Shown here: positions 1 through 64,000 of the stretch, in pieces
Layout: each line of letters opens with the position of its first letter
Position numbering within the stretch: position 1 is the first letter of the stretch
Assembly (NCBI RefSeq): GCF_000284095.1
Contig: NC_017078.1
Location: 124,001-188,000, forward strand
Direction of reading: 5' to 3'
Length of the DNA stretch: 64,000 nt
Source: Selenomonas ruminantium subsp. lactilytica TAM6421
GTDB lineage: Bacteria; Bacillota; Negativicutes; Selenomonadales; Selenomonadaceae
The notes under the pieces: model-generated
Seen by the model: the letters and a program-made list of their open reading frames with translations, nothing else
Databases searched by the model: none
What the model was told of the DNA's origin: nothing
Made by a program: the position numbers and the translations under genes

Positions 1-590
1 CAGACCAATTGTTTATTGTGGCAGGTGTGGGGGAAACCACGGCCTGGGTATCCTTGCACGAAAAGGATAGTAAGGGCCAGTGGCAGCAGGTTATGACCAC
101 ACCGGGCTATATCGGCAAAAAGGGCTTGGGCAAGACCAAGGAAGGCGATGCCAAGACACCGGTGGGCGTTTTCCATTTCAATAAGGCCTTTGGTATTGCC
201 CCGGATCCTGGCAGCATCATACCTTACACCCAGGTGGATGAAAATATCTATTGGTCCGGGGATGTGCGTCCCGGCATGAAATACAACGAGATGGTGGATA
301 TTCGTAAGTTCCCAGGTCTTAACAAAGAAGACAGCGAACATATTGCCGATTATACGGTGCATTATGTCTATTGTCTGAATATCAGCTACAATGAGGCAGG
401 CACACTTGGCAAGGGCTCGGCTATTTTCCTACACTGCATGGCGCCAATGAAGCCTTACACTGGCGGCTGTGTGGCCATTCCGCAGGATAAGATGCGCTTT
501 GTCCTGCAGACAGTGCGTCCTGACTGCGTGGTGCTGATCGATTCCCTCAAGAATATTGCCCCGTCTTTAGCAGATGCTTGGGGCATTTGA
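1..590 (+). CDS. L,D-transpeptidase (YkuD fold) family protein, 5' end outside window
   Basis: The reading frame is open from the window edge, so the start lies upstream; 195 codons are visible. The C-terminal half has the YkuD catalytic signature as a histidine (IFLHCMAP), then TGGCVAI with the nucleophilic cysteine. The upstream GxGKTKEGDAKTPVG segment is also typical of the family. Members cross-link peptidoglycan stem peptides or attach proteins to them in the periplasm; the substrate here cannot be read from the sequence. The cell-envelope theme continues with the D-Ala-D-Ala dipeptidase relative at 3.06 kb. Confidence 0.85.
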   Translation, partial: DQLFIVAGVGETTAWVSLHEKDSKGQWQQVMTTPGYIGKKGLGKTKEGDAKTPVGVFHFNKAFGIAPDPGSIIPYTQVDENIYWSGDVRPGMKYNEMVDIRKFPGLNKEDSEHIADYTVHYVYCLNISYNEAGTLGKGSAIFLHCMAPMKPYTGGCVAIPQDKMRFVLQTVRPDCVVLIDSLKNIAPSLADAWGI

Positions 591-624
591 TGCATGCAAA
601 AAATAAAGAATAGGGGATTATATC

Positions 625-747
625 ATGCTATCAAAAAAATTATTTTACTGTCTGCAAAGACAAAAGAAAATCCTGACGATGACCGCATTATCCCTTTGCC
701 TGACCATTCCATGTTGCCATCAAAACAGCGCAAACAACCCTGGCTGA
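625..747 (+). pseudogene. Short interrupted open frame before the STAS gene
   Basis: An ATG at 625 opens a frame with a basic, then hydrophobic, signal-like start (MLSKKLFYCLQRQKKIL) that ends at a TGA at 745-747. The same frame continues directly into the coding region downstream. It may be a broken gene start. In another frame, starting at 711, the peptide MLPSKQRKQPWLIAQPQR can be read; its QPWLIA core recurs near 2.99 kb. No function can be given. Confidence 0.3.
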
Positions 748-861
748 TTGCCCAGCCTCAAAGATGATACATGTTTCTCTACAATGTGCTGCTTGATCGA
801 GGATTCCGGCTATCAGACCTGCGTGGATCTGCCATGCGGTTATACGCCAAAGGCCATTTAT

Positions 862-1158
862 ATGACGGAACACAAACGGAATTTTGTTGGCTTGGACTTG
901 CACCTATCTCTGCGTGGCAGGCTTGATACCATCTCAGCACCGCAGCTTCTGCGGGTGTGGGAGGAAGTCAAAGACGGTGGAAGTATTGAAGGTGTAAGAA
1001 TAAATTGTACCCATTTGGAGTATATATCTTCGGCAGGAATTCGCTTGATGCTGGCGATACAGGAAAACTGCAGCAGCCCCATAGTTTTTTCCGGAGCCAA
1101 TGCAAAAGTAAAAGAAATCCTGCAGCAGAAAGATTTTCTTATGATGGCAATAAACTGA
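862..1158 (+). CDS. STAS-domain protein (anti-sigma factor antagonist-like)
   Basis: A 98-residue protein of typical STAS length. It shows the LRGRLDTISAPQL first strand/helix and the phospho-site helix HLEYISSAGIRLML, where a serine of YISSAG is the residue normally phosphorylated by an RsbW/SpoIIAB-type kinase. STAS proteins of this kind release partner proteins in partner-switching cascades. The ATG at 862 is chosen because the domain begins there; the frame is open back to 748, but that stretch is cysteine-rich and unlike the family. The C-terminus (KDFLMMAIN) stops slightly early and the last helix may be truncated. A possible kinase partner, an RsbW-like domain fused to an ABC ATPase, is encoded at 7977. 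Confidence 0.6.
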   Translation: MTEHKRNFVGLDLHLSLRGRLDTISAPQLLRVWEEVKDGGSIEGVRINCTHLEYISSAGIRLMLAIQENCSSPIVFSGANAKVKEILQQKDFLMMAIN

Positions 1159-1269
1159 TAAAGGAAATACAACAATACTTATCCCAAAACGAGCTTTAAC
1201 GAGGAAGTCTGCGTAATTTTCATTTGTACTCTGCTATGAGTTAGGTCCGAGCTTACAGGAGGTGCTCAA

Positions 1270-2778
1270 ATGTATTGGGGAGAAAAAACGAAACGCAAGT
1301 ATATGCAAAATTGTGTCCTCTGTGGCAATGCTCCCTGTGATATGGCCTGCCCTAAAGGCTTGGAGCCTTCCCGGCAGCTTAGGAGCATTTGGTTTGCTAA
1401 TGAGGCGTATGCAGCAGCCCGCCTGCCCAGGGAAAATATTTGTGCTGCCTGTCAGGCTCCCTGTGAATCAGCTTGTGTGAAATGCGGAGAAGTTCCGATT
1501 CGAAAAATGATGGGCTTTTTGACGGAGGAGGTGAAGCCGAAACTCGATATTGAGGTGCCGGAACATGAAAGGGCATTGCAGACGGAAATTTGCGGCATTC
1601 CCTTGGAAAATCCCTTCCTGCTGTCTTCCTCGGTAGTGGCCAGCACCTATGATATGTGCGCCCGGGCCTTTGAGGCCGGCTGGGCAGGGGCGGCCTTCAA
1701 GACCATCTGTGCCTTTGACATACATGAAGCCTCCCCAAGATTTTCAGCCATTCACAGTGCGGATGGCAGCATTATGGGCTTCAAGAACATCGAGCAGCTT
1801 TCTGACCATAGTTTGCCGGAAAACATGGAAATCTTTCGTCAGCTGAAAAAGGACTATCCCCAAAAGTTTATCCTGGCTTCCATTATGGGCAGGAATGACA
1901 GGGAATGGGCGGAACTAGCCCGGCTCTGCCAGGAAAACGGTGCGGATGCATTGGAACTGAATTTCTCCTGTCCCAATATGATGGAGGATGGTCTGGGCTC
2001 GGATATTGGGCAGGTACCTGAGCTGGTGGAGCGTTTCACCGCCGCTGCCAGGCGCGGTGCCAGCATTCCCCTCCTGGCCAAACTGACACCCAATGTAGCT
2101 GCCATGGGGCCTGCCGCCGAAGCGGCCCGCAACGGTGGTGCCGATGGTTTGGCGGCCATCAATACCATCAAGAGTCTGATGTCGGTAAATCTGCACACCT
2201 TTGTTACCAGCCCTGCGGTGAAGGGACAATCTGCCGTGGGTGGATATAGCGGCAATGCCGTAAAGCCCATAGCGCTGCGCTTTATAGCAGAGCTGGGGCA
2301 GAATCCGAAGCTCTCCGGTATGCACATCAGCGGCATGGGTGGGGTGGAAACCTGGCGTGATGCGCTGGAGTTCATGATGCTGGGGGCCGGTTCCATACAG
2401 GTGACCACAGCGGTCATGCAGTATGGCTATCGCATTATTGAGGATTTGAAAGCAGGGCTCAATTACTACCTGCATGAAAAGGGCTTTAGCCGTGCAGGCG
2501 ATGTGGTAGGGCTGGCTTTGGATTCCGTCAGTGAGACCACAGATGTTCTGGAACGGGACAGCATCGTGTATCCCAAATTTCACCGGCAGACCTGCATTGG
2601 TTGCGGTCGGTGCGAAATTTCCTGTATGGATGGCGGCCATCAGGCCATCCACCTGGATAAAAACCGCCGCCCTGTCCTTGCTCCTAAAAGATGTGTGGGA
2701 TGCCATCTTTGCGTGCTGGTCTGCCCCACGGATTCTATACGCTCAGCGGGAAAAAGGATTTACCGTGACGGCAACTAG
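1270..2778 (+). CDS. preA: Dihydropyrimidine dehydrogenase-like protein (PreA type) with N-terminal Cys-rich domain
   Basis: A 502-residue protein in three parts. Residues 1-85 carry two cysteine clusters (CVLCGNAPCDMAC and CAACQAPCESACVKC) like the Fe-S entry domain of full-length dihydropyrimidine dehydrogenases. Residues about 100-410 form the FMN-binding dihydroorotate-dehydrogenase-like barrel (LNFSCPNM, GGADGLAAINT, SGMGGV). The C-terminus has two 4Fe-4S motifs (CIGCGRCEISC, CVGCHLCVLVC). The family reduces uracil and thymine. The FAD/NAD(P)H domain that normally lies between the Cys-rich part and the barrel is absent, so a separate electron-input protein would be needed. A strong AGGAGG precedes the ATG. 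No partner PreT is seen in the window. Confidence 0.85.
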   Translation: MYWGEKTKRKYMQNCVLCGNAPCDMACPKGLEPSRQLRSIWFANEAYAAARLPRENICAACQAPCESACVKCGEVPIRKMMGFLTEEVKPKLDIEVPEHERALQTEICGIPLENPFLLSSSVVASTYDMCARAFEAGWAGAAFKTICAFDIHEASPRFSAIHSADGSIMGFKNIEQLSDHSLPENMEIFRQLKKDYPQKFILASIMGRNDREWAELARLCQENGADALELNFSCPNMMEDGLGSDIGQVPELVERFTAAARRGASIPLLAKLTPNVAAMGPAAEAARNGGADGLAAINTIKSLMSVNLHTFVTSPAVKGQSAVGGYSGNAVKPIALRFIAELGQNPKLSGMHISGMGGVETWRDALEFMMLGAGSIQVTTAVMQYGYRIIEDLKAGLNYYLHEKGFSRAGDVVGLALDSVSETTDVLERDSIVYPKFHRQTCIGCGRCEISCMDGGHQAIHLDKNRRPVLAPKRCVGCHLCVLVCPTDSIRSAGKRIYRDGN

Positions 2779-2799
2779 CAACGGAGAATAATCAATTTG

Positions 2800-2913
2800 T
2801 CAGTTTTTCCCTTGCTCGACACTTTTAATTTCTTCCTTTGAGGCACCTTTCAGTGCATAGGTATCAAAAGCGGGAGTGTCGAGGATGCGTATAGTATTTC
2901 GAGAAGCAATCAT
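2800..2913 (-). CDS. Possible 37-residue small protein
   Basis: On the minus strand an ATG with a good upstream AGGTGA (spacing about 5) opens a 37-codon frame, MIASRNTIRILDTPAFDTYA onward, ending KSVEQGKN. It is convergent with the preA-like gene and lies alone in the 270-base gap. It has no hydrophobic segment and no family I recognise; it may be the remnant of a larger gene. Confidence 0.3.
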   Translation of the reverse strand: MIASRNTIRILDTPAFDTYALKGASKEEIKSVEQGKN

Positions 2914-3056
2914 GATTCACCTGCTGTAGAGAAAATTTATTCTATGTGTTTCGACCAGTCAATAGTGCCGCAAAAGGAGCGTAATCAGCCATGGTTGATT
3001 GCACCTACAATATTAAGGATGATTTTTAAATGAAAAAATGAAAGGAAGGCATGATT

Positions 3057-3872
3057 ATGAGAAAGAATCTTGGTAAACTTATTTGTGGGCTGTTTATGGC
3101 AGCCAGCCTGACTGTATCTTTAGCCGCAACTGACTCAATCATGAGCGCAGATGCGGCGCCAGTGGCTGCTGCAGTGGCAGGCAATGTTGATCCGGCGGAT
3201 TGTTCCGGTTTTGTGGAGCTTTCCGAGGCAGTACCGGATGTTATTTTGGAGCCGCGCTATTATTCCACTTACAATTTTGTGGGGAATCGCATTGCCGGAT
3301 ATCAGGCGCCTCGCGTCTTTATGACCAAGGAAGCGGCCAAAGCTCTCAAAGAGGTTTCTGATGATGTGATGAAGCAGGGCTACCGGCTGAAGATTTATGA
3401 CGCCTACCGGCCCCAGATGGCCGTGGATAATTTCGTGGCCTGGGCAGAAAATCTTGGTGATAAGCGCATGAAGGATTATTTCTATCCCCAGGTGGATAAG
3501 ACGAGACTTTTTGCTGATGGCTATATTGCCGCCAAGTCAGGCCACAGTCGTGGCTCCACAGTGGATTTGACCTTGTTTGACATGCAGACAGGCAAGAATG
3601 TGGATATGGGGAACGTCTTTGACCATTTTGGCATCGAGAGCCACCCCGATTGGTGCGGTGATCCGGAAACCGGCAAGTACACAGGCAAATACGAGGGCAA
3701 TAAAAAGCCTAAGGACGGCAAAATCAATGAGGTGCAGTTCAAGAACCGCATGATCCTGCGGGAAGCAATGCTCCGTCACGGTTTCAAGCCGTTGGATACG
3801 GAATGGTGGCACTTTACCTTGAAGGATGAGCCATATCCGGACACTTATTTCACATTTCCCATTCGGTTTTGA
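3057..3872 (+). CDS. Exported D-Ala-D-Ala dipeptidase family protein (VanX/DdpX type)
   Basis: A zinc peptidase of family M15D, which splits D-alanyl-D-alanine or related dipeptides from the cell wall. An N-terminal signal peptide (KLICGLFMAASLTVSLAA) sends it to the periplasm. The metal and catalytic signatures are SGHSRGSTVDLT (His and Asp ligands) and EWWHFTL (catalytic Glu and third ligand His). The arginine-rich DAYRPQ stretch is also typical. The ATG at 3057 is preferred over 3051 because AGGAAGG lies 7 bases upstream of it. A fragment of a close paralogue (FVGDRIAGHQTPRVFMT) survives in the dead-gene mosaic at 18.5 kb, again with a P1-type peptidase tail behind it. Confidence 0.88.
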   Translation: MRKNLGKLICGLFMAASLTVSLAATDSIMSADAAPVAAAVAGNVDPADCSGFVELSEAVPDVILEPRYYSTYNFVGNRIAGYQAPRVFMTKEAAKALKEVSDDVMKQGYRLKIYDAYRPQMAVDNFVAWAENLGDKRMKDYFYPQVDKTRLFADGYIAAKSGHSRGSTVDLTLFDMQTGKNVDMGNVFDHFGIESHPDWCGDPETGKYTGKYEGNKKPKDGKINEVQFKNRMILREAMLRHGFKPLDTEWWHFTLKDEPYPDTYFTFPIRF

Positions 3873-3937
3873 GGAATTTGCCAAGCAGGCGGCAAAAAAT
3901 TCCGCCAGCTTGGTACAGTTCATGCTGGAACATGGGT

Positions 3938-4057
3938 ATGCCGGCAGATGTCAATATGACAGGAACCCTGGCGGCAGAAGTTATGGTCAAAGCCACAGAG
4001 AAGGCGATAACGTCATCGACAATGGATGATGACGAATATCTGTCTTACTGCTTATGA
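3938..4057 (+). pseudogene. Fragment of a P1-family (DmpA-like) aminopeptidase, C-terminus only
   Basis: The peptide MPADVNMTGTLAAEVMVKAT and its continuation to YLSYCL match the C-terminal helix of P1-family peptidases (L-aminopeptidase/D-esterase). The rest of the gene is gone. The 60 bases before it read, in a different frame, EEFAKQAAKNSASLVQFM, of unknown origin. A second P1 fragment with a nearly identical tail occurs at 18.57-18.71 kb, so the two loci descend from the same gene pair (dipeptidase plus P1 peptidase). Confidence 0.6.
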
Positions 4058-4132
4058 GGAAGCTAAAGGAAATTATCGGCTAGATGGCGAACAAGTAAAT
4101 ATTGGGATTTCGACCTGGAGGGGGGATCTGGC

Positions 4133-5062
4133 ATGAAACTATGGGGACGGATGGCAGCGGTATCCTGCGCAGTGCTGTTGGCCTTTAATCTGTCGGGCTG
4201 TGGTGTTTCGCAGAAAAATTCCGGCAGGATGGTCTATTTTGCCGCCCATGATGTGCCCGTAGATTTTATGGGCAGTCTCTATGAAGGCGTAAAACAGCAG
4301 GGGCAAAGAATGGGCTTGACGGTGGAATATCTGAATGCCAGACTGGACTATAATCTGCAGCTGGATCAGGTCAATGAAGCCATCGATGAGGGAGCGGCGG
4401 CCATCGTGCTTTTGCCCGTCAACGGTGTGGCCGCTATCCCAGTGGTGGAGCGGGCCAATAAGGCGGGCATTCCCGTCATTGTCACCAATCGGAATATGGA
4501 TGGCGGGCAGTTTGCCCAGGTCATGTCCGATGAGAAACAGGCAGGAATCCTTCAGGGGGAATACATGGCCAAACATCTGCCCCCAGGGGCTAAGATTGTC
4601 TACCTGATGGGGGATGCCAGCATAAGCGCAGCTGTACTGCGCTGGGAGGGGTTCAAGGAAGCCTGCCTGGACAAGCGCCCGGATGTGCAGCTTTTGATCC
4701 GGCAGGATTGCGGCTGGCTGGAAACCGGCGCCTTCCGCGCCGTTTCCATGTGGCTGAAGGTCTTTCCCCAGATTGACGGTGTCATTGCCGGCAATGACAG
4801 CATGGCTTTGGGGGCCTTGCGGGCCTTGAAGGCTGCGGGCCGGGACAAGGGCGTGCTGATTTCCGGCGTGGATGCTCTGGAGCCTGCGGTAAAGGCTGTG
4901 GCTGCCGGGGAGATGTCCCAGACGGTGAAACAGGATGCGGACAAGACAGCCGAAGAGATTGGCAAACTGCTGCAGGCAGCAGCATCGGGCAAGGTTCCTA
5001 CAGAAGATATCAAAGTTCCCTTTACGGAAATCACCCAGGAAAACGCAGCCCAGTTCAGGTAA
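4133..5062 (+). CDS. Periplasmic sugar-type solute-binding lipoprotein
   Basis: A 309-residue protein of the periplasmic binding protein type I family (ribose/galactose-binding like). The lipobox LSGC ends the signal peptide, so it is a membrane-anchored lipoprotein. The two-lobe fold is visible as YFAAHDVPVDFMGSLYEGV, then IVLLPVNGVAAIPVVERANK, then IDGVIAGNDSMALGALRALK. There is no permease or ATPase beside it. Twelve bases downstream follows a chemoreceptor-like gene, so the protein probably acts as a ligand presenter to that receptor rather than in transport. The ligand is not known. Confidence 0.82.
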   Translation: MKLWGRMAAVSCAVLLAFNLSGCGVSQKNSGRMVYFAAHDVPVDFMGSLYEGVKQQGQRMGLTVEYLNARLDYNLQLDQVNEAIDEGAAAIVLLPVNGVAAIPVVERANKAGIPVIVTNRNMDGGQFAQVMSDEKQAGILQGEYMAKHLPPGAKIVYLMGDASISAAVLRWEGFKEACLDKRPDVQLLIRQDCGWLETGAFRAVSMWLKVFPQIDGVIAGNDSMALGALRALKAAGRDKGVLISGVDALEPAVKAVAAGEMSQTVKQDADKTAEEIGKLLQAAASGKVPTEDIKVPFTEITQENAAQFR

Positions 5063-5074
5063 GGGGGAAAGGCA

Positions 5075-6277
5075 ATGAATCAGCTTAGCGTAAAAGTGAA
5101 GATCCTGCTGCTGGCGGCTGTCATGCTGGTGATAACCTGTCTTTTGGCCATCGTGGGCATCTATTCCAATCATCAGGCCAAGCAGCATATCGATGATCTG
5201 TATCATCACAATCTGATGACCACCCAGTACCTTAGCAATGCCAATATCCAGCTGAGGAACCTGAGCGAGGATATCGATTATGTGATCCTGCAGGACTACG
5301 ATCCGGCGGACCGGAAGCTGCTTTTGGATGAAATGAATAGCAGGGTGGTGAATATTCAGGAAAATGTGGCCAAGATAAAGAAGAGTGACCGCAGTCCACG
5401 GGCCCAGGAAAATTTGGAACTGTTGACAGAAGATCTGTCCAATTTTGCCCAGCAGATAAAGGCCTGTGAAAAGCTCCAGAATACGCCGGAGGATAAGATC
5501 CAGCTGCTCAAGCAGCTTTCCGGTGCCCATGCCATAGGCGCCCGGCTTTCTCAGCTTACGCCGGATAATGTGCTGCAGGGAAAGATCCTCTTTCAGGAAA
5601 ATGATGCGGCTCACACCAGGACCATCCAGATATTTCTGGGGATTATCCTGATCGGCCTGATTGCAGGCATTGGCACCACCATCCTGATTGCGGGCAATAT
5701 CGCCACGCCTTTGGAAGAATTCGTACGGCAGCTTAACGCCGTGGCAGATGGGAATCTAACCCAGGAAATCTCCCCGAAGCTGGCCCAGCGCCGGGATGAG
5801 GTGGGGAGCATGGTGAAGGCCCTGCAAAAAATGCAGACCTCCCTGCGTCAGATATTGGGTGAGGTACAGAGTGAATCGGATGAAAACGTAGCGATGGCGG
5901 AAAAGGTGCAGGAACTGGTGGAAAGGCTTGACAATAGCATCCAGGATATGACCTGTGTCATGGAACTGATGGTTGCGAATATGGAAAAAACTGCGGCCGC
6001 CACAGCTGACGTGCAGCAGCAGATCAACATTCTCACGCAGGCCATTACGGAAAACAGCAATGCGCTATCTCCCCAATTGGCGGCCTCTATGGAAACGATG
6101 AACCAGGCCATGGGCGATATTGCCAAAGCAACCATCGAAGGTGCCGTGGACAGTACGGCCATTGCCGAAAAGGTGGCGGATGTGGCAGCCATGGCCGAGG
6201 AGATTTTGGACAAGGTGAACGAATCCCGTCAGGGAGCAGAAAATCTCAAGCAGCAGGTGGAAAGATTTCAGGTTTAG
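5075..6277 (+). CDS. Methyl-accepting chemotaxis-like protein lacking the signalling hairpin tip
   Basis: A 400-residue membrane protein with an N-terminal transmembrane helix (VKILLLAAVMLVITCLLAIV), a four-helix-bundle sensor of about 150 residues, a second membrane helix (IFLGIILIGLIAGIGTTILI) and a HAMP domain (about 205-260). The cytoplasmic part is only about 140 residues. Both outer arms of the receptor coiled coil can be seen, but the conserved hairpin tip that binds CheW and CheA (normally with an NLLALNAAIEAARAGE-type sequence) is absent. The arms appear joined near residues 330-345. It is probably coupled with the binding lipoprotein 12 bases upstream. It is either a decayed receptor or a non-canonical sensor. 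Confidence 0.8.
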   Translation: MNQLSVKVKILLLAAVMLVITCLLAIVGIYSNHQAKQHIDDLYHHNLMTTQYLSNANIQLRNLSEDIDYVILQDYDPADRKLLLDEMNSRVVNIQENVAKIKKSDRSPRAQENLELLTEDLSNFAQQIKACEKLQNTPEDKIQLLKQLSGAHAIGARLSQLTPDNVLQGKILFQENDAAHTRTIQIFLGIILIGLIAGIGTTILIAGNIATPLEEFVRQLNAVADGNLTQEISPKLAQRRDEVGSMVKALQKMQTSLRQILGEVQSESDENVAMAEKVQELVERLDNSIQDMTCVMELMVANMEKTAAATADVQQQINILTQAITENSNALSPQLAASMETMNQAMGDIAKATIEGAVDSTAIAEKVADVAAMAEEILDKVNESRQGAENLKQQVERFQV

Positions 6278-6426
6278 CGGATTCAGGCGGGCAAAGATTT
6301 TGCTGCGTGGCAGGAAAAAGGAAATAAGCGGCTTGTGTAGAATAAATCTACATGCAGATTTCTAATCTTTTTGCATGATATGAGACATGAATAGGAGTGA
6401 CCTATTCGCTGGAGGAGGTAATGAAC

Positions 6427-7302
6427 ATGAATGTGAAGCTGGACCTGAAAAAAGTGGTGGGCGTGCTTGTGAGTTGCGCTTTTGCGGGAGCAGTGCTGGC
6501 TGGCTGCGGCCTGCCGGAAAATGCAGCGAAGAATTCCGATGACAAACCCGTGAAGCTGGGAATGCTGACGAATATGAACATCAGCGAGCAGCAGCAGGCG
6601 GCAATGATGAAGGAAGCCAGTCAGCGAGGAGGCTTCCCCGCTAAGATGGTTTTTGACATCACTTATTATGATAATCTCAACTCCATGCAGATGGGTCTGG
6701 AATCCAAGAGCGTCAATGAGATGAGCACCTATCAGTGCGTGGCCGATTACCTCATGGCCAGAAATGACAAGTTCTCCCAGACGGAATTCGGGAAGGCGAA
6801 GCTGGAGGACGGCTTCTGCGCTGCCCTGCGTGAGGATGACAAAGAATTGCTGGAGGAAATGAACAAGGCCATTAACGCCATGAAGGATGATGGAACCTTG
6901 GATAAACTGGCACAGGAATACATCAAGAATGTGAAAGCCGGGGAAGAGCCGCCGGCAGTGCCCCTCGAAAAGGTCGGAGGCCGTCCCACCCTCAAGGTAG
7001 CTGTTACCGGTGACCTGCCCCCCATCGATCTGGTGCTGGCCAATGGCAAACCGGCGGGCTTTAATACGGCTGTGCTGGCCGAGATTGGCAAGAGGCTGCA
7101 GAAAAACATCGAAATCGTGCAGGTGAACAGCGGCGCCAGAGCTGCGGCGTTGTCGGGCAAGACCGTAGATGTGATTTTCTGGGCAGTCGTTCCAGAGGAC
7201 AAGTTCAATATCCGTCCTGCTGACTTTGACAAGCCAAAAGGCGTGGCCACTACCGTGCCTTATTACAAGGATACGATTGTCCACATTGCCCTGAAGAAGT
7301 AA
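6427..7302 (+). CDS. Amino-acid ABC transporter substrate-binding lipoprotein
   Basis: A lipoprotein (signal peptide ending LAGC) of the SBP_bac_3 family, which binds polar amino acids in the periplasm. The recognisable C-terminal lobe runs from RPTLKVAVTGDLPPIDLV to GFNTAVLAEIGKRL. The N-terminal lobe is unusual in that it resembles a second, partial binding domain (LGMLTNMNISEQQQAAMM). The ATG at 6427 is preferred to 6421 because the GGAGGAGG box ends 8 bases before it. The permease and ATPase genes follow 9 bases downstream and then by overlap, giving one operon. Confidence 0.82.
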   Translation: MNVKLDLKKVVGVLVSCAFAGAVLAGCGLPENAAKNSDDKPVKLGMLTNMNISEQQQAAMMKEASQRGGFPAKMVFDITYYDNLNSMQMGLESKSVNEMSTYQCVADYLMARNDKFSQTEFGKAKLEDGFCAALREDDKELLEEMNKAINAMKDDGTLDKLAQEYIKNVKAGEEPPAVPLEKVGGRPTLKVAVTGDLPPIDLVLANGKPAGFNTAVLAEIGKRLQKNIEIVQVNSGARAAALSGKTVDVIFWAVVPEDKFNIRPADFDKPKGVATTVPYYKDTIVHIALKK

Positions 7303-7311
7303 GGAGTCGTT

Positions 7312-7980
7312 ATGGAATTGCAGGAGACCTTATATCGTGTCTTTATCCAGGGGGATGCCTGGCGCACCATCCTGGAGGGCATTGGGGTCACCGTGCAGAT
7401 TTCCCTGCTTTCTTTGGCTCTGGGAACCATATTGGGTGCCGCCGTCTGCTTCCTACGCATGAGAAGGGGGGCAGGCGGCGTTTTGGCCAGAGCCTATATT
7501 GCAGTGCTGCGCGGATCCCCGGTGCTGATCTTGCTGATGCTCCTTTACTATGGACTGCTGGCGGGCAGCGGCTTCAGTCCACAGGCGGTGGCCGTGGCAG
7601 CTTTTTCCCTGCACACGGCGGCCCATGTGGCAGAACTGCTCAGGAGCTCATTGATGGCGCTGTCCCAGGGGGAGATAGAAGCAGCCAGGACCTTGGGCTT
7701 TTCCCGTAGGCAGGCCTTCTTCTATGTCACCCTGCCCCAGCTGGTACATCTGGCCAAGCCTGTCTATCAGTCCACGGTGGTGAACCTCATTCAGTGGACC
7801 AGTGTGGTGGGCTATGTGACCATCACGGATCTTACGCGGGTTATGAGCAATATCGCCTCCCGGACGATGCAGCCCATGCTGGTGATGACCGTGGGCATGC
7901 TCATCTACATAGGCATGGCCTATCTGGTCTATGGAGTCTTCGCACTGACGGACAGGAAGCGGGGAGGTGACGGCTCATGA
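7312..7980 (+). CDS. Amino-acid ABC transporter permease (HisM/GlnP family)
   Basis: A 222-residue inner-membrane permease with about five membrane segments. The cytoplasmic EAA loop is seen as [20 protein letters not shown] followed by LPQ, which docks on the ATPase. Spacing to the binding-protein gene is 9 bases, and the stop overlaps the ATPase start by 4 bases (ATGA), a sign of translational coupling. Confidence 0.9.
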
Positions 7981-9110
7981 GCATGTTGGAGGTAAGGGGG
8001 CTTTGCAAATCTTTTGATACCCTCTCGATACTAGAAAATGTCAATCTCACCGTGGAGGAAGGAGAATGCATTGCCATCATCGGTGCTTCCGGCTGCGGCA
8101 AGAGCATGTTTCTGCGCTCCCTGGAACTATTGGAAGTGCCGGATCAGGGCAGGATCTTCGTTGCGGGACAGGAAATCACGGCGCCGCAGGCTGATGTGGA
8201 TGGTATCCGCCGCCAGATGGGCATGGTTTATCAGAAATTCTTTCTGTTTTCTCATCTGAATGTCATGGATAATCTCTGTCTGGCGCCCATGAAACTTTTG
8301 GGCATGAGCAGACAGGAGGCGGAAGGCCGGGCCAGGGAACTTTTAGCTCAGGTGGGGCTCCTTTCCAAGGCAGAGGCTTCGCCCAAAGTCCTTTCCGGCG
8401 GGCAGCAGCAGCGCATTGCCATCTGTCGCAGCCTGATGATGGAACCGAAGCTGCTGCTCTTTGATGAACCCACCAGCGCCCTTGACCCTACCATGGTGGG
8501 GGAGGTGCTGGCCGTCATACGCATGCTGGCCCGACAGGGTCTGACCATGCTCATCGTTACCCATGAGATGAATTTTGCCCGGGAGGTGGCCGACCGGGTG
8601 CTGTTCTTTGCCGACCGGGGCATCTACGAGGCAGGCACGCCGGAGGAGATCTTCGAGCATCCCCAAAAAACCAAGACCATCGCCTTCATCCAGCGGCAGA
8701 AATCCTTCCGTTATGAAGTGCGGGAGCGGGATTTTGACCTGATGGAAATGCAGGGCGGCATCTGGACTTTCGGGGAAAAATATGGCATCCCGGCCCGGGA
8801 GATATACCGTTTGCAGCTTTGCTGTGAGGAAACCATATACTCTGTTATGGCCGGCTGTTATGGGGAGCATGAGCCAATTTGCCTGGATTTGGAGGTCTTC
8901 TATAGGGAAGCTGGCCGGGAGATCGAGTTGGCGTTTTGCTATCGTGGCAGGAAGTATCATCCGCTGGAAGATGAGCAGGCCAGCGGGGATGAAGCAGGTA
9001 TTTCCTCGGCGGCCATACTCCAAAAAATCGTTTCGGTGCGTTCTTATACTTATGATCAAGGGGAAAACCAGCTGCGGTTTCTGCTCAATCCCCGCAAGAG
9101 CAAAAATTGA
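7977..9110 (+). CDS. Amino-acid ABC transporter ATPase with C-terminal RsbW-like domain
   Basis: Residues 1-245 are a complete ABC ATPase: Walker [10 protein letters not shown]-loop VYQKF, signature LSGGQQQR, Walker [13 protein letters not shown] and the switch histidine in VTHEM. It energises the permease encoded just upstream. The family normally ends near 245 residues; here about 130 more follow. That extension resembles the HATPase fold of RsbW/SpoIIAB serine kinases: [18 protein letters not shown] in the place of the N-box helix, a beta strand region, and [12 protein letters not shown] followed by LRFLL at the end. The ATP-binding asparagine of the N-box is not obvious, so kinase activity is uncertain. 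The fusion suggests a link between transport and partner-switching regulation. Confidence 0.82.
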
Positions 9111-9162
9111 AGGAAAATTTTGGGAAGGCAAAAGCGGGACTTCACGGCTTATCCCTGCCACT

Positions 9163-9443
9163 ATGGAGCATCTTAAGCCTTACTGCGAGGTCTTTTCCAC
9201 GATGGTACGGGGCAAGGTTACCTTCCTTTTAGGGGAGAGCCTTCCTCAGGAGCGGAAATATAACGACCAGGCTGCGCTTAACGCAATCTTTGGCTGGCTG
9301 TCAGCTATTTGGCCACGGAAAGCCATCTGCTCTATCGTGATGTCCAGCGGTTCCGGGAAAAGACGGCTCCCGATCAGATCAAGCCTACCCATTTTCTGAA
9401 TACTGAGGAAAAGATCAAGTTTTTCCAGGCCGTGCTGGAATGA
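9163..9443 (+). pseudogene. Frameshifted gene of unknown function
   Basis: The frame starting at ATG 9163 (MEHLKPYCEVFSTMVRGKV, on to AALNA) reads well until about 9285. The continuation LWLAVSYLATESHLLYRDVQ to FFQAVLE lies in another frame and ends at 9443. A strong terminator follows 25 bases later, which supports this as the true 3' end of the operon. I do not recognise the family. A one-base error or mutation near 9285-9292 would explain the break. Confidence 0.45.
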
Positions 9444-9467
9444 AAATACATGAAGTTTTATCTGTGT

Positions 9468-9517
9468 CCCGCCAATGGAAATGTCATCATATCCATTGGC
9501 GGGGCACTTCTTTTTTG
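9468..9517 (+). terminator. Rho-independent terminator
   Basis: A 12-bp perfect stem, CCCGCCAATGGA and TCCATTGGCGGG, with a 12-base loop, is followed by CACTTCTTTTTT. It closes the ABC-transporter transcription unit. Confidence 0.85.
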
Positions 9518-9558
9518 ACAGATTCACTTTACAATGTTATAGTCAATATGGAATATTG
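9515..9558 (+). promoter_or_regulatory. Promoter of iorA with palindrome downstream
   Basis: TTGACA (9515-9520) and TATAGT (9538-9543) stand 17 bases apart. Directly after the -10 box lies the inverted repeat CAATAT-GGA-ATATTG (9544-9558), placed at the expected transcription start and so a candidate operator. Confidence 0.65.
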
Positions 9559-9604
9559 TTTGTAATATGTGAATAGAGAGAAAAATTTTAGGAGAGAAAC
9601 AATT

Positions 9605-11422
9605 ATGCATAGCGAATTCCTGATGGGCAACGAGGCGATTGCTCTTGGTGCGCTGGCGGCAGGTGTCAATCTGGCGGCAGGTTATCCGGGAACGCCCTCG
9701 ACAGAAATTCTTGAGACCATTGCCAAACGCGGGGCGGCAGATGTCCACGTGGAATGGTCAATCAACGAAAAGGCCGGGCTGGAGGTGGCTGCAGGGGCAG
9801 CCTACAGCGGCGCCCGTGCCCTGGTGACCATGAAGCAGGTGGGGCTCAACGTGGCCGCCGATCCTTTGATGAGCCTGGAATATATAGGCGTCAAGGGTGG
9901 CATGGTCATTGTGGTGGCCGATGATCCGGGGCCGATTTCCTCCCAGACGGAGCAGGATACGCGGACCTTTGGCATGTTTTCCAAGGTGCCTGTATTTGAC
10001 CCGTCAACGGTGGCCGAGGCTTATGAGATGGTGCAGGAGGCCTTTGCTTTCTCGGAAAAATACCATACGCCGGTGTTCCTGCGGCCGACGACGCGCATCG
10101 ATCATGCCTATGAGGCCATTGAGGTCAAGGATGAGGCAGAATACGAGCAAAAGGAACGGGAGGGATTTGTCAAGGACGCCTCGAAATGGGTGATCTTCCC
10201 GAAACTTTCGGTGCGCAGCCATGCAGCTATCGAGGCGCGCAATGCAGAGCTCAGCAAGGTGTTTTCGGACTATCCGCGCAATAAGATCCTGTCGGGAGCA
10301 GGGCAGCAGGGGAGCCTGCGCAAGGGCATCGCATCCCACGGGGTCAGCAGCATGTACACCCGCGACAATCTGGCCCAGGATAACCACCTGCCGGTGCTGC
10401 ATATAGCGACACCCTTTCCCTTTCCGGAGGAACTGGCGGTCAAATTCCTGGAGGGGCTGGATGAAGTCCTTTGTATCGAGGAGCTTGATCCCGTCATCGA
10501 GCGGGCCCTGCTGATGGTCTGCGGCAAATATCACCTGCCCACCATAATCCGCGGCAAGCTTACTGGCGATATCCAGACAGTCGGTGAAAATACGGTGGAA
10601 TCCGTGGGAAAGGCCATCGATGCATTCCTGGGGCAGTCCCGGCCGGAGGAGAAGGCCGAGGCGGTACCGCCGCTTCCTGTGCGGCCGCCGGTGCTCTGTG
10701 CAGGCTGTCCCCATCGCGCCTCCTTCCTGGCGGTAAAGGAGGCCATGCGCGGACAGAAGACCATATACTGCGGTGACATTGGCTGCTATACCCTGGGCAA
10801 TGCAGCACCCCTTGACATGTGCGATACCTGCCTGTGCATGGGGGCCGGCATCAATATCGCCCAGGGCGTCTACCACATGGATCCCCAGACGAAATGCTTT
10901 GCTTTTGTGGGGGACTCGACCTTCTTTGCGGCGGGCATCACGGGAACGGTCAATGCCTTCTACAATCAGGCGGATATGACCTTGGTGGTGCTGGACAATT
11001 CAACGACGGCCATGACCGGTCATCAGCCTCATCCGGGTACGGGTAAGACCATCCGCGGCGAGGTGGTGGAGGCCGTGAGCATCGAGAAGGTATTGCGAGC
11101 CATTGGCCTTTCGGTGGTGGAGACCGTAAATCCCCTGGATCATGCAGAGGCTGTGGCAACGGTCAAGCGTGTGGCATCAGAGCCTGGCGTCAAGGCCATC
11201 ATCTTCAAGTCCCCCTGTGTCGTGCTGGCGAAGCCGGCGGCACGTTCCAAGGTAGAGGCTGAAAAGTGTATCGGCTGTCAGAAATGCATTCGGTCCCTGG
11301 GATGTCCTGCGTTGGTGCTGCAGGAGGGCAAGGCCTTTATCGATGAAACACTCTGCACAGGCTGCACGCTCTGTGAGAGCATCTGCCCGGTGGGAGCAAT
11401 AGCGGGAGGTGAGAAGTTATGA
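9605..11422 (+). CDS. iorA: Indolepyruvate:ferredoxin oxidoreductase, alpha subunit
   Basis: A 605-residue thiamine-diphosphate enzyme that decarboxylates aryl pyruvates, made from Trp, Phe and Tyr, to aryl-acetyl-CoA while reducing ferredoxin. The N-terminal pyrimidine-binding domain starts MGNEAIALGALAAGVNLAAG; the ThDP site is in GDIGCYTLGNAAPL and GDSTFFAAGITG. Two C-terminal 4Fe-4S motifs are present (CIGCQKCIRSLGC and CTGCTLCESIC); the first has a longer last spacing than usual. The ATG at 9605 has GGAGAG upstream. The stop overlaps iorB by 4 bases. Confidence 0.95.
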   Translation: MHSEFLMGNEAIALGALAAGVNLAAGYPGTPSTEILETIAKRGAADVHVEWSINEKAGLEVAAGAAYSGARALVTMKQVGLNVAADPLMSLEYIGVKGGMVIVVADDPGPISSQTEQDTRTFGMFSKVPVFDPSTVAEAYEMVQEAFAFSEKYHTPVFLRPTTRIDHAYEAIEVKDEAEYEQKEREGFVKDASKWVIFPKLSVRSHAAIEARNAELSKVFSDYPRNKILSGAGQQGSLRKGIASHGVSSMYTRDNLAQDNHLPVLHIATPFPFPEELAVKFLEGLDEVLCIEELDPVIERALLMVCGKYHLPTIIRGKLTGDIQTVGENTVESVGKAIDAFLGQSRPEEKAEAVPPLPVRPPVLCAGCPHRASFLAVKEAMRGQKTIYCGDIGCYTLGNAAPLDMCDTCLCMGAGINIAQGVYHMDPQTKCFAFVGDSTFFAAGITGTVNAFYNQADMTLVVLDNSTTAMTGHQPHPGTGKTIRGEVVEAVSIEKVLRAIGLSVVETVNPLDHAEAVATVKRVASEPGVKAIIFKSPCVVLAKPAARSKVEAEKCIGCQKCIRSLGCPALVLQEGKAFIDETLCTGCTLCESICPVGAIAGGEKL

Positions 11423-11991
11423 GTACCGACATCATTCTCTGCGGCGTCGGCGGTCAGGGGACGATTCTCGCGTCCAAGCTGATTGCGGCAGCGGCCATGA
11501 AAAAGGGAATTCCCGTCAAGACGGCGGAAACCATCGGCATGGCCCAGCGCGGCGGCAGTGTGTTCAGCCATCTGCGGCTGGGGGCCGGCGAGGGCTCGCC
11601 CCTGATTGGCAAAAAACGGGCAGATCTCATCATTGCCTTTGAGCCGGCCGAGGCCGTGCGGCAGATGCCCTTTTTAAAGGAAGGCGGCAGTGTCGTCGTC
11701 AGCAGCCGCCCCATCCTGCCCGTCAGCGCCATGATTGGCGATGCGACTTATGAGGTGGAAAGCATTATGGCTTACCTGCGCGATAAGGTTGACAGGCTGA
11801 CGGTGGTGGACAGCGATGCCGCGGCAAGGGAACTGGGCTCGATGAAAGTGCTCAACGTGGTTCTGCTGGGTGCGGCGGTGCGCAGCGGCGCACTGGGGCT
11901 TTCTGAGCAGGATATCCTGGCCGCCATCCATGAACGGGTTCCCGCAAGATTCCATGAACTCAATGAAAAGGCCCTGGCCTTTGCCCGCTGA
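11419..11991 (+). CDS. iorB: Indolepyruvate:ferredoxin oxidoreductase, beta subunit
   Basis: A 190-residue gamma-type subunit of 2-oxoacid:ferredoxin oxidoreductases. The start CGVGGQGTILASKLIA and the GMAQRGGSVFSHLRLG segment are family hallmarks. Its start codon overlaps the iorA stop (ATGA), so the two chains are made together. It is followed 22 bases later by a phenylacetate-CoA ligase gene. Confidence 0.95.
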   Translation: MSTDIILCGVGGQGTILASKLIAAAAMKKGIPVKTAETIGMAQRGGSVFSHLRLGAGEGSPLIGKKRADLIIAFEPAEAVRQMPFLKEGGSVVVSSRPILPVSAMIGDATYEVESIMAYLRDKVDRLTVVDSDAAARELGSMKVLNVVLLGAAVRSGALGLSEQDILAAIHERVPARFHELNEKALAFAR

Positions 11992-12013
11992 TATAGATAT
12001 TGGAGGAGAAGCT

Positions 12014-13249
12014 ATGCAGATCAACGAACAGCAGCTCAATATGGTAAACCGGCAGGTGGAACGCCTGCTGGATGCAAATAACTTCTATGGCCAGCGCCTG
12101 CGCGAGGCCGGCATCGAAAAGGTGGAGACCCGGGAGGACTTTCTGAACCTGCCCTTCTCGGAAAAGCAGGATTTGCGCGATGCTTATCCCCTGGGACTCA
12201 TGGCCGTGCCGGAGCGTCAGGTTGTACGCATCCATTCTTCCTCGGGCACGACGGGCACACCGGTCATCATTCCCTATACGGCCAAAGATGTCGATGACTG
12301 GGCCGAGATGTTCAAGCGCTGCTATGAATTCGCCGGCATCACGAATAAAGACCGCATCCAGATCACGCCGGGCTACGGACTTTGGACAGCGGGCATTGGC
12401 TTCCAGAATGGTGCCGAGAAACTGGGCGCCATGGTCGTGCCCATGGGGCCGGGTAATACGGATAAGCAATTGCAGTTCATGATGGATATGAAGACCACCG
12501 TGCTCACGGCGACGTCCTCCTATGCTTTGCTGTTGGCGGAGGAAATTGAAAAGCGCGGCATTAGGGACAAGATCCATCTGAAGAAGGGTGTCATCGGTTC
12601 TGAGCGTTGGAGTGCGAAGATGCGCGAGCGCATCGCAAGTGAACTGGGCATCGAGCTTTACGATATCTACGGCTTGACGGAAATCTACGGGCCGGGCATC
12701 GGCATCAGCTGCTCCCGTGATACAGGCATGCATTACTGGGATGATTTCATCTATCTGGAAATCATCGATCCCGAGACGGGAGAGAACCTGCCGGATGGTG
12801 AATACGGCGAGATCGTCATCACGACGCTGGTCAAGGAAGGCGCGCCGCTGATCCGCTTCCGCACCCATGACATCTCGCGCATCGTGCCGGGGGATTGCCC
12901 CTGTGGCAGCCGTTTCCCACGTATCGATACGCTGGTGGGGCGCAGCGATGACATGTTCAAGATCAAAGGTGTCAACGTGTTCCCGAAACAGATTGAGGAA
13001 ATCCTGCAGACCTTCCCCGAGCTGTCCAGCGAATATCAGATTCGCATCTCTCATCTCGACGGTAAGGATACCATGCGCATCTATATCGAGACGAATGGCT
13101 CGGTGAACTTCCAGCAGATGGCCGAAAGAGTTGCGCAAAGGGTCAAGAGCCGCATCGGCTTCACGCCAATCGTCAAAGTGGTAGAACTCGGCCTGCTGCC
13201 GCGCAGCGAAAAGAAAACCAAGCGTGTCATCGATGAGCGGTTTGACTAA
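12014..13249 (+). CDS. paaK: Phenylacetate-CoA ligase
   Basis: A 411-residue AMP-forming ligase. The P-loop-like motif HSSSGTTGTP (about residues 75-84) binds ATP, and the C-terminal lid is seen from GRSDDMFKIKGVNVFP onward. Next to iorAB the enzyme most likely runs backwards in the cell, turning aryl-acetyl-CoA into arylacetate with ATP gain, as proposed for amino-acid fermenting anaerobes; that direction is inference. GGAGGAGAAG precedes the ATG at 12014. A terminator follows at 13282. Confidence 0.92.
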   Translation: MQINEQQLNMVNRQVERLLDANNFYGQRLREAGIEKVETREDFLNLPFSEKQDLRDAYPLGLMAVPERQVVRIHSSSGTTGTPVIIPYTAKDVDDWAEMFKRCYEFAGITNKDRIQITPGYGLWTAGIGFQNGAEKLGAMVVPMGPGNTDKQLQFMMDMKTTVLTATSSYALLLAEEIEKRGIRDKIHLKKGVIGSERWSAKMRERIASELGIELYDIYGLTEIYGPGIGISCSRDTGMHYWDDFIYLEIIDPETGENLPDGEYGEIVITTLVKEGAPLIRFRTHDISRIVPGDCPCGSRFPRIDTLVGRSDDMFKIKGVNVFPKQIEEILQTFPELSSEYQIRISHLDGKDTMRIYIETNGSVNFQQMAERVAQRVKSRIGFTPIVKVVELGLLPRSEKKTKRVIDERFD

Positions 13250-13281
13250 AATAGGAACAACGCCAATATCATTCCTTTTCT

Positions 13282-13310
13282 GACCTTGCTTAGCAGGGTC
13301 TTTTTCTTTT
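13282..13310 (+). terminator. Terminator after iorA-iorB-paaK
   Basis: Stem GACCTTGC / GCAGGGTC (one G-U pair) with loop TTA is followed by TTTTTCTTTT. Confidence 0.8.
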
Positions 13311-13324
13311 AGGAAAATAATGGC

Positions 13325-13376
13325 TTGACATAGTGTGGTAATATATACTATACTTAATACAGTAAAAGTTACCACA
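13325..13376 (+). promoter_or_regulatory. Promoter and candidate operator of the NAD salvage operon
   Basis: TTGACA (13325-13330) and TATACT (13349-13354) are 18 bases apart. The promoter is bracketed by a perfect inverted repeat, TGTGGTAA at 13334-13341 and TTACCACA at 13369-13376. The first gene downstream encodes an NrtR-like regulator, so autoregulation through this region is likely. The spacing does not match a compact NrtR box known to me. Confidence 0.55.
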
Positions 13377-13430
13377 TAGAATATGGTAGATATTACCCGG
13401 ATGAAGATATAGGAAGGACAAAAGCGAGGC

Positions 13431-14234
13431 ATGACAATGGGCACAGAAGAAAGAAGCAAAGAAGAGCAGGAATTCCTGAAAAATTATGATGTCAGCAAGT
13501 ACGAGCGGCCCTCTGTTACCGCTGATGTGGTGATCATCACCGTGGATGAGGACAACGAGCTGAACGTGCTGCTGATCAAGCGTGGCGGGCACCCTTACAA
13601 GGATCATTGGGCAATTCCCGGTGGATTTTTGGAAGCGGGCAGAGAATCCATCGATGAAGCTGCGGCCCGTGAACTATATGAGGAAACAGGCGTCAAAGTT
13701 TCCGATGGCATTGACCTGCGGCAGCTGATCACCGTGGGAACGCCTGACCGTGACCCTAGAACCCACGTGGTCAGTGTGGTTTACACAGCCCTGGTTCCCA
13801 AAAGCCTGCTGCATATTCAGGCCGGGGATGATGCCAAGGAGGCGATGCTGTTCAAGATCCGCAAGGGCTATGACGAAAATGGGGATTTTTCCACTTATTT
13901 TGTGGGGGATAAGTGCTCCATCACCATGAACAATCTTGCCTTTGATCATGGAGAGCTGATTCTTACCGCCTTGCAGCGTCTGCGGGGCAGGTTGAATTAT
14001 ACCCAGGATGCCTTTGCGCTGCTGAAGGATAAGTCCAAATTTGATATTGCCGAATTGATGAAAGTGCATGAGGCCATTCTGTTCCAGAAACTGGACCGGT
14101 CAAATTTCAGAAAGATGTTCCTGCGGGAATACGTGAAAAAGCATCTGGTCAAGGAGCTGGGCAAGTACGATGCGGAAGGAAAACCGCCAACGACCATGTA
14201 CAAATACCTGGGTTCGGCGGAATACAACATCTGA
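13431..14234 (+). CDS. nrtR: NrtR-like Nudix-domain transcriptional regulator of NAD metabolism
   Basis: A 267-residue protein with an N-terminal Nudix domain (about 25-165) and a C-terminal winged-helix part, the NrtR architecture, in which ADP-ribose binding relieves DNA binding. The Nudix box region reads GGFLEAGRESIDEAAARE followed by LYEETGV; compared with the GX5EX7REUXEEXGU consensus it has one additional residue before the first Glu, so hydrolase activity may be lost, as in many NrtR regulators. The operon context (nicotinamidase, nicotinate phosphoribosyltransferase, NAD synthetase) strongly supports the assignment. The alternative is an ADP-ribose pyrophosphatase. Confidence 0.82.
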   Translation: MTMGTEERSKEEQEFLKNYDVSKYERPSVTADVVIITVDEDNELNVLLIKRGGHPYKDHWAIPGGFLEAGRESIDEAAARELYEETGVKVSDGIDLRQLITVGTPDRDPRTHVVSVVYTALVPKSLLHIQAGDDAKEAMLFKIRKGYDENGDFSTYFVGDKCSITMNNLAFDHGELILTALQRLRGRLNYTQDAFALLKDKSKFDIAELMKVHEAILFQKLDRSNFRKMFLREYVKKHLVKELGKYDAEGKPPTTMYKYLGSAEYNI

Positions 14235-14251
14235 CAGAGGGGGAAAACAAA

Positions 14252-14806
14252 ATGGAAAAGAAGATTTTAGTCGTGGTCGATATGCAGAATGACTTCACCA
14301 CCGGGGCTTTGGGCTCCAAGGAAGCGGTGTCCATTATCCGCAACGTATCCACGAAAATCAATGCAGCCAGAAGACATGGCGATATGATTATCTTCACCCA
14401 GGATACCCACGGCGATGACTATATGCAGACCGAAGAAGGCAGGAACCTGCCCGTTCCGCACTGCATTAAGGGGACTGAGGGCTGGCAGCTGGTAGAAGGG
14501 CTTCAGGCAGACGGGGACAACATCTTCGAGAAGGAAACCTTTGGTTCCGTTAAGCTGGGAAGATTCCTGGAAGACATGGGAACAACGGGTGAAGGCTATA
14601 CAATTGAGCTGGTGGGGCTCTGCACGGATATCTGCGTGCTCTCAAATGTGGCGATTGCCAAAGCGGCAATGCCCAATGCGCATATCGTTGTGGATGCAGC
14701 CTGCTGTGCTGGCGTTACGCCTGCATCCCATGATACGGCCCTTAACGCCATGAAGGCGATTCAGGTCGAAGTCCTCCATCAGGGCAATGAACCTTGGAGA
14801 AATTAA
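14252..14806 (+). CDS. pncA: Nicotinamidase-like cysteine hydrolase
   Basis: An isochorismatase-fold hydrolase of 184 residues which deamidates nicotinamide to nicotinate. The catalytic triad is visible: Asp in VVVDMQNDF, Lys in IFEKETFGS and Cys in GLCTDICVLSN. It sits 17 bases after nrtR and 46 bases before pncB. The start has GAGGGGG upstream. Confidence 0.9.
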   Translation: MEKKILVVVDMQNDFTTGALGSKEAVSIIRNVSTKINAARRHGDMIIFTQDTHGDDYMQTEEGRNLPVPHCIKGTEGWQLVEGLQADGDNIFEKETFGSVKLGRFLEDMGTTGEGYTIELVGLCTDICVLSNVAIAKAAMPNAHIVVDAACCAGVTPASHDTALNAMKAIQVEVLHQGNEPWRN

Positions 14807-14852
14807 GATAAATAAGAAAGCGGGGTGAAGCGGGCAGCGGCTCGCAGGCAAT

Positions 14853-16070
14853 ATGAAGTTCAAGCAGATTATCAACTCTTTATTGGAAACAGATCTTTAT
14901 AAATTCAGTATGGGACAGGCCATTTTTCATCAGTATAGCGAGTATGAGACCAACTGGACCTTCAAGTGCCGCAACAAGGACGTGAAGTTCTCGCCGGAGA
15001 TGGTAGCGGAAATCAAGGAGCAGATCAAGGCGTTCTGCAGCCTCCGTTTCACCGAGGAAGAACTCCAGTATCTTGCGGGTATCAAATGGCTGAAGAAGTC
15101 CTATATCAACCATCTCCGCCTGTGGAAGCCGGACTTTGAGGACTTCACCATCGAGGCAGGGGGAGACAGTGGGCTTATTATTGAAGCGGAGGGAACCTGG
15201 CTGGATACCTCCATGTATGAGATTCCGACGCTGGCCATTGTGAACGAAGTATACTTCCGCTTCCGTGACGACTACGACGCCCTGCTGGAAAGCTCAAAAG
15301 AACGCACCAGAGCAAAGGCTGACCTTTTGCGGACTGGCGTATACTGGCTCCCGGTGTTCTCCGAGTTCGGCCTGCGCCGCCGTCTCTGCGCTGAGGCGCA
15401 GGAATATGCCATTGAGCAGTTCGCCAACCTGGACAACAACGACGTTATCCGTTCCTTCTTCGTGGGCACATCCAATGTCTATCTGGCCAAGAAGTACGGC
15501 GTAAAGTCTGTGGGCACCATGGCCCATGAATGGATTATGGCAGCCGGGCAGGGCAACCACCTTTACAATCCGAGTTACGGCAATCATGTTGCCCTCCGTT
15601 CGTGGGTGCAGGAGTATGGCGTGGATAATGGCATCGCGCTGACGGACACTTTGACGACGGACTGCTTCCTGCGGGATTTTGACAAGACTTTGGCCACTCT
15701 GTTCAGCGGTGTCCGTCACGACTCTGGCGATCCCATCCTTTGGGGGGACAAGATCATCGACCACTACACCCGTCTGGGAATCAATCCCGCCACGAAGACG
15801 CTGCTGTTCTCCGATTCCCTGAACTTTGAAAAGGCGGATAAGATTGCCCGTTACTTCCAGGGGAAGGCCAAGGTGGCCTTTGGTATCGGCACGTACATTT
15901 CCAACGACACCTATGCGGAACCCCTGAACATCGTCATGAAGATTACGAAATGCAATGGTCAGGATGTGGCCAAAATCAGCGATACGGCAGGTAAGGGCAT
16001 GTGCAAGAATCAGGAGTACGTCGATTATCTGCAGCGAGCGATTGACTGGCGGCTGAAACACAACGACTGA
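14853..16070 (+). CDS. pncB: Nicotinate phosphoribosyltransferase
   Basis: A 405-residue enzyme that joins nicotinate to phosphoribosyl pyrophosphate, giving nicotinate mononucleotide in the Preiss-Handler pathway. Features are TDLYKFSMGQA at the N-terminus, the histidine in GTMAHEWIMA that is phosphorylated during ATP-driven turnover, and GVRHDSGDP with the PRPP-binding region. The ribosome site is weak (CAGG), unlike its neighbours. Confidence 0.94.
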   Translation: MKFKQIINSLLETDLYKFSMGQAIFHQYSEYETNWTFKCRNKDVKFSPEMVAEIKEQIKAFCSLRFTEEELQYLAGIKWLKKSYINHLRLWKPDFEDFTIEAGGDSGLIIEAEGTWLDTSMYEIPTLAIVNEVYFRFRDDYDALLESSKERTRAKADLLRTGVYWLPVFSEFGLRRRLCAEAQEYAIEQFANLDNNDVIRSFFVGTSNVYLAKKYGVKSVGTMAHEWIMAAGQGNHLYNPSYGNHVALRSWVQEYGVDNGIALTDTLTTDCFLRDFDKTLATLFSGVRHDSGDPILWGDKIIDHYTRLGINPATKTLLFSDSLNFEKADKIARYFQGKAKVAFGIGTYISNDTYAEPLNIVMKITKCNGQDVAKISDTAGKGMCKNQEYVDYLQRAIDWRLKHND

Positions 16071-16088
16071 GAAACGGAGGGAAACAAA

Positions 16089-16871
16089 ATGGCTGAGTTC
16101 AAGAAATATCCCAAGTTTAATGCCGAGGAGGACAAGGATAAGATTGTTGCTTTTCTCAAGGACTGGTTTGCCCAGAATGGCCCGACGGCAAATGCTGTGA
16201 TCGGGATTTCCGGAGGCAAGGATTCTTCCGTTGCTGCTGCCCTGTGCGTGGAGGCCTTGGGAAAGGACCGGGTAATAGGCGTCCTGATGCCCAATGGGGT
16301 GCAGTCAGATATTGACGATGCGCTCAAACTAGTCAACCATCTGGGCATCAAATATCGGATTGTGAACATTGGAGCGCCGTATAAGGAAATGCTGAAAGCC
16401 TTGCAGTACACGGAAGCCCCCAGCAATAACAACTTCCATTTTGCCGTGACGGATGCCCTTAGGCAGAACCTCCCGCCCCGTCTGCGTATGGCTGCATTGT
16501 ACGCCGTGGCTCAGGGACTAAAAGAGGGAGGCCGTGTCCTTAATACTTGCAATTTGAGCGAGGATTACGTGGGGTATGCTACCAAGTTTGGAGACGGAGC
16601 GGGGGACGTTGCGCCTTTGGCTGCTTATACTGTGACCGAAATACGGGCCATCGGTGATCTTCTGGCCCTGCCCGCGGAACTGGTTCATAAAGCTCCATCT
16701 GATGGGCTTTGCGGGAAGACGGACGAAGACAATCTCGGTTTTACCTATGCTGTGCTGGATCAGTACATTATGACAGGGGAATGTGAGGACGAGGCCGTCA
16801 AGGCCAATATTGATCGCCGTCATGCAATCAATAAACATAAATTGGAACTGATGCCTGTGGTTAATCGATAA
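16089..16871 (+). CDS. nadE: NH3-dependent NAD synthetase
   Basis: A 260-residue enzyme making NAD from nicotinate adenine dinucleotide. The ATP pyrophosphatase P-loop is ISGGKDSSVAAAL. There is no N-terminal glutaminase domain, so ammonia is the nitrogen donor. It is the last gene of the nrtR-pncA-pncB-nadE operon. No nadD is present here. Confidence 0.93.
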   Translation: MAEFKKYPKFNAEEDKDKIVAFLKDWFAQNGPTANAVIGISGGKDSSVAAALCVEALGKDRVIGVLMPNGVQSDIDDALKLVNHLGIKYRIVNIGAPYKEMLKALQYTEAPSNNNFHFAVTDALRQNLPPRLRMAALYAVAQGLKEGGRVLNTCNLSEDYVGYATKFGDGAGDVAPLAAYTVTEIRAIGDLLALPAELVHKAPSDGLCGKTDEDNLGFTYAVLDQYIMTGECEDEAVKANIDRRHAINKHKLELMPVVNR

Positions 16872-16874
16872 GAT

Positions 16875-16973
16875 ATGGTGTTATCTGTGTATTGGGAGCA
16901 AAGGAGAGACTGGTTTGAGCAGATTGAGTACAGCACCGATAATGTCAAAATACTGTTGAATTTATTGGCATGA
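16875..16973 (+). pseudogene. Internally deleted remnant of a fliB paralogue (32 codons left)
   Basis: The peptide MVLSVYWEQRRDWFEQIEYS, continuing to NLLA, joins two separated parts of the intact fliB locus at 30.8-31.66 kb: the leader just before its start (ATGGCGTTCTTTGCATATTGG there, in a frame reading MAFFAYWKQRREW) and its last 20 codons (EQIEYSTENVKLLLELLV). The missing middle is about 800 bases. The join is in frame and lies near a shared TGGT. Confidence 0.75.
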
Positions 16974-17004
16974 TTGGACGATTAAGGAAACATCTTAGTG
17001 AAAG

Positions 17005-17559
17005 TTATGGAATGATCTGTTCGATGGAATCCTTGATTTTGAATACATCGACCACAAGCTCCTTTTCTTGGAGTTCGTCAATGTAGCAGATGGCGTGTTT
17101 TTTGTCGATGGTTGCTTTTAGCAGTTTGCCTTGCTCGCCTTCCTTTTCGTAGCGGCCTTTGAACCAGCTGGCTTTTTCCTTGTCTGCTGTCCATGACAGC
17201 CCATAGGTTGCCCGATGGGGGCTCACGCCGCGGTAGATGGTTATGGAAGCGGGGAGACGGTCGAAATAGGCCTGTTCCTCAGGTGTCATTAGTTTGGCAG
17301 CCTTGCGGAAGTATGCGACAATTTCTTCCCGGCTTACATTTTTATCCTGGTTGGGATCTTCTTCGTCCAACCAGGATTTTTTTAGATAGCGGGAATAATC
17401 CTCCAAATCCATGTATGGGCAGCATTTTTTGAACCAGGTCATTTTGTCGGGGTTGGGAACCAGACCATAAAGTTCAGCAAGGGTGCGGACAGGTGCATGG
17501 GGAGGAGAGGTCAGCAGGGAAAGGGTTATCGTTTCGATTTCGTTCAGATTGGTTTTCAT
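17005..17559 (-). CDS. Hypothetical protein with an ADP-ribosyltransferase-like core
   Basis: A 184-residue cytosolic protein without a signal peptide. From residue 105 it shows the order seen in R-S-E class ADP-ribosyltransferases: ITIYRGV (Arg), then GLSWTADKEKASWF (Ser-x-Thr strand and helix), then a late ELQEKELVVDV segment with candidate glutamates. The N-terminal 100 residues are charged and unassigned. An immunity or partner gene is not evident; the neighbour on the same strand upstream is a coiled-coil protein. A TAGGAGGA box precedes the start. The fold call is from motif order only. Confidence 0.5.
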   Translation of the reverse strand: MKTNLNEIETITLSLLTSPPHAPVRTLAELYGLVPNPDKMTWFKKCCPYMDLEDYSRYLKKSWLDEEDPNQDKNVSREEIVAYFRKAAKLMTPEEQAYFDRLPASITIYRGVSPHRATYGLSWTADKEKASWFKGRYEKEGEQGKLLKATIDKKHAICYIDELQEKELVVDVFKIKDSIEQIIP

Positions 17560-17604
17560 AAAGTCCTCCTAAGGGAAAAGGTATTATCTCAATAATAACA
17601 CTAA

Positions 17605-17641
17605 AATGACCATAAGACCACCGAATGGTCTTATGGTCATT
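17605..17641 (-). terminator. Perfect 16-bp hairpin between two minus-strand genes
   Basis: AATGACCATAAGACCA and TGGTCTTATGGTCATT with a 5-base loop. It probably ends the transcript of the coiled-coil gene that stops at 17667. Confidence 0.75.
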
Positions 17642-17666
17642 CTTTATGCTTTGGGATGCGATCTTA

Positions 17667-18041
17667 TCATTCGCCGTCGGTCATTCTGCGGCTGCTGATT
17701 TCCACGGAATATGCTGCACCAAAACGGGCATTCATCTCCTCCTCCGTGGGGACTTCACGCCGTGGCGGCGGTGGGGGAGCTGTTTCCCGGGGCTTGACTG
17801 TAGAAATGGGCTTCAGGTTATCCAACTGTTCTTCTACCGTCGCCAGGCTGTTTTGCAAGCCTTCCAGTTTCGCCTGGCTTTCTTCGTTGCTGCTTCCCTG
17901 CAGCTGGGTTATCTGTGTCTCGTAATTGCTTTCCTGTGCCTTCAGAGACGTAATTTCATCGTCCTTGTAAGATGGTTGCTTTATTGGCTGCGGGTGCGGG
18001 CCAAAAAACATATTATGGGGAATACCATTAAGTGATGTCAT
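17667..18041 (-). CDS. Coiled-coil, proline-rich hypothetical protein (FlxA-like)
   Basis: A 124-residue protein with a central heptad region (about 28-80: ITSLKAQESNYETQITQLQG onward) of the kind seen in FlxA-like proteins, then a proline-rich linker (ETAPPPPPRREVP) and a short acidic tail. No signal peptide is visible. Function is unknown. Confidence 0.6.
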   Translation of the reverse strand: MTSLNGIPHNMFFGPHPQPIKQPSYKDDEITSLKAQESNYETQITQLQGSSNEESQAKLEGLQNSLATVEEQLDNLKPISTVKPRETAPPPPPRREVPTEEEMNARFGAAYSVEISSRRMTDGE

Positions 18042-18099
18042 GCTCTCACTTCCAATCTGATATAAGATATTGTTTTATATAGAGAATAAGGGAAAAGCG

Positions 18100-18715
18100 G
18101 CATTTTGTAAAGAAAAATTTTTCTCAGCGAAGCACCAGATTTCGAAGGAGACATTGCGAAAGATTGTACCGGCAGGACGGTTCGCAGCTACCGAGAAGAA
18201 AATCGATAGTTTTGCGGCTGGATATGGTACTGGGCGTAAATATCCAGTACTATAATCCGCTGATTGATGATGAAGTCAAAGCGCATTTCGCCGTGCCCGA
18301 AAGTTGGAATATGGTGGCGCAGATGGTCTTGGGGGCACCGCTGCCCTTATATTTTGTACCTGACATCAAACAAATCCTTTCTACAAAGGTCTGCCAGATG
18401 AATCCTATAGGACAGGGAAAAGGCAGGATATTTCTTGTTTTTTGCAGAATATTAATAACATATTTTGTAGGGGATCGTATTGCCGGGCATCAGACTCCCC
18501 GCGTCTTTATGACCAGGGAAGCGGCCAAAGCGCTCAAAGAGGTTTCTGATGATGTGATGAAAGAGGATTTTGGCATACATGCCATTGTCCTGAGTGGGGG
18601 AAGTGCTTATGGCCTTGCGGCAGAGGTATTGGCTAAAGCCATAGAAAGAGCGATAACTTCATCGAAAATGGCTGAGGATGAATATCTGTCATGTTGTTTG
18701 GACCTAGAATGTTGG
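18100..18715 (+). pseudogene. Mosaic of three dead genes: nitroreductase, DdpX-like dipeptidase, P1 peptidase
   Basis: Three unrelated protein fragments follow each other. A nitroreductase-like piece comes first: ISKETLRKIVPAGRFAA, and in another frame NIQYYNPLIDDEVKAHFAVP then WNMVAQMVLGAP. Next is a dipeptidase piece, DRIAGHQTPRVFMTREAAKA then LKEVSDDVMK, nearly identical to the intact gene at 3.3 kb. Last is a P1-family peptidase piece, GIHAIVLSGGSAYGLAAEVL, joined directly to a tail ending EDEYLSCCL. The last two pieces share one open frame (18164-18724), so deletions have fused them. Confidence 0.7.
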
Positions 18716-18723
18716 GGGTGCTG

Positions 18724-19470
18724 ATGATGGAATTGAGGAAAATCGGTGTGGTTCTTGCAGGTCTGATAATGTCTATGGGAATTGTGTCGGCCAATCCCAT
18801 GAATAGCCAGCAGCAAATTGACATACTGGCAGAGACAGGAACGGGGAATGATGGCTGGTTTGTGGAGCCGGCCAGGGATGAGAAGTGGGGTAAATGGTAT
18901 TATGCAGTCACAGACCTCAATCATGATGGCAATTTAGAGATTTTAAAAGCGAAGAGCGGTTTTTACGATGACAGGCCATGTCTTGAGTGTGAAGAATTGA
19001 CGGGGCAAAAGGGGCAGCGAAGAAAGGCCGTTATCAACCCTGCCGGCAGTGCTCATGTACCGGATGTTCTAAGCAGTGAATCCTCTGGAAAGCCAATCGT
19101 GATTAAAGAAAAAGGGAGCAAGCGGTACTACTACATTTTCGAGGAGATTGTCATGCATGGCGAATTCGAATCGGATACGAGCAAGTATGCGGTTTGTCTG
19201 GATGGAGATTTGTTTATAGCCGAACTTGCTACTAAGAACTGGCGGCTGAGCGGCAAAGATGGCAGTGTCAGAAATCGATATTATATTTCCGACCCACTGA
19301 AAGAAAAGGTCAGTGAGAAGCGTTACAACAATATCGTCAGGGAGAGATTTCCTGGAGCTGTGGAAAAAGCTGGCAAAATTCAGTGGCTTAGTGCTGGAGA
19401 CGTATGGGTTTCTATTGGTAAAGGAAATATTGGAGAGCTATTGAAAAAATCATATTGTAATTTTCAATAG
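18724..19470 (+). CDS. Secreted hypothetical protein
   Basis: A 248-residue protein with a signal peptide (KIGVVLAGLIMSMGIVSA). Residues about 50-62 hold DLNHDGNLEI, a calcium-loop-like motif common in FG-GAP/VCBS-type repeats, here only once. The rest is a beta-rich, charged domain without a family that I recognise. The ATG at 18724 (or 18727) follows GGGGGTG. It is a single gene with its own terminator. Confidence 0.65.
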   Translation: MMELRKIGVVLAGLIMSMGIVSANPMNSQQQIDILAETGTGNDGWFVEPARDEKWGKWYYAVTDLNHDGNLEILKAKSGFYDDRPCLECEELTGQKGQRRKAVINPAGSAHVPDVLSSESSGKPIVIKEKGSKRYYYIFEEIVMHGEFESDTSKYAVCLDGDLFIAELATKNWRLSGKDGSVRNRYYISDPLKEKVSEKRYNNIVRERFPGAVEKAGKIQWLSAGDVWVSIGKGNIGELLKKSYCNFQ

Positions 19471-19497
19471 TAGATGACAAGGGATAAGTTTTAGGCT

Positions 19498-19560
19498 ATG
19501 GCCGTAAAAAGGCACAGCTCAGTAGAATTGTTCTACGGCTGTGCTTTTTTTTACGGCCAT
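19498..19560 (+). terminator. Long nested terminator hairpin
   Basis: ATGGCCGTAAAAAGGCACAG pairs with the mirrored CTGTGC...TTTTACGGCCAT; an inner GTAGAA/TTCTAC adds to the stem. The run of eight T residues lies inside the descending arm. Confidence 0.75.
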
Positions 19561-19659
19561 ATTGCTTTAGTTAACTAAAATATTCGTTCGGTGAATTTTG
19601 GCGGAATAATGTGGTAAAATAAGAAGTATAATTCACGGGATTGGGGTGAGGAGCAGAAA

Positions 19660-21839
19660 ATGGAAGAAAACGAATTCGACATTCTGGCAGGGCTGAATAA
19701 AGCCCAGCTGGAGGCGGTAACGGAGACAGAAAGTTATGTGCGTGTGTTGGCTGGGGCAGGTTCGGAAAGACGAGGGCTCTTAGCCACCGGTTTGCCTATC
19801 TTGTTAATGAAATCGGCATCATGCCGGGAAATATCTTGTGCGTGACATTTACCAATAAATCCGCTACAGAAATGAGGAAGCGGATCCATCTGCTGACCGG
19901 AGATAATGATACGGGCTATATCAATACCTTCCATGGCTTTTGTGTATCGGTGTTGCAGGAAGACAGTTATGCGGTGCAGTATCCCAAAAGCTTTCTCGTG
20001 TTGGACAATAGTGATATTGATGCCATGCTGAAGATTATCTATGAGGAGCGAAAGCTTTCCTTGCGGAACATGACCTTTGCCAAGGCCCGGGATATGATTG
20101 AAATCCGCAAAATCTTCACAGAGCCGGAATACTATCAGGATATGATTGCCATGTCCCAGGACGCAATCAAGGAGAAGTACGATAGGGCTGTAGAACCAGC
20201 AGATATTATCTTCTATGGCTATCTATATCAAGAAAAGAAGTGTTTCGGCCTCGATTATAATGACCTCATCAAGTTTACCTTGTATATTTTCGAGCAGAAG
20301 GAAGAACTGCGGTTGAAATGGCAGCAGCGGCTGGAATATATCATGATTGATGAGTTCCAGGACATTGATGATCTGCAGTACAGGCTGATGAAGATACTCT
20401 GTGGCTACCATAAGAATCTCTTTGTGGTAGGCGACCCTGACCAGACCATCTACACCTGGCGTGGGGCTAATATCCGCTATTTGCAGGATTTTGACCAGAA
20501 TTTCAAGCCCACGAAGACCATCTATATGATGGAAAACTATCGTTCCACGCCGGATATTATTGCCGTGGCCAATGACCTTATCGCTCATAACCGTTATCGC
20601 ATCGAGAAAAATCTTATCCCTACACTGCCTAAGGGGGAGTCAGTCCTTTGCTCCAGCAATGAATCACCGGAGGAGGAAGCAAAGTGGATAGCCAAGGAGA
20701 TTGGAAAGCTCCATGAACAGGGCGTACCATACAGGGGAATCGCGGTGCTCTACCGTGCCCATTATCTGACACGCTCCCTGGAAGAAGTCTTTATGAAGGA
20801 AGAACTTCCCTATACCTTATATAGTGGCATTCATTTCTTCGATAGGAAGGAAATAAAAGATGCTCTGTCTTATCTGCGGATGATTGCTTATCGGGATGAT
20901 TTATCCTTTATGCGAATAGCCAATGTGCCGAAACGCAATCTTGGTGAGCGTCGGATGGCTTTTTTGCAGGAATTTGCGGAGGCGAATAAATGCAGCCTTT
21001 ATGAGGCACTGCGGCGTAACCTTGACCATGATTTGCTTAAGGGAACAAAGGCCGGAGCTTTTGCAGAGTTGATTGAGGAATTCTCGGCAACGTATAGTGG
21101 CAGACCTGTATCTGAGGTCTTGTCGGCTTTACTGGATGCCAGCGGTTATGAAGAAATGTTGCGTACGGAAGGCAGTCAGGAACGGTTGGACAACCTGGCG
21201 GAATTGAAGCAGGCCATCTATGAATACGAAACCTCCTGTGGCGAAGAGGCAATGCTGGAACATTATCTGGCCAGAGTAGCACTTTTAACTAATAGCGATA
21301 CAGCGGAGCAGGGTGATAAGATAAAGCTGATGACTGTTCATGCTGCAAAAGGCTTGGAATTCCCCTATGTGTTCCTCTGTGGCCTAAATGAGGGGATATT
21401 CCCGTCCCGGAAGACGCGTACCCGGCAGGCCATGGAGGAGGAACGGCGTCTGGCTTTTGTAGCGGTAACCAGAGCCAAGAAAAGACTCTATCTGTCTGCT
21501 GCATCGGGGCTGAATTTCGATGCGTCGGTAAGATATCCCTCAAGGTTCCTGCTGGAAATAGATGATAAATTGCTGGAATATGCAAAGCCCATATCAGATA
21601 CTACCAGACAGGATGCACAAAGTTATATCAAGGGCATGGAAAAGCGGATGGAGCAGGGAAGTGTAGAGAAGAAAGCTGCTTTTGCTGTAGGCGACAGAGT
21701 AATTCATCGCATCATGGGGGAAGGTGAAATCCTTGATATAAATAATGACAAGGGTGCCTATGTCATAAAGTTTGAGGACATTGACACGCCAAGGGAAATC
21801 TCCTTTAAGGCAAAGCTGGAGAAGGTGACGGCGCAGTAG
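19660..21839 (+). pseudogene. pcrA: UvrD/PcrA-type DNA helicase with a frameshift in Walker A
   Basis: A superfamily 1A helicase of about 726 residues once repaired. The first 36 codons (LNKAQLEAVTETESYVRVLA then GAGS) run into GAAAGACGAGG; restoring one base before 19764 gives GAGSGKTRALSHRFAYLV and joins the downstream frame. Later motifs are intact: FTNKSATEMRKRI, DEFQDIDDLQYRL, GDPDQTIYTWRG, MENYRST, TVHAAKGLEFPYVF and VAVTRAKKRLYLS. As written, the ATP-binding loop and all later domains are out of frame. It could be a true mutation or a sequencing error. Confidence 0.85.
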
Positions 21840-21850
21840 GAGGTGTGCAA

Positions 21851-22600
21851 ATGGACAGGATAGATGAGCTGACCCAAATTCTCAAAGACAGCAAGCGTGT
21901 GGTATTTTTCGGTGGAGCGGGGATGTCAACGGAATCAGGAATTCCGGATTTTCGCAGTGCTGATGGTATTTTTAATCAAATACTTCATCGCAAATTTCGT
22001 CCGGAGGAAATGGCATCCCATAGTTTCCTGGTTAATTACCCGGAAGAATTTTTTGAGTTTTATCGAAATCGCATGATGTTTATGAATGCAGAGCCCAACG
22101 ATGGCCATAGGGCTTTGGCCAAATTAGAAGAGATGGGTATTTTGAGGGCCGTGGTTACCCAGAATATCGATGGCCTGCACCAGTTGGCAGGAAGCAGGAC
22201 GGTCTATGAATTGCATGGTTCAAGCTTGCGTTGGCCCTGCATGAAATGCGGCAAAGTCTATCCCATGGAATTTGCCCTGCGGGAGGAGAACAAGCCCATT
22301 CCCCATTGTTCGGATTGTGGCGGTGTCGTGCGGCCGGGCGTGGTTCTCTACGAAGAGGGACTGGACGATGAGGTGGTGGAAAATGCCATGCGTGCCATCC
22401 GTGAGGCAGACACCCTTATCGTTGGCGGCACATCTCTGGTGGTCTATCCGGCAGCGGGAATGATTGATTATTTTCGGGGCAGGCATCTGGTGCTTATTAA
22501 TAAATCTGAAACGAAAGCAGATGCAAGTGCAGACCTGATTATCCGGGAGCCGATCGGGAAGACGTTGGCGGCGGCAGTTGACAACTTAATGAAAAATTAA
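21851..22600 (+). CDS. cobB: Sirtuin NAD-dependent protein deacylase
   Basis: A 249-residue Sir2 family protein. NAD-binding motifs GAGMSTESGIPDFRS and TQNIDGLHQLAG, catalytic His in ELHGS and the zinc cysteines CMKC and CSDC are all present. It removes acyl groups from lysines, consuming NAD. The ATG at 21851 is chosen because AGGAGG lies about 8 bases upstream; a GTG at 21845 overlaps that box. It sits 11 bases after the helicase gene. Confidence 0.93.
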   Translation: MDRIDELTQILKDSKRVVFFGGAGMSTESGIPDFRSADGIFNQILHRKFRPEEMASHSFLVNYPEEFFEFYRNRMMFMNAEPNDGHRALAKLEEMGILRAVVTQNIDGLHQLAGSRTVYELHGSSLRWPCMKCGKVYPMEFALREENKPIPHCSDCGGVVRPGVVLYEEGLDDEVVENAMRAIREADTLIVGGTSLVVYPAAGMIDYFRGRHLVLINKSETKADASADLIIREPIGKTLAAAVDNLMKN

Positions 22601-22645
22601 AAAATCGGCGTTTAGATTCCAAAAGGATTTCTAAACGCCGATTTT
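22601..22645. terminator. Bidirectional terminator
   Basis: AAAATCGGCGTTTAGA and TCTAAACGCCGATTTT form a 16-bp stem between the convergent cobB and the small exported-protein gene, A/T-rich on both flanks. Confidence 0.85.
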
Positions 22646-22647
22646 AT

Positions 22648-22875
22648 TTACTGTTGCTGATTGTTCCAGCAGCCGCCATGACGGCCGTAGCCATGGCCTC
22701 TGCCTCGACCGCAGTACCAGCCGTCATTGTTTTGTGCGTCTTTGTCCGAAAGTTCCAGACGTTGCTGCATGGACCAGCCAGGATTCTGCGTATTGGCATC
22801 ATCAGTGGCAGCAAAAGCCGGAACAGCTGTAAGCATGACAGCGGCAGATAAGAGAGCAGCGATTTTCTTTTTCAT
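22648..22875 (-). CDS. Small exported Gly/His-rich protein
   Basis: A 75-residue precursor with signal peptide MKKKIAALLSAAVMLTAVPA and cleavage near AFA. The mature part ends in a Gly/Arg/His/Cys-rich tail (WYCGRGRGHGYGRHGGCW) that could bind metal. GGAGG lies 8 bases before the ATG at 22875. It is divergent from a two-component system whose sensor domain is also His- and Met-rich, which suggests a common envelope or metal-related role (inference). Confidence 0.65.
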   Translation of the reverse strand: MKKKIAALLSAAVMLTAVPAFAATDDANTQNPGWSMQQRLELSDKDAQNNDGWYCGRGRGHGYGRHGGCWNNQQQ

Positions 22876-23027
22876 GGTTATAACCTCCAATAAGTTTTCT
22901 CAACGTGTTTTTCCTTACAAGCCTATTATGGCATATAAATGTGACGAATTTGTGACAGAAAAAAATATTTTTGGGCGTATGTTTGTAAGGGAATAATCTG
23001 CTACACTATTAACAGGAGGTGGTTTAC

Positions 23028-23708
23028 TTGCGACTTCTGATTGCAGATGATAACAAGGATATTCGCGATATATTGGTTGCCGCAGCGGAAGCATCGGATT
23101 TTGAAACGGTGGCTGCCGCAAACGGTAAAGAGGTTTTAGACTTGGTAAAGCAGGACAATATTTCCCTGCTTTTATTGGATGTCATGATGCCAATAATGGA
23201 TGGTTTTTCCGTCTGTCGGGAGATACGAAAATCTTCGGATGTACCCATTATTATGATTACGGCCCGTGGCGAAGATTATGACCGGATCATGGGGCTGGAA
23301 ATCGGAGCTGACGACTATGTGGTGAAGCCATTTTCTCCTCTCGAAGTCATGGCCCGGGTGAAGGCCGTGCTCCGTCGTCTGCCCAAGGAGGAAATGGATA
23401 AAAGCAAAATTGCCGTGGGCAATCTTCTCCTGTTTAAGGATAATGGAGAAGTGCAGATAGGCGGCAAAGCCATTTCACTCACCCGCAAGGAATATGACTT
23501 GCTTTACCTGTTCCTCTCGCATCCGCAGCGGGTATTTTCCCGGGATGAATTATTGGACAGGCTTTGGGGCTATGAGTATACTGGCGACCTGCGGACCGTG
23601 GATACCCATATACGCCGCCTGCGGGCCAAACTTACTGAGGCTGGTCTGGCAGGCGCTGCTTTGACAACGGTATGGGGGCGTGGTTATCAGTGGGAGGGGA
23701 CGGAATGA
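23028..23708 (+). CDS. OmpR-family response regulator
   Basis: A 226-residue two-domain regulator. The receiver has acidic residues IADDNKD, phospho-acceptor Asp51 in LLLDVMMP and Lys100 in DYVVKPF. The C-terminal winged helix includes LTRKEYDLLYLFL and VDTHIRRLRAKL. The start is TTG at 23028, set by AGGAGG ending 8 bases upstream; the in-frame GTG at 23019 overlaps that box. The stop overlaps the kinase start by 4 bases. Confidence 0.9.
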   Translation: MRLLIADDNKDIRDILVAAAEASDFETVAAANGKEVLDLVKQDNISLLLLDVMMPIMDGFSVCREIRKSSDVPIIMITARGEDYDRIMGLEIGADDYVVKPFSPLEVMARVKAVLRRLPKEEMDKSKIAVGNLLLFKDNGEVQIGGKAISLTRKEYDLLYLFLSHPQRVFSRDELLDRLWGYEYTGDLRTVDTHIRRLRAKLTEAGLAGAALTTVWGRGYQWEGTE

Positions 23709-24323
23709 CGAAGCCCAGGAAACTTACCCGAAAGCTTTGGGGCTATTTTGCTTTATCGCTGCTGCTGTTTTCACTGCTGATCGGTATGGTATTCTCCTTC
23801 CTGTTTGTGGATTATAACAGCAAGGCACATCGCTCGGAAATGCAGCGGCAGGCCGAAACTCTGGCGGCGGCTTTGCCTGCTTTTCGAGGTCAGGATTTAT
23901 TGTGGACAGAGCAGACTGAAAATGACCAGAAGTCATCTCCTCAATATACTGGCCGTGGGGCACATCATGGGCGAATGATGCATGGAGGCAGAGGTTATTC
24001 TGTCCCAGGCAATCGGGAATGGTGCCGTCATAGCTATAGCCTGCAAGGTGGTGGGAATGCCAGTCGTGAACAGCAGACCGCCTCTTTTTTGCGGGACCTT
24101 GATAGGCTGGTGCAGGGAACTGTATGGATAGTCGACCGGGAAAGCCGTACAATCAGTTCCTATGGGCAAGAAAAAAATGTCATCACCTCGGGGCTACCAG
24201 CAGGTATGGAAGATGTCTTGGAGAAGACTTTGGCAGGAGACACTCCTGTAGTAGATACAAGTACAGACCTGTTTGCCGAACCTATGGTGACAGCAGGAGC
24301 ACCTATCTGGGGAGATAATGGGT
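23705..24323 (+). CDS. Sensor histidine kinase, 5' exon (periplasmic sensor part)
   Basis: The first 206 codons of a sensor kinase, translationally coupled to the response regulator (ATGA). It has a first membrane helix (LWGYFALSLLLFSLLIGMVF) and a periplasmic region with a His/Met/Gly-rich stretch (GAHHGRMMHGGRGY). The frame ends in the IStron: GGG at 24320-24322 is followed by TAA. The missing half resumes at 26911. Without splicing or excision the cell makes a truncated, kinase-less membrane protein. Confidence 0.85.
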
Positions 24324-24836
24324 AACAAAACTGTTACACTAAATTTACACAAATCTGTATAAATATATACAGAAGTATAGATTTAATCGAACAGAATACC
24401 CTTTGTATCTTGCAAGAGGTGCAAACTCAGTGTTAAATGCTTTTAATCCCTAAAGCCTTACACCCAAACAGTAGCTCGAAAGGGCAAGCTGAGTGGTGCG
24501 AAAGCAGAAAAAACGTAAGGATGGCATAAGGTGAAACAAAAATATATCAGTGTCGGATGAAGAAAATAGTGACCTTCCGAAAACGTATGTCCTAAGTGCT
24601 GAAAGCAATGGGTGTTTAGCAGGGAAAGCCCTAAGTTCTCAAAAGAGAATAAGGGAGACCCCCAACGACTATCTCCTTGAGGGAGAGTAAAACCGCAAGT
24701 TTATGGCGGAAGAAAAATACTGCCCCTGCCCAGCAGGGTGAAGATATAGTCTGCGCTGACATGAAAGTGTCAGAGGTCTGCTGGTGACAGCAAGACTGCG
24801 CTGGAAGTTGCGTTCTAGCGTGAACAAGATAAATGT
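24323..24836 (+). ncRNA. Group I self-splicing intron core (5' part of the IStron)
   Basis: The catalytic signature is clear: GACTA at 24667-24671 (P7 5' strand) and AAGATATAGTC at 24741-24751 (P7 3' strand plus conserved purines). CCTTAC (24456-24461) and GTAAGG (24515-24520) can form a P4-P6 domain stem; CTGACA/TGTCAG makes a P9 hairpin. At the 5' end, CTGTT/AACAG and the hairpin CTGTATA/TATACAG stack in a P1-P2 extension, bringing ACCC (24398-24401) opposite exon GGGU. The predicted 5' exon ends with U24323. The 3' splice site, G26910, lies beyond the protein genes. The structure was folded by eye. Confidence 0.85.
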
Positions 24837-24844
24837 ATACAAAT

Positions 24845-24873
24845 TTGACAGTTTTACACAAATACCTTATAAT
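24845..24873 (+). promoter_or_regulatory. Consensus promoter of tnpA
   Basis: TTGACA at 24845-24850 and TATAAT at 24868-24873 with exactly 17 bases between: a full consensus promoter inside the element, just after the intron core. Confidence 0.8.
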
Positions 24874-24908
24874 ATAAGTGAAATATCTTATGTTAGGAGG
24901 TGGACGCT

Positions 24909-25541
24909 GTGGAACTGGTCAGCATAGGTAAATTTGCTAAGATGGTTGGTGTCACCACTACGACACTAAGGCGTATGCACCAAAGCGGAGATTTTATTCC
25001 GCACCATGTTACCAAGGGGGGCACACGCTATTACGCAATGGAACAGCTCAAGGAGTTTTCCAACGCTCCCGAAACAGAAAAGCTCGTAGTAGGTTACTGC
25101 CGAGTATCTACGCCAGCTCAAAAAGATGACCTTCAAACGCAGGTGGAGAACGTAAAGTCCTATATGTATGCCAAGGGTTATAAATTTGAGATAATCACGG
25201 ACGTAGGCTCAGGCATTAACTATAAAAAGAAAGGGCTACGGCAACTCGTCAACAAAATCAACAACCACGAGGTATCAACAGTAGTTATCCTGTACAAGGA
25301 CAGACTGATTCGCTTTGGCTATGAGTTGTTGGAGTATCTTTGTGAAATAAACGGTGTCAGTATCGAGATTATCGACAATACCGAGCAGAGCAAAGAGCAG
25401 GAACTGACGGATGACCTAATACAAATCATCACAGTTTTTGCTAACCGCCTTTACGGGCAACGCTCAAAGAAAACAAAGAGACTTATTGACGAGGTAAAGA
25501 AAAATGCAGAGAGCGGTAAAGATAAGGCTTCTGCCTACTAA
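24909..25541 (+). CDS. tnpA: IS607-family transposase (serine recombinase TnpA)
   Basis: A 210-residue protein with an N-terminal MerR-like helix-turn-helix (IGKFAKMVGVTTTTLRRMHQ) and a catalytic serine recombinase domain. The nucleophile is Ser67 in GYCRVST; YKDRLIRFG carries the active-site arginines. It cuts and rejoins at GG dinucleotides. The GTG at 24909 is preferred, 8 bases after AGGAGG; an in-frame GTG at 24900 overlaps that box. The 3' end overlaps tnpB by 38 bases in another frame. Confidence 0.92.
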   Translation: MELVSIGKFAKMVGVTTTTLRRMHQSGDFIPHHVTKGGTRYYAMEQLKEFSNAPETEKLVVGYCRVSTPAQKDDLQTQVENVKSYMYAKGYKFEIITDVGSGINYKKKGLRQLVNKINNHEVSTVVILYKDRLIRFGYELLEYLCEINGVSIEIIDNTEQSKEQELTDDLIQIITVFANRLYGQRSKKTKRLIDEVKKNAESGKDKASAY

Positions 25542-26697
25542 AGAGCAGGAGTGTCTGTTCTGGAAAAGTGCCGGGACTGCCCGTTGGGCATACAATTACT
25601 TTCTCGAAGCGAACGAAGCGGCCTACAAGGCATGGCTTAAAAATGACAAGGTCGGCAAGCGTAGCGTCAGCGAGGGCGAAATAAGGAAACACATCAACAA
25701 CGTCCTAAAGAAAACAACCCATACATGGCTCAAAGAGGTAGGAAGCAATGTAATGAAACAGGCTGTTAAGGACGCAAACCTGGCCTTGCAAAGATATTTC
25801 AAGGGCATATCTGGGAAACCTAAATTCAAGAGCCGTCATAGGAGCAAGATTAGTTTCTATGTGAACTACGAAAGCCTTGTGAGGAAGCCAAATGGCTTCC
25901 ATGGTGAGAAGATAGGTTTTGTGAAGACGGCGGCTCCCCTGCCTAAGATACCAAAAGGCAAGAAATATGCCAATCCGCATATATCCTTTGATGGCAGGTA
26001 TTGGTATCTGTCAGTTGGCTATGAAGTTCAGCAGGAAGAAACTGAGCTGACTGGCGGGAGTCTGGGCATAGACCTTGGTATTAAGTCGTTGGCGATTGTT
26101 TCTAACGAGGACGCTACAGAAACCCACTTCTACAAGAACATCAATAAGTCTGCGGAAGTAAGAAGGTTGGAAAAGAAGCTGAAGCGTGAGCAACGAAAGG
26201 CATCTCGCAAACTGGAATCAAATATCAAGAGCCACGACAAAAATCGCCATCCGATATGGATTCGCCCACTTCGAGAATGTAGGAACCTAGACAAGCAGAA
26301 CAAGAAAATACAGCTTATTCACAAACGCCTTACAGACATTCGCAACAATCATCTTCATCAGACAACATCTGAGATAGTGAAAACCAAGCCGTCACAGATA
26401 GTCATGGAGGATTTGAATGTCAAGGGCATGATGAAGAATAAGTACCTGTCAGAAGCTATCGCAAAACAAAAATTCTATGAGTTTAAGCGGCAGATTCAGT
26501 ACAAGGCTGAAATGTACGGCATAAAGGTCATAGAGGTAGACAGATTTTATGCAAGCTCCAAAACTTGCAGTCATTGCGGAAATGTCAAAAAGGACTTGAA
26601 GCTTTCAGACCGCATTTATGTCTGCCCTGTATGCGGAGCAAAGCTGGACAGGGATTTGAACGCTGCTATCAACTTAGCAAATTATAAGATGGCTTAG
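25504..26697 (+). CDS. tnpB: TnpB RNA-guided endonuclease of the IStron
   Basis: A 397-residue TnpB with an intact RuvC site: Asp190 in GIDLGIKS, Glu302 in IVMEDLNV and the Asp of LDRDLNAA (381-388). The zinc ribbon is C355/C358 and C374/C377. The family uses an omega RNA from the element's right end to cut sites that lack the element, which keeps the element from being lost. Nothing suggests inactivation. The start lies within tnpA, so translation is probably coupled. Confidence 0.93.
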   Translation: MQRAVKIRLLPTKEQECLFWKSAGTARWAYNYFLEANEAAYKAWLKNDKVGKRSVSEGEIRKHINNVLKKTTHTWLKEVGSNVMKQAVKDANLALQRYFKGISGKPKFKSRHRSKISFYVNYESLVRKPNGFHGEKIGFVKTAAPLPKIPKGKKYANPHISFDGRYWYLSVGYEVQQEETELTGGSLGIDLGIKSLAIVSNEDATETHFYKNINKSAEVRRLEKKLKREQRKASRKLESNIKSHDKNRHPIWIRPLRECRNLDKQNKKIQLIHKRLTDIRNNHLHQTTSEIVKTKPSQIVMEDLNVKGMMKNKYLSEAIAKQKFYEFKRQIQYKAEMYGIKVIEVDRFYASSKTCSHCGNVKKDLKLSDRIYVCPVCGAKLDRDLNAAINLANYKMA

Positions 26698-26910
26698 GAA
26701 ATTTCACCTTCAAGAAAACCTAAGCATGTACCTATCGCTACTAGGGAATTTAAGCCTGTGGAGCGTTATATTAAACGAGAGTAGCTTGTTCTTCGGAGTG
26801 GCAAAATCGGACGCAATGAATCAGGAAGGTGTCTTGTGAAGGGCACCACAGCGTAAATATGTGTAACTCTGTGCAGATTTGTACATATTTATCGTAGCGG
26901 GAAATAAAAG
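26698..26910 (+). ncRNA. Right end of the IStron: probable omega RNA region and 3' splice site
   Basis: The 213 bases after tnpB hold no gene. By analogy with other TnpB elements, the omega RNA scaffold should end exactly at the element boundary, with host sequence (GGGCAGTGCTGG onward) as guide. Candidate hairpins include GGTGTCTTGTGAAGGGCACC. The same stretch contains the end of the intron (AAATAAAAG), so the RNA can either be spliced or mature to a guide. Structure and ends are inferred. Confidence 0.6.
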
Positions 26911-27890
26911 GGGCAGTGCTGGTACACAGACATCTTGCAGATTTGAAGGAAGCTGAAATTAGCGGATTGCAAATCCTGGGAATTGCAATCTTGTTGGGGC
27001 TTTTATTATCTGCCCTGCTGGCAGCTGCTCTGGCTAAGCGATTTATCGCTCCTCTCTATAGGATGAAGGACACCGCAGAAGCATTCCGGGCTGGAGACTA
27101 TCAGGCTCGCACGGGGCTGCATCAAAATGACGAGCTGGGGCTTTTAGCAGAAAGTCTGGATGAACTGGGGATGCGTCTGGAAGAAGCGAAAGCTGAGCGT
27201 GATAACGTCCAAAAGCAGCGTCAGGAATTTTTGGCGGCGGTATCCCATGAACTTCGTACACCGCTGACCGTCATCAAGGGAACCTGGGAACTTTTGGAGT
27301 CCGGGATAATAAAGGAAGGGGCAAAGCTTCAGGAATGCCGCCAGAGAATAGCGGAAAATCTCGCCATGCTGGAACGGCTGGTTCGCGACCTGTTGGAGCT
27401 GACCCGTTTGCAGAGCCCTGGATTTCAAGTACAGATGGAATCCTTGAACCTTTCGCAGCCCTTTGCCGATGCTATTCGCAGTGCGAATACGTTAGCAGAA
27501 AAGAAGGGGGTAAAGCTGGAAGCAGATCTGCCCCAGCTCGTGCCCTTTATGGGCGACTATGGCCGCCTGCGGCAGCTGTTGCTGATAATTCTGGACAACG
27601 CCATAAAATTTTCTCCGTCTGGAACTGCGGTGGATGTGCAGGGGCAGCTGACGGGAACTTTTTGGCAGATAAAAGTTACAGACCAGGGACCTGGCATTGC
27701 CCCGGAGGAACGGCTCCATATATTTGACCGCTTCAAGAAATCCGGCGAGGATAATGCCCAAGGAACTGGGCTAGGCCTGGCAATCGCCAGGGAAATTGCC
27801 ATACGTCACAATATCGAAATAAAATGTGAAAGTGAATTAGGCAAGGGAGCGGTATTTATCTTACAGGGGCAGATTGAACCTGCCATATAA
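26911..27890 (+). CDS. Sensor histidine kinase, 3' exon (HAMP and kinase core)
   Basis: The second part of the split kinase. Reading from VLVHRHLADLKEAE it has the second membrane helix (ILGIAILLGLLLSALLAAAL), HAMP, the phospho-acceptor box AAVSHELRTPLTVI, and the ATPase domain with N box DNAIKFSP, G1 DQGPGIAPEE and G2 GTGLGLAIA. It has no plausible start of its own (no ribosome site before the GTG at 26916), which supports a joined transcript. Confidence 0.88.
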
Positions 27891-27937
27891 AAAAACGGCG
27901 TCAGGAATCCCAAGGGATCCTGAACGCCGTTTTTTTA
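27891..27937. terminator. Bidirectional terminator
   Basis: AAAAACGGCG-TCAGGA and TCCTGAACGCCGTTTTTTT pair around a short loop between the kinase gene and the convergent transporter gene. Confidence 0.85.
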
Positions 27938-27947
27938 TACAGTAAGG

Positions 27948-28859
27948 TTATGCTCCTTTGGTGGGGCTCTTTCTTGTTAACAGGAAAACGGTACCAATTA
28001 TCAGGGCTGTGCCGATGATGTCCATAAAACCGAAACTGGCATTAAGGAAGATAATGGACAGGATAATGGCGGATAAGGGCTCCACAGAACCGAGTATGCT
28101 GGCCTCAGCGGGCTGGATGTATTTTATGCTGCCTAGATAACAGCCAAAGGCAATAACCGTGCCAAAGACGATTACATAGGCATAGATAAGTGCAGAAAAA
28201 TCATTCCAGACGCCGGAAAATTGCCAGGGCGGGCAAAGGGGCATTAGTGCCAGTCCCCCCAGCAGCATGCCCCAGCCGATGACAAGGGGAGCCCGCCACT
28301 TGCGAATCAGACGTTTGGGCTTCATGGTGTAGATAGCAGCGGCGGCAGCAGAGGCAAGCCCCCATAATAAGGCGTTAAGGGGAATGGATAAGGTATCCAG
28401 CTTTCCATGGGTTACCAAAAGGAATGTTCCCAGTACAGCCATGGCTACACAGATCAGCTCGATATATTGCGGCAGTTTGTGACTGACTAAGCTATTGTAG
28501 CTGATGATGATTATGGGCATAAGATATTGCAGGACCGTGGCAGCTGCCGCATTGCCCTGCTGGATGCAGGCAAAATAAGTATATTGCACCGCCAGCATGC
28601 CAAAGATGGCGAAAATAAGAATATCCTTGGCATCTTTTCTGTCCTTCCAGATTTGTAAAGGACTTTCTCGGTAATGGGCAAAATCCATCAGCAAAAATAA
28701 AACGCCTGCTATCAGCATTCGGGAAACCACCAGCCATGCTGTGGAAAAGCCACAATCCTGCAGCAGATATTGCCCGGCAACGCCGCTGCCGCCCCACATG
28801 GAGGCTCCAAGGCAAACCATGGCAAGCCCCTTTTTACGCTCCGTCATAAATGTATTCAC
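27948..28859 (-). CDS. EamA/DMT-superfamily transporter
   Basis: A 303-residue inner-membrane protein with ten predicted helices in two EamA repeats (first repeat from GLAMVCLGASMWGGSGVAGQ, second from NALLWGLASAAAAAIYT). The PAEASILGSVEPLSA stretch in the last third is the family's conserved loop. Members export or import metabolites; the substrate is unknown. It is a single gene. Confidence 0.85.
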   Translation of the reverse strand: MNTFMTERKKGLAMVCLGASMWGGSGVAGQYLLQDCGFSTAWLVVSRMLIAGVLFLLMDFAHYRESPLQIWKDRKDAKDILIFAIFGMLAVQYTYFACIQQGNAAAATVLQYLMPIIIISYNSLVSHKLPQYIELICVAMAVLGTFLLVTHGKLDTLSIPLNALLWGLASAAAAAIYTMKPKRLIRKWRAPLVIGWGMLLGGLALMPLCPPWQFSGVWNDFSALIYAYVIVFGTVIAFGCYLGSIKYIQPAEASILGSVEPLSAIILSIIFLNASFGFMDIIGTALIIGTVFLLTRKSPTKGA

Positions 28860-28970
28860 TTTATTAGAACACCACCAGATAAGAAAATAGATGGTTCTAT
28901 TATACCATTGACGGAGTAGCTGGGAAGGAGATTTTTGCAGGAAAATATATACACAATGGTCTTTGCGGTG

Positions 28971-28999
28971 TTGACAGATATACTTGCGAGATGTAATAT
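28971..28999 (+). promoter_or_regulatory. Promoter of the BASS transporter gene
   Basis: TTGACA 28971-28976 and TAATAT 28994-28999, spacing 17 bases, 33 bases before the start codon. Confidence 0.7.
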
Positions 29000-29031
29000 T
29001 GTAAACATAATATCATGAAAGGATTGGTCTT

Positions 29032-29991
29032 ATGCATTATTTGGAAAAACTCAGCAATTTTATCTCGAAGTACATGGCCGTGCTTGTTATCCTGGTGGCT
29101 GCCATTGCCTTGCTGGAGCCGATGAGCTTTAAGTGGGTGGCACCAAACATCAGCATGCTGTTGGGCGTGGTCATGTTCGGCATGGGGATGACCCTCAAGC
29201 TCTCGGATTTCAAGCTGGTCTTCCAGCGTCCGCGGGATGTGTTTATCGGAGCCCTGGCCCAGTTTACGATCATGCCTCTGCTGGCTTATGTTTTGGCAAT
29301 GGCCTTCAATCTGCCGCCGGAACTGGCTGCTGGTGTCATTTTGGTAGGCACCTGTCCTGGTGGAACATCTTCCAATGTCATGACCTATCTGGCTCGCGGG
29401 GATGTGGCCTTGTCGGTATCCATGACCATGACCACCACGATTTTGGCCCCCATCGTTACACCGCTTCTTACCTGGTGGCTGGCCGGTGCCTGGGTGGAGA
29501 TTTCTCTGTCTGCCATGATGATGTCCATCGTGCAGGTGGTAATTCTGCCGATTGTATTGGGAATCGTCATCAATTCCTTCTTTGAAAAACAGGTGCAAAA
29601 GGTGGTCAAAGTTTTGCCCCTTGTTTCGGTTCTTGCTATTGTCCTGATTGTTGGCGGTGTTGTAGCGGTTAGCTCCCAGAAAATTTTGGAGACGGGCCTG
29701 CTCATTATGGCAGTGGTTATGTGCCATAACCTTTTGGGGTATGGTATCGGATTCCTGTTGGCGAAGGCATGCCATATGAATATGGCAAAGGCTAAGGCCA
29801 TTTCCATCGAAGTGGGAATGCAGAATTCCGGACTAGCCACCTCGTTGGCTATGCTTCACTTCGGGCCGGCGGCTGCCATTCCTGGAGCTATATTCAGCGT
29901 GTGGCATAACATTTCCGGCTCGTTGGCAGCGAACTATTTGTCCAGCCGTGTGAACAAGGAAGAAATGCCCGTCGCACAGACAGCAGAATAA
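29032..29991 (+). CDS. Bile acid:sodium symporter family (BASS) transporter
   Basis: A 319-residue protein with about ten membrane segments. The two crossover motifs of the family are clear: GTCPGGTSSNVMTYLARGD and EVGMQNSGLATSLA. Bacterial members carry bile acids, pantothenate precursors or other organic anions with Na+; the substrate is not determinable. AAAGGA precedes the ATG. Confidence 0.88.
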   Translation: MHYLEKLSNFISKYMAVLVILVAAIALLEPMSFKWVAPNISMLLGVVMFGMGMTLKLSDFKLVFQRPRDVFIGALAQFTIMPLLAYVLAMAFNLPPELAAGVILVGTCPGGTSSNVMTYLARGDVALSVSMTMTTTILAPIVTPLLTWWLAGAWVEISLSAMMMSIVQVVILPIVLGIVINSFFEKQVQKVVKVLPLVSVLAIVLIVGGVVAVSSQKILETGLLIMAVVMCHNLLGYGIGFLLAKACHMNMAKAKAISIEVGMQNSGLATSLAMLHFGPAAAIPGAIFSVWHNISGSLAANYLSSRVNKEEMPVAQTAE

Positions 29992-30000
29992 CGGAAATAC

Positions 30001-30031
30001 AAAAAGAGGCCACTTAGTATGGCCTCTTTTT
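30001..30031 (+). terminator. Terminator of the BASS gene
   Basis: AAAAAGAGGCC and GGCCTCTTTTT form a perfect 11-bp arm pair. Confidence 0.85.
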
Positions 30032-30062
30032 GGCTGTGTATTATATTTGTAGGAGAGCTTTA
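30030..30062. repeat. Dispersed repeat copy 1 (TGGCTGTGTATTATATTT family)
   Basis: TTGGCTGTGTATTATATTTG then TAGGAGAGCTTTA directly follows a terminator hairpin. Similar sequence recurs at 33.36 and 44.15 kb, each time right after a GC-rich hairpin. This copy lacks the AACGAAAGCC end. Confidence 0.6.
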
Positions 30063-30440
30063 GTCTAAAAAATTATCTCTGAGCAAAGCAATTTCCTGGG
30101 CATAGCCAGCGAGTTCATTGGGCGTTTCCAGTATAAAAGGCAGGTGCCGCAGTTGGGGATGGTTGATGACTCTGGTCAGTGCTCCGAGACCAATGCAGCC
30201 CTGACCAATGCAGACATGTCGGTCTTTGTGGGAGCCACAGGGATTCAGGCTGTCGTTGAGGTGGATAGACTTGAGGCGTTCGAGACCGATTTTTCCGGCC
30301 ATGGTCTCCAGAAGTACAGTGGTGGACTGGTCTGGGGAGAGCACGCGGTTAAGCTCCTCTGCAAAGTCGATAAAGGCTTTGACATCTGCAAGGTCAATGT
30401 CCTTGGCCTTGCCCCCGCGGGGATTGCGGGTGATTTTGCT
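30060..30440 (-). pseudogene. Remnant of an endonuclease IV gene with two internal deletions
   Basis: Compared with the intact nfo at 41.07-41.90 kb, three blocks remain in one frame: [20 protein letters not shown] to FAEE, then [20 protein letters not shown], then [20 protein letters not shown] to the C-terminus. The first join (FAEE-LNRVL) removes about 90 codons, the second (AGK-IGLER) about 55. The zinc and catalytic residues in the missing blocks are lost. The 5' end is also gone. Confidence 0.85.
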
Positions 30441-30739
30441 TATGCTGTAATTTTATCACAGGTGAGCATTGGTGTACAAAAATGTAAAAGGGCTTAAAGC
30501 CCAAAGGAGTTTAGGTACAGGATGAACAGGAAAATCGGATTTTGGAAACAGGTTTGGGATCGGAGCAAACGGCACAGCTTAGAATGCTGTTACAAGCGGC
30601 AGAAAAATTGGTATAAGATACTACACTATTTTGCCCGGAAATAAGCTTTGATATAGATAGGGTTGATTTAACATCAGCTGCATGGTAACATAAGAAAATA
30701 AACAGGTGCCTGCTGCCATCGGGGAGCAGGAAAGACGCT

Positions 30740-30779
30740 ATAACTTTATCATTAGTTAGGTCATGGAAGATAAAGTTAT
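30740..30779. promoter_or_regulatory. Inverted repeat upstream of fliB
   Basis: ATAACTTTATC (30740-30750) and GATAAAGTTAT (30769-30779) form an 11-bp perfect inverted repeat. The rest of the gap 30441-30739 contains only short hairpins (GGGCTTAAAGCCC; CCTGCT/AGCAGG) and no convincing gene. Confidence 0.45.
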
Positions 30780-30817
30780 GGCGTTCTTTGCATATTGGAA
30801 GCAAAGGAGAGAATGGT

Positions 30818-31663
30818 TTGCGTTTTACTACAATCTATCCTGATTTTTACAAGGATTTCTGCTGCAAGGCTGATAAATGTCAGCATACCTGCTGTGCAGG
30901 CTGGGAGATTGATATCGATGCGTCAACGGCAGATAAATATCAGCAGCTTACAGGGCAATTAGGCGATACCATCCGTCAAAATATTGTGGAGGTGGATGGT
31001 GTCTGGCAGTTCCGCCTGCGTGAGGATGACCGTTGCCCATTCTTGCGTGAGGATGGCCTCTGTGAACTTATTCGCAGAGCTGACGAGTCCATACTTTGCG
31101 ATATTTGCAGCAATCATCCGCGGTTTTTCGTGACAGTAGGCGATTATGAGCTGGCCGGTGTGGGGCTTAGCTGCGAAAAAAGCTGTGAGTTGCTGTTGGC
31201 GGTTACAGAACCGCTATGTTTTCAGACAGAAAGCGGCGATAACCTGTCACTGAAGGAACTGTTGCAGAGTCTATCGCTGCCGGTCAGTGACGAAGATTTA
31301 TGCTACCAGACAGGTATTACAGCTGACGATGCAGAATTTATACTGGAGTGCATGGAAAAGACGGAACCCATTGATGCGGCGTGGACGGCACAGTTATTGC
31401 AGCTGCGTTCGGAACCATTTGCGGCTGATGCCGAGGTACCATGTGTTTTTGACCGTATCTATCAATATATCCTCTATCGTGCCCTGGAACATGTGCCGGC
31501 ATATGGTTTGGGAACGGTGCTTTCCTATGTACAGTTGAATACGGATTTTATCTATTTGACCTATCGTTTGACTGGTCAGCTTGACGAGTCAATCCGCCGC
31601 TGGTCCGAACAGATTGAGTACAGCACGGAAAATGTCAAACTACTGCTGGAATTATTGGTTTGA
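30818..31663 (+). CDS. fliB: Flagellin lysine-N-methylase
   Basis: A 281-residue, cysteine-rich protein of the FliB family, which methylates lysines of flagellin. Typical are the opening YPDFYKDFCCKADKCQHTCC with GWEIDID, then CPFLREDGLCEL, CDICSNHPRFF and SCEKSCE. The start is set at TTG 30818 because GGAG ends about 8 bases before it and homologues begin at this point (MRFTTIYP). No flagellin gene is in the window. A heavily deleted paralogue lies at 16.88 kb. Confidence 0.82.
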   Translation: MRFTTIYPDFYKDFCCKADKCQHTCCAGWEIDIDASTADKYQQLTGQLGDTIRQNIVEVDGVWQFRLREDDRCPFLREDGLCELIRRADESILCDICSNHPRFFVTVGDYELAGVGLSCEKSCELLLAVTEPLCFQTESGDNLSLKELLQSLSLPVSDEDLCYQTGITADDAEFILECMEKTEPIDAAWTAQLLQLRSEPFAADAEVPCVFDRIYQYILYRALEHVPAYGLGTVLSYVQLNTDFIYLTYRLTGQLDESIRRWSEQIEYSTENVKLLLELLV

Positions 31664-31679
31664 AGGGGGATGTTGAGCT

Positions 31680-32684
31680 ATGAAATTAGCAATTTTAGGT
31701 ACTGGCATGATTGTGAAGGACGGAGCACTTCCTGCCCTTAAAGAGGCACCGGAGGTTAAAGCAGAGGCTATTTATGCCCGCCCTTCCAGCAGGGAAAAAG
31801 CGGAGGAATTGAGTGCAGCCTATGCCATTCCTAAGGTTTATACGGACTATGATGAACTGCTGGCTGACCCCGAAATCGATTTTGTCTATGTGGGGCTTAT
31901 CAACAGCGTTCATTATGAATATACGAAAAAGGCATTGCTGGCGGGCAAGAACGTTATCGTGGAAAAGCCCTTTGCCTCAGCAGCCAGGGAAGTGCGGGAG
32001 CTTAGACAGCTGGCTCTGGACAAGGGATTGTATGTCTTTGAAGCGGTAACGATTCATTACCTGCCCAATTTTGCCGCCATCAAGGAGGCTTTGCCGAAAC
32101 TGGGCAAAATCAAGACTGTGGCAGCCAATTACTCTCAGTATTCCAGCCGCTATGACAAATATCTTAAAGGCGAGGTGCTGCCGGCTTTTGACCCGCAGCG
32201 TAGCGGTGGTGCTTTGTATGATATCAACATCTACAATCTGAATTTCATCATTGGCCTGTTTGGGGCACCGGAGTCCATTGCCTATACGGCCAATATTGGT
32301 TTTAACGGCATTGATACCAGCGGCATGGTCAAAATGCAGTATCCTGATTTCTTCGCTCTGGCCATTGGAGCCAAGGATTCGGAAAGTCCGGGTTATGTTA
32401 CCATTCAGGGAGAAAAGGGGTATATCAAGGTGACGGATACGCCCAATGAACTTCGTTCCTTTGAAATGAAGCTTCGTGGCAGCGGTGTTACCACCCATTA
32501 CGAGCTCAATAAATACAGCCATCGTATGGTGCATGAGTTCCAGGAGTTTGCCAGGATTTTTGCGGCCAAGGATTATGACCGGATGAAGCAGGGGCTGGAC
32601 GTGTCCGTGGCGGTGCTGGAAACCGCTGAGGAAGCCCGCAAGCAGGTGGGCGTTGTGTTCCCCTGTGATGAAGAAAAGGTCTAA
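31680..32684 (+). CDS. Gfo/Idh/MocA-family NAD(P)-dependent oxidoreductase
   Basis: A 334-residue dehydrogenase. The Rossmann start is KLAILGTGMIVKDGALPAL, and VIVEKPF holds the active-site lysine of the family. The C-terminal domain is the usual GFO_IDH_MocA sheet. Substrates in the family are sugars and inositols; none can be assigned. It lies 16 bases after fliB, probably cotranscribed. Confidence 0.87.
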   Translation: MKLAILGTGMIVKDGALPALKEAPEVKAEAIYARPSSREKAEELSAAYAIPKVYTDYDELLADPEIDFVYVGLINSVHYEYTKKALLAGKNVIVEKPFASAAREVRELRQLALDKGLYVFEAVTIHYLPNFAAIKEALPKLGKIKTVAANYSQYSSRYDKYLKGEVLPAFDPQRSGGALYDINIYNLNFIIGLFGAPESIAYTANIGFNGIDTSGMVKMQYPDFFALAIGAKDSESPGYVTIQGEKGYIKVTDTPNELRSFEMKLRGSGVTTHYELNKYSHRMVHEFQEFARIFAAKDYDRMKQGLDVSVAVLETAEEARKQVGVVFPCDEEKV

Positions 32685-32758
32685 ACAGAAAAACTGGTGC
32701 TGCCGGGACAGATTTTCTAGGCGAATGGTTTAACTTTATAATCTGCGTCACATAAACA

Positions 32759-32800
32759 GCCTCTATTGAGTTGGTTTTGTCGCTCAATGGAGGCCGTTTG
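32759..32800 (+). terminator. Terminator after the Gfo/Idh gene
   Basis: GCCTCTATTGAG and CTCAATGGAGGC (one G-T) with a 12-base loop, then GTTTGTTG. Confidence 0.6.
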
Positions 32801-32846
32801 TTGTGGCGTTGAATTGTCTATTTAGATGTGTTTTTTAGGAGGATTT

Positions 32847-33248
32847 ATGATGGAAACGAGCAAACGTGCGGAAGCAGGCGTAGAATTCAAGCGTAAGAAC
32901 AACTGTGCGCAGGCGGTACTGCTGGCCTTCCAGCCGGAAACAGGCATGGATGAGGAGGTCCTCAAGGCCATGGGCTCCGGTTTTGGCTCCGGCATGGGGG
33001 GCATGGAGGCTACCTGCGGGGCCCTGTGCGGTGCAGCCATGGCGGCAGGCCTCATCAACAAGAGCAATACGCCCACCAAGATGCTCTGCAAGGAGATGTT
33101 GCAGGATTTCAAGGCTGCAGCTGGTGCCACCATCTGTGGCGATTTGAAGGGCATAAAGACTGGGAAAATGCTCTTTAGCTGTGATGACTGTGTGCGGCAG
33201 GCCGTGCTTGTTTTGGAAAAACGTCTGGAGAAATTAGCTGAAAACTAA
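32847..33248 (+). CDS. C_GCAxxG_C_C family protein (redox-type, small)
   Basis: A 133-residue protein of the C-GCAxxG-C-C family: NNCAQAV, then ATCGALCGAAMAAG, then ICGDLKGIKTG and CDDCVRQAV give the spaced conserved cysteines. The function of the family is not established; a redox or metal role is usually assumed. AGGAGG precedes ATG 32847. Confidence 0.85.
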   Translation: MMETSKRAEAGVEFKRKNNCAQAVLLAFQPETGMDEEVLKAMGSGFGSGMGGMEATCGALCGAAMAAGLINKSNTPTKMLCKEMLQDFKAAAGATICGDLKGIKTGKMLFSCDDCVRQAVLVLEKRLEKLAEN

Positions 33249-33327
33249 ATGCACCGATTTCTTATAAGCCACGAGGTTCACTCACGAATCTGATCTGGAT
33301 ATATGGAACCCAAATGGTAACGCACCA

Positions 33328-33400
33328 AAAAGCGGCCGCATGAGCAGTACGGCCGCTTTTTGGCTGTGTATTATATTTTAGGAGAGCTTTAACGAAAGCC
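33328..33400. repeat. Terminator hairpin plus dispersed repeat copy 2
   Basis: AAAAAGCGGCCG and CGGCCGCTTTTT make a strong terminator around CATGAGCAGTA. It is followed by TGGCTGTGTATTATATTTTA and GGAGAGCTTTAACGAAAGCC. The hairpin loop and the tail are nearly identical in copy 3 at 44.12 kb, so the whole unit of about 75 bases is repeated. Confidence 0.75.
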
Positions 33401-33473
33401 TGGATATAATATAGCACTATTGAGAATGAAAATCAATAGATAGTTGAAAATTATTTTTACTAACGAAAAGAGC

Positions 33474-33500
33474 CCTCAGGTAATACACAAAACCCTGAGG
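33474..33500 (-). terminator. Hairpin at the 3' side of the glycerate kinase remnant
   Basis: CCTCAGG and CCTGAGG with a 13-base loop; read on the minus strand it is followed by CTCTTTTCG. Confidence 0.45.
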
Positions 33501-33539
33501 ACCTCATCACGTATTTAATGCTCTCCAACCTATATTCTA

Positions 33540-33869
33540 TCATGTTGAGCGGACATTGTCCAAATATTGTGCAGTAGATATGCGTAAAAGACGGAAAACC
33601 TGTTCGGCTGTGTCGGTCAGATTCTGTCGGACATTGTCTGGTTCCATGGCCTCCGGCAGCGTAGTGATTTGCCGCAGGATGGGGAAGTAGGCATCTATGC
33701 CGTGTTCATTGCAGCGTCTTGCATCCGGTGCTGCGCAGCCAGAGAAGGCTATGACTGGTTTGGCGTGACGTTTGGCAATCTGGGCTACGCCGATGGGCGC
33801 TTTGCCCATGACCATATGTTGCAGCCATCGATCTACTATGGGAATCATGTTTACAATGTTCAAACACAA
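33540..33869 (-). pseudogene. C-terminal fragment of a glycerate kinase
   Basis: The segment GKAPIGVAQIAKRHAKPVIA then FSGCAAPDARRCNEHGIDAY and the end DTAEQVFRLL match the C-terminal third of GlxK/GarK glycerate kinases (about 380 residues complete). The N-terminal two thirds are absent; the first codons (MCLNIVNMIPIVDRWLQHMV) are not typical. It lies 21 bases beyond the Gfo/Idh gene on the same strand, so it may still be transcribed. Confidence 0.8.
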
Positions 33870-33890
33870 CGCTTCCTTTCCCGTGATTTT

Positions 33891-34928
33891 TTAGGCAAGA
33901 TTTTCCCCGGCCTTTTCCAGAATCCGCATCTGTTCCAGGGTTTGTTCTTTGGTTACGAGCGGTGGTGCTCCGTTGATGATGGTCTCATACAGGGCATCGT
34001 AATAGCGTGCATAGTCCCCTGTAACGGTGGGAACTTTTTCTTCATGATAAAGGCCTGCTTCATCGTAGTAAATCAGCGTGCCGTAATGCTCTGGCAGGTC
34101 CTGGCCGAAATCGTCATGCCCCGCGGGCAGGTAAAACTTCTTCAAATCCGCTTCCTGACGGTCTTCGGTTTCCTTGATAAATACGCCCTTGGTGCCATAT
34201 ACGGCGAAGCTGGGCCGGGACTTAACGCGGAAATAGCTGGATTTTACCGAAACTTTCAGTCCATCATACAAAAAGTCCAGGTCAAAGTAATCATTCATGC
34301 GGCCCGGCCCCAGAAGCTGTCGCACATCGCTATGAATTTCTTGCGGCTTGCCAAAATAAGACAGAACCTGGTCTACCGTATGGCAGGCATGGGTGTATAA
34401 AAAGGCATGGTCACGCTGATAGGAGGTTTCGCCTTCCGGCACATGGGGCCGGTAGTAGTCATAGTTCATATTGACTTCAAAGAGCTGGCCCAGTTTGCCG
34501 GATTCGATAACCTGCTGGGTGGTGAGGAAATCGCTGTCAAAGCGTCGATTCTGATAACATTCCAACGTCAGTCCCTTTTCCTCAGCCAAGCGGAACATTT
34601 CTTCAGCATCCGCAAGGTTCAGAGCAAAGGGCTTTTCCACTACGCAGTGTTTTCCTGCTTCCAGGACCTGTTTAACCAGAGCCTTATGACTATCCACCGG
34701 CGTACAGATAACGACGGCCTGTATTTCTGCATCGGCAAGCATTTCCTGCAGCTGGTCTGTATATATAATGCCGTCAAAAGGCGTCCAGCCGCCTTTACCA
34801 AGGGTTCGCTGGTAAACTGTCTTGACCTTGATTTTTTCCGGCCTGTTCAGGGCAAAGGGCAGATGATAGCGGTTGGTGCTCTTGCCATTGCCGATATAGC
34901 CGATTACGAGTTGCTGTGTGTTGTTCAT
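33891..34928 (-). CDS. Gfo/Idh/MocA-family oxidoreductase
   Basis: A 345-residue dehydrogenase distinct from the one at 31.68 kb. It begins QLVIGYIGNGKSTNRYHLPF (glycine-rich NAD site), has the catalytic lysine in CVVEKPFALN and the family's HACHTVDQVL helix with a histidine at the active site. Homologues act on scyllo-inositol or hexoses; the substrate is not known. GGAGGATCC box precedes the start. Confidence 0.87.
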   Translation of the reverse strand: MNNTQQLVIGYIGNGKSTNRYHLPFALNRPEKIKVKTVYQRTLGKGGWTPFDGIIYTDQLQEMLADAEIQAVVICTPVDSHKALVKQVLEAGKHCVVEKPFALNLADAEEMFRLAEEKGLTLECYQNRRFDSDFLTTQQVIESGKLGQLFEVNMNYDYYRPHVPEGETSYQRDHAFLYTHACHTVDQVLSYFGKPQEIHSDVRQLLGPGRMNDYFDLDFLYDGLKVSVKSSYFRVKSRPSFAVYGTKGVFIKETEDRQEADLKKFYLPAGHDDFGQDLPEHYGTLIYYDEAGLYHEEKVPTVTGDYARYYDALYETIINGAPPLVTKEQTLEQMRILEKAGENLA

Positions 34929-35099
34929 AGGATCCTCCTAAAAAAGTGTTATCTCCATAATAATACTATTCTCTGCGTTTGGGAATAATCCTATTATAAG
35001 GCTTTGTATAATTACCTGTCTAATGGTGCTTATGGCAGGAACTGACCAATTTGTGTTGGTTTTCGCTATGGATATGGTATAAATGTTTGGCAATAGCAA

Positions 35100-35137
35100 A
35101 AACGTGGTCACAATCGTGTGGTGTGTGGCCGCGTTTT
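35100..35137. terminator. Terminator of the EIIA-like gene
   Basis: AAACGTGGTCACA and TGTGGCCGCGTTTTTT pair with two G-T pairs; T-rich on the plus side and A-rich (T on the minus strand) on the other. Confidence 0.6.
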
Positions 35138-35146
35138 TTCGTGCAT

Positions 35147-35530
35147 TTAAGCTGCATGACGCAGGATTGGCTGCAGATTTTTCCAAAGCTCCAAGTCACT
35201 GGCGGAGTCATCCTCGTCATAGAGCTGCACCAGCATGGGAAGGCTGACACCCGTGTAGACCGTGGCACGGTTCCGGATGCCCAATCGTTCCAACAGAAGG
35301 ACTGTCTCGTTATAGGCGGTGGAGCCAAAGGCATCTGCTAGGATGAGATAATATTCCTGGGGATTTTGTTCTTCACAGGCCAGGAAGTATTCAGCTAGTT
35401 TGCTGCTTGTGGCCAGATGCTGGGGGTGCTGGAAGCAAAAGGCTTCACAGGTGGGGTTCAAGGTGTAATCTGCCAGTGATTCCTTCAGGACAGTGGCGAG
35501 AGAATTGTTGGAAACAAGAATGGTCTTCAT
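35147..35530 (-). CDS. Mannose-type PTS EIIA-like protein lacking the phospho-histidine
   Basis: A 127-residue single-domain protein of the EIIA-Man fold: KTILVSNNSLATVLKESL at the start and LADAFGSTAYNETVLLLER as the second conserved block. In active EIIA-Man proteins the first strand ends in a histidine (VSHG or GTHG) that takes the phosphate from HPr; here the positions are Asn8, Asn9 and Ser10. It therefore cannot be phosphorylated in the usual way. No other PTS gene is nearby. It is divergent from a DeoR-family regulator and may serve as a regulatory or decayed domain. Confidence 0.75.
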   Translation of the reverse strand: MKTILVSNNSLATVLKESLADYTLNPTCEAFCFQHPQHLATSSKLAEYFLACEEQNPQEYYLILADAFGSTAYNETVLLLERLGIRNRATVYTGVSLPMLVQLYDEDDSASDLELWKNLQPILRHAA

Positions 35531-35682
35531 GGAAATATCCCCCTTTGGATAAGCGAATCGTGTTATCAGATTTATGCATCCGGATGTGTTCGTTTCTTTG
35601 TCTGTATTGTAGCAAGGGAAAAGTGTCAGGACAAGGAGAAAATAACAAATTTTGTTGTTTTTGCCGATAAAATAAGCAAAAA

Positions 35683-35718
35683 TGTTATTTTATATCCTGT
35701 ATTTATGTTAAAATAACA
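35683..35718. promoter_or_regulatory. Candidate DeoR-type operator
   Basis: TGTTATTTTA (35683-35692) and TAAAATAACA (35709-35718) are perfect inverted repeats in an AT-rich divergent intergenic region; a further AATAACAAATTTTGTTGTTT lies at 35641-35660. The adjacent gene encodes a DeoR-family regulator. Confidence 0.55.
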
Positions 35719-35756
35719 ATATAATGTAACAAAGCCGCAGCGGAAAGGAGCATTTC

Positions 35757-36518
35757 ATGAAGGCTTCTGCAAGAAGAGAAGAGATTCTTAAATATCTGGA
35801 GGCAAATCACACGGGGTATACAGCAGAGCTGTGCCGGAAGCTTGATGTTTCGGCTATGACCATCCGCCGCGATTTGGAGGTTATGGCAGGACAGGGACTG
35901 GTTACCCTTATTCGTGGGGGAGCTGCTTTGAATCATGGCACGGCTGTTATCTACAGCCTGAAATTCCGACAGACGCAGCTGCCGCTGGAAAAACAACGTA
36001 TCGCAGAGCGTTGTGCGGCTATGGTCAGTGAGGGCAGTGCGGTTTTTATCGACTGTGGTTCGACTGCTGAGCGTATCGCAGAGGCTCTGCGTGGCAAGAA
36101 AAATATCACCGTGCTGACGAATTCGCTGGATACGGCCCAGGTTCTGAGCACGGCCAAGGGCATCAAGCTCATTATGGTGCCTGGGGAGTTCAACGAAGAT
36201 ATTCGGGGTTTTAACGGCCTTTTGACCACGGATTTTATCCAGCGGTTCCGCATCGATTATCTATTTTTGGGAGCCAATGGCATCAATGCTCAGCATGGAC
36301 TGACGGTGCCGGACTATGCTGATGCGGAAACCAAGCGCGTGCTCATCCGTCAGTCCCGTCATGTGATTGTGGCTGCTGACCATGCCAAACTGGGCGGGGC
36401 ATTTTTCGAAATTGTGGCCAAGCTGTCCGAGATTGAAGCTGTGGTTATGGATAGCGGAGCTGAGCCTCGGCTGGTACAGGAAATAAAAGATGGGGGAACG
36501 GAGGTCATTCTGGTTTAA
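35757..36518 (+). CDS. DeoR/GlpR-family transcriptional regulator
   Basis: A 253-residue repressor. The N-terminal helix-turn-helix is RREEILKYLEANHTGYTAEL followed by LDVSAMTIRRDLEVM; the C-terminal sugar-phosphate sensor domain has IDCGSTAERIAEAL and LTNSLDTAQVL. Family members respond to phosphorylated sugars. It is divergent from the EIIA-like gene, and the repeats between them are probable binding sites. Confidence 0.9.
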   Translation: MKASARREEILKYLEANHTGYTAELCRKLDVSAMTIRRDLEVMAGQGLVTLIRGGAALNHGTAVIYSLKFRQTQLPLEKQRIAERCAAMVSEGSAVFIDCGSTAERIAEALRGKKNITVLTNSLDTAQVLSTAKGIKLIMVPGEFNEDIRGFNGLLTTDFIQRFRIDYLFLGANGINAQHGLTVPDYADAETKRVLIRQSRHVIVAADHAKLGGAFFEIVAKLSEIEAVVMDSGAEPRLVQEIKDGGTEVILV

Positions 36519-36646
36519 ATTTTCAGATTGTCTTTGGTGGCAAAAAAATGATATTATGAGTTTGTGGAAAACTATGCCCATCCAATTATCGAGTGTGGGT
36601 AACAGTTATAGTGACGTAAGGCAAATCCAGAAAGGATTGTAAATTT

Positions 36647-37144
36647 ATGAATCAAGATGAGGTTACACGCCTGCAAAATATCGTCAAAAAGCTTCAGGCT
36701 GAGGATGGATGCCCCTGGGATAGAGTACAGACCCACGAGAGCATAAAAGCAGGTTGTATAGAAGAAGCATGTGAGGTACTGGCAGGCATCAATATCCTGA
36801 CGGAAACCGGCAAAGCGGATAACCTAAAGGAAGAACTGGGGGATTTGCTCCTGCAGGTTATCTTTCATGCCAATCTGGCAGAAAAAGAGGGGCTGTTCAA
36901 TCTGCAGGATGTGGCCCAGGCTGCTGCAGATAAGATGGTAAGACGGCACCCCCATGTATTTCATGATCCTATGCGGGGGAAAGATGGACAACCGGTTACA
37001 GACTGGGGAGAAATCAAGAAGCTGGAGAAAGAGGGGCGTGAGTGGGAAGAAGATTATCTGCCTGGTGCCCTGGTTGAAGGCCGGGAGCTCATCAACAAGG
37101 CTGCAAAACGCAAGGGTCTGTCCATGACGCCTGAAGGAGTATAA
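36647..37144 (+). CDS. mazG: MazG-type nucleoside triphosphate pyrophosphohydrolase
   Basis: A 165-residue single MazG domain, shorter than the two-domain E. coli protein. Motifs: GCPWDRVQTHESI, the EEACEV helix, EELGDLLLQVIFHA (metal-binding Glu/Asp) and KMVRRHPHVF. It hydrolyses non-canonical NTPs to NMPs. It ends 3 bases before a LacI-type regulator gene, so the two are coupled. Confidence 0.92.
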   Translation: MNQDEVTRLQNIVKKLQAEDGCPWDRVQTHESIKAGCIEEACEVLAGINILTETGKADNLKEELGDLLLQVIFHANLAEKEGLFNLQDVAQAAADKMVRRHPHVFHDPMRGKDGQPVTDWGEIKKLEKEGREWEEDYLPGALVEGRELINKAAKRKGLSMTPEGV

Positions 37145-37147
37145 TTT

Positions 37148-38122
37148 ATGGTCAGAATCAAGGATGTAGCCAGAGAGGCAGGAGTAGCTGCCAGCACGGT
37201 ATCTCTGGTAATGAATAAAAAGGGCTATGTATCGGAAGCCACCCGTGCCAAGGTAGAGGCTGCCATGAAAAAGCTCAATTATGTCCCCAGCGAGGTGGCC
37301 AGAAATCTTTCGCTGAATCGTACCAATACCATCGGTGTTATCCTGCCCTCCATATCCCATCCGTTCTTTGGCGAAGTGGTGGAAGCTTTGGAGGCAGCTC
37401 TTTATGAGCAGAATTACAAGATGATGCTTTGCTGTACCCAGCACAAGGAAAACGCAGAGCGTACCTTTGTGGAAATGCTGAAACGGCGGACCATGGATGG
37501 CATTATCATGGGAGCCCATTCTTTGGATGTTTCCCTCTATGATAACATCAAGCAGCCCATTGTGGCCTTTGACCGCTTTTTGAATGAGGATATTCCCATC
37601 GTCCATTGCGACCACCAGCAGGGAGGAAGGATGGCAGCGGAGGCCCTTTTGAACCAAGGGTGCAGGCATGTGGTGGAGATTGTGGGCTATCAGGGGGTGA
37701 GCACTCCTGCCAATGAATACCACTTTATGGCGGCGGATATTCTCCAGACCCATGGAGCTACGGTTCATATGCTGGAAATGCCTTGGAATGCCTTTACCTA
37801 CAGCGATTTCATGGACGCCGCCCGGGAACTTTTTCAGAAATATCCTGAGGCGGATGGGATTTGGGGTGCGGACCTGGCCATTTCGGCCTGTCTGAATGTA
37901 GCCGTCTCTGTGGGCAGGAAAGTGCCGGAAGACCTGAAGCTCGTTGCTTATGATGGCACGGCTGTTACCCGGATGGGGCCCCAGCCCATTACGGCAGTAC
38001 GCCAGCCCATCGAGGGCCTTTGCCGTCTGGCCGTACAGAAAATCATTCACATGGTTAATGAAGAGCAGGATGACAGTCCCTGGGTACTGCCGCCTGCCAT
38101 GTTGAAAGGTGAAACCTGTTGA
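37148..38122 (+). CDS. LacI-family regulator of fructan/sucrose locus 1
   Basis: A 324-residue repressor. The helix-turn-helix is IKDVAREAGVAASTVSLVMN and the hinge helix YVPSEVARNLS; the sugar-binding core follows. It is a close paralogue of the regulator at 48.83 kb (both share TMDGIIMGAHSLD) but differs in the recognition helix (AASTVSLVMN against SVGTVSMVLN). Two operators downstream of it precede the GH32 gene. Confidence 0.9.
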   Translation: MVRIKDVAREAGVAASTVSLVMNKKGYVSEATRAKVEAAMKKLNYVPSEVARNLSLNRTNTIGVILPSISHPFFGEVVEALEAALYEQNYKMMLCCTQHKENAERTFVEMLKRRTMDGIIMGAHSLDVSLYDNIKQPIVAFDRFLNEDIPIVHCDHQQGGRMAAEALLNQGCRHVVEIVGYQGVSTPANEYHFMAADILQTHGATVHMLEMPWNAFTYSDFMDAARELFQKYPEADGIWGADLAISACLNVAVSVGRKVPEDLKLVAYDGTAVTRMGPQPITAVRQPIEGLCRLAVQKIIHMVNEEQDDSPWVLPPAMLKGETC

Positions 38123-38200
38123 TTCGGTTTCCTCTTGTTTTGTGATTTTTTTTTCGGAAGAGCACTGATAAATTCTCATTGTTCCACTATTATAAATATA

Positions 38201-38259
38201 TCGAACCGATTTGATATTGGCTCGATTTTCTAAAAGCCTTATGTCGAACCGATTCGATA
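38201..38259 (+). promoter_or_regulatory. Two LacI-type operators upstream of GH32 copy 1
   Basis: TCGAACCGATTTGATA at 38201-38216 and TCGAACCGATTCGATA at 38244-38259, both with a central CG as in LacI-family sites. A possible -10 (TATAAA near 38191) lies just upstream, so bound repressor would block initiation and elongation. Confidence 0.75.
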
Positions 38260-38276
38260 GAGATGGGGGATTGAAA

Positions 38277-39665
38277 ATGCAAGAAGTAATGAAGGTAACG
38301 GACCAGCGTTACCGCCTGGGTTATCACTTGATGACCAAAGGGGGATGGATGAATGACTCCAATGGTTTTCCCTGGTTCAAAGGGTATTATCACATGTTTT
38401 ACCAATATTATCCCTATGCTGCCGAATGGGGTCCTATGCACTGGGGACATGCCCGCAGCAAGGATTTGGTACATTGGGAAACACTGCCGGTGGCTCTGGC
38501 CCCGGATGAGCATGAGGATGGCTGCTTCTCCGGCAGTGCTGTGGTTTATGATGACAAGCTCTGGCTGATTTATACGGGACACCATCTCACCAATCCCGAG
38601 GACAGCGAGGAATTCTATCAGGACCAGAATATTGCCTGGTCCGAAGACGGAATCCACTTTACCAAGTATGAAGGCAATCCGGTACTGCGGGCTCCGGCGG
38701 ACAACACCAAACATTTCCGGAACCCAAAAGTCTGGCAGGAAGGTGATATCTTTTATATGGTGCTGGGCAGTCAGGGCAGCGATGAGCTGGGACGTGCTCT
38801 TCTCTACGAATCGAATGACTTAAAAAAATGGCAGCTTGTTTCCGTGCTGGACAAGGCAATGAATCTGAAGGATGAAGGTTACATGTGGGAATGTCCGGAT
38901 TTCTTCCATTTGGACGGTCAGGATGTGCTGCTCATGTCGCCCCGGGGGCTGGAACCGCAGGGAGACTGCTTTCATAATCTCAACCAGACCTGCTACCTGC
39001 TGGGGCAGCAGGATGAAGAGAATTATCTGGTTCGTCAGGAATTTACGGAAATCGACCGGGGGCATGATTTTTACGCCACCCAGACCATGCTCGCTCCGGA
39101 TGGCCGGAGAATCATGACTGCCTGGATGAATGCCTGGGACTCGCCCATGTATGAAAAAGAGGACGGCTGGGCAGGAGCTCTTACAATTCCCAGAGAATTG
39201 CGGATTGAAAAGGGACGTCTCTATCAGAAGCCTGTGTCGGAACTATCCTCCATGCGTTTGCATCGCGTGCTGGACGGGGGGCTGGTTCCGGAAAGTAGCA
39301 TTTCACTTCCTGCTGCCTCCGAGATAAAGCTGTTATTCAAAGATTGTGGTGATTTCAGCGGCAGATTGCTGAAGATTGGCGACGGCGGGCAGGAGCTGTC
39401 CATATCCTTGGATGCGGAAGGCAGCCGCATCCTGGTAGAGCGTACCACCAAAGATGGTTTGCGGGCAGCGAAAATCATGCCCTACAAGGATTTGGACCTG
39501 CATATCTTCGTGGACAGAAGCTCTGCGGAAATCTTTGTAAACCGAGGGGAAATAACCTTTACCGAGCGTATGTACTGGCAGGGGAAATTGGAACTTTCCC
39601 TGGGAGAAAAGGCCGTCAGGGAGGCTTGTATTTACGCTTTGGAAAAGGAAACCAATCAATACTGA
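38277..39665 (+). CDS. Cytosolic GH32 protein with altered active site (locus 1)
   Basis: A 462-residue GH32 protein (beta-fructosidase or sucrose hydrolase type) without a signal peptide: five-bladed propeller then beta sandwich. The nucleophile Asp27 sits in WMNDSNG (usually WMNDPNG) and the acid Glu205 in MWECPDF is intact. The transition-state aspartate of the RDP motif is Asn149 (HFRNPKVW), while the paralogue at 49.99 kb has HFRDPKVW. Loss of that residue strongly reduces activity in the family, so this copy may be inactive or have another role. It is followed by its MFS permease gene. Confidence 0.88.
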   Translation: MQEVMKVTDQRYRLGYHLMTKGGWMNDSNGFPWFKGYYHMFYQYYPYAAEWGPMHWGHARSKDLVHWETLPVALAPDEHEDGCFSGSAVVYDDKLWLIYTGHHLTNPEDSEEFYQDQNIAWSEDGIHFTKYEGNPVLRAPADNTKHFRNPKVWQEGDIFYMVLGSQGSDELGRALLYESNDLKKWQLVSVLDKAMNLKDEGYMWECPDFFHLDGQDVLLMSPRGLEPQGDCFHNLNQTCYLLGQQDEENYLVRQEFTEIDRGHDFYATQTMLAPDGRRIMTAWMNAWDSPMYEKEDGWAGALTIPRELRIEKGRLYQKPVSELSSMRLHRVLDGGLVPESSISLPAASEIKLLFKDCGDFSGRLLKIGDGGQELSISLDAEGSRILVERTTKDGLRAAKIMPYKDLDLHIFVDRSSAEIFVNRGEITFTERMYWQGKLELSLGEKAVREACIYALEKETNQY

Positions 39666-39699
39666 CAGACGAAAGGTCATGAATTAGGGGGATTATATC

Positions 39700-40983
39700 A
39701 TGAAATTTCTGCAAGACTTTAGCAATCCGTTTTATCGGATGGGTTCCTTGCAAATTATGCTGTTCTTTGGGGGCTGGGGCATCTGGTGGTCCTTCTTCCA
39801 GATTTGGCTGACCACCAAGCAGGGATTTTCCGGGACCCAGGTGGGCACCATCTTTTCCTTTGGCTCTGCGGCGGCTCTTCTGCTGATGTTTGTCTATGGT
39901 TCCATTCAGGATAAGCTAGGCATGAAGAAACACCTTCTCATTGCCCTGATTGCCTGTCAGGTTTTCCTGGCTCCTTTCTTCACCTGGGTATATGTGCCCA
40001 TGTTGGAAGCAAACTTTTATCTGGGGGCTGTAGTGGGAGCTGTATATCTGGCTGTTTCGTATCTGGCTGCCTGCCCGGTTTTTGAGGCAGTCACTGAGCG
40101 TATGAGCCGCCGCTTTCACTTTGAATACGGTCAGGCAAGAGCCTGGGGTTCCTTTGGCTATGCTATCTCTGCCCTGGCTGCCGGTTTTCTTTTCACGGTA
40201 AACCCCTATCTGGTCTTTTGGACCGGTTCTGCTGTTTCTACGGTGCTGCTTCTTACCCTGCTTTTTATGAAGCCGGAAAAGAAAGAGGAAAACCTGGCCC
40301 GCTTCGAGGATAAGAGCGAAAGCCAGAAGGACAGCAAGACGCCTACCATGAAGGATATTCTGGGTGTTTTCAAGATTGCAGACCTTTGGAAAATCATTGG
40401 CTTTGTCATGATGAGCTGGACTTTTTACACGGTCTTTGACCAGCAAATGTTCCCGGAATTCTTCACCCGCTTCTTTGATACCCCGGAGCAGGGCCAGCAG
40501 GCCTATGGGGTGCTGAATTCCATTGAAGTCTTCCTGGAATTTCTCATGATGGGGTTGGTGCCTGTCTTCATGAAGAGAATCGGTGTGCGGAAAGCCATTC
40601 TGCTGAGTTGCTGCATCATGATTCTTCGTATTGGCGGCTGCGGGCTGGCCAGCAGCCCCCTGGGTGTGGGCATTATCAAATTGCTGCATGCTCCGGAAAC
40701 GGCGCTGTTCATCCTGGCTATTTTCCGCTATTTCACCCTGCATTTTGACACCCGCATTTCTGCCACCCTCTACATGGTGGGCTTCCAGATTGCAGCCCAG
40801 ATTGGTCAGATTATCTTCTCTGCTCCCCTGGGGGCTCTTCATGACCAGATTGGCTATCAGCAGACCTTCCTGGTGATTTCCGGCATCGTCTGCGTGGCCA
40901 GCCTCTATGCCTTCGTCGTTCTCCGCAAGGATGACCAATGCGTGGAAGGACAGCCGCTGGAGTTGGAAGCAGTAGCTGAATAA
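39700..40983 (+). CDS. MFS oligosaccharide/sucrose permease (locus 1)
   Basis: A 427-residue, 12-helix transporter of the oligosaccharide:H+ symporter group (LacY/CscB-like). Typical is FFGGWGIWWSFFQIWLTTKQ in helix 1 and the loop 2-3 motif GSIQDKLGMKKH. It is about 70 percent identical by eye to the copy at 51.39 kb. It brings in the sugar for the neighbouring GH32 enzyme. Confidence 0.88.
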   Translation: MKFLQDFSNPFYRMGSLQIMLFFGGWGIWWSFFQIWLTTKQGFSGTQVGTIFSFGSAAALLLMFVYGSIQDKLGMKKHLLIALIACQVFLAPFFTWVYVPMLEANFYLGAVVGAVYLAVSYLAACPVFEAVTERMSRRFHFEYGQARAWGSFGYAISALAAGFLFTVNPYLVFWTGSAVSTVLLLTLLFMKPEKKEENLARFEDKSESQKDSKTPTMKDILGVFKIADLWKIIGFVMMSWTFYTVFDQQMFPEFFTRFFDTPEQGQQAYGVLNSIEVFLEFLMMGLVPVFMKRIGVRKAILLSCCIMILRIGGCGLASSPLGVGIIKLLHAPETALFILAIFRYFTLHFDTRISATLYMVGFQIAAQIGQIIFSAPLGALHDQIGYQQTFLVISGIVCVASLYAFVVLRKDDQCVEGQPLELEAVAE

Positions 40984-41003
40984 GCAAAACTGAAGAAATG
41001 TCA

Positions 41004-41053
41004 ATAACGGCAACGCCGCCTGTTCAAAAGAGGACAGGCGGCGTTGCCGTTAT
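41004..41053. terminator. Strong bidirectional terminator
   Basis: A 20-bp perfect stem, ATAACGGCAACGCCGCCTGT with its complement at 41034-41053, between the permease gene and the convergent nfo. Confidence 0.85.
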
Positions 41054-41067
41054 CATTTTAGGGTTAG

Positions 41068-41901
41068 CTATTCCTGAAAATTTTCTCTCAGCAGAGAAAT
41101 TTCCTGGGCATAGCCGGGAAGTTCATTGGGTGTCTCCAGGATAAAGGGGAGATTTCTCAGCTTTGGATGGTTGATGACCCTTGTCAGTGCGTCAAGGCCA
41201 ATGCAGCCTTTACCAATGCAGGCATGGCGGTCTTTGTGAGAGCCGCAGGGATTCAGGCTGTCGTTGAGGTGGATGGCTTTTAGCCGTTCAAGGCCGATAA
41301 TGCGGTCAAACTCTTCCAGTACGCCCTCCAGGTCATTGACGATATCATAACCGCCATCCCAGATATGGCATGTGTCCAGGCAGATACCGAGCTTGTCCTG
41401 CAGTTCCACCTGGTCCATGATTTCCCGCAGTTCATCGAAGGTCCGTCCAATTTCGGTGCCTTTTCCTGCCATGGTTTCCAGAAGTACCGTAGTGGATTGG
41501 GAAGGGGTGAGGACACGGTTAAGCTCTGCGGCAATCAAGTCAATACCGGCTTTGCTTCCCTGTCCCACATGGCTGCCGGGGTGGAAATTGTAGTAGTTCC
41601 CCGGTGTGGCTTCCATACGCTGCAGGTCATCAACCAGCATCTCATGAGCAAAGGTGCGTATATTGTCTTTGGCGGCACATAAGTTCATGGTGTAGGGAGC
41701 ATGGGCCACCAGTTTGGTAAAATGATGCTCCTCCGCAAAATCTGTAAAGGTTTGCACGTCAGCAGGGTCAATATTCTTGGCTTTGCCGCCACGAGGATTG
41801 CGGGTAAAGAAGGCAAAGGTGTCGGCCTTGATGCTGACCGCATCCTTTCCCATGGCAAGATAGCCCTTGGCAGACGATAGATGGCATCCGATGTGAAGCA
41901 T
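41068..41901 (-). CDS. nfo: Endonuclease IV (AP endonuclease)
   Basis: A 277-residue zinc enzyme that nicks DNA at abasic sites. Metal and active-site motifs: [68 protein letters not shown] and ILETPNE. A damaged second copy lies at 30.06 kb. Single gene on the minus strand. Confidence 0.95.
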
Positions 41902-41993
41902 AATAATTCCCCTTTCAGATTTGTGAAACTACAAAAAATTATACACGGAATGGGGGACAAATAAAAGAACGCATGCGATGATTGCTGAAAAAA

Positions 41994-42017
41994 ACAGGCT
42001 GATGTTGGTCAGCCTGT
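41994..42017 (-). terminator. Terminator of the beta-helix protein gene
   Basis: ACAGGCTGA and TCAGCCTGT; on the minus strand a run of seven T follows. Confidence 0.8.
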
Positions 42018-42036
42018 CAGGGAAAAATATATTTGG

Positions 42037-43440
42037 TTAACGGGGGCGTAATTGTCCGCCACCGGGCAGTTTGATGCTTTGCCCATTCAAGTGGGGATTG
42101 GCGGACTTATCATAGTAGATATTGTGCTTATTGCTCTGGATATTGTGAAAATCCTGCTGTTCATCGGTAATGGTCGTTACATAGGCATCCGCTGTAAGGT
42201 TCCAGTTGGCCCCGTTTTTCAGGGAGACATTGGCAGCTTCAGCCTGATAATCCTTGTTGATGGTGCCGGTAAAGGTACTGCCGCTTCCCAGTTCGAGCGT
42301 GACCTTGCTGATGTTGTTGGCCAGAATCTGACCGGTCAACAGCTGGTTTTTTGCCTTCAGGGTAAAGTCGCCGCCATTTTTTCCCTCGCTGCCCCAACGG
42401 TCACTGGTAACCTTTACGAGGATGTCGCCGGACTGGTTAAGCGTCGTGTTTTCCAAGGTGGCGGTGGCTGTGGTGTTGGTAATATAGAACACGGGGCCGT
42501 CGGACTGGTTGTTCAGCGTGGAATTGACGGCCGTAAACTGAGCGGTGCCCACATTGGCATCCTCGGAGAAGCTCTGGTAGAGCATAACCCCGTGCTTTAC
42601 ATGTCCAGTCAATGTGGAATCTTTGAGGGTAATGGAGTTTTTGCCTTCAACAACGGCGATTTCGCTGCCGGTGGCTTCACCATTGCCGTTGGTCAGTTGG
42701 ATGTTGCCTGTGGAGTAGATGCAGGGACTGCCCTCGCCGGAGGTCTGGATTTTGGCATCCTTTACGATGATATTGCCTTCGCCCCGGTCTGTGGCCAATG
42801 CCCCGCAATGAGCCCCTTCCGTAATGATGTCCACATCTTCGGCGTTGATTGTGCCGCCGTAGGTGGCATCAAGACCACGGGAAGAGTTGTTTTTGGTGTG
42901 AATTTTGATGTGCCGGGCTTGAATCTGAGCTTTTTCTCCGGTGGCAAAAATGCCATTGGCACCGTCGCCATTGGAAGAGAGGTTCAGGTTTTCCAAGTCA
43001 GCAGTGCTGTTGTTGACCAGGATAATGGCATTCTGGCCGGTGAAATTGCTGGCATCGGCACTGGAACTATCCCCATTTTTGGTAAGGGTATCATCCTTGG
43101 CGGTCAGACTGCCATTGTTGCGTACCAACAGGACGTTTTCGTCGGTGTTATCGTTGGCAAGAGTGTTATTGCTTACATCGCTGGTCACGCCGTCCACAAT
43201 CTGTGTGGCTTTCAGGTTGCTGGCGTCATTTTGTTTTTCCTGCATACCGCCAAACTTACCATCTGGAGGTGGGGCGGGAGGCCGCTTTCCATCAGGGGGA
43301 GCCGGTGGCTGCCCCATGCCGTTCAAGGCAGGCGGTTGTGGCGTGTCAGCGGCCATGACAGTGCCCATAGCTCCCAGGCAGGCCAGAGACAAGCTGGCAG
43401 CAATAAGACGTTGCTTTTGCTTTGATGATAAAAAGGACAT
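42037..43440 (-). CDS. Exported beta-helix (adhesin-like) protein
   Basis: A 467-residue precursor with signal peptide (SLSLACLGAMGTVMAA), a proline-rich linker with two near repeats (PPAPPDGKRPPAPPPDGKFG) and a long region of short beta-strand repeats typical of right-handed parallel beta helices (NNGSLTAKDDTLTKNG, NSTADLENLNLSSNGDGANG). There is no autotransporter barrel or surface anchor, so it may be released or held by a partner. Role unknown; adhesin or polysaccharide-binding are options. ATG 43440 follows GAGGAG. It is cotranscribed with the small exported-protein gene 58 bases upstream. Confidence 0.7.
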   Translation of the reverse strand: MSFLSSKQKQRLIAASLSLACLGAMGTVMAADTPQPPALNGMGQPPAPPDGKRPPAPPPDGKFGGMQEKQNDASNLKATQIVDGVTSDVSNNTLANDNTDENVLLVRNNGSLTAKDDTLTKNGDSSSADASNFTGQNAIILVNNSTADLENLNLSSNGDGANGIFATGEKAQIQARHIKIHTKNNSSRGLDATYGGTINAEDVDIITEGAHCGALATDRGEGNIIVKDAKIQTSGEGSPCIYSTGNIQLTNGNGEATGSEIAVVEGKNSITLKDSTLTGHVKHGVMLYQSFSEDANVGTAQFTAVNSTLNNQSDGPVFYITNTTATATLENTTLNQSGDILVKVTSDRWGSEGKNGGDFTLKAKNQLLTGQILANNISKVTLELGSGSTFTGTINKDYQAEAANVSLKNGANWNLTADAYVTTITDEQQDFHNIQSNKHNIYYDKSANPHLNGQSIKLPGGGQLRPR

Positions 43441-43498
43441 ATTGTATCGCTCCTCTGAGAAAAAAGACAGGAGCCGAAGCTCCTGCCGGGTAAAACTC

Positions 43499-43777
43499 TT
43501 AGCGTTCTTTGGGCAACGGCTGCTTGTCATTTGGCTGTTGCTGCTTTTCATTGAACTTTTGAGCAGGCTGCTGTCTTTCCTGCTCGCCATGCTGTTTTTT
43601 TACGTCTTTTTTCTGATCTTCAGCCTTGGGAGCCTTTACATCATTTCTAACCTGCTGCTGTTGAACGATGGGGGCTTGGGGGGCTGGCGACGGATTGGCA
43701 CTGGCCACATTGCCGATAAGACCGGCAGAAAAAGTTGCTGCCACCAAAGCAGCTGCTACCATAAATTTCTTGTTCAT
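43499..43777 (-). CDS. Small exported Gln/Lys-rich protein
   Basis: A 92-residue precursor: signal peptide MNKKFMVAAALVAATFSAGL ending VASA, then a low-complexity mature part rich in Gln, Lys, Glu and Pro (QQPAQKFNEKQQQPNDKQPL). GGAGAAG precedes ATG 43777. It is first in a two-gene unit with the beta-helix protein and could be its periplasmic partner (inference). Confidence 0.6.
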   Translation of the reverse strand: MNKKFMVAAALVAATFSAGLIGNVASANPSPAPQAPIVQQQQVRNDVKAPKAEDQKKDVKKQHGEQERQQPAQKFNEKQQQPNDKQPLPKER

Positions 43778-43902
43778 ATTTCTTCTCCTCATCTATCGTC
43801 ATCCATGTGTTTTTTTCCATGAGGATTATTATAAATATGGTATATTGGACTGAGATTAAAAAGACATTATATTTTCATTAAAGATGTCGGGGGGATGAAG
43901 CA

Positions 43903-44058
43903 ATGAATGTAGAACAGGTCTATTTACAATTGGTTGCAGCTATGGATGATGTGGCAGACAAACTGACGAAACGGGGAAACAACATCTTTGATGAAAAGAA
44001 TGTCAACCTTTTCGCTGACGGACGTGTATATCGTTTTGGCATGAAATATACGTTTTAA
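43903..44058 (+). CDS. Small hypothetical protein (51 residues)
   Basis: An ATG after GGGGGGATGAAGCA opens a 51-codon frame: MNVEQVYLQLVAAMDDVADK, then LTKRGNNIFDEKNVNLFADG and RVYRFGMKYTF. The composition is that of a real cytosolic protein and the ribosome site is strong. Family unknown. It is followed by the repeat unit with its terminator hairpin. Confidence 0.5.
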   Translation: MNVEQVYLQLVAAMDDVADKLTKRGNNIFDEKNVNLFADGRVYRFGMKYTF

Positions 44059-44116
44059 CGGATAAACAAGAGCGCTTTTTCTTGCATAGCAGGATGGGAT
44101 CTGGTATGGAAAATAC

Positions 44117-44193
44117 CCAAAAGAGGCCGTATGAGCAGTACGGCCCCTTTTGGGGTGTGTATTATATTTTAGGAGAGCTTTAACGAAAGCCTA
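44117..44193. repeat. Terminator hairpin plus dispersed repeat copy 3
   Basis: CAAAAGAGGCCGTATGAGCA then GTACGGCCCCTTTTGG forms a hairpin, then GTGTGTATTATATTTTAGGA and GAGCTTTAACGAAAGCC. It matches copy 2 at 33.33-33.40 kb over the whole unit. Confidence 0.75.
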
Positions 44194-44217
44194 TAGATAA
44201 TATAAGGGATGCGCCAT

Positions 44218-44748
44218 TTATTTATGCCGATAGGAATGTTCTGGCTCTTCTGGCAGGCCTTTGCAGAGCAGTACCGGGCAGGTGGCATATTGGGAAACAA
44301 AATGGGATACGCTGCCCATGAGCAGGCTGCGGAAGGTACCGAAACCATGGGTTCCCATGACAATCATATCGCTTTCTTCTTCTTCAGCCACCTGTAATAT
44401 CATATCACCGGGGTCGCCTGTCTCTACGCGGGTATGAGCTTTTACATTCTGGGGGACTATATGCATGAGCTCTGCCAGTAATTGGTAGGCGGCGATTTTC
44501 AGCTCTGCCGGCACATAACCGCTGAGGCTGACCTGTTCAAAGGCAGCTACGTTTTTATTGTAGTCTACCACCATAAGCAGCGTGATTTCTGCATCCGTTG
44601 CCTTGGCCAGACTAATGGCCTCGCCCAAGGCCTTGAAGGCCTGTCCTGAGCCGTCAGTGGGCAGGAGGATGCGGTTGCATTGAATCTTCTGCCTGGGCCT
44701 TGACTGGATGGCGGCGATGAGTTTCTCGGTATTCATTTCTTTGTCCAT
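44218..44748 (-). CDS. Universal stress protein (UspA family)
   Basis: A 176-residue UspA-fold protein. The ATP-type motif GxxGxxGS is seen in MGTHGFGTFRSLLMGSVSHF, and the first strand is NRILLPTDGSGQAFKAL. It is the last gene of the marR-hlyD-permease operon, 4 bases after the permease stop. Confidence 0.88.
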   Translation of the reverse strand: MDKEMNTEKLIAAIQSRPRQKIQCNRILLPTDGSGQAFKALGEAISLAKATDAEITLLMVVDYNKNVAAFEQVSLSGYVPAELKIAAYQLLAELMHIVPQNVKAHTRVETGDPGDMILQVAEEEESDMIVMGTHGFGTFRSLLMGSVSHFVSQYATCPVLLCKGLPEEPEHSYRHK

Positions 44749-44752
44749 AATG

Positions 44753-45943
44753 TCACCCCTGTTCTGTTAATTCCCGGGTCAGTTTCTGCAGTTCCTGCTG
44801 TTTGTGCTGGTCAGCTGCTTGCTGGGCCAGAAGTTCCTTTTTGGCGGAGTAGAAGCGCAGGCAGAAGATTATGCCTACAATGCCCATGTAGACCATGAAG
44901 GCACCGAAGGTCTGACTGATATCGGCAAGGCCGGCTCCCCGGGAGATGATGTCCCGCTGGAAGTGGAATTCCCAGGTCAGGGGGAAGATATGGCTGAATT
45001 TCACTACCCAGTCAGCAAAGAAAGTGGTCGGGCCGGTCATGCCGCCCAGGATAAAGCCACCGGGGATAAAGAGAATCATGCGGCTGGAAGCAATGCCGGG
45101 ATTGGCGGCAGTCCAGCCAAAGAACAGGGAGAGGGCTCCCACGGTGGGGATGAAGAAAAGCTGCACGAAGAGGAAGGTCAGCAGACTGCCGGAAAAGGTC
45201 AGGTCTCCCCAGACCCGCAGGATGGCGAGGCCCACCACCCAGGATACCAGGAGGCAGAAACCGTAAGGCAGCAGGCGGATGAGCAAATCCCAGGGCGTGC
45301 CATGCAACAGGACTTCATCCAGCTGATGGCTGAGCCGCAGCCGGGGAATCATGCCGATGGTGGCAAACGTGAAGAACATGGAACCGAAGAACAGGAGAAA
45401 GCCCAGGGTTTCCCCGTTGTCCTTGGAATCCTGAGGATTGAAGAGATTGCGGACGGCCAGGCTCACAGAACCTTGGAGATTGTCGTTGCTGCTGCCGACA
45501 TCGCCACTGGCCGCCGCATTGTCAAGGCCGATGATTTCATTCAGCGCTTCCTTGATATTGCTGGTATTGGCGGTGTTGGTGTTGTCGTAAAAGACGCCAA
45601 TATTGGTAGCTGTGCCTGTGTAGCGGTCCTTTTCCAGCCCCTGGGGGAAGTAGACCACGGTAACGGCCCTGTCCTGATAAAACAGTTCCTTGGGGTCCTG
45701 TGGGGTATTCAATACCGCCGTTACCTTCATGAATTCCGAAGCCTCGATGCGGTTGATCAGGGAACGGGTATAGGCGGAATTGTCCAGGTCGATAATGGCC
45801 ACCTTGGCATCTTTGGCAATATTGCCAGAGAGGATTACCGACATAAAGATGGTGATGACCATGGCCACCATCAGGCAGACTTTTTCATAGGGCATACCCT
45901 GTCCGGAAAACAGGAATTTAAGCTCATCTCTTAGTGAATTCAT
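44753..45943 (-). CDS. ABC-2 type export permease
   Basis: A 396-residue permease with one N-terminal helix, a large periplasmic domain (about 45-200) and five to six C-terminal helices, as in YhbR/YhhJ-type drug exporters. No ATP-binding gene is in the operon, so the ATPase must be encoded elsewhere or be lost. It overlaps the membrane-fusion gene by 20 bases. Confidence 0.85.
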   Translation of the reverse strand: MNSLRDELKFLFSGQGMPYEKVCLMVAMVITIFMSVILSGNIAKDAKVAIIDLDNSAYTRSLINRIEASEFMKVTAVLNTPQDPKELFYQDRAVTVVYFPQGLEKDRYTGTATNIGVFYDNTNTANTSNIKEALNEIIGLDNAAASGDVGSSNDNLQGSVSLAVRNLFNPQDSKDNGETLGFLLFFGSMFFTFATIGMIPRLRLSHQLDEVLLHGTPWDLLIRLLPYGFCLLVSWVVGLAILRVWGDLTFSGSLLTFLFVQLFFIPTVGALSLFFGWTAANPGIASSRMILFIPGGFILGGMTGPTTFFADWVVKFSHIFPLTWEFHFQRDIISRGAGLADISQTFGAFMVYMGIVGIIFCLRFYSAKKELLAQQAADQHKQQELQKLTRELTEQG

Positions 45944-47018
45944 CGGCGTTCACTCCAATCGTCATGCCCGGGATAATGCCATCCTGGCGGTCGATGTAAA
46001 TGCGTACCTGGAATGCAGACAGGTCAGACTGACCTTTTTCCCGGGAATTCTTGAGGTCGGCAAAGCCCGGGGCCTGGGTGAGCAGGCGGACGGTGCCGGT
46101 GACTTCTTTGTCTCCGGCCACGGTAACGCCTTTGATCGTCATGCCTTCGCTGAGTCCGGCAGCCTGTTTTTCACTGATATAGATGTCATAATAACTGCGA
46201 TTGCTTTCCAGCAGCACTACCGGAGTAGAGGGGCTGATCATTTCACCTTCCTTGGCCAGGACCTTCAGAATCTTGCCGTCTTCCGGAGCCCGCAGGGTCA
46301 GACGTTCCTTGGCGGTTTCCAGTTCCTTGAGCTGCACTTCCAAAGCGGCTTTCTGCTGACGCAGGGCTTCCACATCGTTGGCCATATTAGCGGCGGCCTG
46401 CCGTTCCTGGGCGATGGTGTCCGTGCCGCTGCCATTGGTGGCGGCGGTCAGCTTGCTTAAAAGCTGCTTTTGCTGTTCCACATTGGCCCGGGCCACATTA
46501 AGATTCATTTCAGCATCATCCAGCTGGGACTGAGCAATGGCTCCGGCTTGTACCAGGGAAGCCTTACGGTTGTAGTCCAGCTGGGCATTTTTCAGGGTAA
46601 CGCTGGCCGACTGCACGGCGGCTTGTTGCTGGTCAATGCCGCGGTAGCCCTGGCTTTCGTCCGTGTTGGCCTTCATAAAGTTGATGCTCTGCGTGCCACT
46701 GGTGGAGGCAATATTGGCATCCATCTGGGCAATCTGTGTCTTGAGTTTTTCGATGGCCAGATCCGTGTCTGTGGAGTCAAGTTCCATAATCACATCGCCC
46801 TTTTTGACGAAATCCCCTTCTTTTACCGCTTCTTTAATCAGGCGGCCGCTGACGGAATCAAAGGACATCTTTACCTGTTCGGCGGTAAGGATGCCTTCTT
46901 TTTTCTCGGTGGCCAGCACCAGGGCATCATTGCCTTTATACATAAGGATCAGCCCGCCGATAATCAGCAGGGCAAGGAAGATAATGCCAGTTTTTTTGGC
47001 CTTGTTCATGGTGTTCAT
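45924..47018 (-). CDS. HlyD/EmrA-type membrane fusion protein
   Basis: A 364-residue periplasmic adaptor with one N-terminal membrane helix (GIIFLALLIIGGLILMYKG), a biotinyl-lipoyl-like domain (VKEGDFVKKGDVIMELDST), a long coiled-coil hairpin (about 80-235) and a barrel domain. It links an inner-membrane exporter to the outer membrane, again fitting a diderm cell. A MarR-type operator lies just upstream. Confidence 0.9.
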   Translation of the reverse strand: MNTMNKAKKTGIIFLALLIIGGLILMYKGNDALVLATEKKEGILTAEQVKMSFDSVSGRLIKEAVKEGDFVKKGDVIMELDSTDTDLAIEKLKTQIAQMDANIASTSGTQSINFMKANTDESQGYRGIDQQQAAVQSASVTLKNAQLDYNRKASLVQAGAIAQSQLDDAEMNLNVARANVEQQKQLLSKLTAATNGSGTDTIAQERQAAANMANDVEALRQQKAALEVQLKELETAKERLTLRAPEDGKILKVLAKEGEMISPSTPVVLLESNRSYYDIYISEKQAAGLSEGMTIKGVTVAGDKEVTGTVRLLTQAPGFADLKNSREKGQSDLSAFQVRIYIDRQDGIIPGMTIGVNADEFTKR

Positions 47019-47034
47019 TGTATTGCTCCTTTTT

Positions 47035-47052
47035 TAATTAGCTTGCTAACTA
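47035..47052. promoter_or_regulatory. MarR-type operator upstream of the hlyD-like gene
   Basis: TAATTAGCTTGCTAACTA, with the palindrome TTAG-N4-CTAA. The same site occurs at 47588-47605. Confidence 0.7.
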
Positions 47053-47079
47053 TATAGTTAAAAGAAAAGTACCTAAGCT

Positions 47080-47568
47080 TTAGGCACTTAACTTTTCCAA
47101 CAGGGAGATCAACTGCTTTTGTTCAGCGGTGGTTAATTTTTCCATTAACTTGCTGACACGCAGGTAGTGGGGAGGCAGGATTTCCTCCATGAGCCTGGTA
47201 CCTTCATCTGTCAGACAGACTACCTTGGACCGGCCATCGGACTGGGCTTTCCGTATAGTGACCAGATTGTCCCGTTCCATGCGTTGCAGCATATTGCTGA
47301 TGGTGGCCCGGGTAACGCCGACTTTTTCTGCCAGCATCGAAGGGGCTATGCCATGCGTTCCTTGCTGATGCAGGACGATCAGGGTGCAGAATTTTCCCTC
47401 GGATAAATGGTACGTCTGTTGTATCACGTCCAAAATGGTTTGCTGAATTTCTTCACTGACTGTCTTGATGTTCAGCATGGCCATGACCGCCGCTGGATTT
47501 ATCTCAGGAATCAGACGTTTGTGCTGTTCCAGCTCCGCAAAGCTGGGTATCATTTCCCTCTTCATCAA
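47080..47568 (-). CDS. MarR-family transcriptional regulator
   Basis: A 162-residue winged-helix repressor: FCTLIVLHQQGTHGIAPSML then AEKVGVTRATISNMLQRMER and the wing RKAQSDGRSKVVCLT. It heads the export operon. Two identical-type operators, one before it and one before the next gene, point to autoregulation and control of export. Confidence 0.9.
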   Translation of the reverse strand: MMKREMIPSFAELEQHKRLIPEINPAAVMAMLNIKTVSEEIQQTILDVIQQTYHLSEGKFCTLIVLHQQGTHGIAPSMLAEKVGVTRATISNMLQRMERDNLVTIRKAQSDGRSKVVCLTDEGTRLMEEILPPHYLRVSKLMEKLTTAEQKQLISLLEKLSA

Positions 47569-47587
47569 CGTTACCTTTCGTCAAAAC

Positions 47588-47605
47588 TAATTAGATTGCT
47601 AACTA
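47588..47605. promoter_or_regulatory. MarR-type operator upstream of marR
   Basis: TAATTAGATTGCTAACTA, one base different from the site at 47035-47052. Confidence 0.7.
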
Positions 47606-47611
47606 TTTACA

Positions 47612-48322
47612 TTATAAGGATTTTCTAAGAAATGTCAACGAAAAAATGACCATAAGGCCATGTTTTACCAGTTCTCCCAGTCTTGTGTTCAGGCCGATGG
47701 CCGTCATGGCCATGACAATGGCGAATTTGCCGCAGGTGCCCAAGGTTTGCGAGAGAGCTTCCGGCAGAATGCCAGTGGTGTTGACGATGGAAGCCACCAC
47801 AAACCAAAGGATAAACCAGGGGAAGATTTTCCGGAAGTTAAATCCAGCACCAGTGTTGGCTTTTTCTCGTGCCATCAGCAGGGCAAAAATCAGGCAGACA
47901 GGTACAATCATCAGAGCCCGGGTAAGCTTTACGATGGTGGCCAGCCCGCCAGCTTCTTCGCTATAGGAATATCCGGCTGCCACAACGGAAGATGTATCGT
48001 TTACCGCCGTACCGGCCCACATGCCAAAGCCCAGGTCAGACATATTCATCAGATGCCCTAGGAAGGGGAAGATGAATACAGCCAGCACATTGAAGAGATT
48101 CATTTCAAAGCCCAGCAGGATAATGGCATACTGGAGTATCTTCTTGCCTGTAAAGGCGATGCCGGGCTCCAGTGTTGATGGGCGATTGATTCCCGCCAGC
48201 AGCATGCCCAGCAGGATGCCGAATACCGGCCCGCCGATAATGGGGAACTGCTTGCCCAAAAGCCAGGCAGGTATGGCAATGACCAAAGCCAGCAAAATAC
48301 CTCGGATATGTTCTTTCTTCAT
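47612..48322 (-). pseudogene. yeiH: YeiH-family putative sulfate exporter with a large internal deletion
   Basis: YeiH proteins have about 340 residues; 236 are left in one open frame. The N-terminal 75 residues (ending YAIILLGFEMNL) are joined directly to FNVLAVFIFPFLGHLM, which in relatives comes about 80 residues later; the lost block includes the conserved GGSAIAA region. The C-terminus is also shortened and ends in an unrelated FSLTFLRKSL. Membrane topology is thus disrupted. A LysR remnant lies upstream on the same strand, the usual partner of yeiH. Confidence 0.8.
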
Positions 48323-48359
48323 TTGTTAGGATGCCTCCTCGAATATCATTACGGAAACA

Positions 48360-48557
48360 TCCTAGCACTTGCTGGGTGAATTGTAAAATACTATGATTTG
48401 ATGATTATCATAGGCTATAACCTATGAATCTGTATCTCATTCGCCGCAAAGGTCAATGAAGTTCTCCATGGCCGGTGTCAGATATTTATTGACATGGCAG
48501 ACAATCCGAAAGGTCCGTGTAAAGGAAATGCCGGGAATGGTAAACTGGATAAGGCTG
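48360..48557. repeat. 198-bp repeat, copy A (LysR 3' end and flank)
   Basis: From TCCTAGCACT to AACTGGATAAGGCTG this stretch matches 56249-56446 with few differences and equal length. It contains the palindromes CTATGAT...ATCATAG and ATAGGCTATAACCTAT and the last 45 codons of a LysR-type gene. Confidence 0.85.
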
Positions 48558-48720
48558 ATGGCAAGAGCTGCTGAGCGGACTGTGATGCCCTGCTTTGCAG
48601 CGGCTAGAAAGGGGGACGCCGCTCTGTACTCTGTCATAAGGCAGTCATACAGAATCTTGGTTGGCAGCCTCAGATGAATCTGGCCGAGGGGATAGCCCGA
48701 ACCATTGCTTATTTTCAGAA
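48437..48720 (-). pseudogene. LysR-type regulator remnant A
   Basis: Minus-strand pieces of a LysR substrate-binding domain: GQIHLRLPTKILYDCLMTEY, then KQGITVRSAALAISLIQFTI and GISFTRTF to NKYLTPAMENFIDLCGE. The middle of the domain is deleted and the DNA-binding part is gone. A TGA at 48437 replaces the TGG seen in copy B, shortening the C-terminus. Confidence 0.7.
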
Positions 48721-48824
48721 TTTGAAAAATGTAACTGACTTAGGGAGTAAAATCTTTTCTTTACTGGACGCTGACAGCAATAAAAGGTAAAATAGACGTA
48801 TTGATTATAGGGAGGCGTGGCAAT

Positions 48825-49799
48825 ATGGCTAAGATACGGGATGTGGCGAAGGAGGCCGGGGTGTCTGTAGGAACAGTTTCCATGGTGCTCAATCATGCAG
48901 ATTATGGTTCACCGCAGATTCGGAAAAAGGTGGAAGATGCGGTGGAGAAACTGCAGTATGTGCCCAGCGAGATGGCTCGCAATCTATCGCTCAAGCGTAC
49001 CATGACGGTGGGGGTTATCGTACCCACCGTAGCCCATCCCTTTTTTGCCGAACTAGTGGAGGCGCTAGAGGAAGCCTTGTTCCATTTGGGCTATAAGACC
49101 ATGCTCTGCTGTACCCGGCAAAAGGAGAATGCGGAGCAAGCCTTTATTGAAATGTTGAAGCGTCAGACTATGGATGGCATCATTATGGGGGCACATTCCC
49201 TGGATACTTCGCTTTATCAGAATCTGAAGCAGCCAATTATTGCCTTTGACCGTTATTTAAGTCCCGAGATTCCCATCGTACATGCTGACCATAGGTTGGG
49301 GGGCAGGCTGGCAGCGGAGGCCTTTTTGCAGCATGACTGCCATCATATCGTGGAAATCGCCGGCTCTCAGATGGTTAAAACCCCGGCGGGGGAATACCAT
49401 CAGGTATTCAATGAAGTCATGGAAGCTTATGGTGTGCGTACGGATACCGTCTCTCTGCCTTGGAACAGTTTCGGAGGCTTGGATTCCCTGCAATTGGCGG
49501 AAAAGATTTTTGCGGATTACAGGGATGTGGACGGTATCCTGGGATCGGATTTGTCGGTGCTCAGCTGCCTGCAGGTGGCTGTGCAGCGGGGAATCAGGGT
49601 GCCGGAGCAGCTGAAGATCGTGGCCTATGATGGTACCTTGATTACGCAAAACGGCGCTTGCAGGTTGACAGCCGTACGTCAGCCCATTGCCGAGCTGGCT
49701 GAACTGGCGGCTAGAAAGATCGTCGGTCTTATAAGTGGCAAGCCGGACAATTCGCCCTGGGTGCTGCCGCCAACCTTACTGGCAGGAGAAACTTGTTGA
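48825..49799 (+). CDS. LacI-family regulator of fructan/sucrose locus 2
   Basis: A 324-residue repressor with helix-turn-helix IRDVAKEAGVSVGTVSMVLN and hinge YVPSEMARNLS. It resembles the regulator at 37.15 kb over its whole length. GGGAGG lies before ATG 48825. The adjacent operon has two TGAAMCGGTTCA operators at its promoter, and a further pair lies at its far end, so the regulon is visible on both sides. Confidence 0.9.
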   Translation: MAKIRDVAKEAGVSVGTVSMVLNHADYGSPQIRKKVEDAVEKLQYVPSEMARNLSLKRTMTVGVIVPTVAHPFFAELVEALEEALFHLGYKTMLCCTRQKENAEQAFIEMLKRQTMDGIIMGAHSLDTSLYQNLKQPIIAFDRYLSPEIPIVHADHRLGGRLAAEAFLQHDCHHIVEIAGSQMVKTPAGEYHQVFNEVMEAYGVRTDTVSLPWNSFGGLDSLQLAEKIFADYRDVDGILGSDLSVLSCLQVAVQRGIRVPEQLKIVAYDGTLITQNGACRLTAVRQPIAELAELAARKIVGLISGKPDNSPWVLPPTLLAGETC

Positions 49800-49880
49800 A
49801 AGACAGGTTTTTCCTGTTTTTTTACAAATAGGAATTTCAATAATCAGAATATAACCATAAAAAAATATATTATAAACCCA

Positions 49881-49940
49881 TTGACAATCGAAGAAAATAC
49901 GTCTAAAATACTTTTTGAACCGGTTCACTGAAACGGTTCA
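49881..49940 (+). promoter_or_regulatory. Promoter with two LacI-type operators (locus 2)
   Basis: TTGACA 49881-49886 and TAAAAT 49904-49909, spacing 17. Directly downstream lie the perfect 12-bp palindrome TGAACCGGTTCA (49916-49927) and TGAAACGGTTCA (49929-49940). Confidence 0.85.
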
Positions 49941-49987
49941 AAAATAATAAATAAGTCAATCAGGATAAAACAAGGGAGAGCATGTTT

Positions 49988-51364
49988 ATGAAAGAACCTA
50001 TAGCAATCACGAATCAGCGGTATCGTCTGGGGTATCATGTAATGACTCCGGGAGGCTGGATGAATGATCCCAATGGTTTTTCTTTTTTCAAAGGCTGGTA
50101 TCATATATTTTACCAGTATTATCCTTATGCAGCGGAATGGGGGCCCATGCATTGGGGCCATGCTCGCAGCCGGGATCTGGTGCATTGGGAGACGTTGCCC
50201 ACAGCTCTGACGCCGGACGAAAACGAGAATGGCTGCTTCTCAGGCAGTGCCGTGGTCTATGATGACAAGCTGTGGCTGATCTACACGGGCCATCATACGC
50301 CTAACGCTGTGGATCCGGAAGATTTCTATCAGGATCAGCGGGTGGCTTGGAGTGAGGATGGCATTCATTTCACGAAGTATGGAGCCAATCCGGTGCTGAA
50401 GACACCGACAGACAATACGAAGCATTTCCGTGATCCGAAGGTCTGGCAGGAAGGAGATACTTTCTTCATGGTACTGGGCAGTCAGGATTTGGATGGACTG
50501 GGCCGGGCACTGATCTATCGTTCTAAGGATCTTTTGCACTGGCAGCCGGAGACGGAACTCAGCAAGTCCGTGGACAGGAAAGTGGAAGGCTATATGTGGG
50601 AATGTCCTGATTTCTTCCATCTGGATGGCAAGGATGTCCTGTTGATGTCCCCCCAGGGGCTGGAGGCCGACGGCGACCGCTTCCGCAATCTGAACCAGAC
50701 GGGCTATCTGCTGGGGAATATAGAGGATAAGAAACTCAAGCATCAGGGCTTTGTGGAAATCGACCATGGTCATGATTTCTATGCCGCTCAGACCATGCTG
50801 ACGCCGGATGGCCGGCGGGTGATGATTGCCTGGATGAACGCCTGGGATTCCCCCATGCCGGAGATTGAAGACGGCTGGGCCGGGGCGCTGACAGTGCCAA
50901 GAGAACTTTCCGTCAAGGACGGCCTGATCATGCAAAAGCCGATCAATGAACTCAAGGGCTTGCGGCAGGAGGTTTTGCTGGCAGGCGGGCTGGAAACGGA
51001 GCGGGATTATCATCTGGGCCGTTTGGCAGAACTGGAATTGACCTTTACGGATAAGCCGGAAGGGCGGCTTCTGTTGCTGACGGACGGGATCAGGAGTCTG
51101 CAGCTGAGCCTGGAACCTGGCGGACGCTTTATCGTAAGCCGCAATACTGAAGATGGGGAACGGGCTGCGGTACTGCGAAACTTTGAGCAGCTGAAGCTGC
51201 AGATCTTTATCGACAGGAGCTCAGCAGAGGTGTTCGTCAATGACGGCGAACTGACCTTTACAGAGCGCATCTACTGGCAGAGTGATGTGACCTGCCGCCT
51301 GCTGGCTGAGGCTGGCAATCAGGCTCAGGTATGGCGGCTGGAGAGTGAAAGCAATCAGTATTGA
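49988..51364 (+). CDS. Cytosolic GH32 beta-fructosidase / sucrose hydrolase (locus 2)
   Basis: A 458-residue GH32 enzyme, cytosolic (no signal peptide). All three active-site motifs are intact: WMNDPNG (nucleophile Asp27), HFRDPKVW (Asp149) and MWECPDF (acid Glu205). It cleaves sucrose or short fructo-oligosaccharides brought in by the next gene's product. The ATG at 49988 sits 9 bases after GGGAG; an earlier ATG at 49982 is only 3 bases away. The pair with an H+ symporter resembles non-PTS sucrose systems (CscA/CscB). Confidence 0.92.
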   Translation: MKEPIAITNQRYRLGYHVMTPGGWMNDPNGFSFFKGWYHIFYQYYPYAAEWGPMHWGHARSRDLVHWETLPTALTPDENENGCFSGSAVVYDDKLWLIYTGHHTPNAVDPEDFYQDQRVAWSEDGIHFTKYGANPVLKTPTDNTKHFRDPKVWQEGDTFFMVLGSQDLDGLGRALIYRSKDLLHWQPETELSKSVDRKVEGYMWECPDFFHLDGKDVLLMSPQGLEADGDRFRNLNQTGYLLGNIEDKKLKHQGFVEIDHGHDFYAAQTMLTPDGRRVMIAWMNAWDSPMPEIEDGWAGALTVPRELSVKDGLIMQKPINELKGLRQEVLLAGGLETERDYHLGRLAELELTFTDKPEGRLLLLTDGIRSLQLSLEPGGRFIVSRNTEDGERAAVLRNFEQLKLQIFIDRSSAEVFVNDGELTFTERIYWQSDVTCRLLAEAGNQAQVWRLESESNQY

Positions 51365-51392
51365 TTGATAAAAATGAAGGGGAGCGACAATC

Positions 51393-52667
51393 ATGCAAAA
51401 TATCTTGATGAAGGCTTTACGCAATCCGTTTTATCGGGCAGGCTCGCTGGAAATTCTTTTGTTCTTTGCGGGCTGGGGGATCTGGTGGTCCTTTTTCCAA
51501 ATCTGGCTGACCACGAAGCAGGGCTTTACAGGAGCTCAGGTGGGCACCATCTATACCTTCGGTTCGGCGGTGGCTCTGGTGCTGATGTTTGTCTATGGTT
51601 CATTGCAGGATAAGTTGGGTCTCAAGAAACATCTGCTTATGTTTATGGTGGGCTGTCAGGTGCTGTTGGCACCGTTCTTCACCTGGGTTTATGTGCCTAT
51701 GCTGGCCGCGAATTTCTATGTGGGGGCCATGGTGGGGGCTGTGTATCTGTCTGTGGCCTATCTGGCTGCCTGCCCCGTGTTTGAGGCGGTGACGGAACGG
51801 CTCAGCCGCCGTTACAGTTTCGAATATGGTCAGGCCCGGGCCTGGGGTTCTCTGGGCTATGCCATGTCGGCACTGGCCGCAGGTTTCCTCTTTACCATCA
51901 ATCCCTATCTGGTGTTCTGGACCGGTTCTGCCGTATCGGCGGTGCTGCTGGCCATCCTGTTGTTGCTGAAGCCGGAAAATAAAGAAGCCAATGTGCAGGC
52001 CTATGAGAACAGCGAGGAGCGGGACAAGGCGGTGAAGTCTCCGTCTCTTAAGGAAATCATCAGCGTCTTCGGCATCTTTGACCTTTGGAAGATCATCATC
52101 TTTGTCATCCTTAGCTGGACTTTCTACACCGTTTTTGACCAGCAGATGTTCCCGGAATTCTTTACCCGGTTCTTCCCCACGCCGGAGGAAGGTCAGCAGG
52201 CTTATGGTATCCTGAATTCCGTGCAGGTATTTCTGGAGTTCCTGATGATGGGGCTGGTGCCAATCTTGATGCGAAAGATTGGCGTGCGCCATGCTTTGCT
52301 GTTAGGCTGTGTTATCATGGTCTGCCGTATTGGTGGTTGCGGCCTGGCCTCCACGCCGCTGGGCATTGGCCTGATCAAACTCCTGCATGCCCCGGAAACG
52401 GCCCTCTTTGTTCTGGCCATCTTCCGTTATTTCACCTTGCATTTCGATACCCGCGTATCGGCTACCCTCTATATGGTCGGCTTCCAGATTGCAGCTTCTG
52501 TCGGCGGTATTATCTTCTCTGTGCCGCTGGGCAGCCTGCGTGACAACATTGGTTATCAGAGCACTTTCCTGATCATTGCAGGCATTGTCCTGTGTGCCAC
52601 GTTTTATGCGTTCTTTATGCTGAAAAAGGACGATAAGGATGTGGCTGGTCAGCCGCTGGAAGCTTGA
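51393..52667 (+). CDS. MFS oligosaccharide/sucrose permease (locus 2)
   Basis: A 424-residue, 12-helix H+ symporter, paralogous to the one at 39.70 kb (FAGWGIWWSFFQIWLTTKQG; GSLQDKLGLKKH; HFDTRVSATLYMVGFQIA). Twenty-eight bases separate it from the GH32 gene and 28 bases from the porin gene, in one operon. Confidence 0.9.
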   Translation: MQNILMKALRNPFYRAGSLEILLFFAGWGIWWSFFQIWLTTKQGFTGAQVGTIYTFGSAVALVLMFVYGSLQDKLGLKKHLLMFMVGCQVLLAPFFTWVYVPMLAANFYVGAMVGAVYLSVAYLAACPVFEAVTERLSRRYSFEYGQARAWGSLGYAMSALAAGFLFTINPYLVFWTGSAVSAVLLAILLLLKPENKEANVQAYENSEERDKAVKSPSLKEIISVFGIFDLWKIIIFVILSWTFYTVFDQQMFPEFFTRFFPTPEEGQQAYGILNSVQVFLEFLMMGLVPILMRKIGVRHALLLGCVIMVCRIGGCGLASTPLGIGLIKLLHAPETALFVLAIFRYFTLHFDTRVSATLYMVGFQIAASVGGIIFSVPLGSLRDNIGYQSTFLIIAGIVLCATFYAFFMLKKDDKDVAGQPLEA

Positions 52668-52695
52668 AAAGAGAATTGATAGGGAGGAAAATGTT

Positions 52696-54039
52696 ATGAA
52701 GAAGAATTTACTGGCCTGCGGCCTGGTGCCGGCGCTGGCCTGGGGAACCTGCGGCACGGCAGGAGCGCAGCCGATTGCTGTGGATACACCGGCGGTGCTG
52801 GAACAGGAAGCAGGTTCGGCAAATGGCTCAGCTGCGCCGGTAACCCAGGAGTCCCTGCAGGAAATGCGCAGTCAGTTGCAAGCGCAGCTGCAGCAGGCCA
52901 AGGAACTGCAGGACAGGCTCAATGCCCAGCTGGGCAGCCTGGAAAAGCGCATGAAGAAGGTGGAGAAAAAGACCAATGAGCCTAAAGTGGATATCCACGG
53001 TTATGGCCGCCTTAGATGGGACAAACAGCATTTTGAGGATTTCAAGGGCACGGATATGAAATCGGTATGGCTCAATCTCTTTGTCAATCATCGCATCAAT
53101 GACCGGTGGTCGTTCCATAGCGAACATGAATTCGAGAACAATCTCTCGACCAACCATGGCGCCTATGAAGGGGATGGGGGCTATGATGCACCCGGCGGCA
53201 AGAAGTATTCCCGGCCGGTCCTGCAGCTCTATGCCGAAGGCCGTGTGGGCGAAGTCAATGTCAAATTGGGCCGCTATTATCTGCAATCCCCCTATAAGTT
53301 CACCTTTGACGAAAAGATTGACGGCTGGCAGGCAAGTTACGGCATTCCAACAAAATGGGGACGCAAGGCTAATTTCACCTTGAATTCCGGCAATACCTAC
53401 AGCAAGACGCTCTATGGTGATACGGAAAACAAGCGGGATGTCTGGGGCGAAGGCGGCAGCACGAATTTCCGGGTACTGTCCCTGATCAGTGAGATCCCTG
53501 TAGCCAAGAATACCAATATCACCTCCCATTACGGGCGCATGACCCGCCGGGATGACAACCTGCGGCGGAAGACCTTCTCCCTGGGCTTTGATACAAAGCT
53601 GAATCGTGACTTGAAGTTATGGGCAGCTATGGCCAAATCAGATTCAGAAACTCTGAATAAATCACATTTTATCCAATTGCAGTATAAAGAGGCCAAGCCC
53701 GATGTTCCCGGCTCCTTTGATATCTATGTCAAGAAGTATCTGCAGCGGGGCCATACGGGTATGACCAACTGGTTCAACGATGATATTATCGACCCCACCA
53801 ATGGGGATTATAACCGGGAACTCAGCGATAAAAATCCGGGCAAGTCCGTATGGGATCATCGGGCTGGCGAGTTCAATGGTATCCGCATCGGTGTGGACTT
53901 TGTCCCAGTACGCAATACCAAGTTATTGGTTAACTACACTTTTGGCAAGCTGGGGCTTTTTGACCCGGGAACGGGCAGGCTTACGGGCAAGCGGGATGAT
54001 TACAGCTTCTTCCGCACCCAGTGGGAAGTATATTTCTAA
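52696..54039 (+). CDS. Outer-membrane porin with N-terminal coiled coil
   Basis: A 447-residue precursor: signal peptide (LLACGLVPALAWGTCGTAGA), a coiled coil (about 50-95: LQEMRSQLQAQLQQAKELQD) and a beta-barrel region of alternating strands that ends in WEVYF, the C-terminal aromatic residue used for barrel assembly. The position between the permease and an exported GH32 points to fructo-oligosaccharide uptake through the outer membrane. It supports a diderm host. The ATG at 52696 follows GGGAGG. Confidence 0.82.
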   Translation: MKKNLLACGLVPALAWGTCGTAGAQPIAVDTPAVLEQEAGSANGSAAPVTQESLQEMRSQLQAQLQQAKELQDRLNAQLGSLEKRMKKVEKKTNEPKVDIHGYGRLRWDKQHFEDFKGTDMKSVWLNLFVNHRINDRWSFHSEHEFENNLSTNHGAYEGDGGYDAPGGKKYSRPVLQLYAEGRVGEVNVKLGRYYLQSPYKFTFDEKIDGWQASYGIPTKWGRKANFTLNSGNTYSKTLYGDTENKRDVWGEGGSTNFRVLSLISEIPVAKNTNITSHYGRMTRRDDNLRRKTFSLGFDTKLNRDLKLWAAMAKSDSETLNKSHFIQLQYKEAKPDVPGSFDIYVKKYLQRGHTGMTNWFNDDIIDPTNGDYNRELSDKNPGKSVWDHRAGEFNGIRIGVDFVPVRNTKLLVNYTFGKLGLFDPGTGRLTGKRDDYSFFRTQWEVYF

Positions 54040-54069
54040 GCGGTGAATGATGAAAGGATGACATGAAGG

Positions 54070-55542
54070 ATGAAAAAACAGATTCTGGCAGCCTTGCTGG
54101 CCGCTTCCAGCCTTTGCCTGAACAGCTCTCCAGCACTGGCTTATCCATCGATTTTCCCCAATACAGGTTACAGCTGGGTGGGGGATACCATGCCCTTTTA
54201 CGATGGGCAGCAGTTCCGGATCTTCTATCTGGAGGATCTGCGTGACGGAGATGTGGGATTCCACCCCTGGAGCCTTTTTACCACCAAGGATTTTACGGAT
54301 TACCATCATGACAGTCTGGTCATTCCCTATGACAATACGAATGAGTTTGCCAAGGATTCGGCGCTGGGCACGGGCTCGGTGGTGCAGGACAAGGATGGGC
54401 TTTACCATGCTTTCTACACCGGTTTCAATTGGCGCAGCATGCCCAAGGAGAACATCATGCATGCGGTCAGCCGTGATCTGGTGAGCTGGCAGAAATTGCC
54501 CGAGGACAGTTTCCATGGCAGTAAGCCATATATCTACGATGACACCTTCCGGGATCCCAATGTGTTCTACAATGCAGACTATGACGAGTACTGGATGCTT
54601 ATCACCACCCGCAGCAAAAAGGCTCGGGGCGTGATTGCCCGTTATACATCCAAGGATCTCAAGCATTGGGAAGATAAGGGCATCTTCTTTGAGAACGATA
54701 TGGGCAGCGATGCCAATATGGAATGCCCAACACTGGTGAAATATGGCGATTACTGGTATCTGACCTTCTCGGATCAGTGGCCGGCCCGGGTGGTGCATTA
54801 CCGTGTGGCCAAGGATTCCCAGGGGCCCTTCATGAAGCCTGAGCGGGATTATTTTGACGCCAGCGGCTTCTATGCTGGGAAACTGGCTCAGGATAAGGAA
54901 AATCTCTATTTGGTGGGCTGGACACCCACCAAGGCCGACCAGCAGGACAAGTGCCCCACGGATTGGGCGGGCAATCTCGTGGCCCATCAGCTCAAGCAGC
55001 GGGAAGATGGTACTCTTTATCCGGTACCAGTGGAAAAAGTTACGGAACGATTGCAGCAGGAAGTAGTGCTTACGCCGCTGACAAAGAACGGAGACGTGAC
55101 TACAGCGGGCCACGATTATCGCTTTGGCGGACAGGGCTTTGCGAATGTGGTGATGCACAAGATGGAAGGCATCCGCAAGATTACAGGGCGCTTTACCCCT
55201 GACAGTCAGCAGGGAAAATTCGGCCTGATGTTCAATGTGGGGCCCAATCAGACCGGTTCACTGAATCTGGTATTTGACCAGAAAGCACAACAGGTGGCTT
55301 TCTATAATACGGATACCACCAGCATAAATAAGGCCAATCCGGAACTGTCTGTACCGGTCAGCCTGCAGTCAGGCGAAAGCTATGACTTTACCCTGCTCAT
55401 AGATGGTACGGTGGCCGTACTCTATATCAATGATCAGATGGCCCTGAGCACTCGCATGTATGGTCTGCCGGAGCATCAGTGGGGGATTTTCTCCACGGGC
55501 AGTGCAGTCACTTTGACCAATCTGCGCAGCAGTACACTTTAA
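54070..55542 (+). CDS. Exported GH32-type beta-fructosidase (levanase/inulinase-like)
   Basis: A 490-residue precursor with signal peptide (ILAALLAASSLCLNSSPALA), so it acts in the periplasm or outside. The catalytic triad of clan GH-J is recognisable although the first motif differs from cytosolic GH32: SWVGDTMPFY (Asp39), TFRDPNVFY (Asp162) and ANMECPTLV (Glu218). The C-terminal 150 residues form a beta-sandwich. It should release small sugars from fructan for the porin and permease. Hydrolase against fructotransferase action cannot be decided. Confidence 0.85.
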   Translation: MKKQILAALLAASSLCLNSSPALAYPSIFPNTGYSWVGDTMPFYDGQQFRIFYLEDLRDGDVGFHPWSLFTTKDFTDYHHDSLVIPYDNTNEFAKDSALGTGSVVQDKDGLYHAFYTGFNWRSMPKENIMHAVSRDLVSWQKLPEDSFHGSKPYIYDDTFRDPNVFYNADYDEYWMLITTRSKKARGVIARYTSKDLKHWEDKGIFFENDMGSDANMECPTLVKYGDYWYLTFSDQWPARVVHYRVAKDSQGPFMKPERDYFDASGFYAGKLAQDKENLYLVGWTPTKADQQDKCPTDWAGNLVAHQLKQREDGTLYPVPVEKVTERLQQEVVLTPLTKNGDVTTAGHDYRFGGQGFANVVMHKMEGIRKITGRFTPDSQQGKFGLMFNVGPNQTGSLNLVFDQKAQQVAFYNTDTTSINKANPELSVPVSLQSGESYDFTLLIDGTVAVLYINDQMALSTRMYGLPEHQWGIFSTGSAVTLTNLRSSTL

Positions 55543-55573
55543 GAAGATTTTCAGGAAATCGTTGCAGAAAACC

Positions 55574-55643
55574 TTGACAGAAGCATATTGGCTGATATAA
55601 TGGAATAAGGTTGAACCGGTTCAATGATCCCCAGAACGGTTCA
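55574..55643 (+). promoter_or_regulatory. Orphan promoter with LacI-type operators
   Basis: TTGACA (55574-55579) and TATAAT (55596-55601), spacing 16. Downstream are TTGAACCGGTTCAA (55611-55624) and the half-degenerate GAACGGTTCA (55634-55643), the same arrangement as before the GH32 gene of locus 2. No gene with a ribosome site follows before the terminator at 55782. Confidence 0.75.
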
Positions 55644-55781
55644 TGAAGGAAACATTTTCAGAGCTGCTGTCTGCCTGATATCGTGGCTTTCCCTGGCCGC
55701 GCACTTCCCCAATTGTTCAGATCGGGCAGGATAAAATGTTTCAGGATTCCCCCGGGGTTATAATCCCCATGATAAAAAAGT

Positions 55782-55825
55782 GAAGGCCGTATGTTCGCAA
55801 GAGTATACGGTCTTCATTATTTTTG
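55782..55825 (+). terminator. Terminator downstream of the orphan promoter
   Basis: GAAGGCCGTAT and ATACGGTCTTC with a 12-base loop, then ATTATTTTTG. It would end a transcript of about 215 bases begun near 55608. Confidence 0.75.
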
Positions 55826-55847
55826 TAGATATTGATAGGAGTTAGTT

Positions 55848-56264
55848 ATGAATGAGAAGATGCAGACAATCGCCCTGATTGCTCATGACAAGAAGAAAGA
55901 TGAAATGCTGGATTTTGTTGGTCATCATAAGGATTTGCTCAACAAGTTCCATTTGATTGCCACTAAGACCACAGGAACGCTGGTCAACAAGAACTATCAG
56001 CTGAAGGTGGAGACCATGATGTCAGGCCCATTGGGCGGCGACCAGCAGATTGGCGCCCGGGTGGCAACCGAGCAGGTGCATTATGTGATCTTCCTGCGGG
56101 ATCCCCTGACTTCTCAGCCCCATGAACCGGATATCAATGCATTGCTGAGACTTTGCGATGTACACAACATCCCGTTGGCAACCAATCGGAAAAGCGCCCA
56201 TATCCTGCTGCAGTATGCAAGCAGGAAGCTGGAAGACAGGGAGAGATATCCTAGCACTCACTAG
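55848..56264 (+). CDS. mgsA: Methylglyoxal synthase
   Basis: A 138-residue enzyme converting dihydroxyacetone phosphate to methylglyoxal and phosphate. Motifs: ALIAHDKKKDEM, SGPLGGDQQIGARVA, RDPLTSQPHEPDINALLRLC and the end NIPLATNRKSA. It is a usual relief valve in sugar-phosphate overload, which fits the sugar locus before it. Its last codons run into the 198-bp repeat copy B. Confidence 0.95.
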   Translation: MNEKMQTIALIAHDKKKDEMLDFVGHHKDLLNKFHLIATKTTGTLVNKNYQLKVETMMSGPLGGDQQIGARVATEQVHYVIFLRDPLTSQPHEPDINALLRLCDVHNIPLATNRKSAHILLQYASRKLEDRERYPSTH

Positions 56265-56446
56265 GCAAATTGTAAAATACTATGATTTGATGATTATCAT
56301 AGGCTATAACCTATGAATCTGTATCCCATTCGCCGCAAAGGTCAATGAAGTTCTCCATGGCCGGTGTCAGATATTTATTGACATGGCAGGCAATCCGGAA
56401 GGTCCATGTAAAGGAAATGCCGGGAATATCAAACTGGATAAGGCTG
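56249..56446. repeat. 198-bp repeat, copy B
   Basis: Nearly identical to 48360-48557 (see there). It begins inside the last codons of mgsA and ends within a LysR remnant on the minus strand. Confidence 0.85.
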
Positions 56447-56628
56447 CCTGTGGCAAGTTCCCGATGGGCAACCCGCTTGCTTGGACAGCACGGCTATACC
56501 GAAACCTACCATGACCGCCTGCTTGATGCTTTCAGAATTGTTGTAGGTGCCGATTATCTCAGGTTTCTTACAGGATTTGCGGAAGCTGTCCAGCAAGGGG
56601 ATAAATACGCTTTCTCCCACCGAGTTTC
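56311..56628 (-). pseudogene. LysR-type regulator remnant B (frameshifted)
   Basis: The substrate-binding domain of a LysR protein: GESVFIPLLDSFRKSCKKPE, IIGTYNNSESIKQAVMVGFG, IAVLSK, then in another frame RVAHRELATGSLIQFDIPGI to DLCGEWDTDS. The break coincides with a tandem AAGC-AAGC; removing one AAGC restores the frame. The N-terminal DNA-binding half is missing. Confidence 0.8.
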
Positions 56629-56632
56629 GTGT

Positions 56633-56854
56633 TTACTTCAATATGGATGAGCTAATAAAGAAACCGATAAGAGCGGCTCCCAGTCCCAATAAGATATTCG
56701 CCCCAATATTGGCAAAGGCAAGGAACAGGCTGCCGCCACGGATGAGGGTTAAGGTTTCCATGCTAAAAGAGGAAAATGTGGTGAACCCGCCTAAAAACCC
56801 GACAGTCAGCAAGAGGCGAAGGGATTCGGGCAGCATATTTGTGGATTTTGCCAT
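56633..56854 (-). pseudogene. crcB: Truncated fluoride channel (FluC/CrcB), C-terminal half
   Basis: Only 73 of about 125 residues remain. LRLLLTVGFLGGFTTFSSFS then METLTLIRGG holds the conserved pore region with the Phe-box, and a last helix follows (ANIGANILLGLGAALIGFFI). The first two helices are absent; MAKSTNMLPES is fused to the rest. A working dimeric channel is unlikely. It lies 8 bases after the ArsC-like gene. Confidence 0.75.
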
Positions 56855-56862
56855 TGCTTAAT

Positions 56863-57198
56863 TTATCGCCAGCTCTTCCAAATATCCGGCTCATAGCCCA
56901 AGGTTGATTCCTTGCCGTTTCTTACCACCGGTGTTTTGATGACCTGCTGGTTCTCCAGGATAGTTTCCAACTTATCGGCCATATAGTTTACCCGGGCCAG
57001 GGCGTCCTTGTCCTTGCAATCCGGGTTAATCATGCCATCGATGCCCCCGTGGGCCTTGGCGACGGATTGGAACTCACCTCTGCTCATGCCCTTGTCCAGC
57101 ATGTCGATAAACTGAAACTTTATTCCGTGTTCTTTGAAAAAACGCTGTGCTTTCTTGGTATCATTGCACTTCCGGGTCCCAAAAATCTGGATGTTCAT
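56863..57198 (-). CDS. ArsC/Spx-family thioredoxin-fold protein
   Basis: A 111-residue member of the ArsC family. RKCNDTKKAQRFFKEHGI has one cysteine in the place of the catalytic one (no CxxC) and QQVIKTPVVRNGKESTLGY is the usual C-terminal block. Family members are arsenate reductase-like or of unknown function (YffB/Spx). It overlaps the DUF5662 gene by 38 bases and has AAGGAG before its ATG. Confidence 0.85.
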   Translation of the reverse strand: MNIQIFGTRKCNDTKKAQRFFKEHGIKFQFIDMLDKGMSRGEFQSVAKAHGGIDGMINPDCKDKDALARVNYMADKLETILENQQVIKTPVVRNGKESTLGYEPDIWKSWR

Positions 57199-57772
57199 GT
57201 TTAGCTCCTTTCACAGTTGCTTCATAAATCTGCCGCGTTGATTTGGCGTGCAGCAAAGACAAATCTTCTGTTTCCGCCAGTCTGCTGAGCACCGTTTCCA
57301 CAAAGTCCTGCATATTGGGGCTCATGCCAATACCGGTTGCACGTTTGCGCTGCCACCATTCGTATTCAGCCTGAAAGGTGAACTTATCCCGGCCATAGGC
57401 TTTAGCGGCGCCGAGACAATCACAAATCAGCTCTACGGCGTATTTGTATGGCATATCCTGGGGGTAGGCACCATGGTCGAAATTATCCCACCAGGCCTCA
57501 TAGTGATGCAGATTGCGTCCATGATGATGAATCCAGGCCATGGATAGGCCGTTGTTTTTCTTCTTGCAGATTTTTATGGGCGAAACCTTGCCATTGTAGT
57601 ATTTCACACTTTCGATAAACTCAGTGGGTGAGAATTTTGACCAGTCATGCATAAATCCCTGCCAGGGAATCCCCGCAATACAGCAAAAGCGGAAAACCCA
57701 GTATTTATGACGCAGGATCATCCAGGTATGGCCACAGACACGTTTTACCAGATTCACAAGAAAAGCCTCCAA
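57161..57772 (-). CDS. DUF5662-family protein
   Basis: A 203-residue protein with many His and Trp residues: HDWSKFSPTEFIESVKYYNG, AWIHHHGRNLHHYEAWWDNF, PYKYAVELICDCLGAAKAYG and FQAEYEWWQ. The clustered histidines suggest a metal site of HD-like type. Function is unknown. It is first in a small minus-strand operon with the ArsC-like gene and the fluoride-channel remnant. Confidence 0.8.
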   Translation of the reverse strand: MEAFLVNLVKRVCGHTWMILRHKYWVFRFCCIAGIPWQGFMHDWSKFSPTEFIESVKYYNGKVSPIKICKKKNNGLSMAWIHHHGRNLHHYEAWWDNFDHGAYPQDMPYKYAVELICDCLGAAKAYGRDKFTFQAEYEWWQRKRATGIGMSPNMQDFVETVLSRLAETEDLSLLHAKSTRQIYEATVKGAKHEHPDFWDPEVQ

Positions 57773-57926
57773 AATTATTGATAGTTATCATGGAACAAGT
57801 ATAGTGCGGTTTCCAACTATCGTCAAATATTGCCGGGAGAAAAATCCAACATCGTCATATGCAAAAAAGAGCAGAACATATTATAATGAAAGCAGTTCAT
57901 TATGATGATAACCGTGGAGGGAGATT

Positions 57927-58550
57927 ATGGAAACGACAACCCTTGTATATTTTTTGACGGCTTCCGTAATGCTGACGCTGGCACCGGGGCCGGACAATAT
58001 GTATCTGCTGTCCAAGAGTCTGGCCGATGGTGCCCGGTCAGGAGTGGCTTTGAGTGCGGGATTATCCAGCGGCATTGTCTTTCATACCGGGCTGGTGATG
58101 CTGGGGATCGCAGCGCTGATCCAAAGCTCGCCGCTGGCCTTTACGATTTTGAAATTTGTGGGGGCAGCCTACCTCCTGTATCTGGCCTGGCAGGCTTTTC
58201 ATGCCCAAGGGGATTTGCAGCTGGGGGAGGCCGGGGACACGACGCCTTACGGTGCTATCTATCGCCGGGGGGTGCTGATGAATGTGCTGAACCCCAAGGT
58301 GCTGCTGTTTTTTCTGGCCTTCCTGCCCCAGTTTATTGACAAGTCAAGTGGTACTGCCAGCTGGCAGATAGCATTGCTAGGAGCTATCTTTGCTCTGCAG
58401 GCGTTTGTAATCTTTTCTGTCATTGCCCTTTGCGCCGGGAAGGTACGGGATTTCATCGCCCGGAAGAGAAATCTCAACCATACTTTGGGCATCATCCAAG
58501 GTGTGGTGCTGCTGATTATTTCTCTGGCGATTTTAGTGACTCCGGCATAG
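57927..58550 (+). CDS. LysE/RhtB-family amino-acid exporter
   Basis: A 207-residue protein with six membrane helices. LTLAPGPDNMYLLSKSLADG is the family signature in helix 1, and RRGVLMNVLNPKVLLFFLAF the conserved central block. It exports amino acids or related metabolites; the substrate is unknown. GGAGGGAG precedes the ATG. Confidence 0.92.
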   Translation: METTTLVYFLTASVMLTLAPGPDNMYLLSKSLADGARSGVALSAGLSSGIVFHTGLVMLGIAALIQSSPLAFTILKFVGAAYLLYLAWQAFHAQGDLQLGEAGDTTPYGAIYRRGVLMNVLNPKVLLFFLAFLPQFIDKSSGTASWQIALLGAIFALQAFVIFSVIALCAGKVRDFIARKRNLNHTLGIIQGVVLLIISLAILVTPA

Positions 58551-58587
58551 TACGTATCGTCATATAAATTGCCTCCTTATTCATGCT

Positions 58588-59100
58588 TCATTTCATCTTC
58601 AAATCCAGCAGCACCTTATCTGTTTCCCATGGGGATATGATGGTATAGCTAATGCCAGCTCCGTCAAGAACGGCCTTGATTTCTTCATCCTTGACCTTGG
58701 CCCGCTCCAGATTTGTTTCCTTGCGGCCGTCAATGCTGATGAACTCGTCATTACGACGCAGGAGATATTCTACATTATCAAATTTGGCGTGCTCATGCAT
58801 CACTAGCTGGTCAAAGAGCTCATCCGGCGTGTTGTTATAGATAATATTCAGCGGGAGTGGCGAATCGCAGACTGCATACTCCACGCCATAGCGTTCCAAG
58901 GTCTTGAGTCTGTGAACCTGTTCCGCAAACAGATAGAGCTGGTCTTGTACGATATCCGTGGCATTCTGGTACCAAAGCCACTTGGCGTATTCTCCAACCA
59001 GCTCTGTTTTATGCCCTTTTCGTTTCAGCTTCGAAAAAATATCTGCGGCGATGGTGCTCTTGCCGATGCCTGCACCGCCATAAAAATTCAGTACTTTCAA
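58588..59100 (-). CDS. P-loop ATPase of AAA_28/nucleoside-kinase type
   Basis: A 170-residue protein with Walker A FYGGAGIGKSTIAADIF at the very start and CDSPLPLNIIY as Walker B-like strand; the charged segment SIDGRKETNLERA follows. Similar proteins occur in phages and bacteria as putative kinases. The TTG at 59100 is chosen because AAGGA lies 8 bases upstream and relatives start with KVLNFYGG; an ATG at 59133 adds 11 residues without a ribosome site. Confidence 0.75.
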   Translation of the reverse strand: MKVLNFYGGAGIGKSTIAADIFSKLKRKGHKTELVGEYAKWLWYQNATDIVQDQLYLFAEQVHRLKTLERYGVEYAVCDSPLPLNIIYNNTPDELFDQLVMHEHAKFDNVEYLLRRNDEFISIDGRKETNLERAKVKDEEIKAVLDGAGISYTIISPWETDKVLLDLKMK

Positions 59101-59206
59101 TGTTACCGTCCTTCTTACATAAAATATAGGCACAAGGCTAAAGCTGATGCCTTGCTATGCTGCTTATACGACAACTACAATAAGTATACCATATTTTGGC
59201 AAAGTA

Positions 59207-59356
59207 ATGGATTGTGATGGCATAATGACCAACGGAGCCCGGGACAAAACAGAATTCCGGGAAGGAATACGGGAGCTAAATGATTGGCTTCTGGAAAGAG
59301 AACTACAGACAGGTGATGTTTTACGCATCAATTACTGGGAGAAGGTTGCAAAATGA
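59207..59356 (+). CDS. Possible small protein (49 residues)
   Basis: MDCDGIMTNGARDKTEFREG, then IRELNDWLLERELQTGDVLR and INYWEKVAK. The composition is protein-like, but there is no clear ribosome site. It may be the C-terminal remainder of a lost gene. Confidence 0.3.
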   Translation: MDCDGIMTNGARDKTEFREGIRELNDWLLERELQTGDVLRINYWEKVAK

Positions 59357-59377
59357 CCGGTGTTTGGTGATTTGATG

Positions 59378-60382
59378 TTAATCATGCGGGACAAGCTTGG
59401 AGGTATACCGCTTTGAGAGCCGGTCTGCCACATGGGCGTACCTAGCTGTAACCTTTGGGTCACGGTGACGGAGAATATCCTGCACCAGTCGCAAGTCCTT
59501 GGTTTCCTGGTACAGATTGGTACCACAGCTGTGCCGGAACACGTGGCAGGAGTAGCCAGGATGCTTCAGGTCGCATGCCTCCAGAGCCTTGTTCATGATG
59601 GACCGAATTCCGTTCCGGGAAATGCGTCCCATAAAGTTCCTATTAGAAGAAGAAAGTATCAACGGCGTGAGAACGCCGTCTTTTTTTATTGCATGGTCGG
59701 TGGGAATAGCCTTCAAGTATTCCTTGATAAGCTCGAAGGTCTCCTCGCAAGGATAGATAGGCTCCATTCGGCCCTTGGTGCCCTTGCCCCGCACCATAAT
59801 GGCATTGGCTTCCCAATTGATGTCTTCCACGCAGGCCCGGTGAACCTCGATGTTTCGCAGTCCCTCAACACCCATCAGATAAAGGATGAGCTTGTTTCGG
59901 GTTCTGGTAAAATCATCCGTATCTTCGTCAAAAATATAGATGATTTCATTCATTTGTTGTGGCGTGTAGAAATGCAATAGTGCATTCGTACTGTTGCCAA
60001 CAGATGGAGCCTCCACATCTGCAGCAGGATTGACCTTTATCAGGTCAATTTTCTTGGCAGCTGTATAAAAAGCACGGACAGCGGCCAGCATAACCTGTAT
60101 GCTGTCGGGCTTGTACTGTCGGTTCAGCAGGAATTCACGGTACATCATAATTTGGTACTCATTCATGGCTAGTGGATGCCTTTCATGGGCAATGCACCAA
60201 CGGATGAAGAAATCAATTTGATTGCAGTAATGTCGCATGGTGTCCGAAGATGGATTCCCTTTGGCAATGACACGGGGAATGAACTCAGCATAATGCGTTA
60301 AAAAATAGTCTGGAGTAATCTGCTGGACATCCAGTGTCGAGGATAGCTGGTTAGTTATTGTTGTCAAATTTTTATCAGGCAT
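59378..60382 (-). CDS. Tyrosine recombinase / phage-type integrase
   Basis: A 334-residue XerC/D-like recombinase. The N-terminal SAM-like domain runs to about 130. Catalytic residues: Arg in GVEGLRNIEV, Lys in RGKGTKGRM, His-x-x-Arg in HVFRHSCGT, His in ILRHRDPKVTARYAH and the Tyr in that last block. A GGGAGG box lies before the ATG. No attachment repeats were found. It marks the start of an accessory region with remnants and AT-rich DNA. Confidence 0.88.
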   Translation of the reverse strand: MPDKNLTTITNQLSSTLDVQQITPDYFLTHYAEFIPRVIAKGNPSSDTMRHYCNQIDFFIRWCIAHERHPLAMNEYQIMMYREFLLNRQYKPDSIQVMLAAVRAFYTAAKKIDLIKVNPAADVEAPSVGNSTNALLHFYTPQQMNEIIYIFDEDTDDFTRTRNKLILYLMGVEGLRNIEVHRACVEDINWEANAIMVRGKGTKGRMEPIYPCEETFELIKEYLKAIPTDHAIKKDGVLTPLILSSSNRNFMGRISRNGIRSIMNKALEACDLKHPGYSCHVFRHSCGTNLYQETKDLRLVQDILRHRDPKVTARYAHVADRLSKRYTSKLVPHD

Positions 60383-60878
60383 GGCCAGGCCTCCCGCAGT
60401 AATTCTTTGTTAATGATTATAGAGCAGTACGAAAAAAAAATTCCACTTATTAACATTTTACTGTGGATAAGCATAATTAGCAACACTAAAATATAACAAA
60501 TCTCTCTTTTGGTAGCAATTTATAAATCAAGTTCCGATTACCTCGGCCAAAAACAAACATATAGCTTGCTTTTACATTTATTTTGAGGGCAAAATGCAGA
60601 ACATCCCTTTTAAGCTATCTGGCAGCCATTCTGAGCGATGCTACGTTTCATGCGATAAAATATATGCATCGATCTCTTTTCATGCGTTACAAGCGATCCT
60701 GCGAGGTCGTTTTTCTGAAAGGATAAAATTAGTTTTATGCTATACGTAGTTCCTGACTATCTTCGGGTGGAATATGATGAACGCAGTCTGCTGTACACTT
60801 GCCGCTATAGCTGCCAAGGGGCCTTTGTTATTATGCGGGCTGACTATGAGCCAGGATAGAATGCCGCTGCCTTAAGAA
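60383..60878. other. Gap without a convincing gene
   Basis: About 500 bases. A 40-codon frame at 60737-60859 (MLYVVPDYLRVEYDERSLLY, then TCRYSCQGAFVIMRADYEPG) looks protein-like but has no start signal and no known relatives that I recognise. Otherwise only AT-rich sequence is seen. Confidence 0.4.
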
Positions 60879-61003
60879 TCACAGCAGCTTCTCAATCTCC
60901 CCTGCCATGTTTGCAGGATCAAAAGTGGGTTCGAAGCGGGCTACTACGTTGCCCTCTCTGTCTACCAGGAACTTGGTGAAATTCCATTTGATGTTTTCAT
61001 ACG
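60879..61003 (-). pseudogene. C-terminal fragment of glutathione peroxidase
   Basis: Reading the minus strand, [20 protein letters not shown] then [19 protein letters not shown] is the C-terminal end of a BtuE-type glutathione peroxidase. The N-terminal three quarters, including the catalytic Cys/Sec, are gone. The upstream end runs into the flavoprotein gene. Confidence 0.8.
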
Positions 61004-61453
61004 GAACCTTCCTTTTCCACGGGAATTGGAGGCATTTTCGCCATTTTTCCTCCAGACATCAAACTCTTCCTTCAGGTCCAGCATGCCACGAATCTCGGCA
61101 TGGCCGTTCTCCAGGTAAAAAAGCCCCATTTCCCAGCCGTTCTTATCGTATAAGTCCATTATCTGAGGCATTATCTCCCGTACCTTAGCCAGCAGAGCAT
61201 CGTCCTTGACGACCTTGGCCATACCGTCATACCGCATAAACTCACCGCCAGCTACGGCCAAGATCTCTACCTTGGGATTGGCCACTAGCTGCTTGTAGAC
61301 GTTCTTGAAGATGCCGCAGCCAAAGTATATCTTGCCATCCACCAACATGTGGAACCCAAAGGGACGCCCCTTCGGCTGGTCACCATCCGTGGTCAGGAAA
61401 TAGAATGTTTTTGCCTTGTCCAGAAACTCATTTACCTTTTCTACATTAGTCAT
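60962..61453 (-). CDS. Pyridoxamine 5'-phosphate oxidase-like flavoprotein with aberrant C-terminus
   Basis: A 163-residue product. The first 130 residues are a complete small FMN-binding split-barrel ([58 protein letters not shown]). The end from [12 protein letters not shown] onward is unlike the family and reads through the glutathione peroxidase remnant in a wrong frame, so the original stop has been lost by a deletion. The core is probably still functional. Partner and substrate are unknown. Confidence 0.8.
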
Positions 61454-61689
61454 AGTATGATGCCTCCATGGGTCACTTTATTGAACTGCTTTAATTATGC
61501 GACTTGAAAAACCACCACACAAGTACGATTTTTTGTGATAGTAGGTATCTTTAATGATACCTGACCAGCTTACTATTTGTCTACAAGCTGTCTTTAGCAT
61601 TATAATGCCGTTGTTCCAGATTTGTCGGAAAAAAATCGTTCTCTTGGCGTTTCAACGAAGCGGAAGATATATCCTCGTCGCTTGTTATG

Positions 61690-61725
61690 CGATGAGCCCC
61701 CCACCTGCAGAGGTGGGGGACATCG
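61690..61725. repeat. Strong GC-rich palindrome
   Basis: CCCCCACCT (61698-61706) and AGGTGGGGG (61711-61719) with outer CGATG/CATCG arms. It stands alone in an AT-rich gap (61454-61775) that otherwise shows no gene. It resembles subterminal hairpins of IS200/IS605-type elements or a REP-like unit. Confidence 0.5.
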
Positions 61726-61775
61726 TCTTCCTCGTTATAATAATGCTAAAGTTTTTATAATAAAGATAATTTTTC

Positions 61776-62128
61776 CTAAAAATATATTTTAATATTTCTT
61801 TTCTTACAAAACCTTCTAATGCTTTGCAAGAAGCGTGTAGTTATATATGTATAAATCAAAGTTAATATAAAAATAATAGATATTATAATGTCACCTGTAA
61901 ATTTATTACTAAAAAAAGCAAATATTAGTATAAAAGGAAAAGGTGGATGATGAGTTATCATTAAATCGAATGAATTTTTACCAGCATTTGAAATAAAAAC
62001 GCAATTTTTATTTTCGAAAACATAACAAAGACTAATAATAGACACAGACCCCAGTATTCCAGTTGCGATAAAAACTAATATATTTTCAAAAGCAAATGTG
62101 TGCATATTAACAACATTATTTGTATATG
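61776..62128 (-). pseudogene. C-terminal part of a membrane acyltransferase (acyltransferase_3 type)
   Basis: AT-rich minus-strand sequence coding for several membrane helices: FENILVFIATGILGSVSIIS, ISNAGKNSFDLMITHHPP and FIFILTLIYTYITTRFLQSI. The GKNS-x8-HHP order fits the C-terminal helices of O-acetyltransferases of surface polysaccharides. The 5' part was removed at the IS256-type element. Base composition differs sharply from the rest of the window, so the gene was probably acquired. Confidence 0.55.
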
Positions 62129-62129
62129 A

Positions 62130-63570
62130 GTCTATCCCGGATTTTGTGTAAACCTCCCCAGTGATGTAAAATAGGAGCATCACTTGGGGAGGTTTTATCA
62201 TGAGCAGAAAAACACGCAGTCCAGAAGAACAGGCTCGCAGAGCAAAGATTCGGGAGTTGTTGCAGGCAAGCAACATTGGCAGTATGGAGGACATCCAAAA
62301 CTTGTTCAAGGAAACCATTGCCGAGTTTATGGAAAACGGCCTTGAAATCGAGCTGGATGAGTCTCTTGGCTATGGTAAGTATGACTATAAAAACAAAGAT
62401 ACCGACAATAGCCGCAACGGACATAGCAAAAAGAACCTTCGCACCAGCTTTGGCGAGGTTGAAGTCTCTGTTCCCAGAGACCGCAAGGGAGAATTCGACC
62501 CACAGCTCATCAAAAAGAATCAGGCCAGCATCAGTCAGGACATAGAAGAGAAGATTTTTTCGATGTATGCCAAAGGCATGACTACCAGTGACATTGAATC
62601 ACATGTCCGTGACATATATGGCATCGATGTGTCGGACACCACCATCAGCCGCATCACAGACAAAATACTGCCCATTGCCAGAGAGTGGCAGCAGCGTCCA
62701 CTGGAAAGCCTTTATGCCGTGGTGTTTATGGACGCCATCCATTACCATGTCCGCAGTGAGGGGCAGATCGTCAAGAAAGCCGTATATATCGCCATTGGCA
62801 TTGACATGGACGGACATAAGGATGTACTGGGGATGTGGGTAGGCGAGAACGAAAGTGCCAAATTCTGGGCCAACATCCTGAACAGTCTCAGAAACCGCGG
62901 CGTAGAAGACATCCTCATTGCCTGCACAGATAACCTGACAGGCTTCGCAGCAGCCATTGAGGCGGTTTTCCCTCAGACAGATATACAGAACTGCATTATC
63001 CACCAACTGCGTAATTCCAGTAAATTATGTCAGCTACAAAGACCTCAAGGCTCTTATGGCTGATTTGAAGGCGGTTTACGCTGCGGTAGACGAGCCCTCT
63101 GCCCTGGCTGCATTGGAGCGATTTTCAGAGCGTTGGGATAAGAAATATCCCAAGATTTCCCAATCCTGGCAGGATAACTGGGCCAATTTGAGCACCTACT
63201 TCAAATTCCCTACGGAGCTGAGAAGGTTGATTTACACCACCAATACCATTGAAGGCTTTAACCGCCAATTACGGAAAGTGACAAAAGCCAAGTCCGTATT
63301 CCCTACAGATGACAGTCTGCTAAAGATGCTCTATCTGTCCATGATGGATATTACCAGAAAATGGACAGGACGCCGCCAGGACTGGAGCCTTATTCATGCC
63401 CAGTTTGCCATTTATTTTGATGGGAGGATTCCGGAATAAAAAATGTCTGCACTGCCAAGAATTTCTTGACGTGCAGACAAAAGGGTTTCTATACTTCGAT
63501 ATAGAAAGAGAAAATATACTATCCCTGTTTTACATTACTACAGGGAGTTTACACAGAATTTGGGACAGCC
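62130..63570 (+). mobile_element. IS256-family insertion sequence
   Basis: About 1.44 kb with imperfect terminal inverted repeats: left GTCTATCCCGGATTTTGTGT, right (complement) GGCTGTCCCAAATTCTGTGT. The single gene is a mutator-type transposase. The 8 bases on each side (GTATATGA and TCAGAGTA) do not match, so either the ends are misjudged or a deletion has followed insertion. Confidence 0.8.
62200..63439 (+). pseudogene. IS256-family transposase, frameshifted
   Basis: A DDE transposase of about 412 residues split in two frames. The first covers MSRKTRSPEEQARRAKIREL to IHQLRNSSK with the catalytic aspartates in VVFMDAIHYH and IACTDNLTGF; the second runs from YVSYKDLKALMADL to the C-terminus with the Glu in NTIEGFNRQL. 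Removing one T from AAATTATG near 63024 joins them. As written the protein lacks its last catalytic residue. Confidence 0.88.
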
Positions 63571-63583
63571 TCAGAGTAGCGTG

Positions 63584-63976
63584 TTAAACAAATATCATTT
63601 TCTCATGGTTATGATACGAAGGCTCAGGACTAATAAATACAGTCTTAACTCTTATGCGTATCACAGATACATTCTTTTCGAAGTAAGCTTCACCTGGTAT
63701 CACAATGAAATGCTTATTTGAATAGATTTTGAAATTATTATCTAAGTTATCAGATAATCTTCTTATACTACTAATGCCACGAATTATAGAACTTTCAACA
63801 TCTTTTAATTTTATTTCGCGGTAAGCCATTCTATTATATGCATGTTTGGTATATTCTATTTTTATATTTACTGGAACTTTTTTATATTCATTATTTCGAT
63901 AATATGACTTATGACTACTTGATTTAACTATAGCTTTTTCTTTGGCTATTTCTTTTATTTTACTTTTATGAAACAT
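63584..63976 (-). CDS. DUF4258-like hypothetical protein
   Basis: A 130-residue, lysine-rich, AT-rich gene. IEYTKHAYNRMAYREIKLKD then VESSIIRG is the T-x-H-x5-R-x3-R-x-I order of DUF4258 domains, found in some RelE/BrnT-like toxins and in polymorphic systems. A partner gene might lie beyond the window edge. Low GC sets it apart from the chromosome around it. Confidence 0.5.
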   Translation of the reverse strand: MFHKSKIKEIAKEKAIVKSSSHKSYYRNNEYKKVPVNIKIEYTKHAYNRMAYREIKLKDVESSIIRGISSIRRLSDNLDNNFKIYSNKHFIVIPGEAYFEKNVSVIRIRVKTVFISPEPSYHNHEKMIFV

Positions 63977-64000
63977 ATTTAAATGGTCTAAATTTTGATT

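Follow-up and report, generated by a model that had tools for sequence, protein, structure and literature searches.

An altered GH32 gene in a redundant operon of Selenomonas ruminantium: a probable case of early loss of function

Does a GH32 gene whose reading frame is open but whose active-site motifs have changed still encode a working enzyme, has its product been kept for some other purpose, or is the gene being lost? The question is raised by positions 38277-39665 (forward strand) of the window analyzed here, a 64,000-nucleotide stretch of Selenomonas ruminantium subsp. lactilytica TAM6421 (NC_017078.1, positions 124,001 to 188,000). A first-pass annotation had described the gene as a GH32 paralogue with RDP changed to RNP, and had suggested either early decay or a role in binding or sensing. 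Our analysis favors, with a rough probability of 0.62, a redundant and probably acquired beta-fructofuranosidase operon in early loss of function.

Profile matches place the gene among the ScrB-type beta-fructofuranosidases of GH32: it matches Pfam PF00251 and PF08244 and the NCBIfam family scrB_fam, and scores 437.3 bits against the ScrB profile TIGR01322 (cut-off 356.4), with residues 4-434 aligned to positions 5-446 of the 447 in the profile. The protein is probably cytoplasmic. As first described, the frame is otherwise intact; it runs uninterrupted from the ATG at 38277 to the stop at 39663-39665, encoding 462 amino acids, and carries none of the marks of a pseudogene (internal stop, frameshift or truncation). 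The nucleophile Asp27 (in WMND) and the acid/base Glu205 (in WECPD) are unaltered, and both are invariant in a 16-sequence alignment. The aspartate of RDP, the transition-state stabilizer, is absent: codon 149 (38721-38723) is AAC, for Asn, giving HFRNPKVW. Codon 28 (38358-38360) is TCC, for Ser, giving WMNDSNG in place of WMNDPNG, so that both motif changes in the first-pass annotation are borne out. The predicted structure (mean pLDDT 87.4 from a 16-row alignment, below 50 at residues 1-13 and 289-297) has 7bwb as its best match in the PDB (TM 0.90), and the 50 PDB matches listed are GH32-type structures; judging by this model, the protein should still fold.

How unusual these changes are can be judged from an alignment of the query with 28 other GH32 proteins, made up of 27 same-family copies (among them the product of the sister gene in the same window) and one from Ligilactobacillus; the 27 were drawn from 29 other close copies, with the truncated L019 and L069 omitted. 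Pro28 is present in all 28, and so is Asp149. The query alone differs at five of the 192 columns in which all the other sequences agree, namely P28S, S32P (codon 32, CCC, 38370-38372), D149N (GAC in the nearest relatives), Q223R (codon 223, CGG, 38943-38945) and G239C (codon 239, TGC, 38991-38993), each being a one-base substitution relative to the nearest relatives. Five private changes are not an exceptional count: L068 also has five, L039 has nine, the other 26 have none to three, and L066 has 11 in a smaller set. In a wider alignment of 16 sequences, with identity down to 35%, only P28 and D149 among the five sites are conserved in all 15 other rows; at positions 239 and 223 a distant homologue, L041, carries Cys and Met, respectively. 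Two of the five private changes lie at the 62 positions conserved in this wider set, against about 1.6 expected by chance, a rough figure that combines two different alignments (the 62 positions and the 192 invariant columns). The changes therefore do not appear to be specially aimed at the catalytic site, and random loss fits better than redesign.

Motif scans were also made. In one of them every other frame with an R[D/N]P match has RDP, and L021 gave no match to that expression. Across 398 sampled genomes of the phylum, the degenerate expression FRNP-[K/Y/N]-[V/I/M]-W gave four matches, the query included; the other three, considered as natural precedents for RNP, were rejected as chance matches in open stretches of only 10, 51 and 27 codons. 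The RDP version matched in 20 of the 398 genomes, at 21 places; nine of the ten places read lie in frames that also carry the remaining GH32 motifs, the exception being L100. Both scans must be considered noisy, since the backward controls gave four hits in each (RNP and RDP). No natural RNP variant of GH32 was found in the literature searched, by searches that came only partly near that question.

The first-pass annotation had also noted continued control of the gene by an operator. Two LacI-type operators (38200-38226 and 38243-38258, forward strand) are indeed kept, as are the -10 hexamer TATTAT (38188-38193), at a 17-base spacing as in the nearest relatives, and the ribosome site GGGGGA; there is hardly any change in the -10 or in the operators. 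However, this clue is incomplete because the -35 hexamer, which the earlier reading did not mention, is broken. It reads CTGATA (38165-38170), with two of six bases changed, while a perfect TTGACA with a 17-base spacer is present in 26 of the 26 relatives read, sister operon included. This survey took the best -35/-10 pair near an operator in 36 fetched loci. Besides the query, 34 gave TTGACA-17 (25 distinct clusters, nine being second fetches of the same genes), and the 36th, L063, escaped the operator expression and reads by eye TTGACA-17-TATTAT; the survey omitted L016, L019, L069, L039, L041 and the more distant L043-L045. Losing two of the six -35 bases should weaken transcription from a sigma-70 promoter, and transcription from the CTGATA promoter should, on that basis, be weak. 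As a separate observation, operator half-sites differ between the two clusters of the window (38200-38258 versus 49915-49941), the query type and its neighbors having TCGAACCGAT or TCGAACCGGT and the sister type TTGAACCGGT; L064 also has CTGAACCGAT.

The sister operon lies downstream on the same strand and consists of a LacI gene (LacI2, 48801-49799), a promoter TTGACA-17-TAAAAT (49881-49909), a GH32 gene (49982-51364) and a gene for a LacY-family permease (MFS2, 51393-52667). Its GH32 product, which shares 65% identity with the query, keeps WMNDPNG and RDP, as the first reading had it, and ECPD as well, so the operon is unaltered in both its GH32 motifs and its promoter. A third GH32 match in this genome (G000; 3.63 Mb in 10 contigs) is distant (34%) and lies on another contig. 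It should be noted that the window also encodes a GH32-like protein at 54070-55542 (forward strand), 3' of the sister operon and of a gene that is porin-like by eye only, with no Pfam match. This protein has a signal-like start (by eye), a BT1760-like C-terminal domain, FRDP and ECP motifs, and SWVGDTMPFYDG at the expected place of NDPNG; counterparts with 81-84% identity also follow sister-type operons in L037, L038 and L040.

The query operon itself comprises a LacI-family repressor gene (LacI1, 37148-38122; Pfam LacI and Peripla_BP), the GH32 gene and a gene for a LacY-family (oligosaccharide:H+) permease (MFS1, 39700-40983; Pfam LacY_symp, NCBIfam galactoside permease), all on the forward strand. 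Its four nearest clusters belong to genus g22, with identities of 82-85% for LacI, 79-80% for GH32 and 91% for the permease, compared with 56-59%, 63-67% and 74-78% between the two cluster types. Trees join the query cluster with g22 (separating support 100 for LacI, 100 for GH32 and 79 for the permease). In the four g22 genomes, three of which are by matching coordinates Selenomonas ruminantium or Selenomonas sp. MAGs, this type is the only close copy and is unaltered. A match at E <= 1e-150 was found in 29 of the 189 family genomes, and two such copies only in G000; six relatives searched whole each have one close and one distant (32-34%) GH32 copy. Because all three genes of the cluster group with another genus, and G000 alone has two close copies, these comparisons suggest that the operon is probably a second copy acquired from a related genus and not an in-genome duplicate, differential loss being a conceivable alternative. 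The word paralogue in the first-pass annotation is thus probably inexact.

Insertion boundaries, sought through the MazG and Nfo neighbors in 11 MazG and 5 Nfo loci with flanks of about 1.5 kb, were not found; in the loci fetched from relatives, neither gene lies beside the cluster or beside the other. No orthologue was found in viral contigs with the peptide patterns used, and no plasmid covered 80% of 36600-41000, with 403 records matching parts of it at 60-80% identity.

Several other features of this neighborhood and of the related loci were recorded. A MazG-domain gene (36647-37144) ends three bases before LacI1; by eye, LacI1 lacks a separate promoter, and its transcription may continue from MazG. 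The segment 30069-30431 is an internally deleted remnant of the endonuclease IV-like gene (AP_endonuc_2) whose unbroken form lies at 41068-41901, about 11 kb away, and similar remnants occur in G015. A sensor histidine kinase gene (23672-24325 and 26916-27890) appears to be split by an IS607-type element (transposase 24900-25541, TnpB 25504-26697). Its 3' piece has HAMP, HisKA and HATPase_c domains, and the split is a reading by eye, since neither Pfam nor NCBIfam gave a match for the 5' piece, which adjoins a response-regulator-like frame. In Selenomonas ruminis mPRGC5 (L038, 2831-3802), a lone LacI gene directly precedes a LacI2-type operon; its product is 65% identical to LacI1 and 56% to LacI2, and it is possibly what is left of a cluster of the other type that has been lost. 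The permease gene beside an unaltered GH32 gene in genome G042 (L063, 2899-3335) seems to lack its middle (residues about 6-30 and 272-421 match and the remainder does not), and G011 (88% complete, 120 contigs) has a close copy and a 25-residue match to query residues 2-26 (68%), possibly a fragment of a second copy.

When the loss would have begun can be approached from codon change. A branch model with eight taxa and the topology of the protein tree gave the query GH32 branch an omega of 0.084 versus 0.068 elsewhere (2dlnL 0.70, dS about 0.87), and a profile over fixed values placed its upper 95% limit just under 0.13. Omega is higher on the branch of the unaltered L032 (0.176, 2dlnL 9.4), and lower on that of the sister gene (0.053, 2dlnL 0.79). 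Acceleration specific to GH32 was rejected, the query GH32 being no faster than unaltered orthologues. Omega on the query branch has not moved toward 1 as under relaxed selection, and by rough arithmetic at most about 6-7% of the branch could have been neutral, if the remainder ran at the background rate. Long-standing decay is thus rejected and any loss must be recent, and with so little time elapsed the unbroken frame is not strong evidence for function. The low omega is two-edged, since besides excluding old decay it is what a protein with a continuing function would show. The query permease branch has a raised omega (0.12 versus 0.023, 2dlnL 13.1, with fixed values below about 0.045 disfavored by the profile). 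This points toward relaxation, but we set it aside because its dS of 0.26 disagrees with those of the neighboring genes (0.87 and 1.17) and because the excess in pairwise counts is no more than mild.

Based on these data we can present a rough proposal. An extra LacI-GH32-permease operon would have arrived, probably from a related genus, in a genome that already held an unaltered operon of the same kind, and in this redundant setting it would recently have begun to lose function, by changes that we infer to be neutral. With the -35 lost, even release of the repressor would give little transcription. The enzyme has been hit at several invariant residues, including the transition-state aspartate (D149N) and the residue beside the nucleophile (P28S), and hydrolysis of sucrose or fructo-oligosaccharides is predicted to be poor or absent. 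The cause of the finding is then probably an ordinary one. Of what the first-pass annotation offered, early decay is the part that the redundant copy, the private changes and the lost -35 favor, with the qualification that the decay is not old and that we infer the loss of catalysis. Against early loss stand the unbroken ORF, the low omega and the retention of the -10, both operators and the ribosome site.

An alternative is that the enzyme still works, perhaps more slowly or in an altered way (more transfer, or another substrate), in an operon tuned down by selection, which we consider the strongest of the alternatives, though an unlikely one. The frame, nucleophile, acid/base, operators and -10 are all kept, and omega is low over the whole query branch. 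Furthermore, a short neutral period would predict fewer than two changes in a box of six bases, so the -35 may have been tuned and not lost by drift. On the other side, D149N occurs in none of the 28 relatives and is accompanied by P28S, S32P, Q223R and G239C; the same Asp to Asn change in the levansucrase LsdA (GH68), D309N, is reported in the title of a 1999 paper by Batista to affect sucrose hydrolysis. PMC3360783 describes a model of an Arabidopsis invertase in which the RDP aspartate contacts O3 and O4 of fructose through two hydrogen bonds. In the reading of a working enzyme, an asparagine at 149 could hydrogen-bond these atoms. Published mutants at this residue run from inactive to more active than wild type. 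SacB D247A has no catalytic activity, although its active site is otherwise little changed (PMC2277421), and Aspergillus japonicus D191A is inactive as cited in PMC5877544, where an Arthrobacter globiformis mutant is cited as showing no obvious decrease. BmSUC1 D181A was reported to be about twice as efficient as wild type, with lower heat stability (PMC5877544), a result to which we give limited weight because kcat, at 0.02 per second, is very low. With so wide a range, sequence alone leaves a loss of activity in the query unproven; the fairest forecast by analogy is an activity that is reduced, not necessarily to zero, and that P28S, next to the nucleophile, perhaps lowers further.

A pseudoenzyme retained to bind or regulate, as a sugar buffer, a partner of the repressor or a modulator of the sister enzyme, seems to us improbable, and less credible than an enzyme that still works. 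The catalytic aspartate has changed in a protein that should still fold, omega is low, and the plant protein Nin88 offers a precedent (PMC3713406). However, this is a single private copy behind a weakened promoter, with no clade of such variants among the copies examined, the triad of the plant proteins is never affected according to that paper, so the precedent differs, and we found no positive support for the binding or sensory role first suggested. It would be a long shot that purifying selection maintains a triad-altered GH32 at deliberately low expression for a non-hydrolytic job, as a sugar-binding or regulatory partner of the unaltered sister enzyme; if true, a bacterium would have a defective invertase with an altered triad, which sets it apart from those of plants. 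Least credible of all is an artefact of sequencing, assembly or culture at 38721-38723 and 38358-38360: each change is a single base and an error at 38721 alone is possible, but seven changes (five coding and two in the -35) within 830 bases, without a frameshift, in an assembly that is 100% complete with 1.55% contamination, make an all-error reading unlikely.

If early loss of a redundant operon is the right explanation, the locus would be a snapshot of that process, with frame, repressor and operators kept and promoter and active site hit. The gene also offers a natural test of the need for the RDP aspartate in GH32, on which published mutants disagree, and the family-level name "sucrose-6-phosphate hydrolase" would miss the active-site change.

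Among known systems, the nearest published parallel found is the defective invertases of plants, for example tobacco Nin88 (PMC3713406), which are likewise GH32 proteins with poor sucrose hydrolysis, presumed for the query, alongside active relatives. By the rule stated there, the plant proteins have lost the Asp/Lys(Arg) couple or a Trp and kept the triad; because their triad is never affected in that account, and the triad of the query is itself changed, the query would not be a defective invertase of the plant type. Nin88 is also described there as a regulator, whereas the query stands alone as a private copy whose promoter is weakened. SacB D247A (PMC2277421) and BmSUC1 D181A (PMC5877544) are changed at the residue corresponding to D149, but they are otherwise unaltered laboratory mutants whose reported outcomes conflict, and LsdA D309N has the very Asp to Asn change of the query. 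With the ScrB-type GH32 enzymes (TIGR01322; nearest solved structure BmSUC1, PDB 7bwb) the query shares profile, fold, WMND and ECPD, and it differs in having RNP for RDP and NDSNG for NDPNG. Finally, redundant horizontally acquired operons in early decay are second copies with hits in both promoter and coding sequence while the other copy is unaltered. Compared with these, the query operon still has an open frame and its operators, which would place it at an early stage at most.
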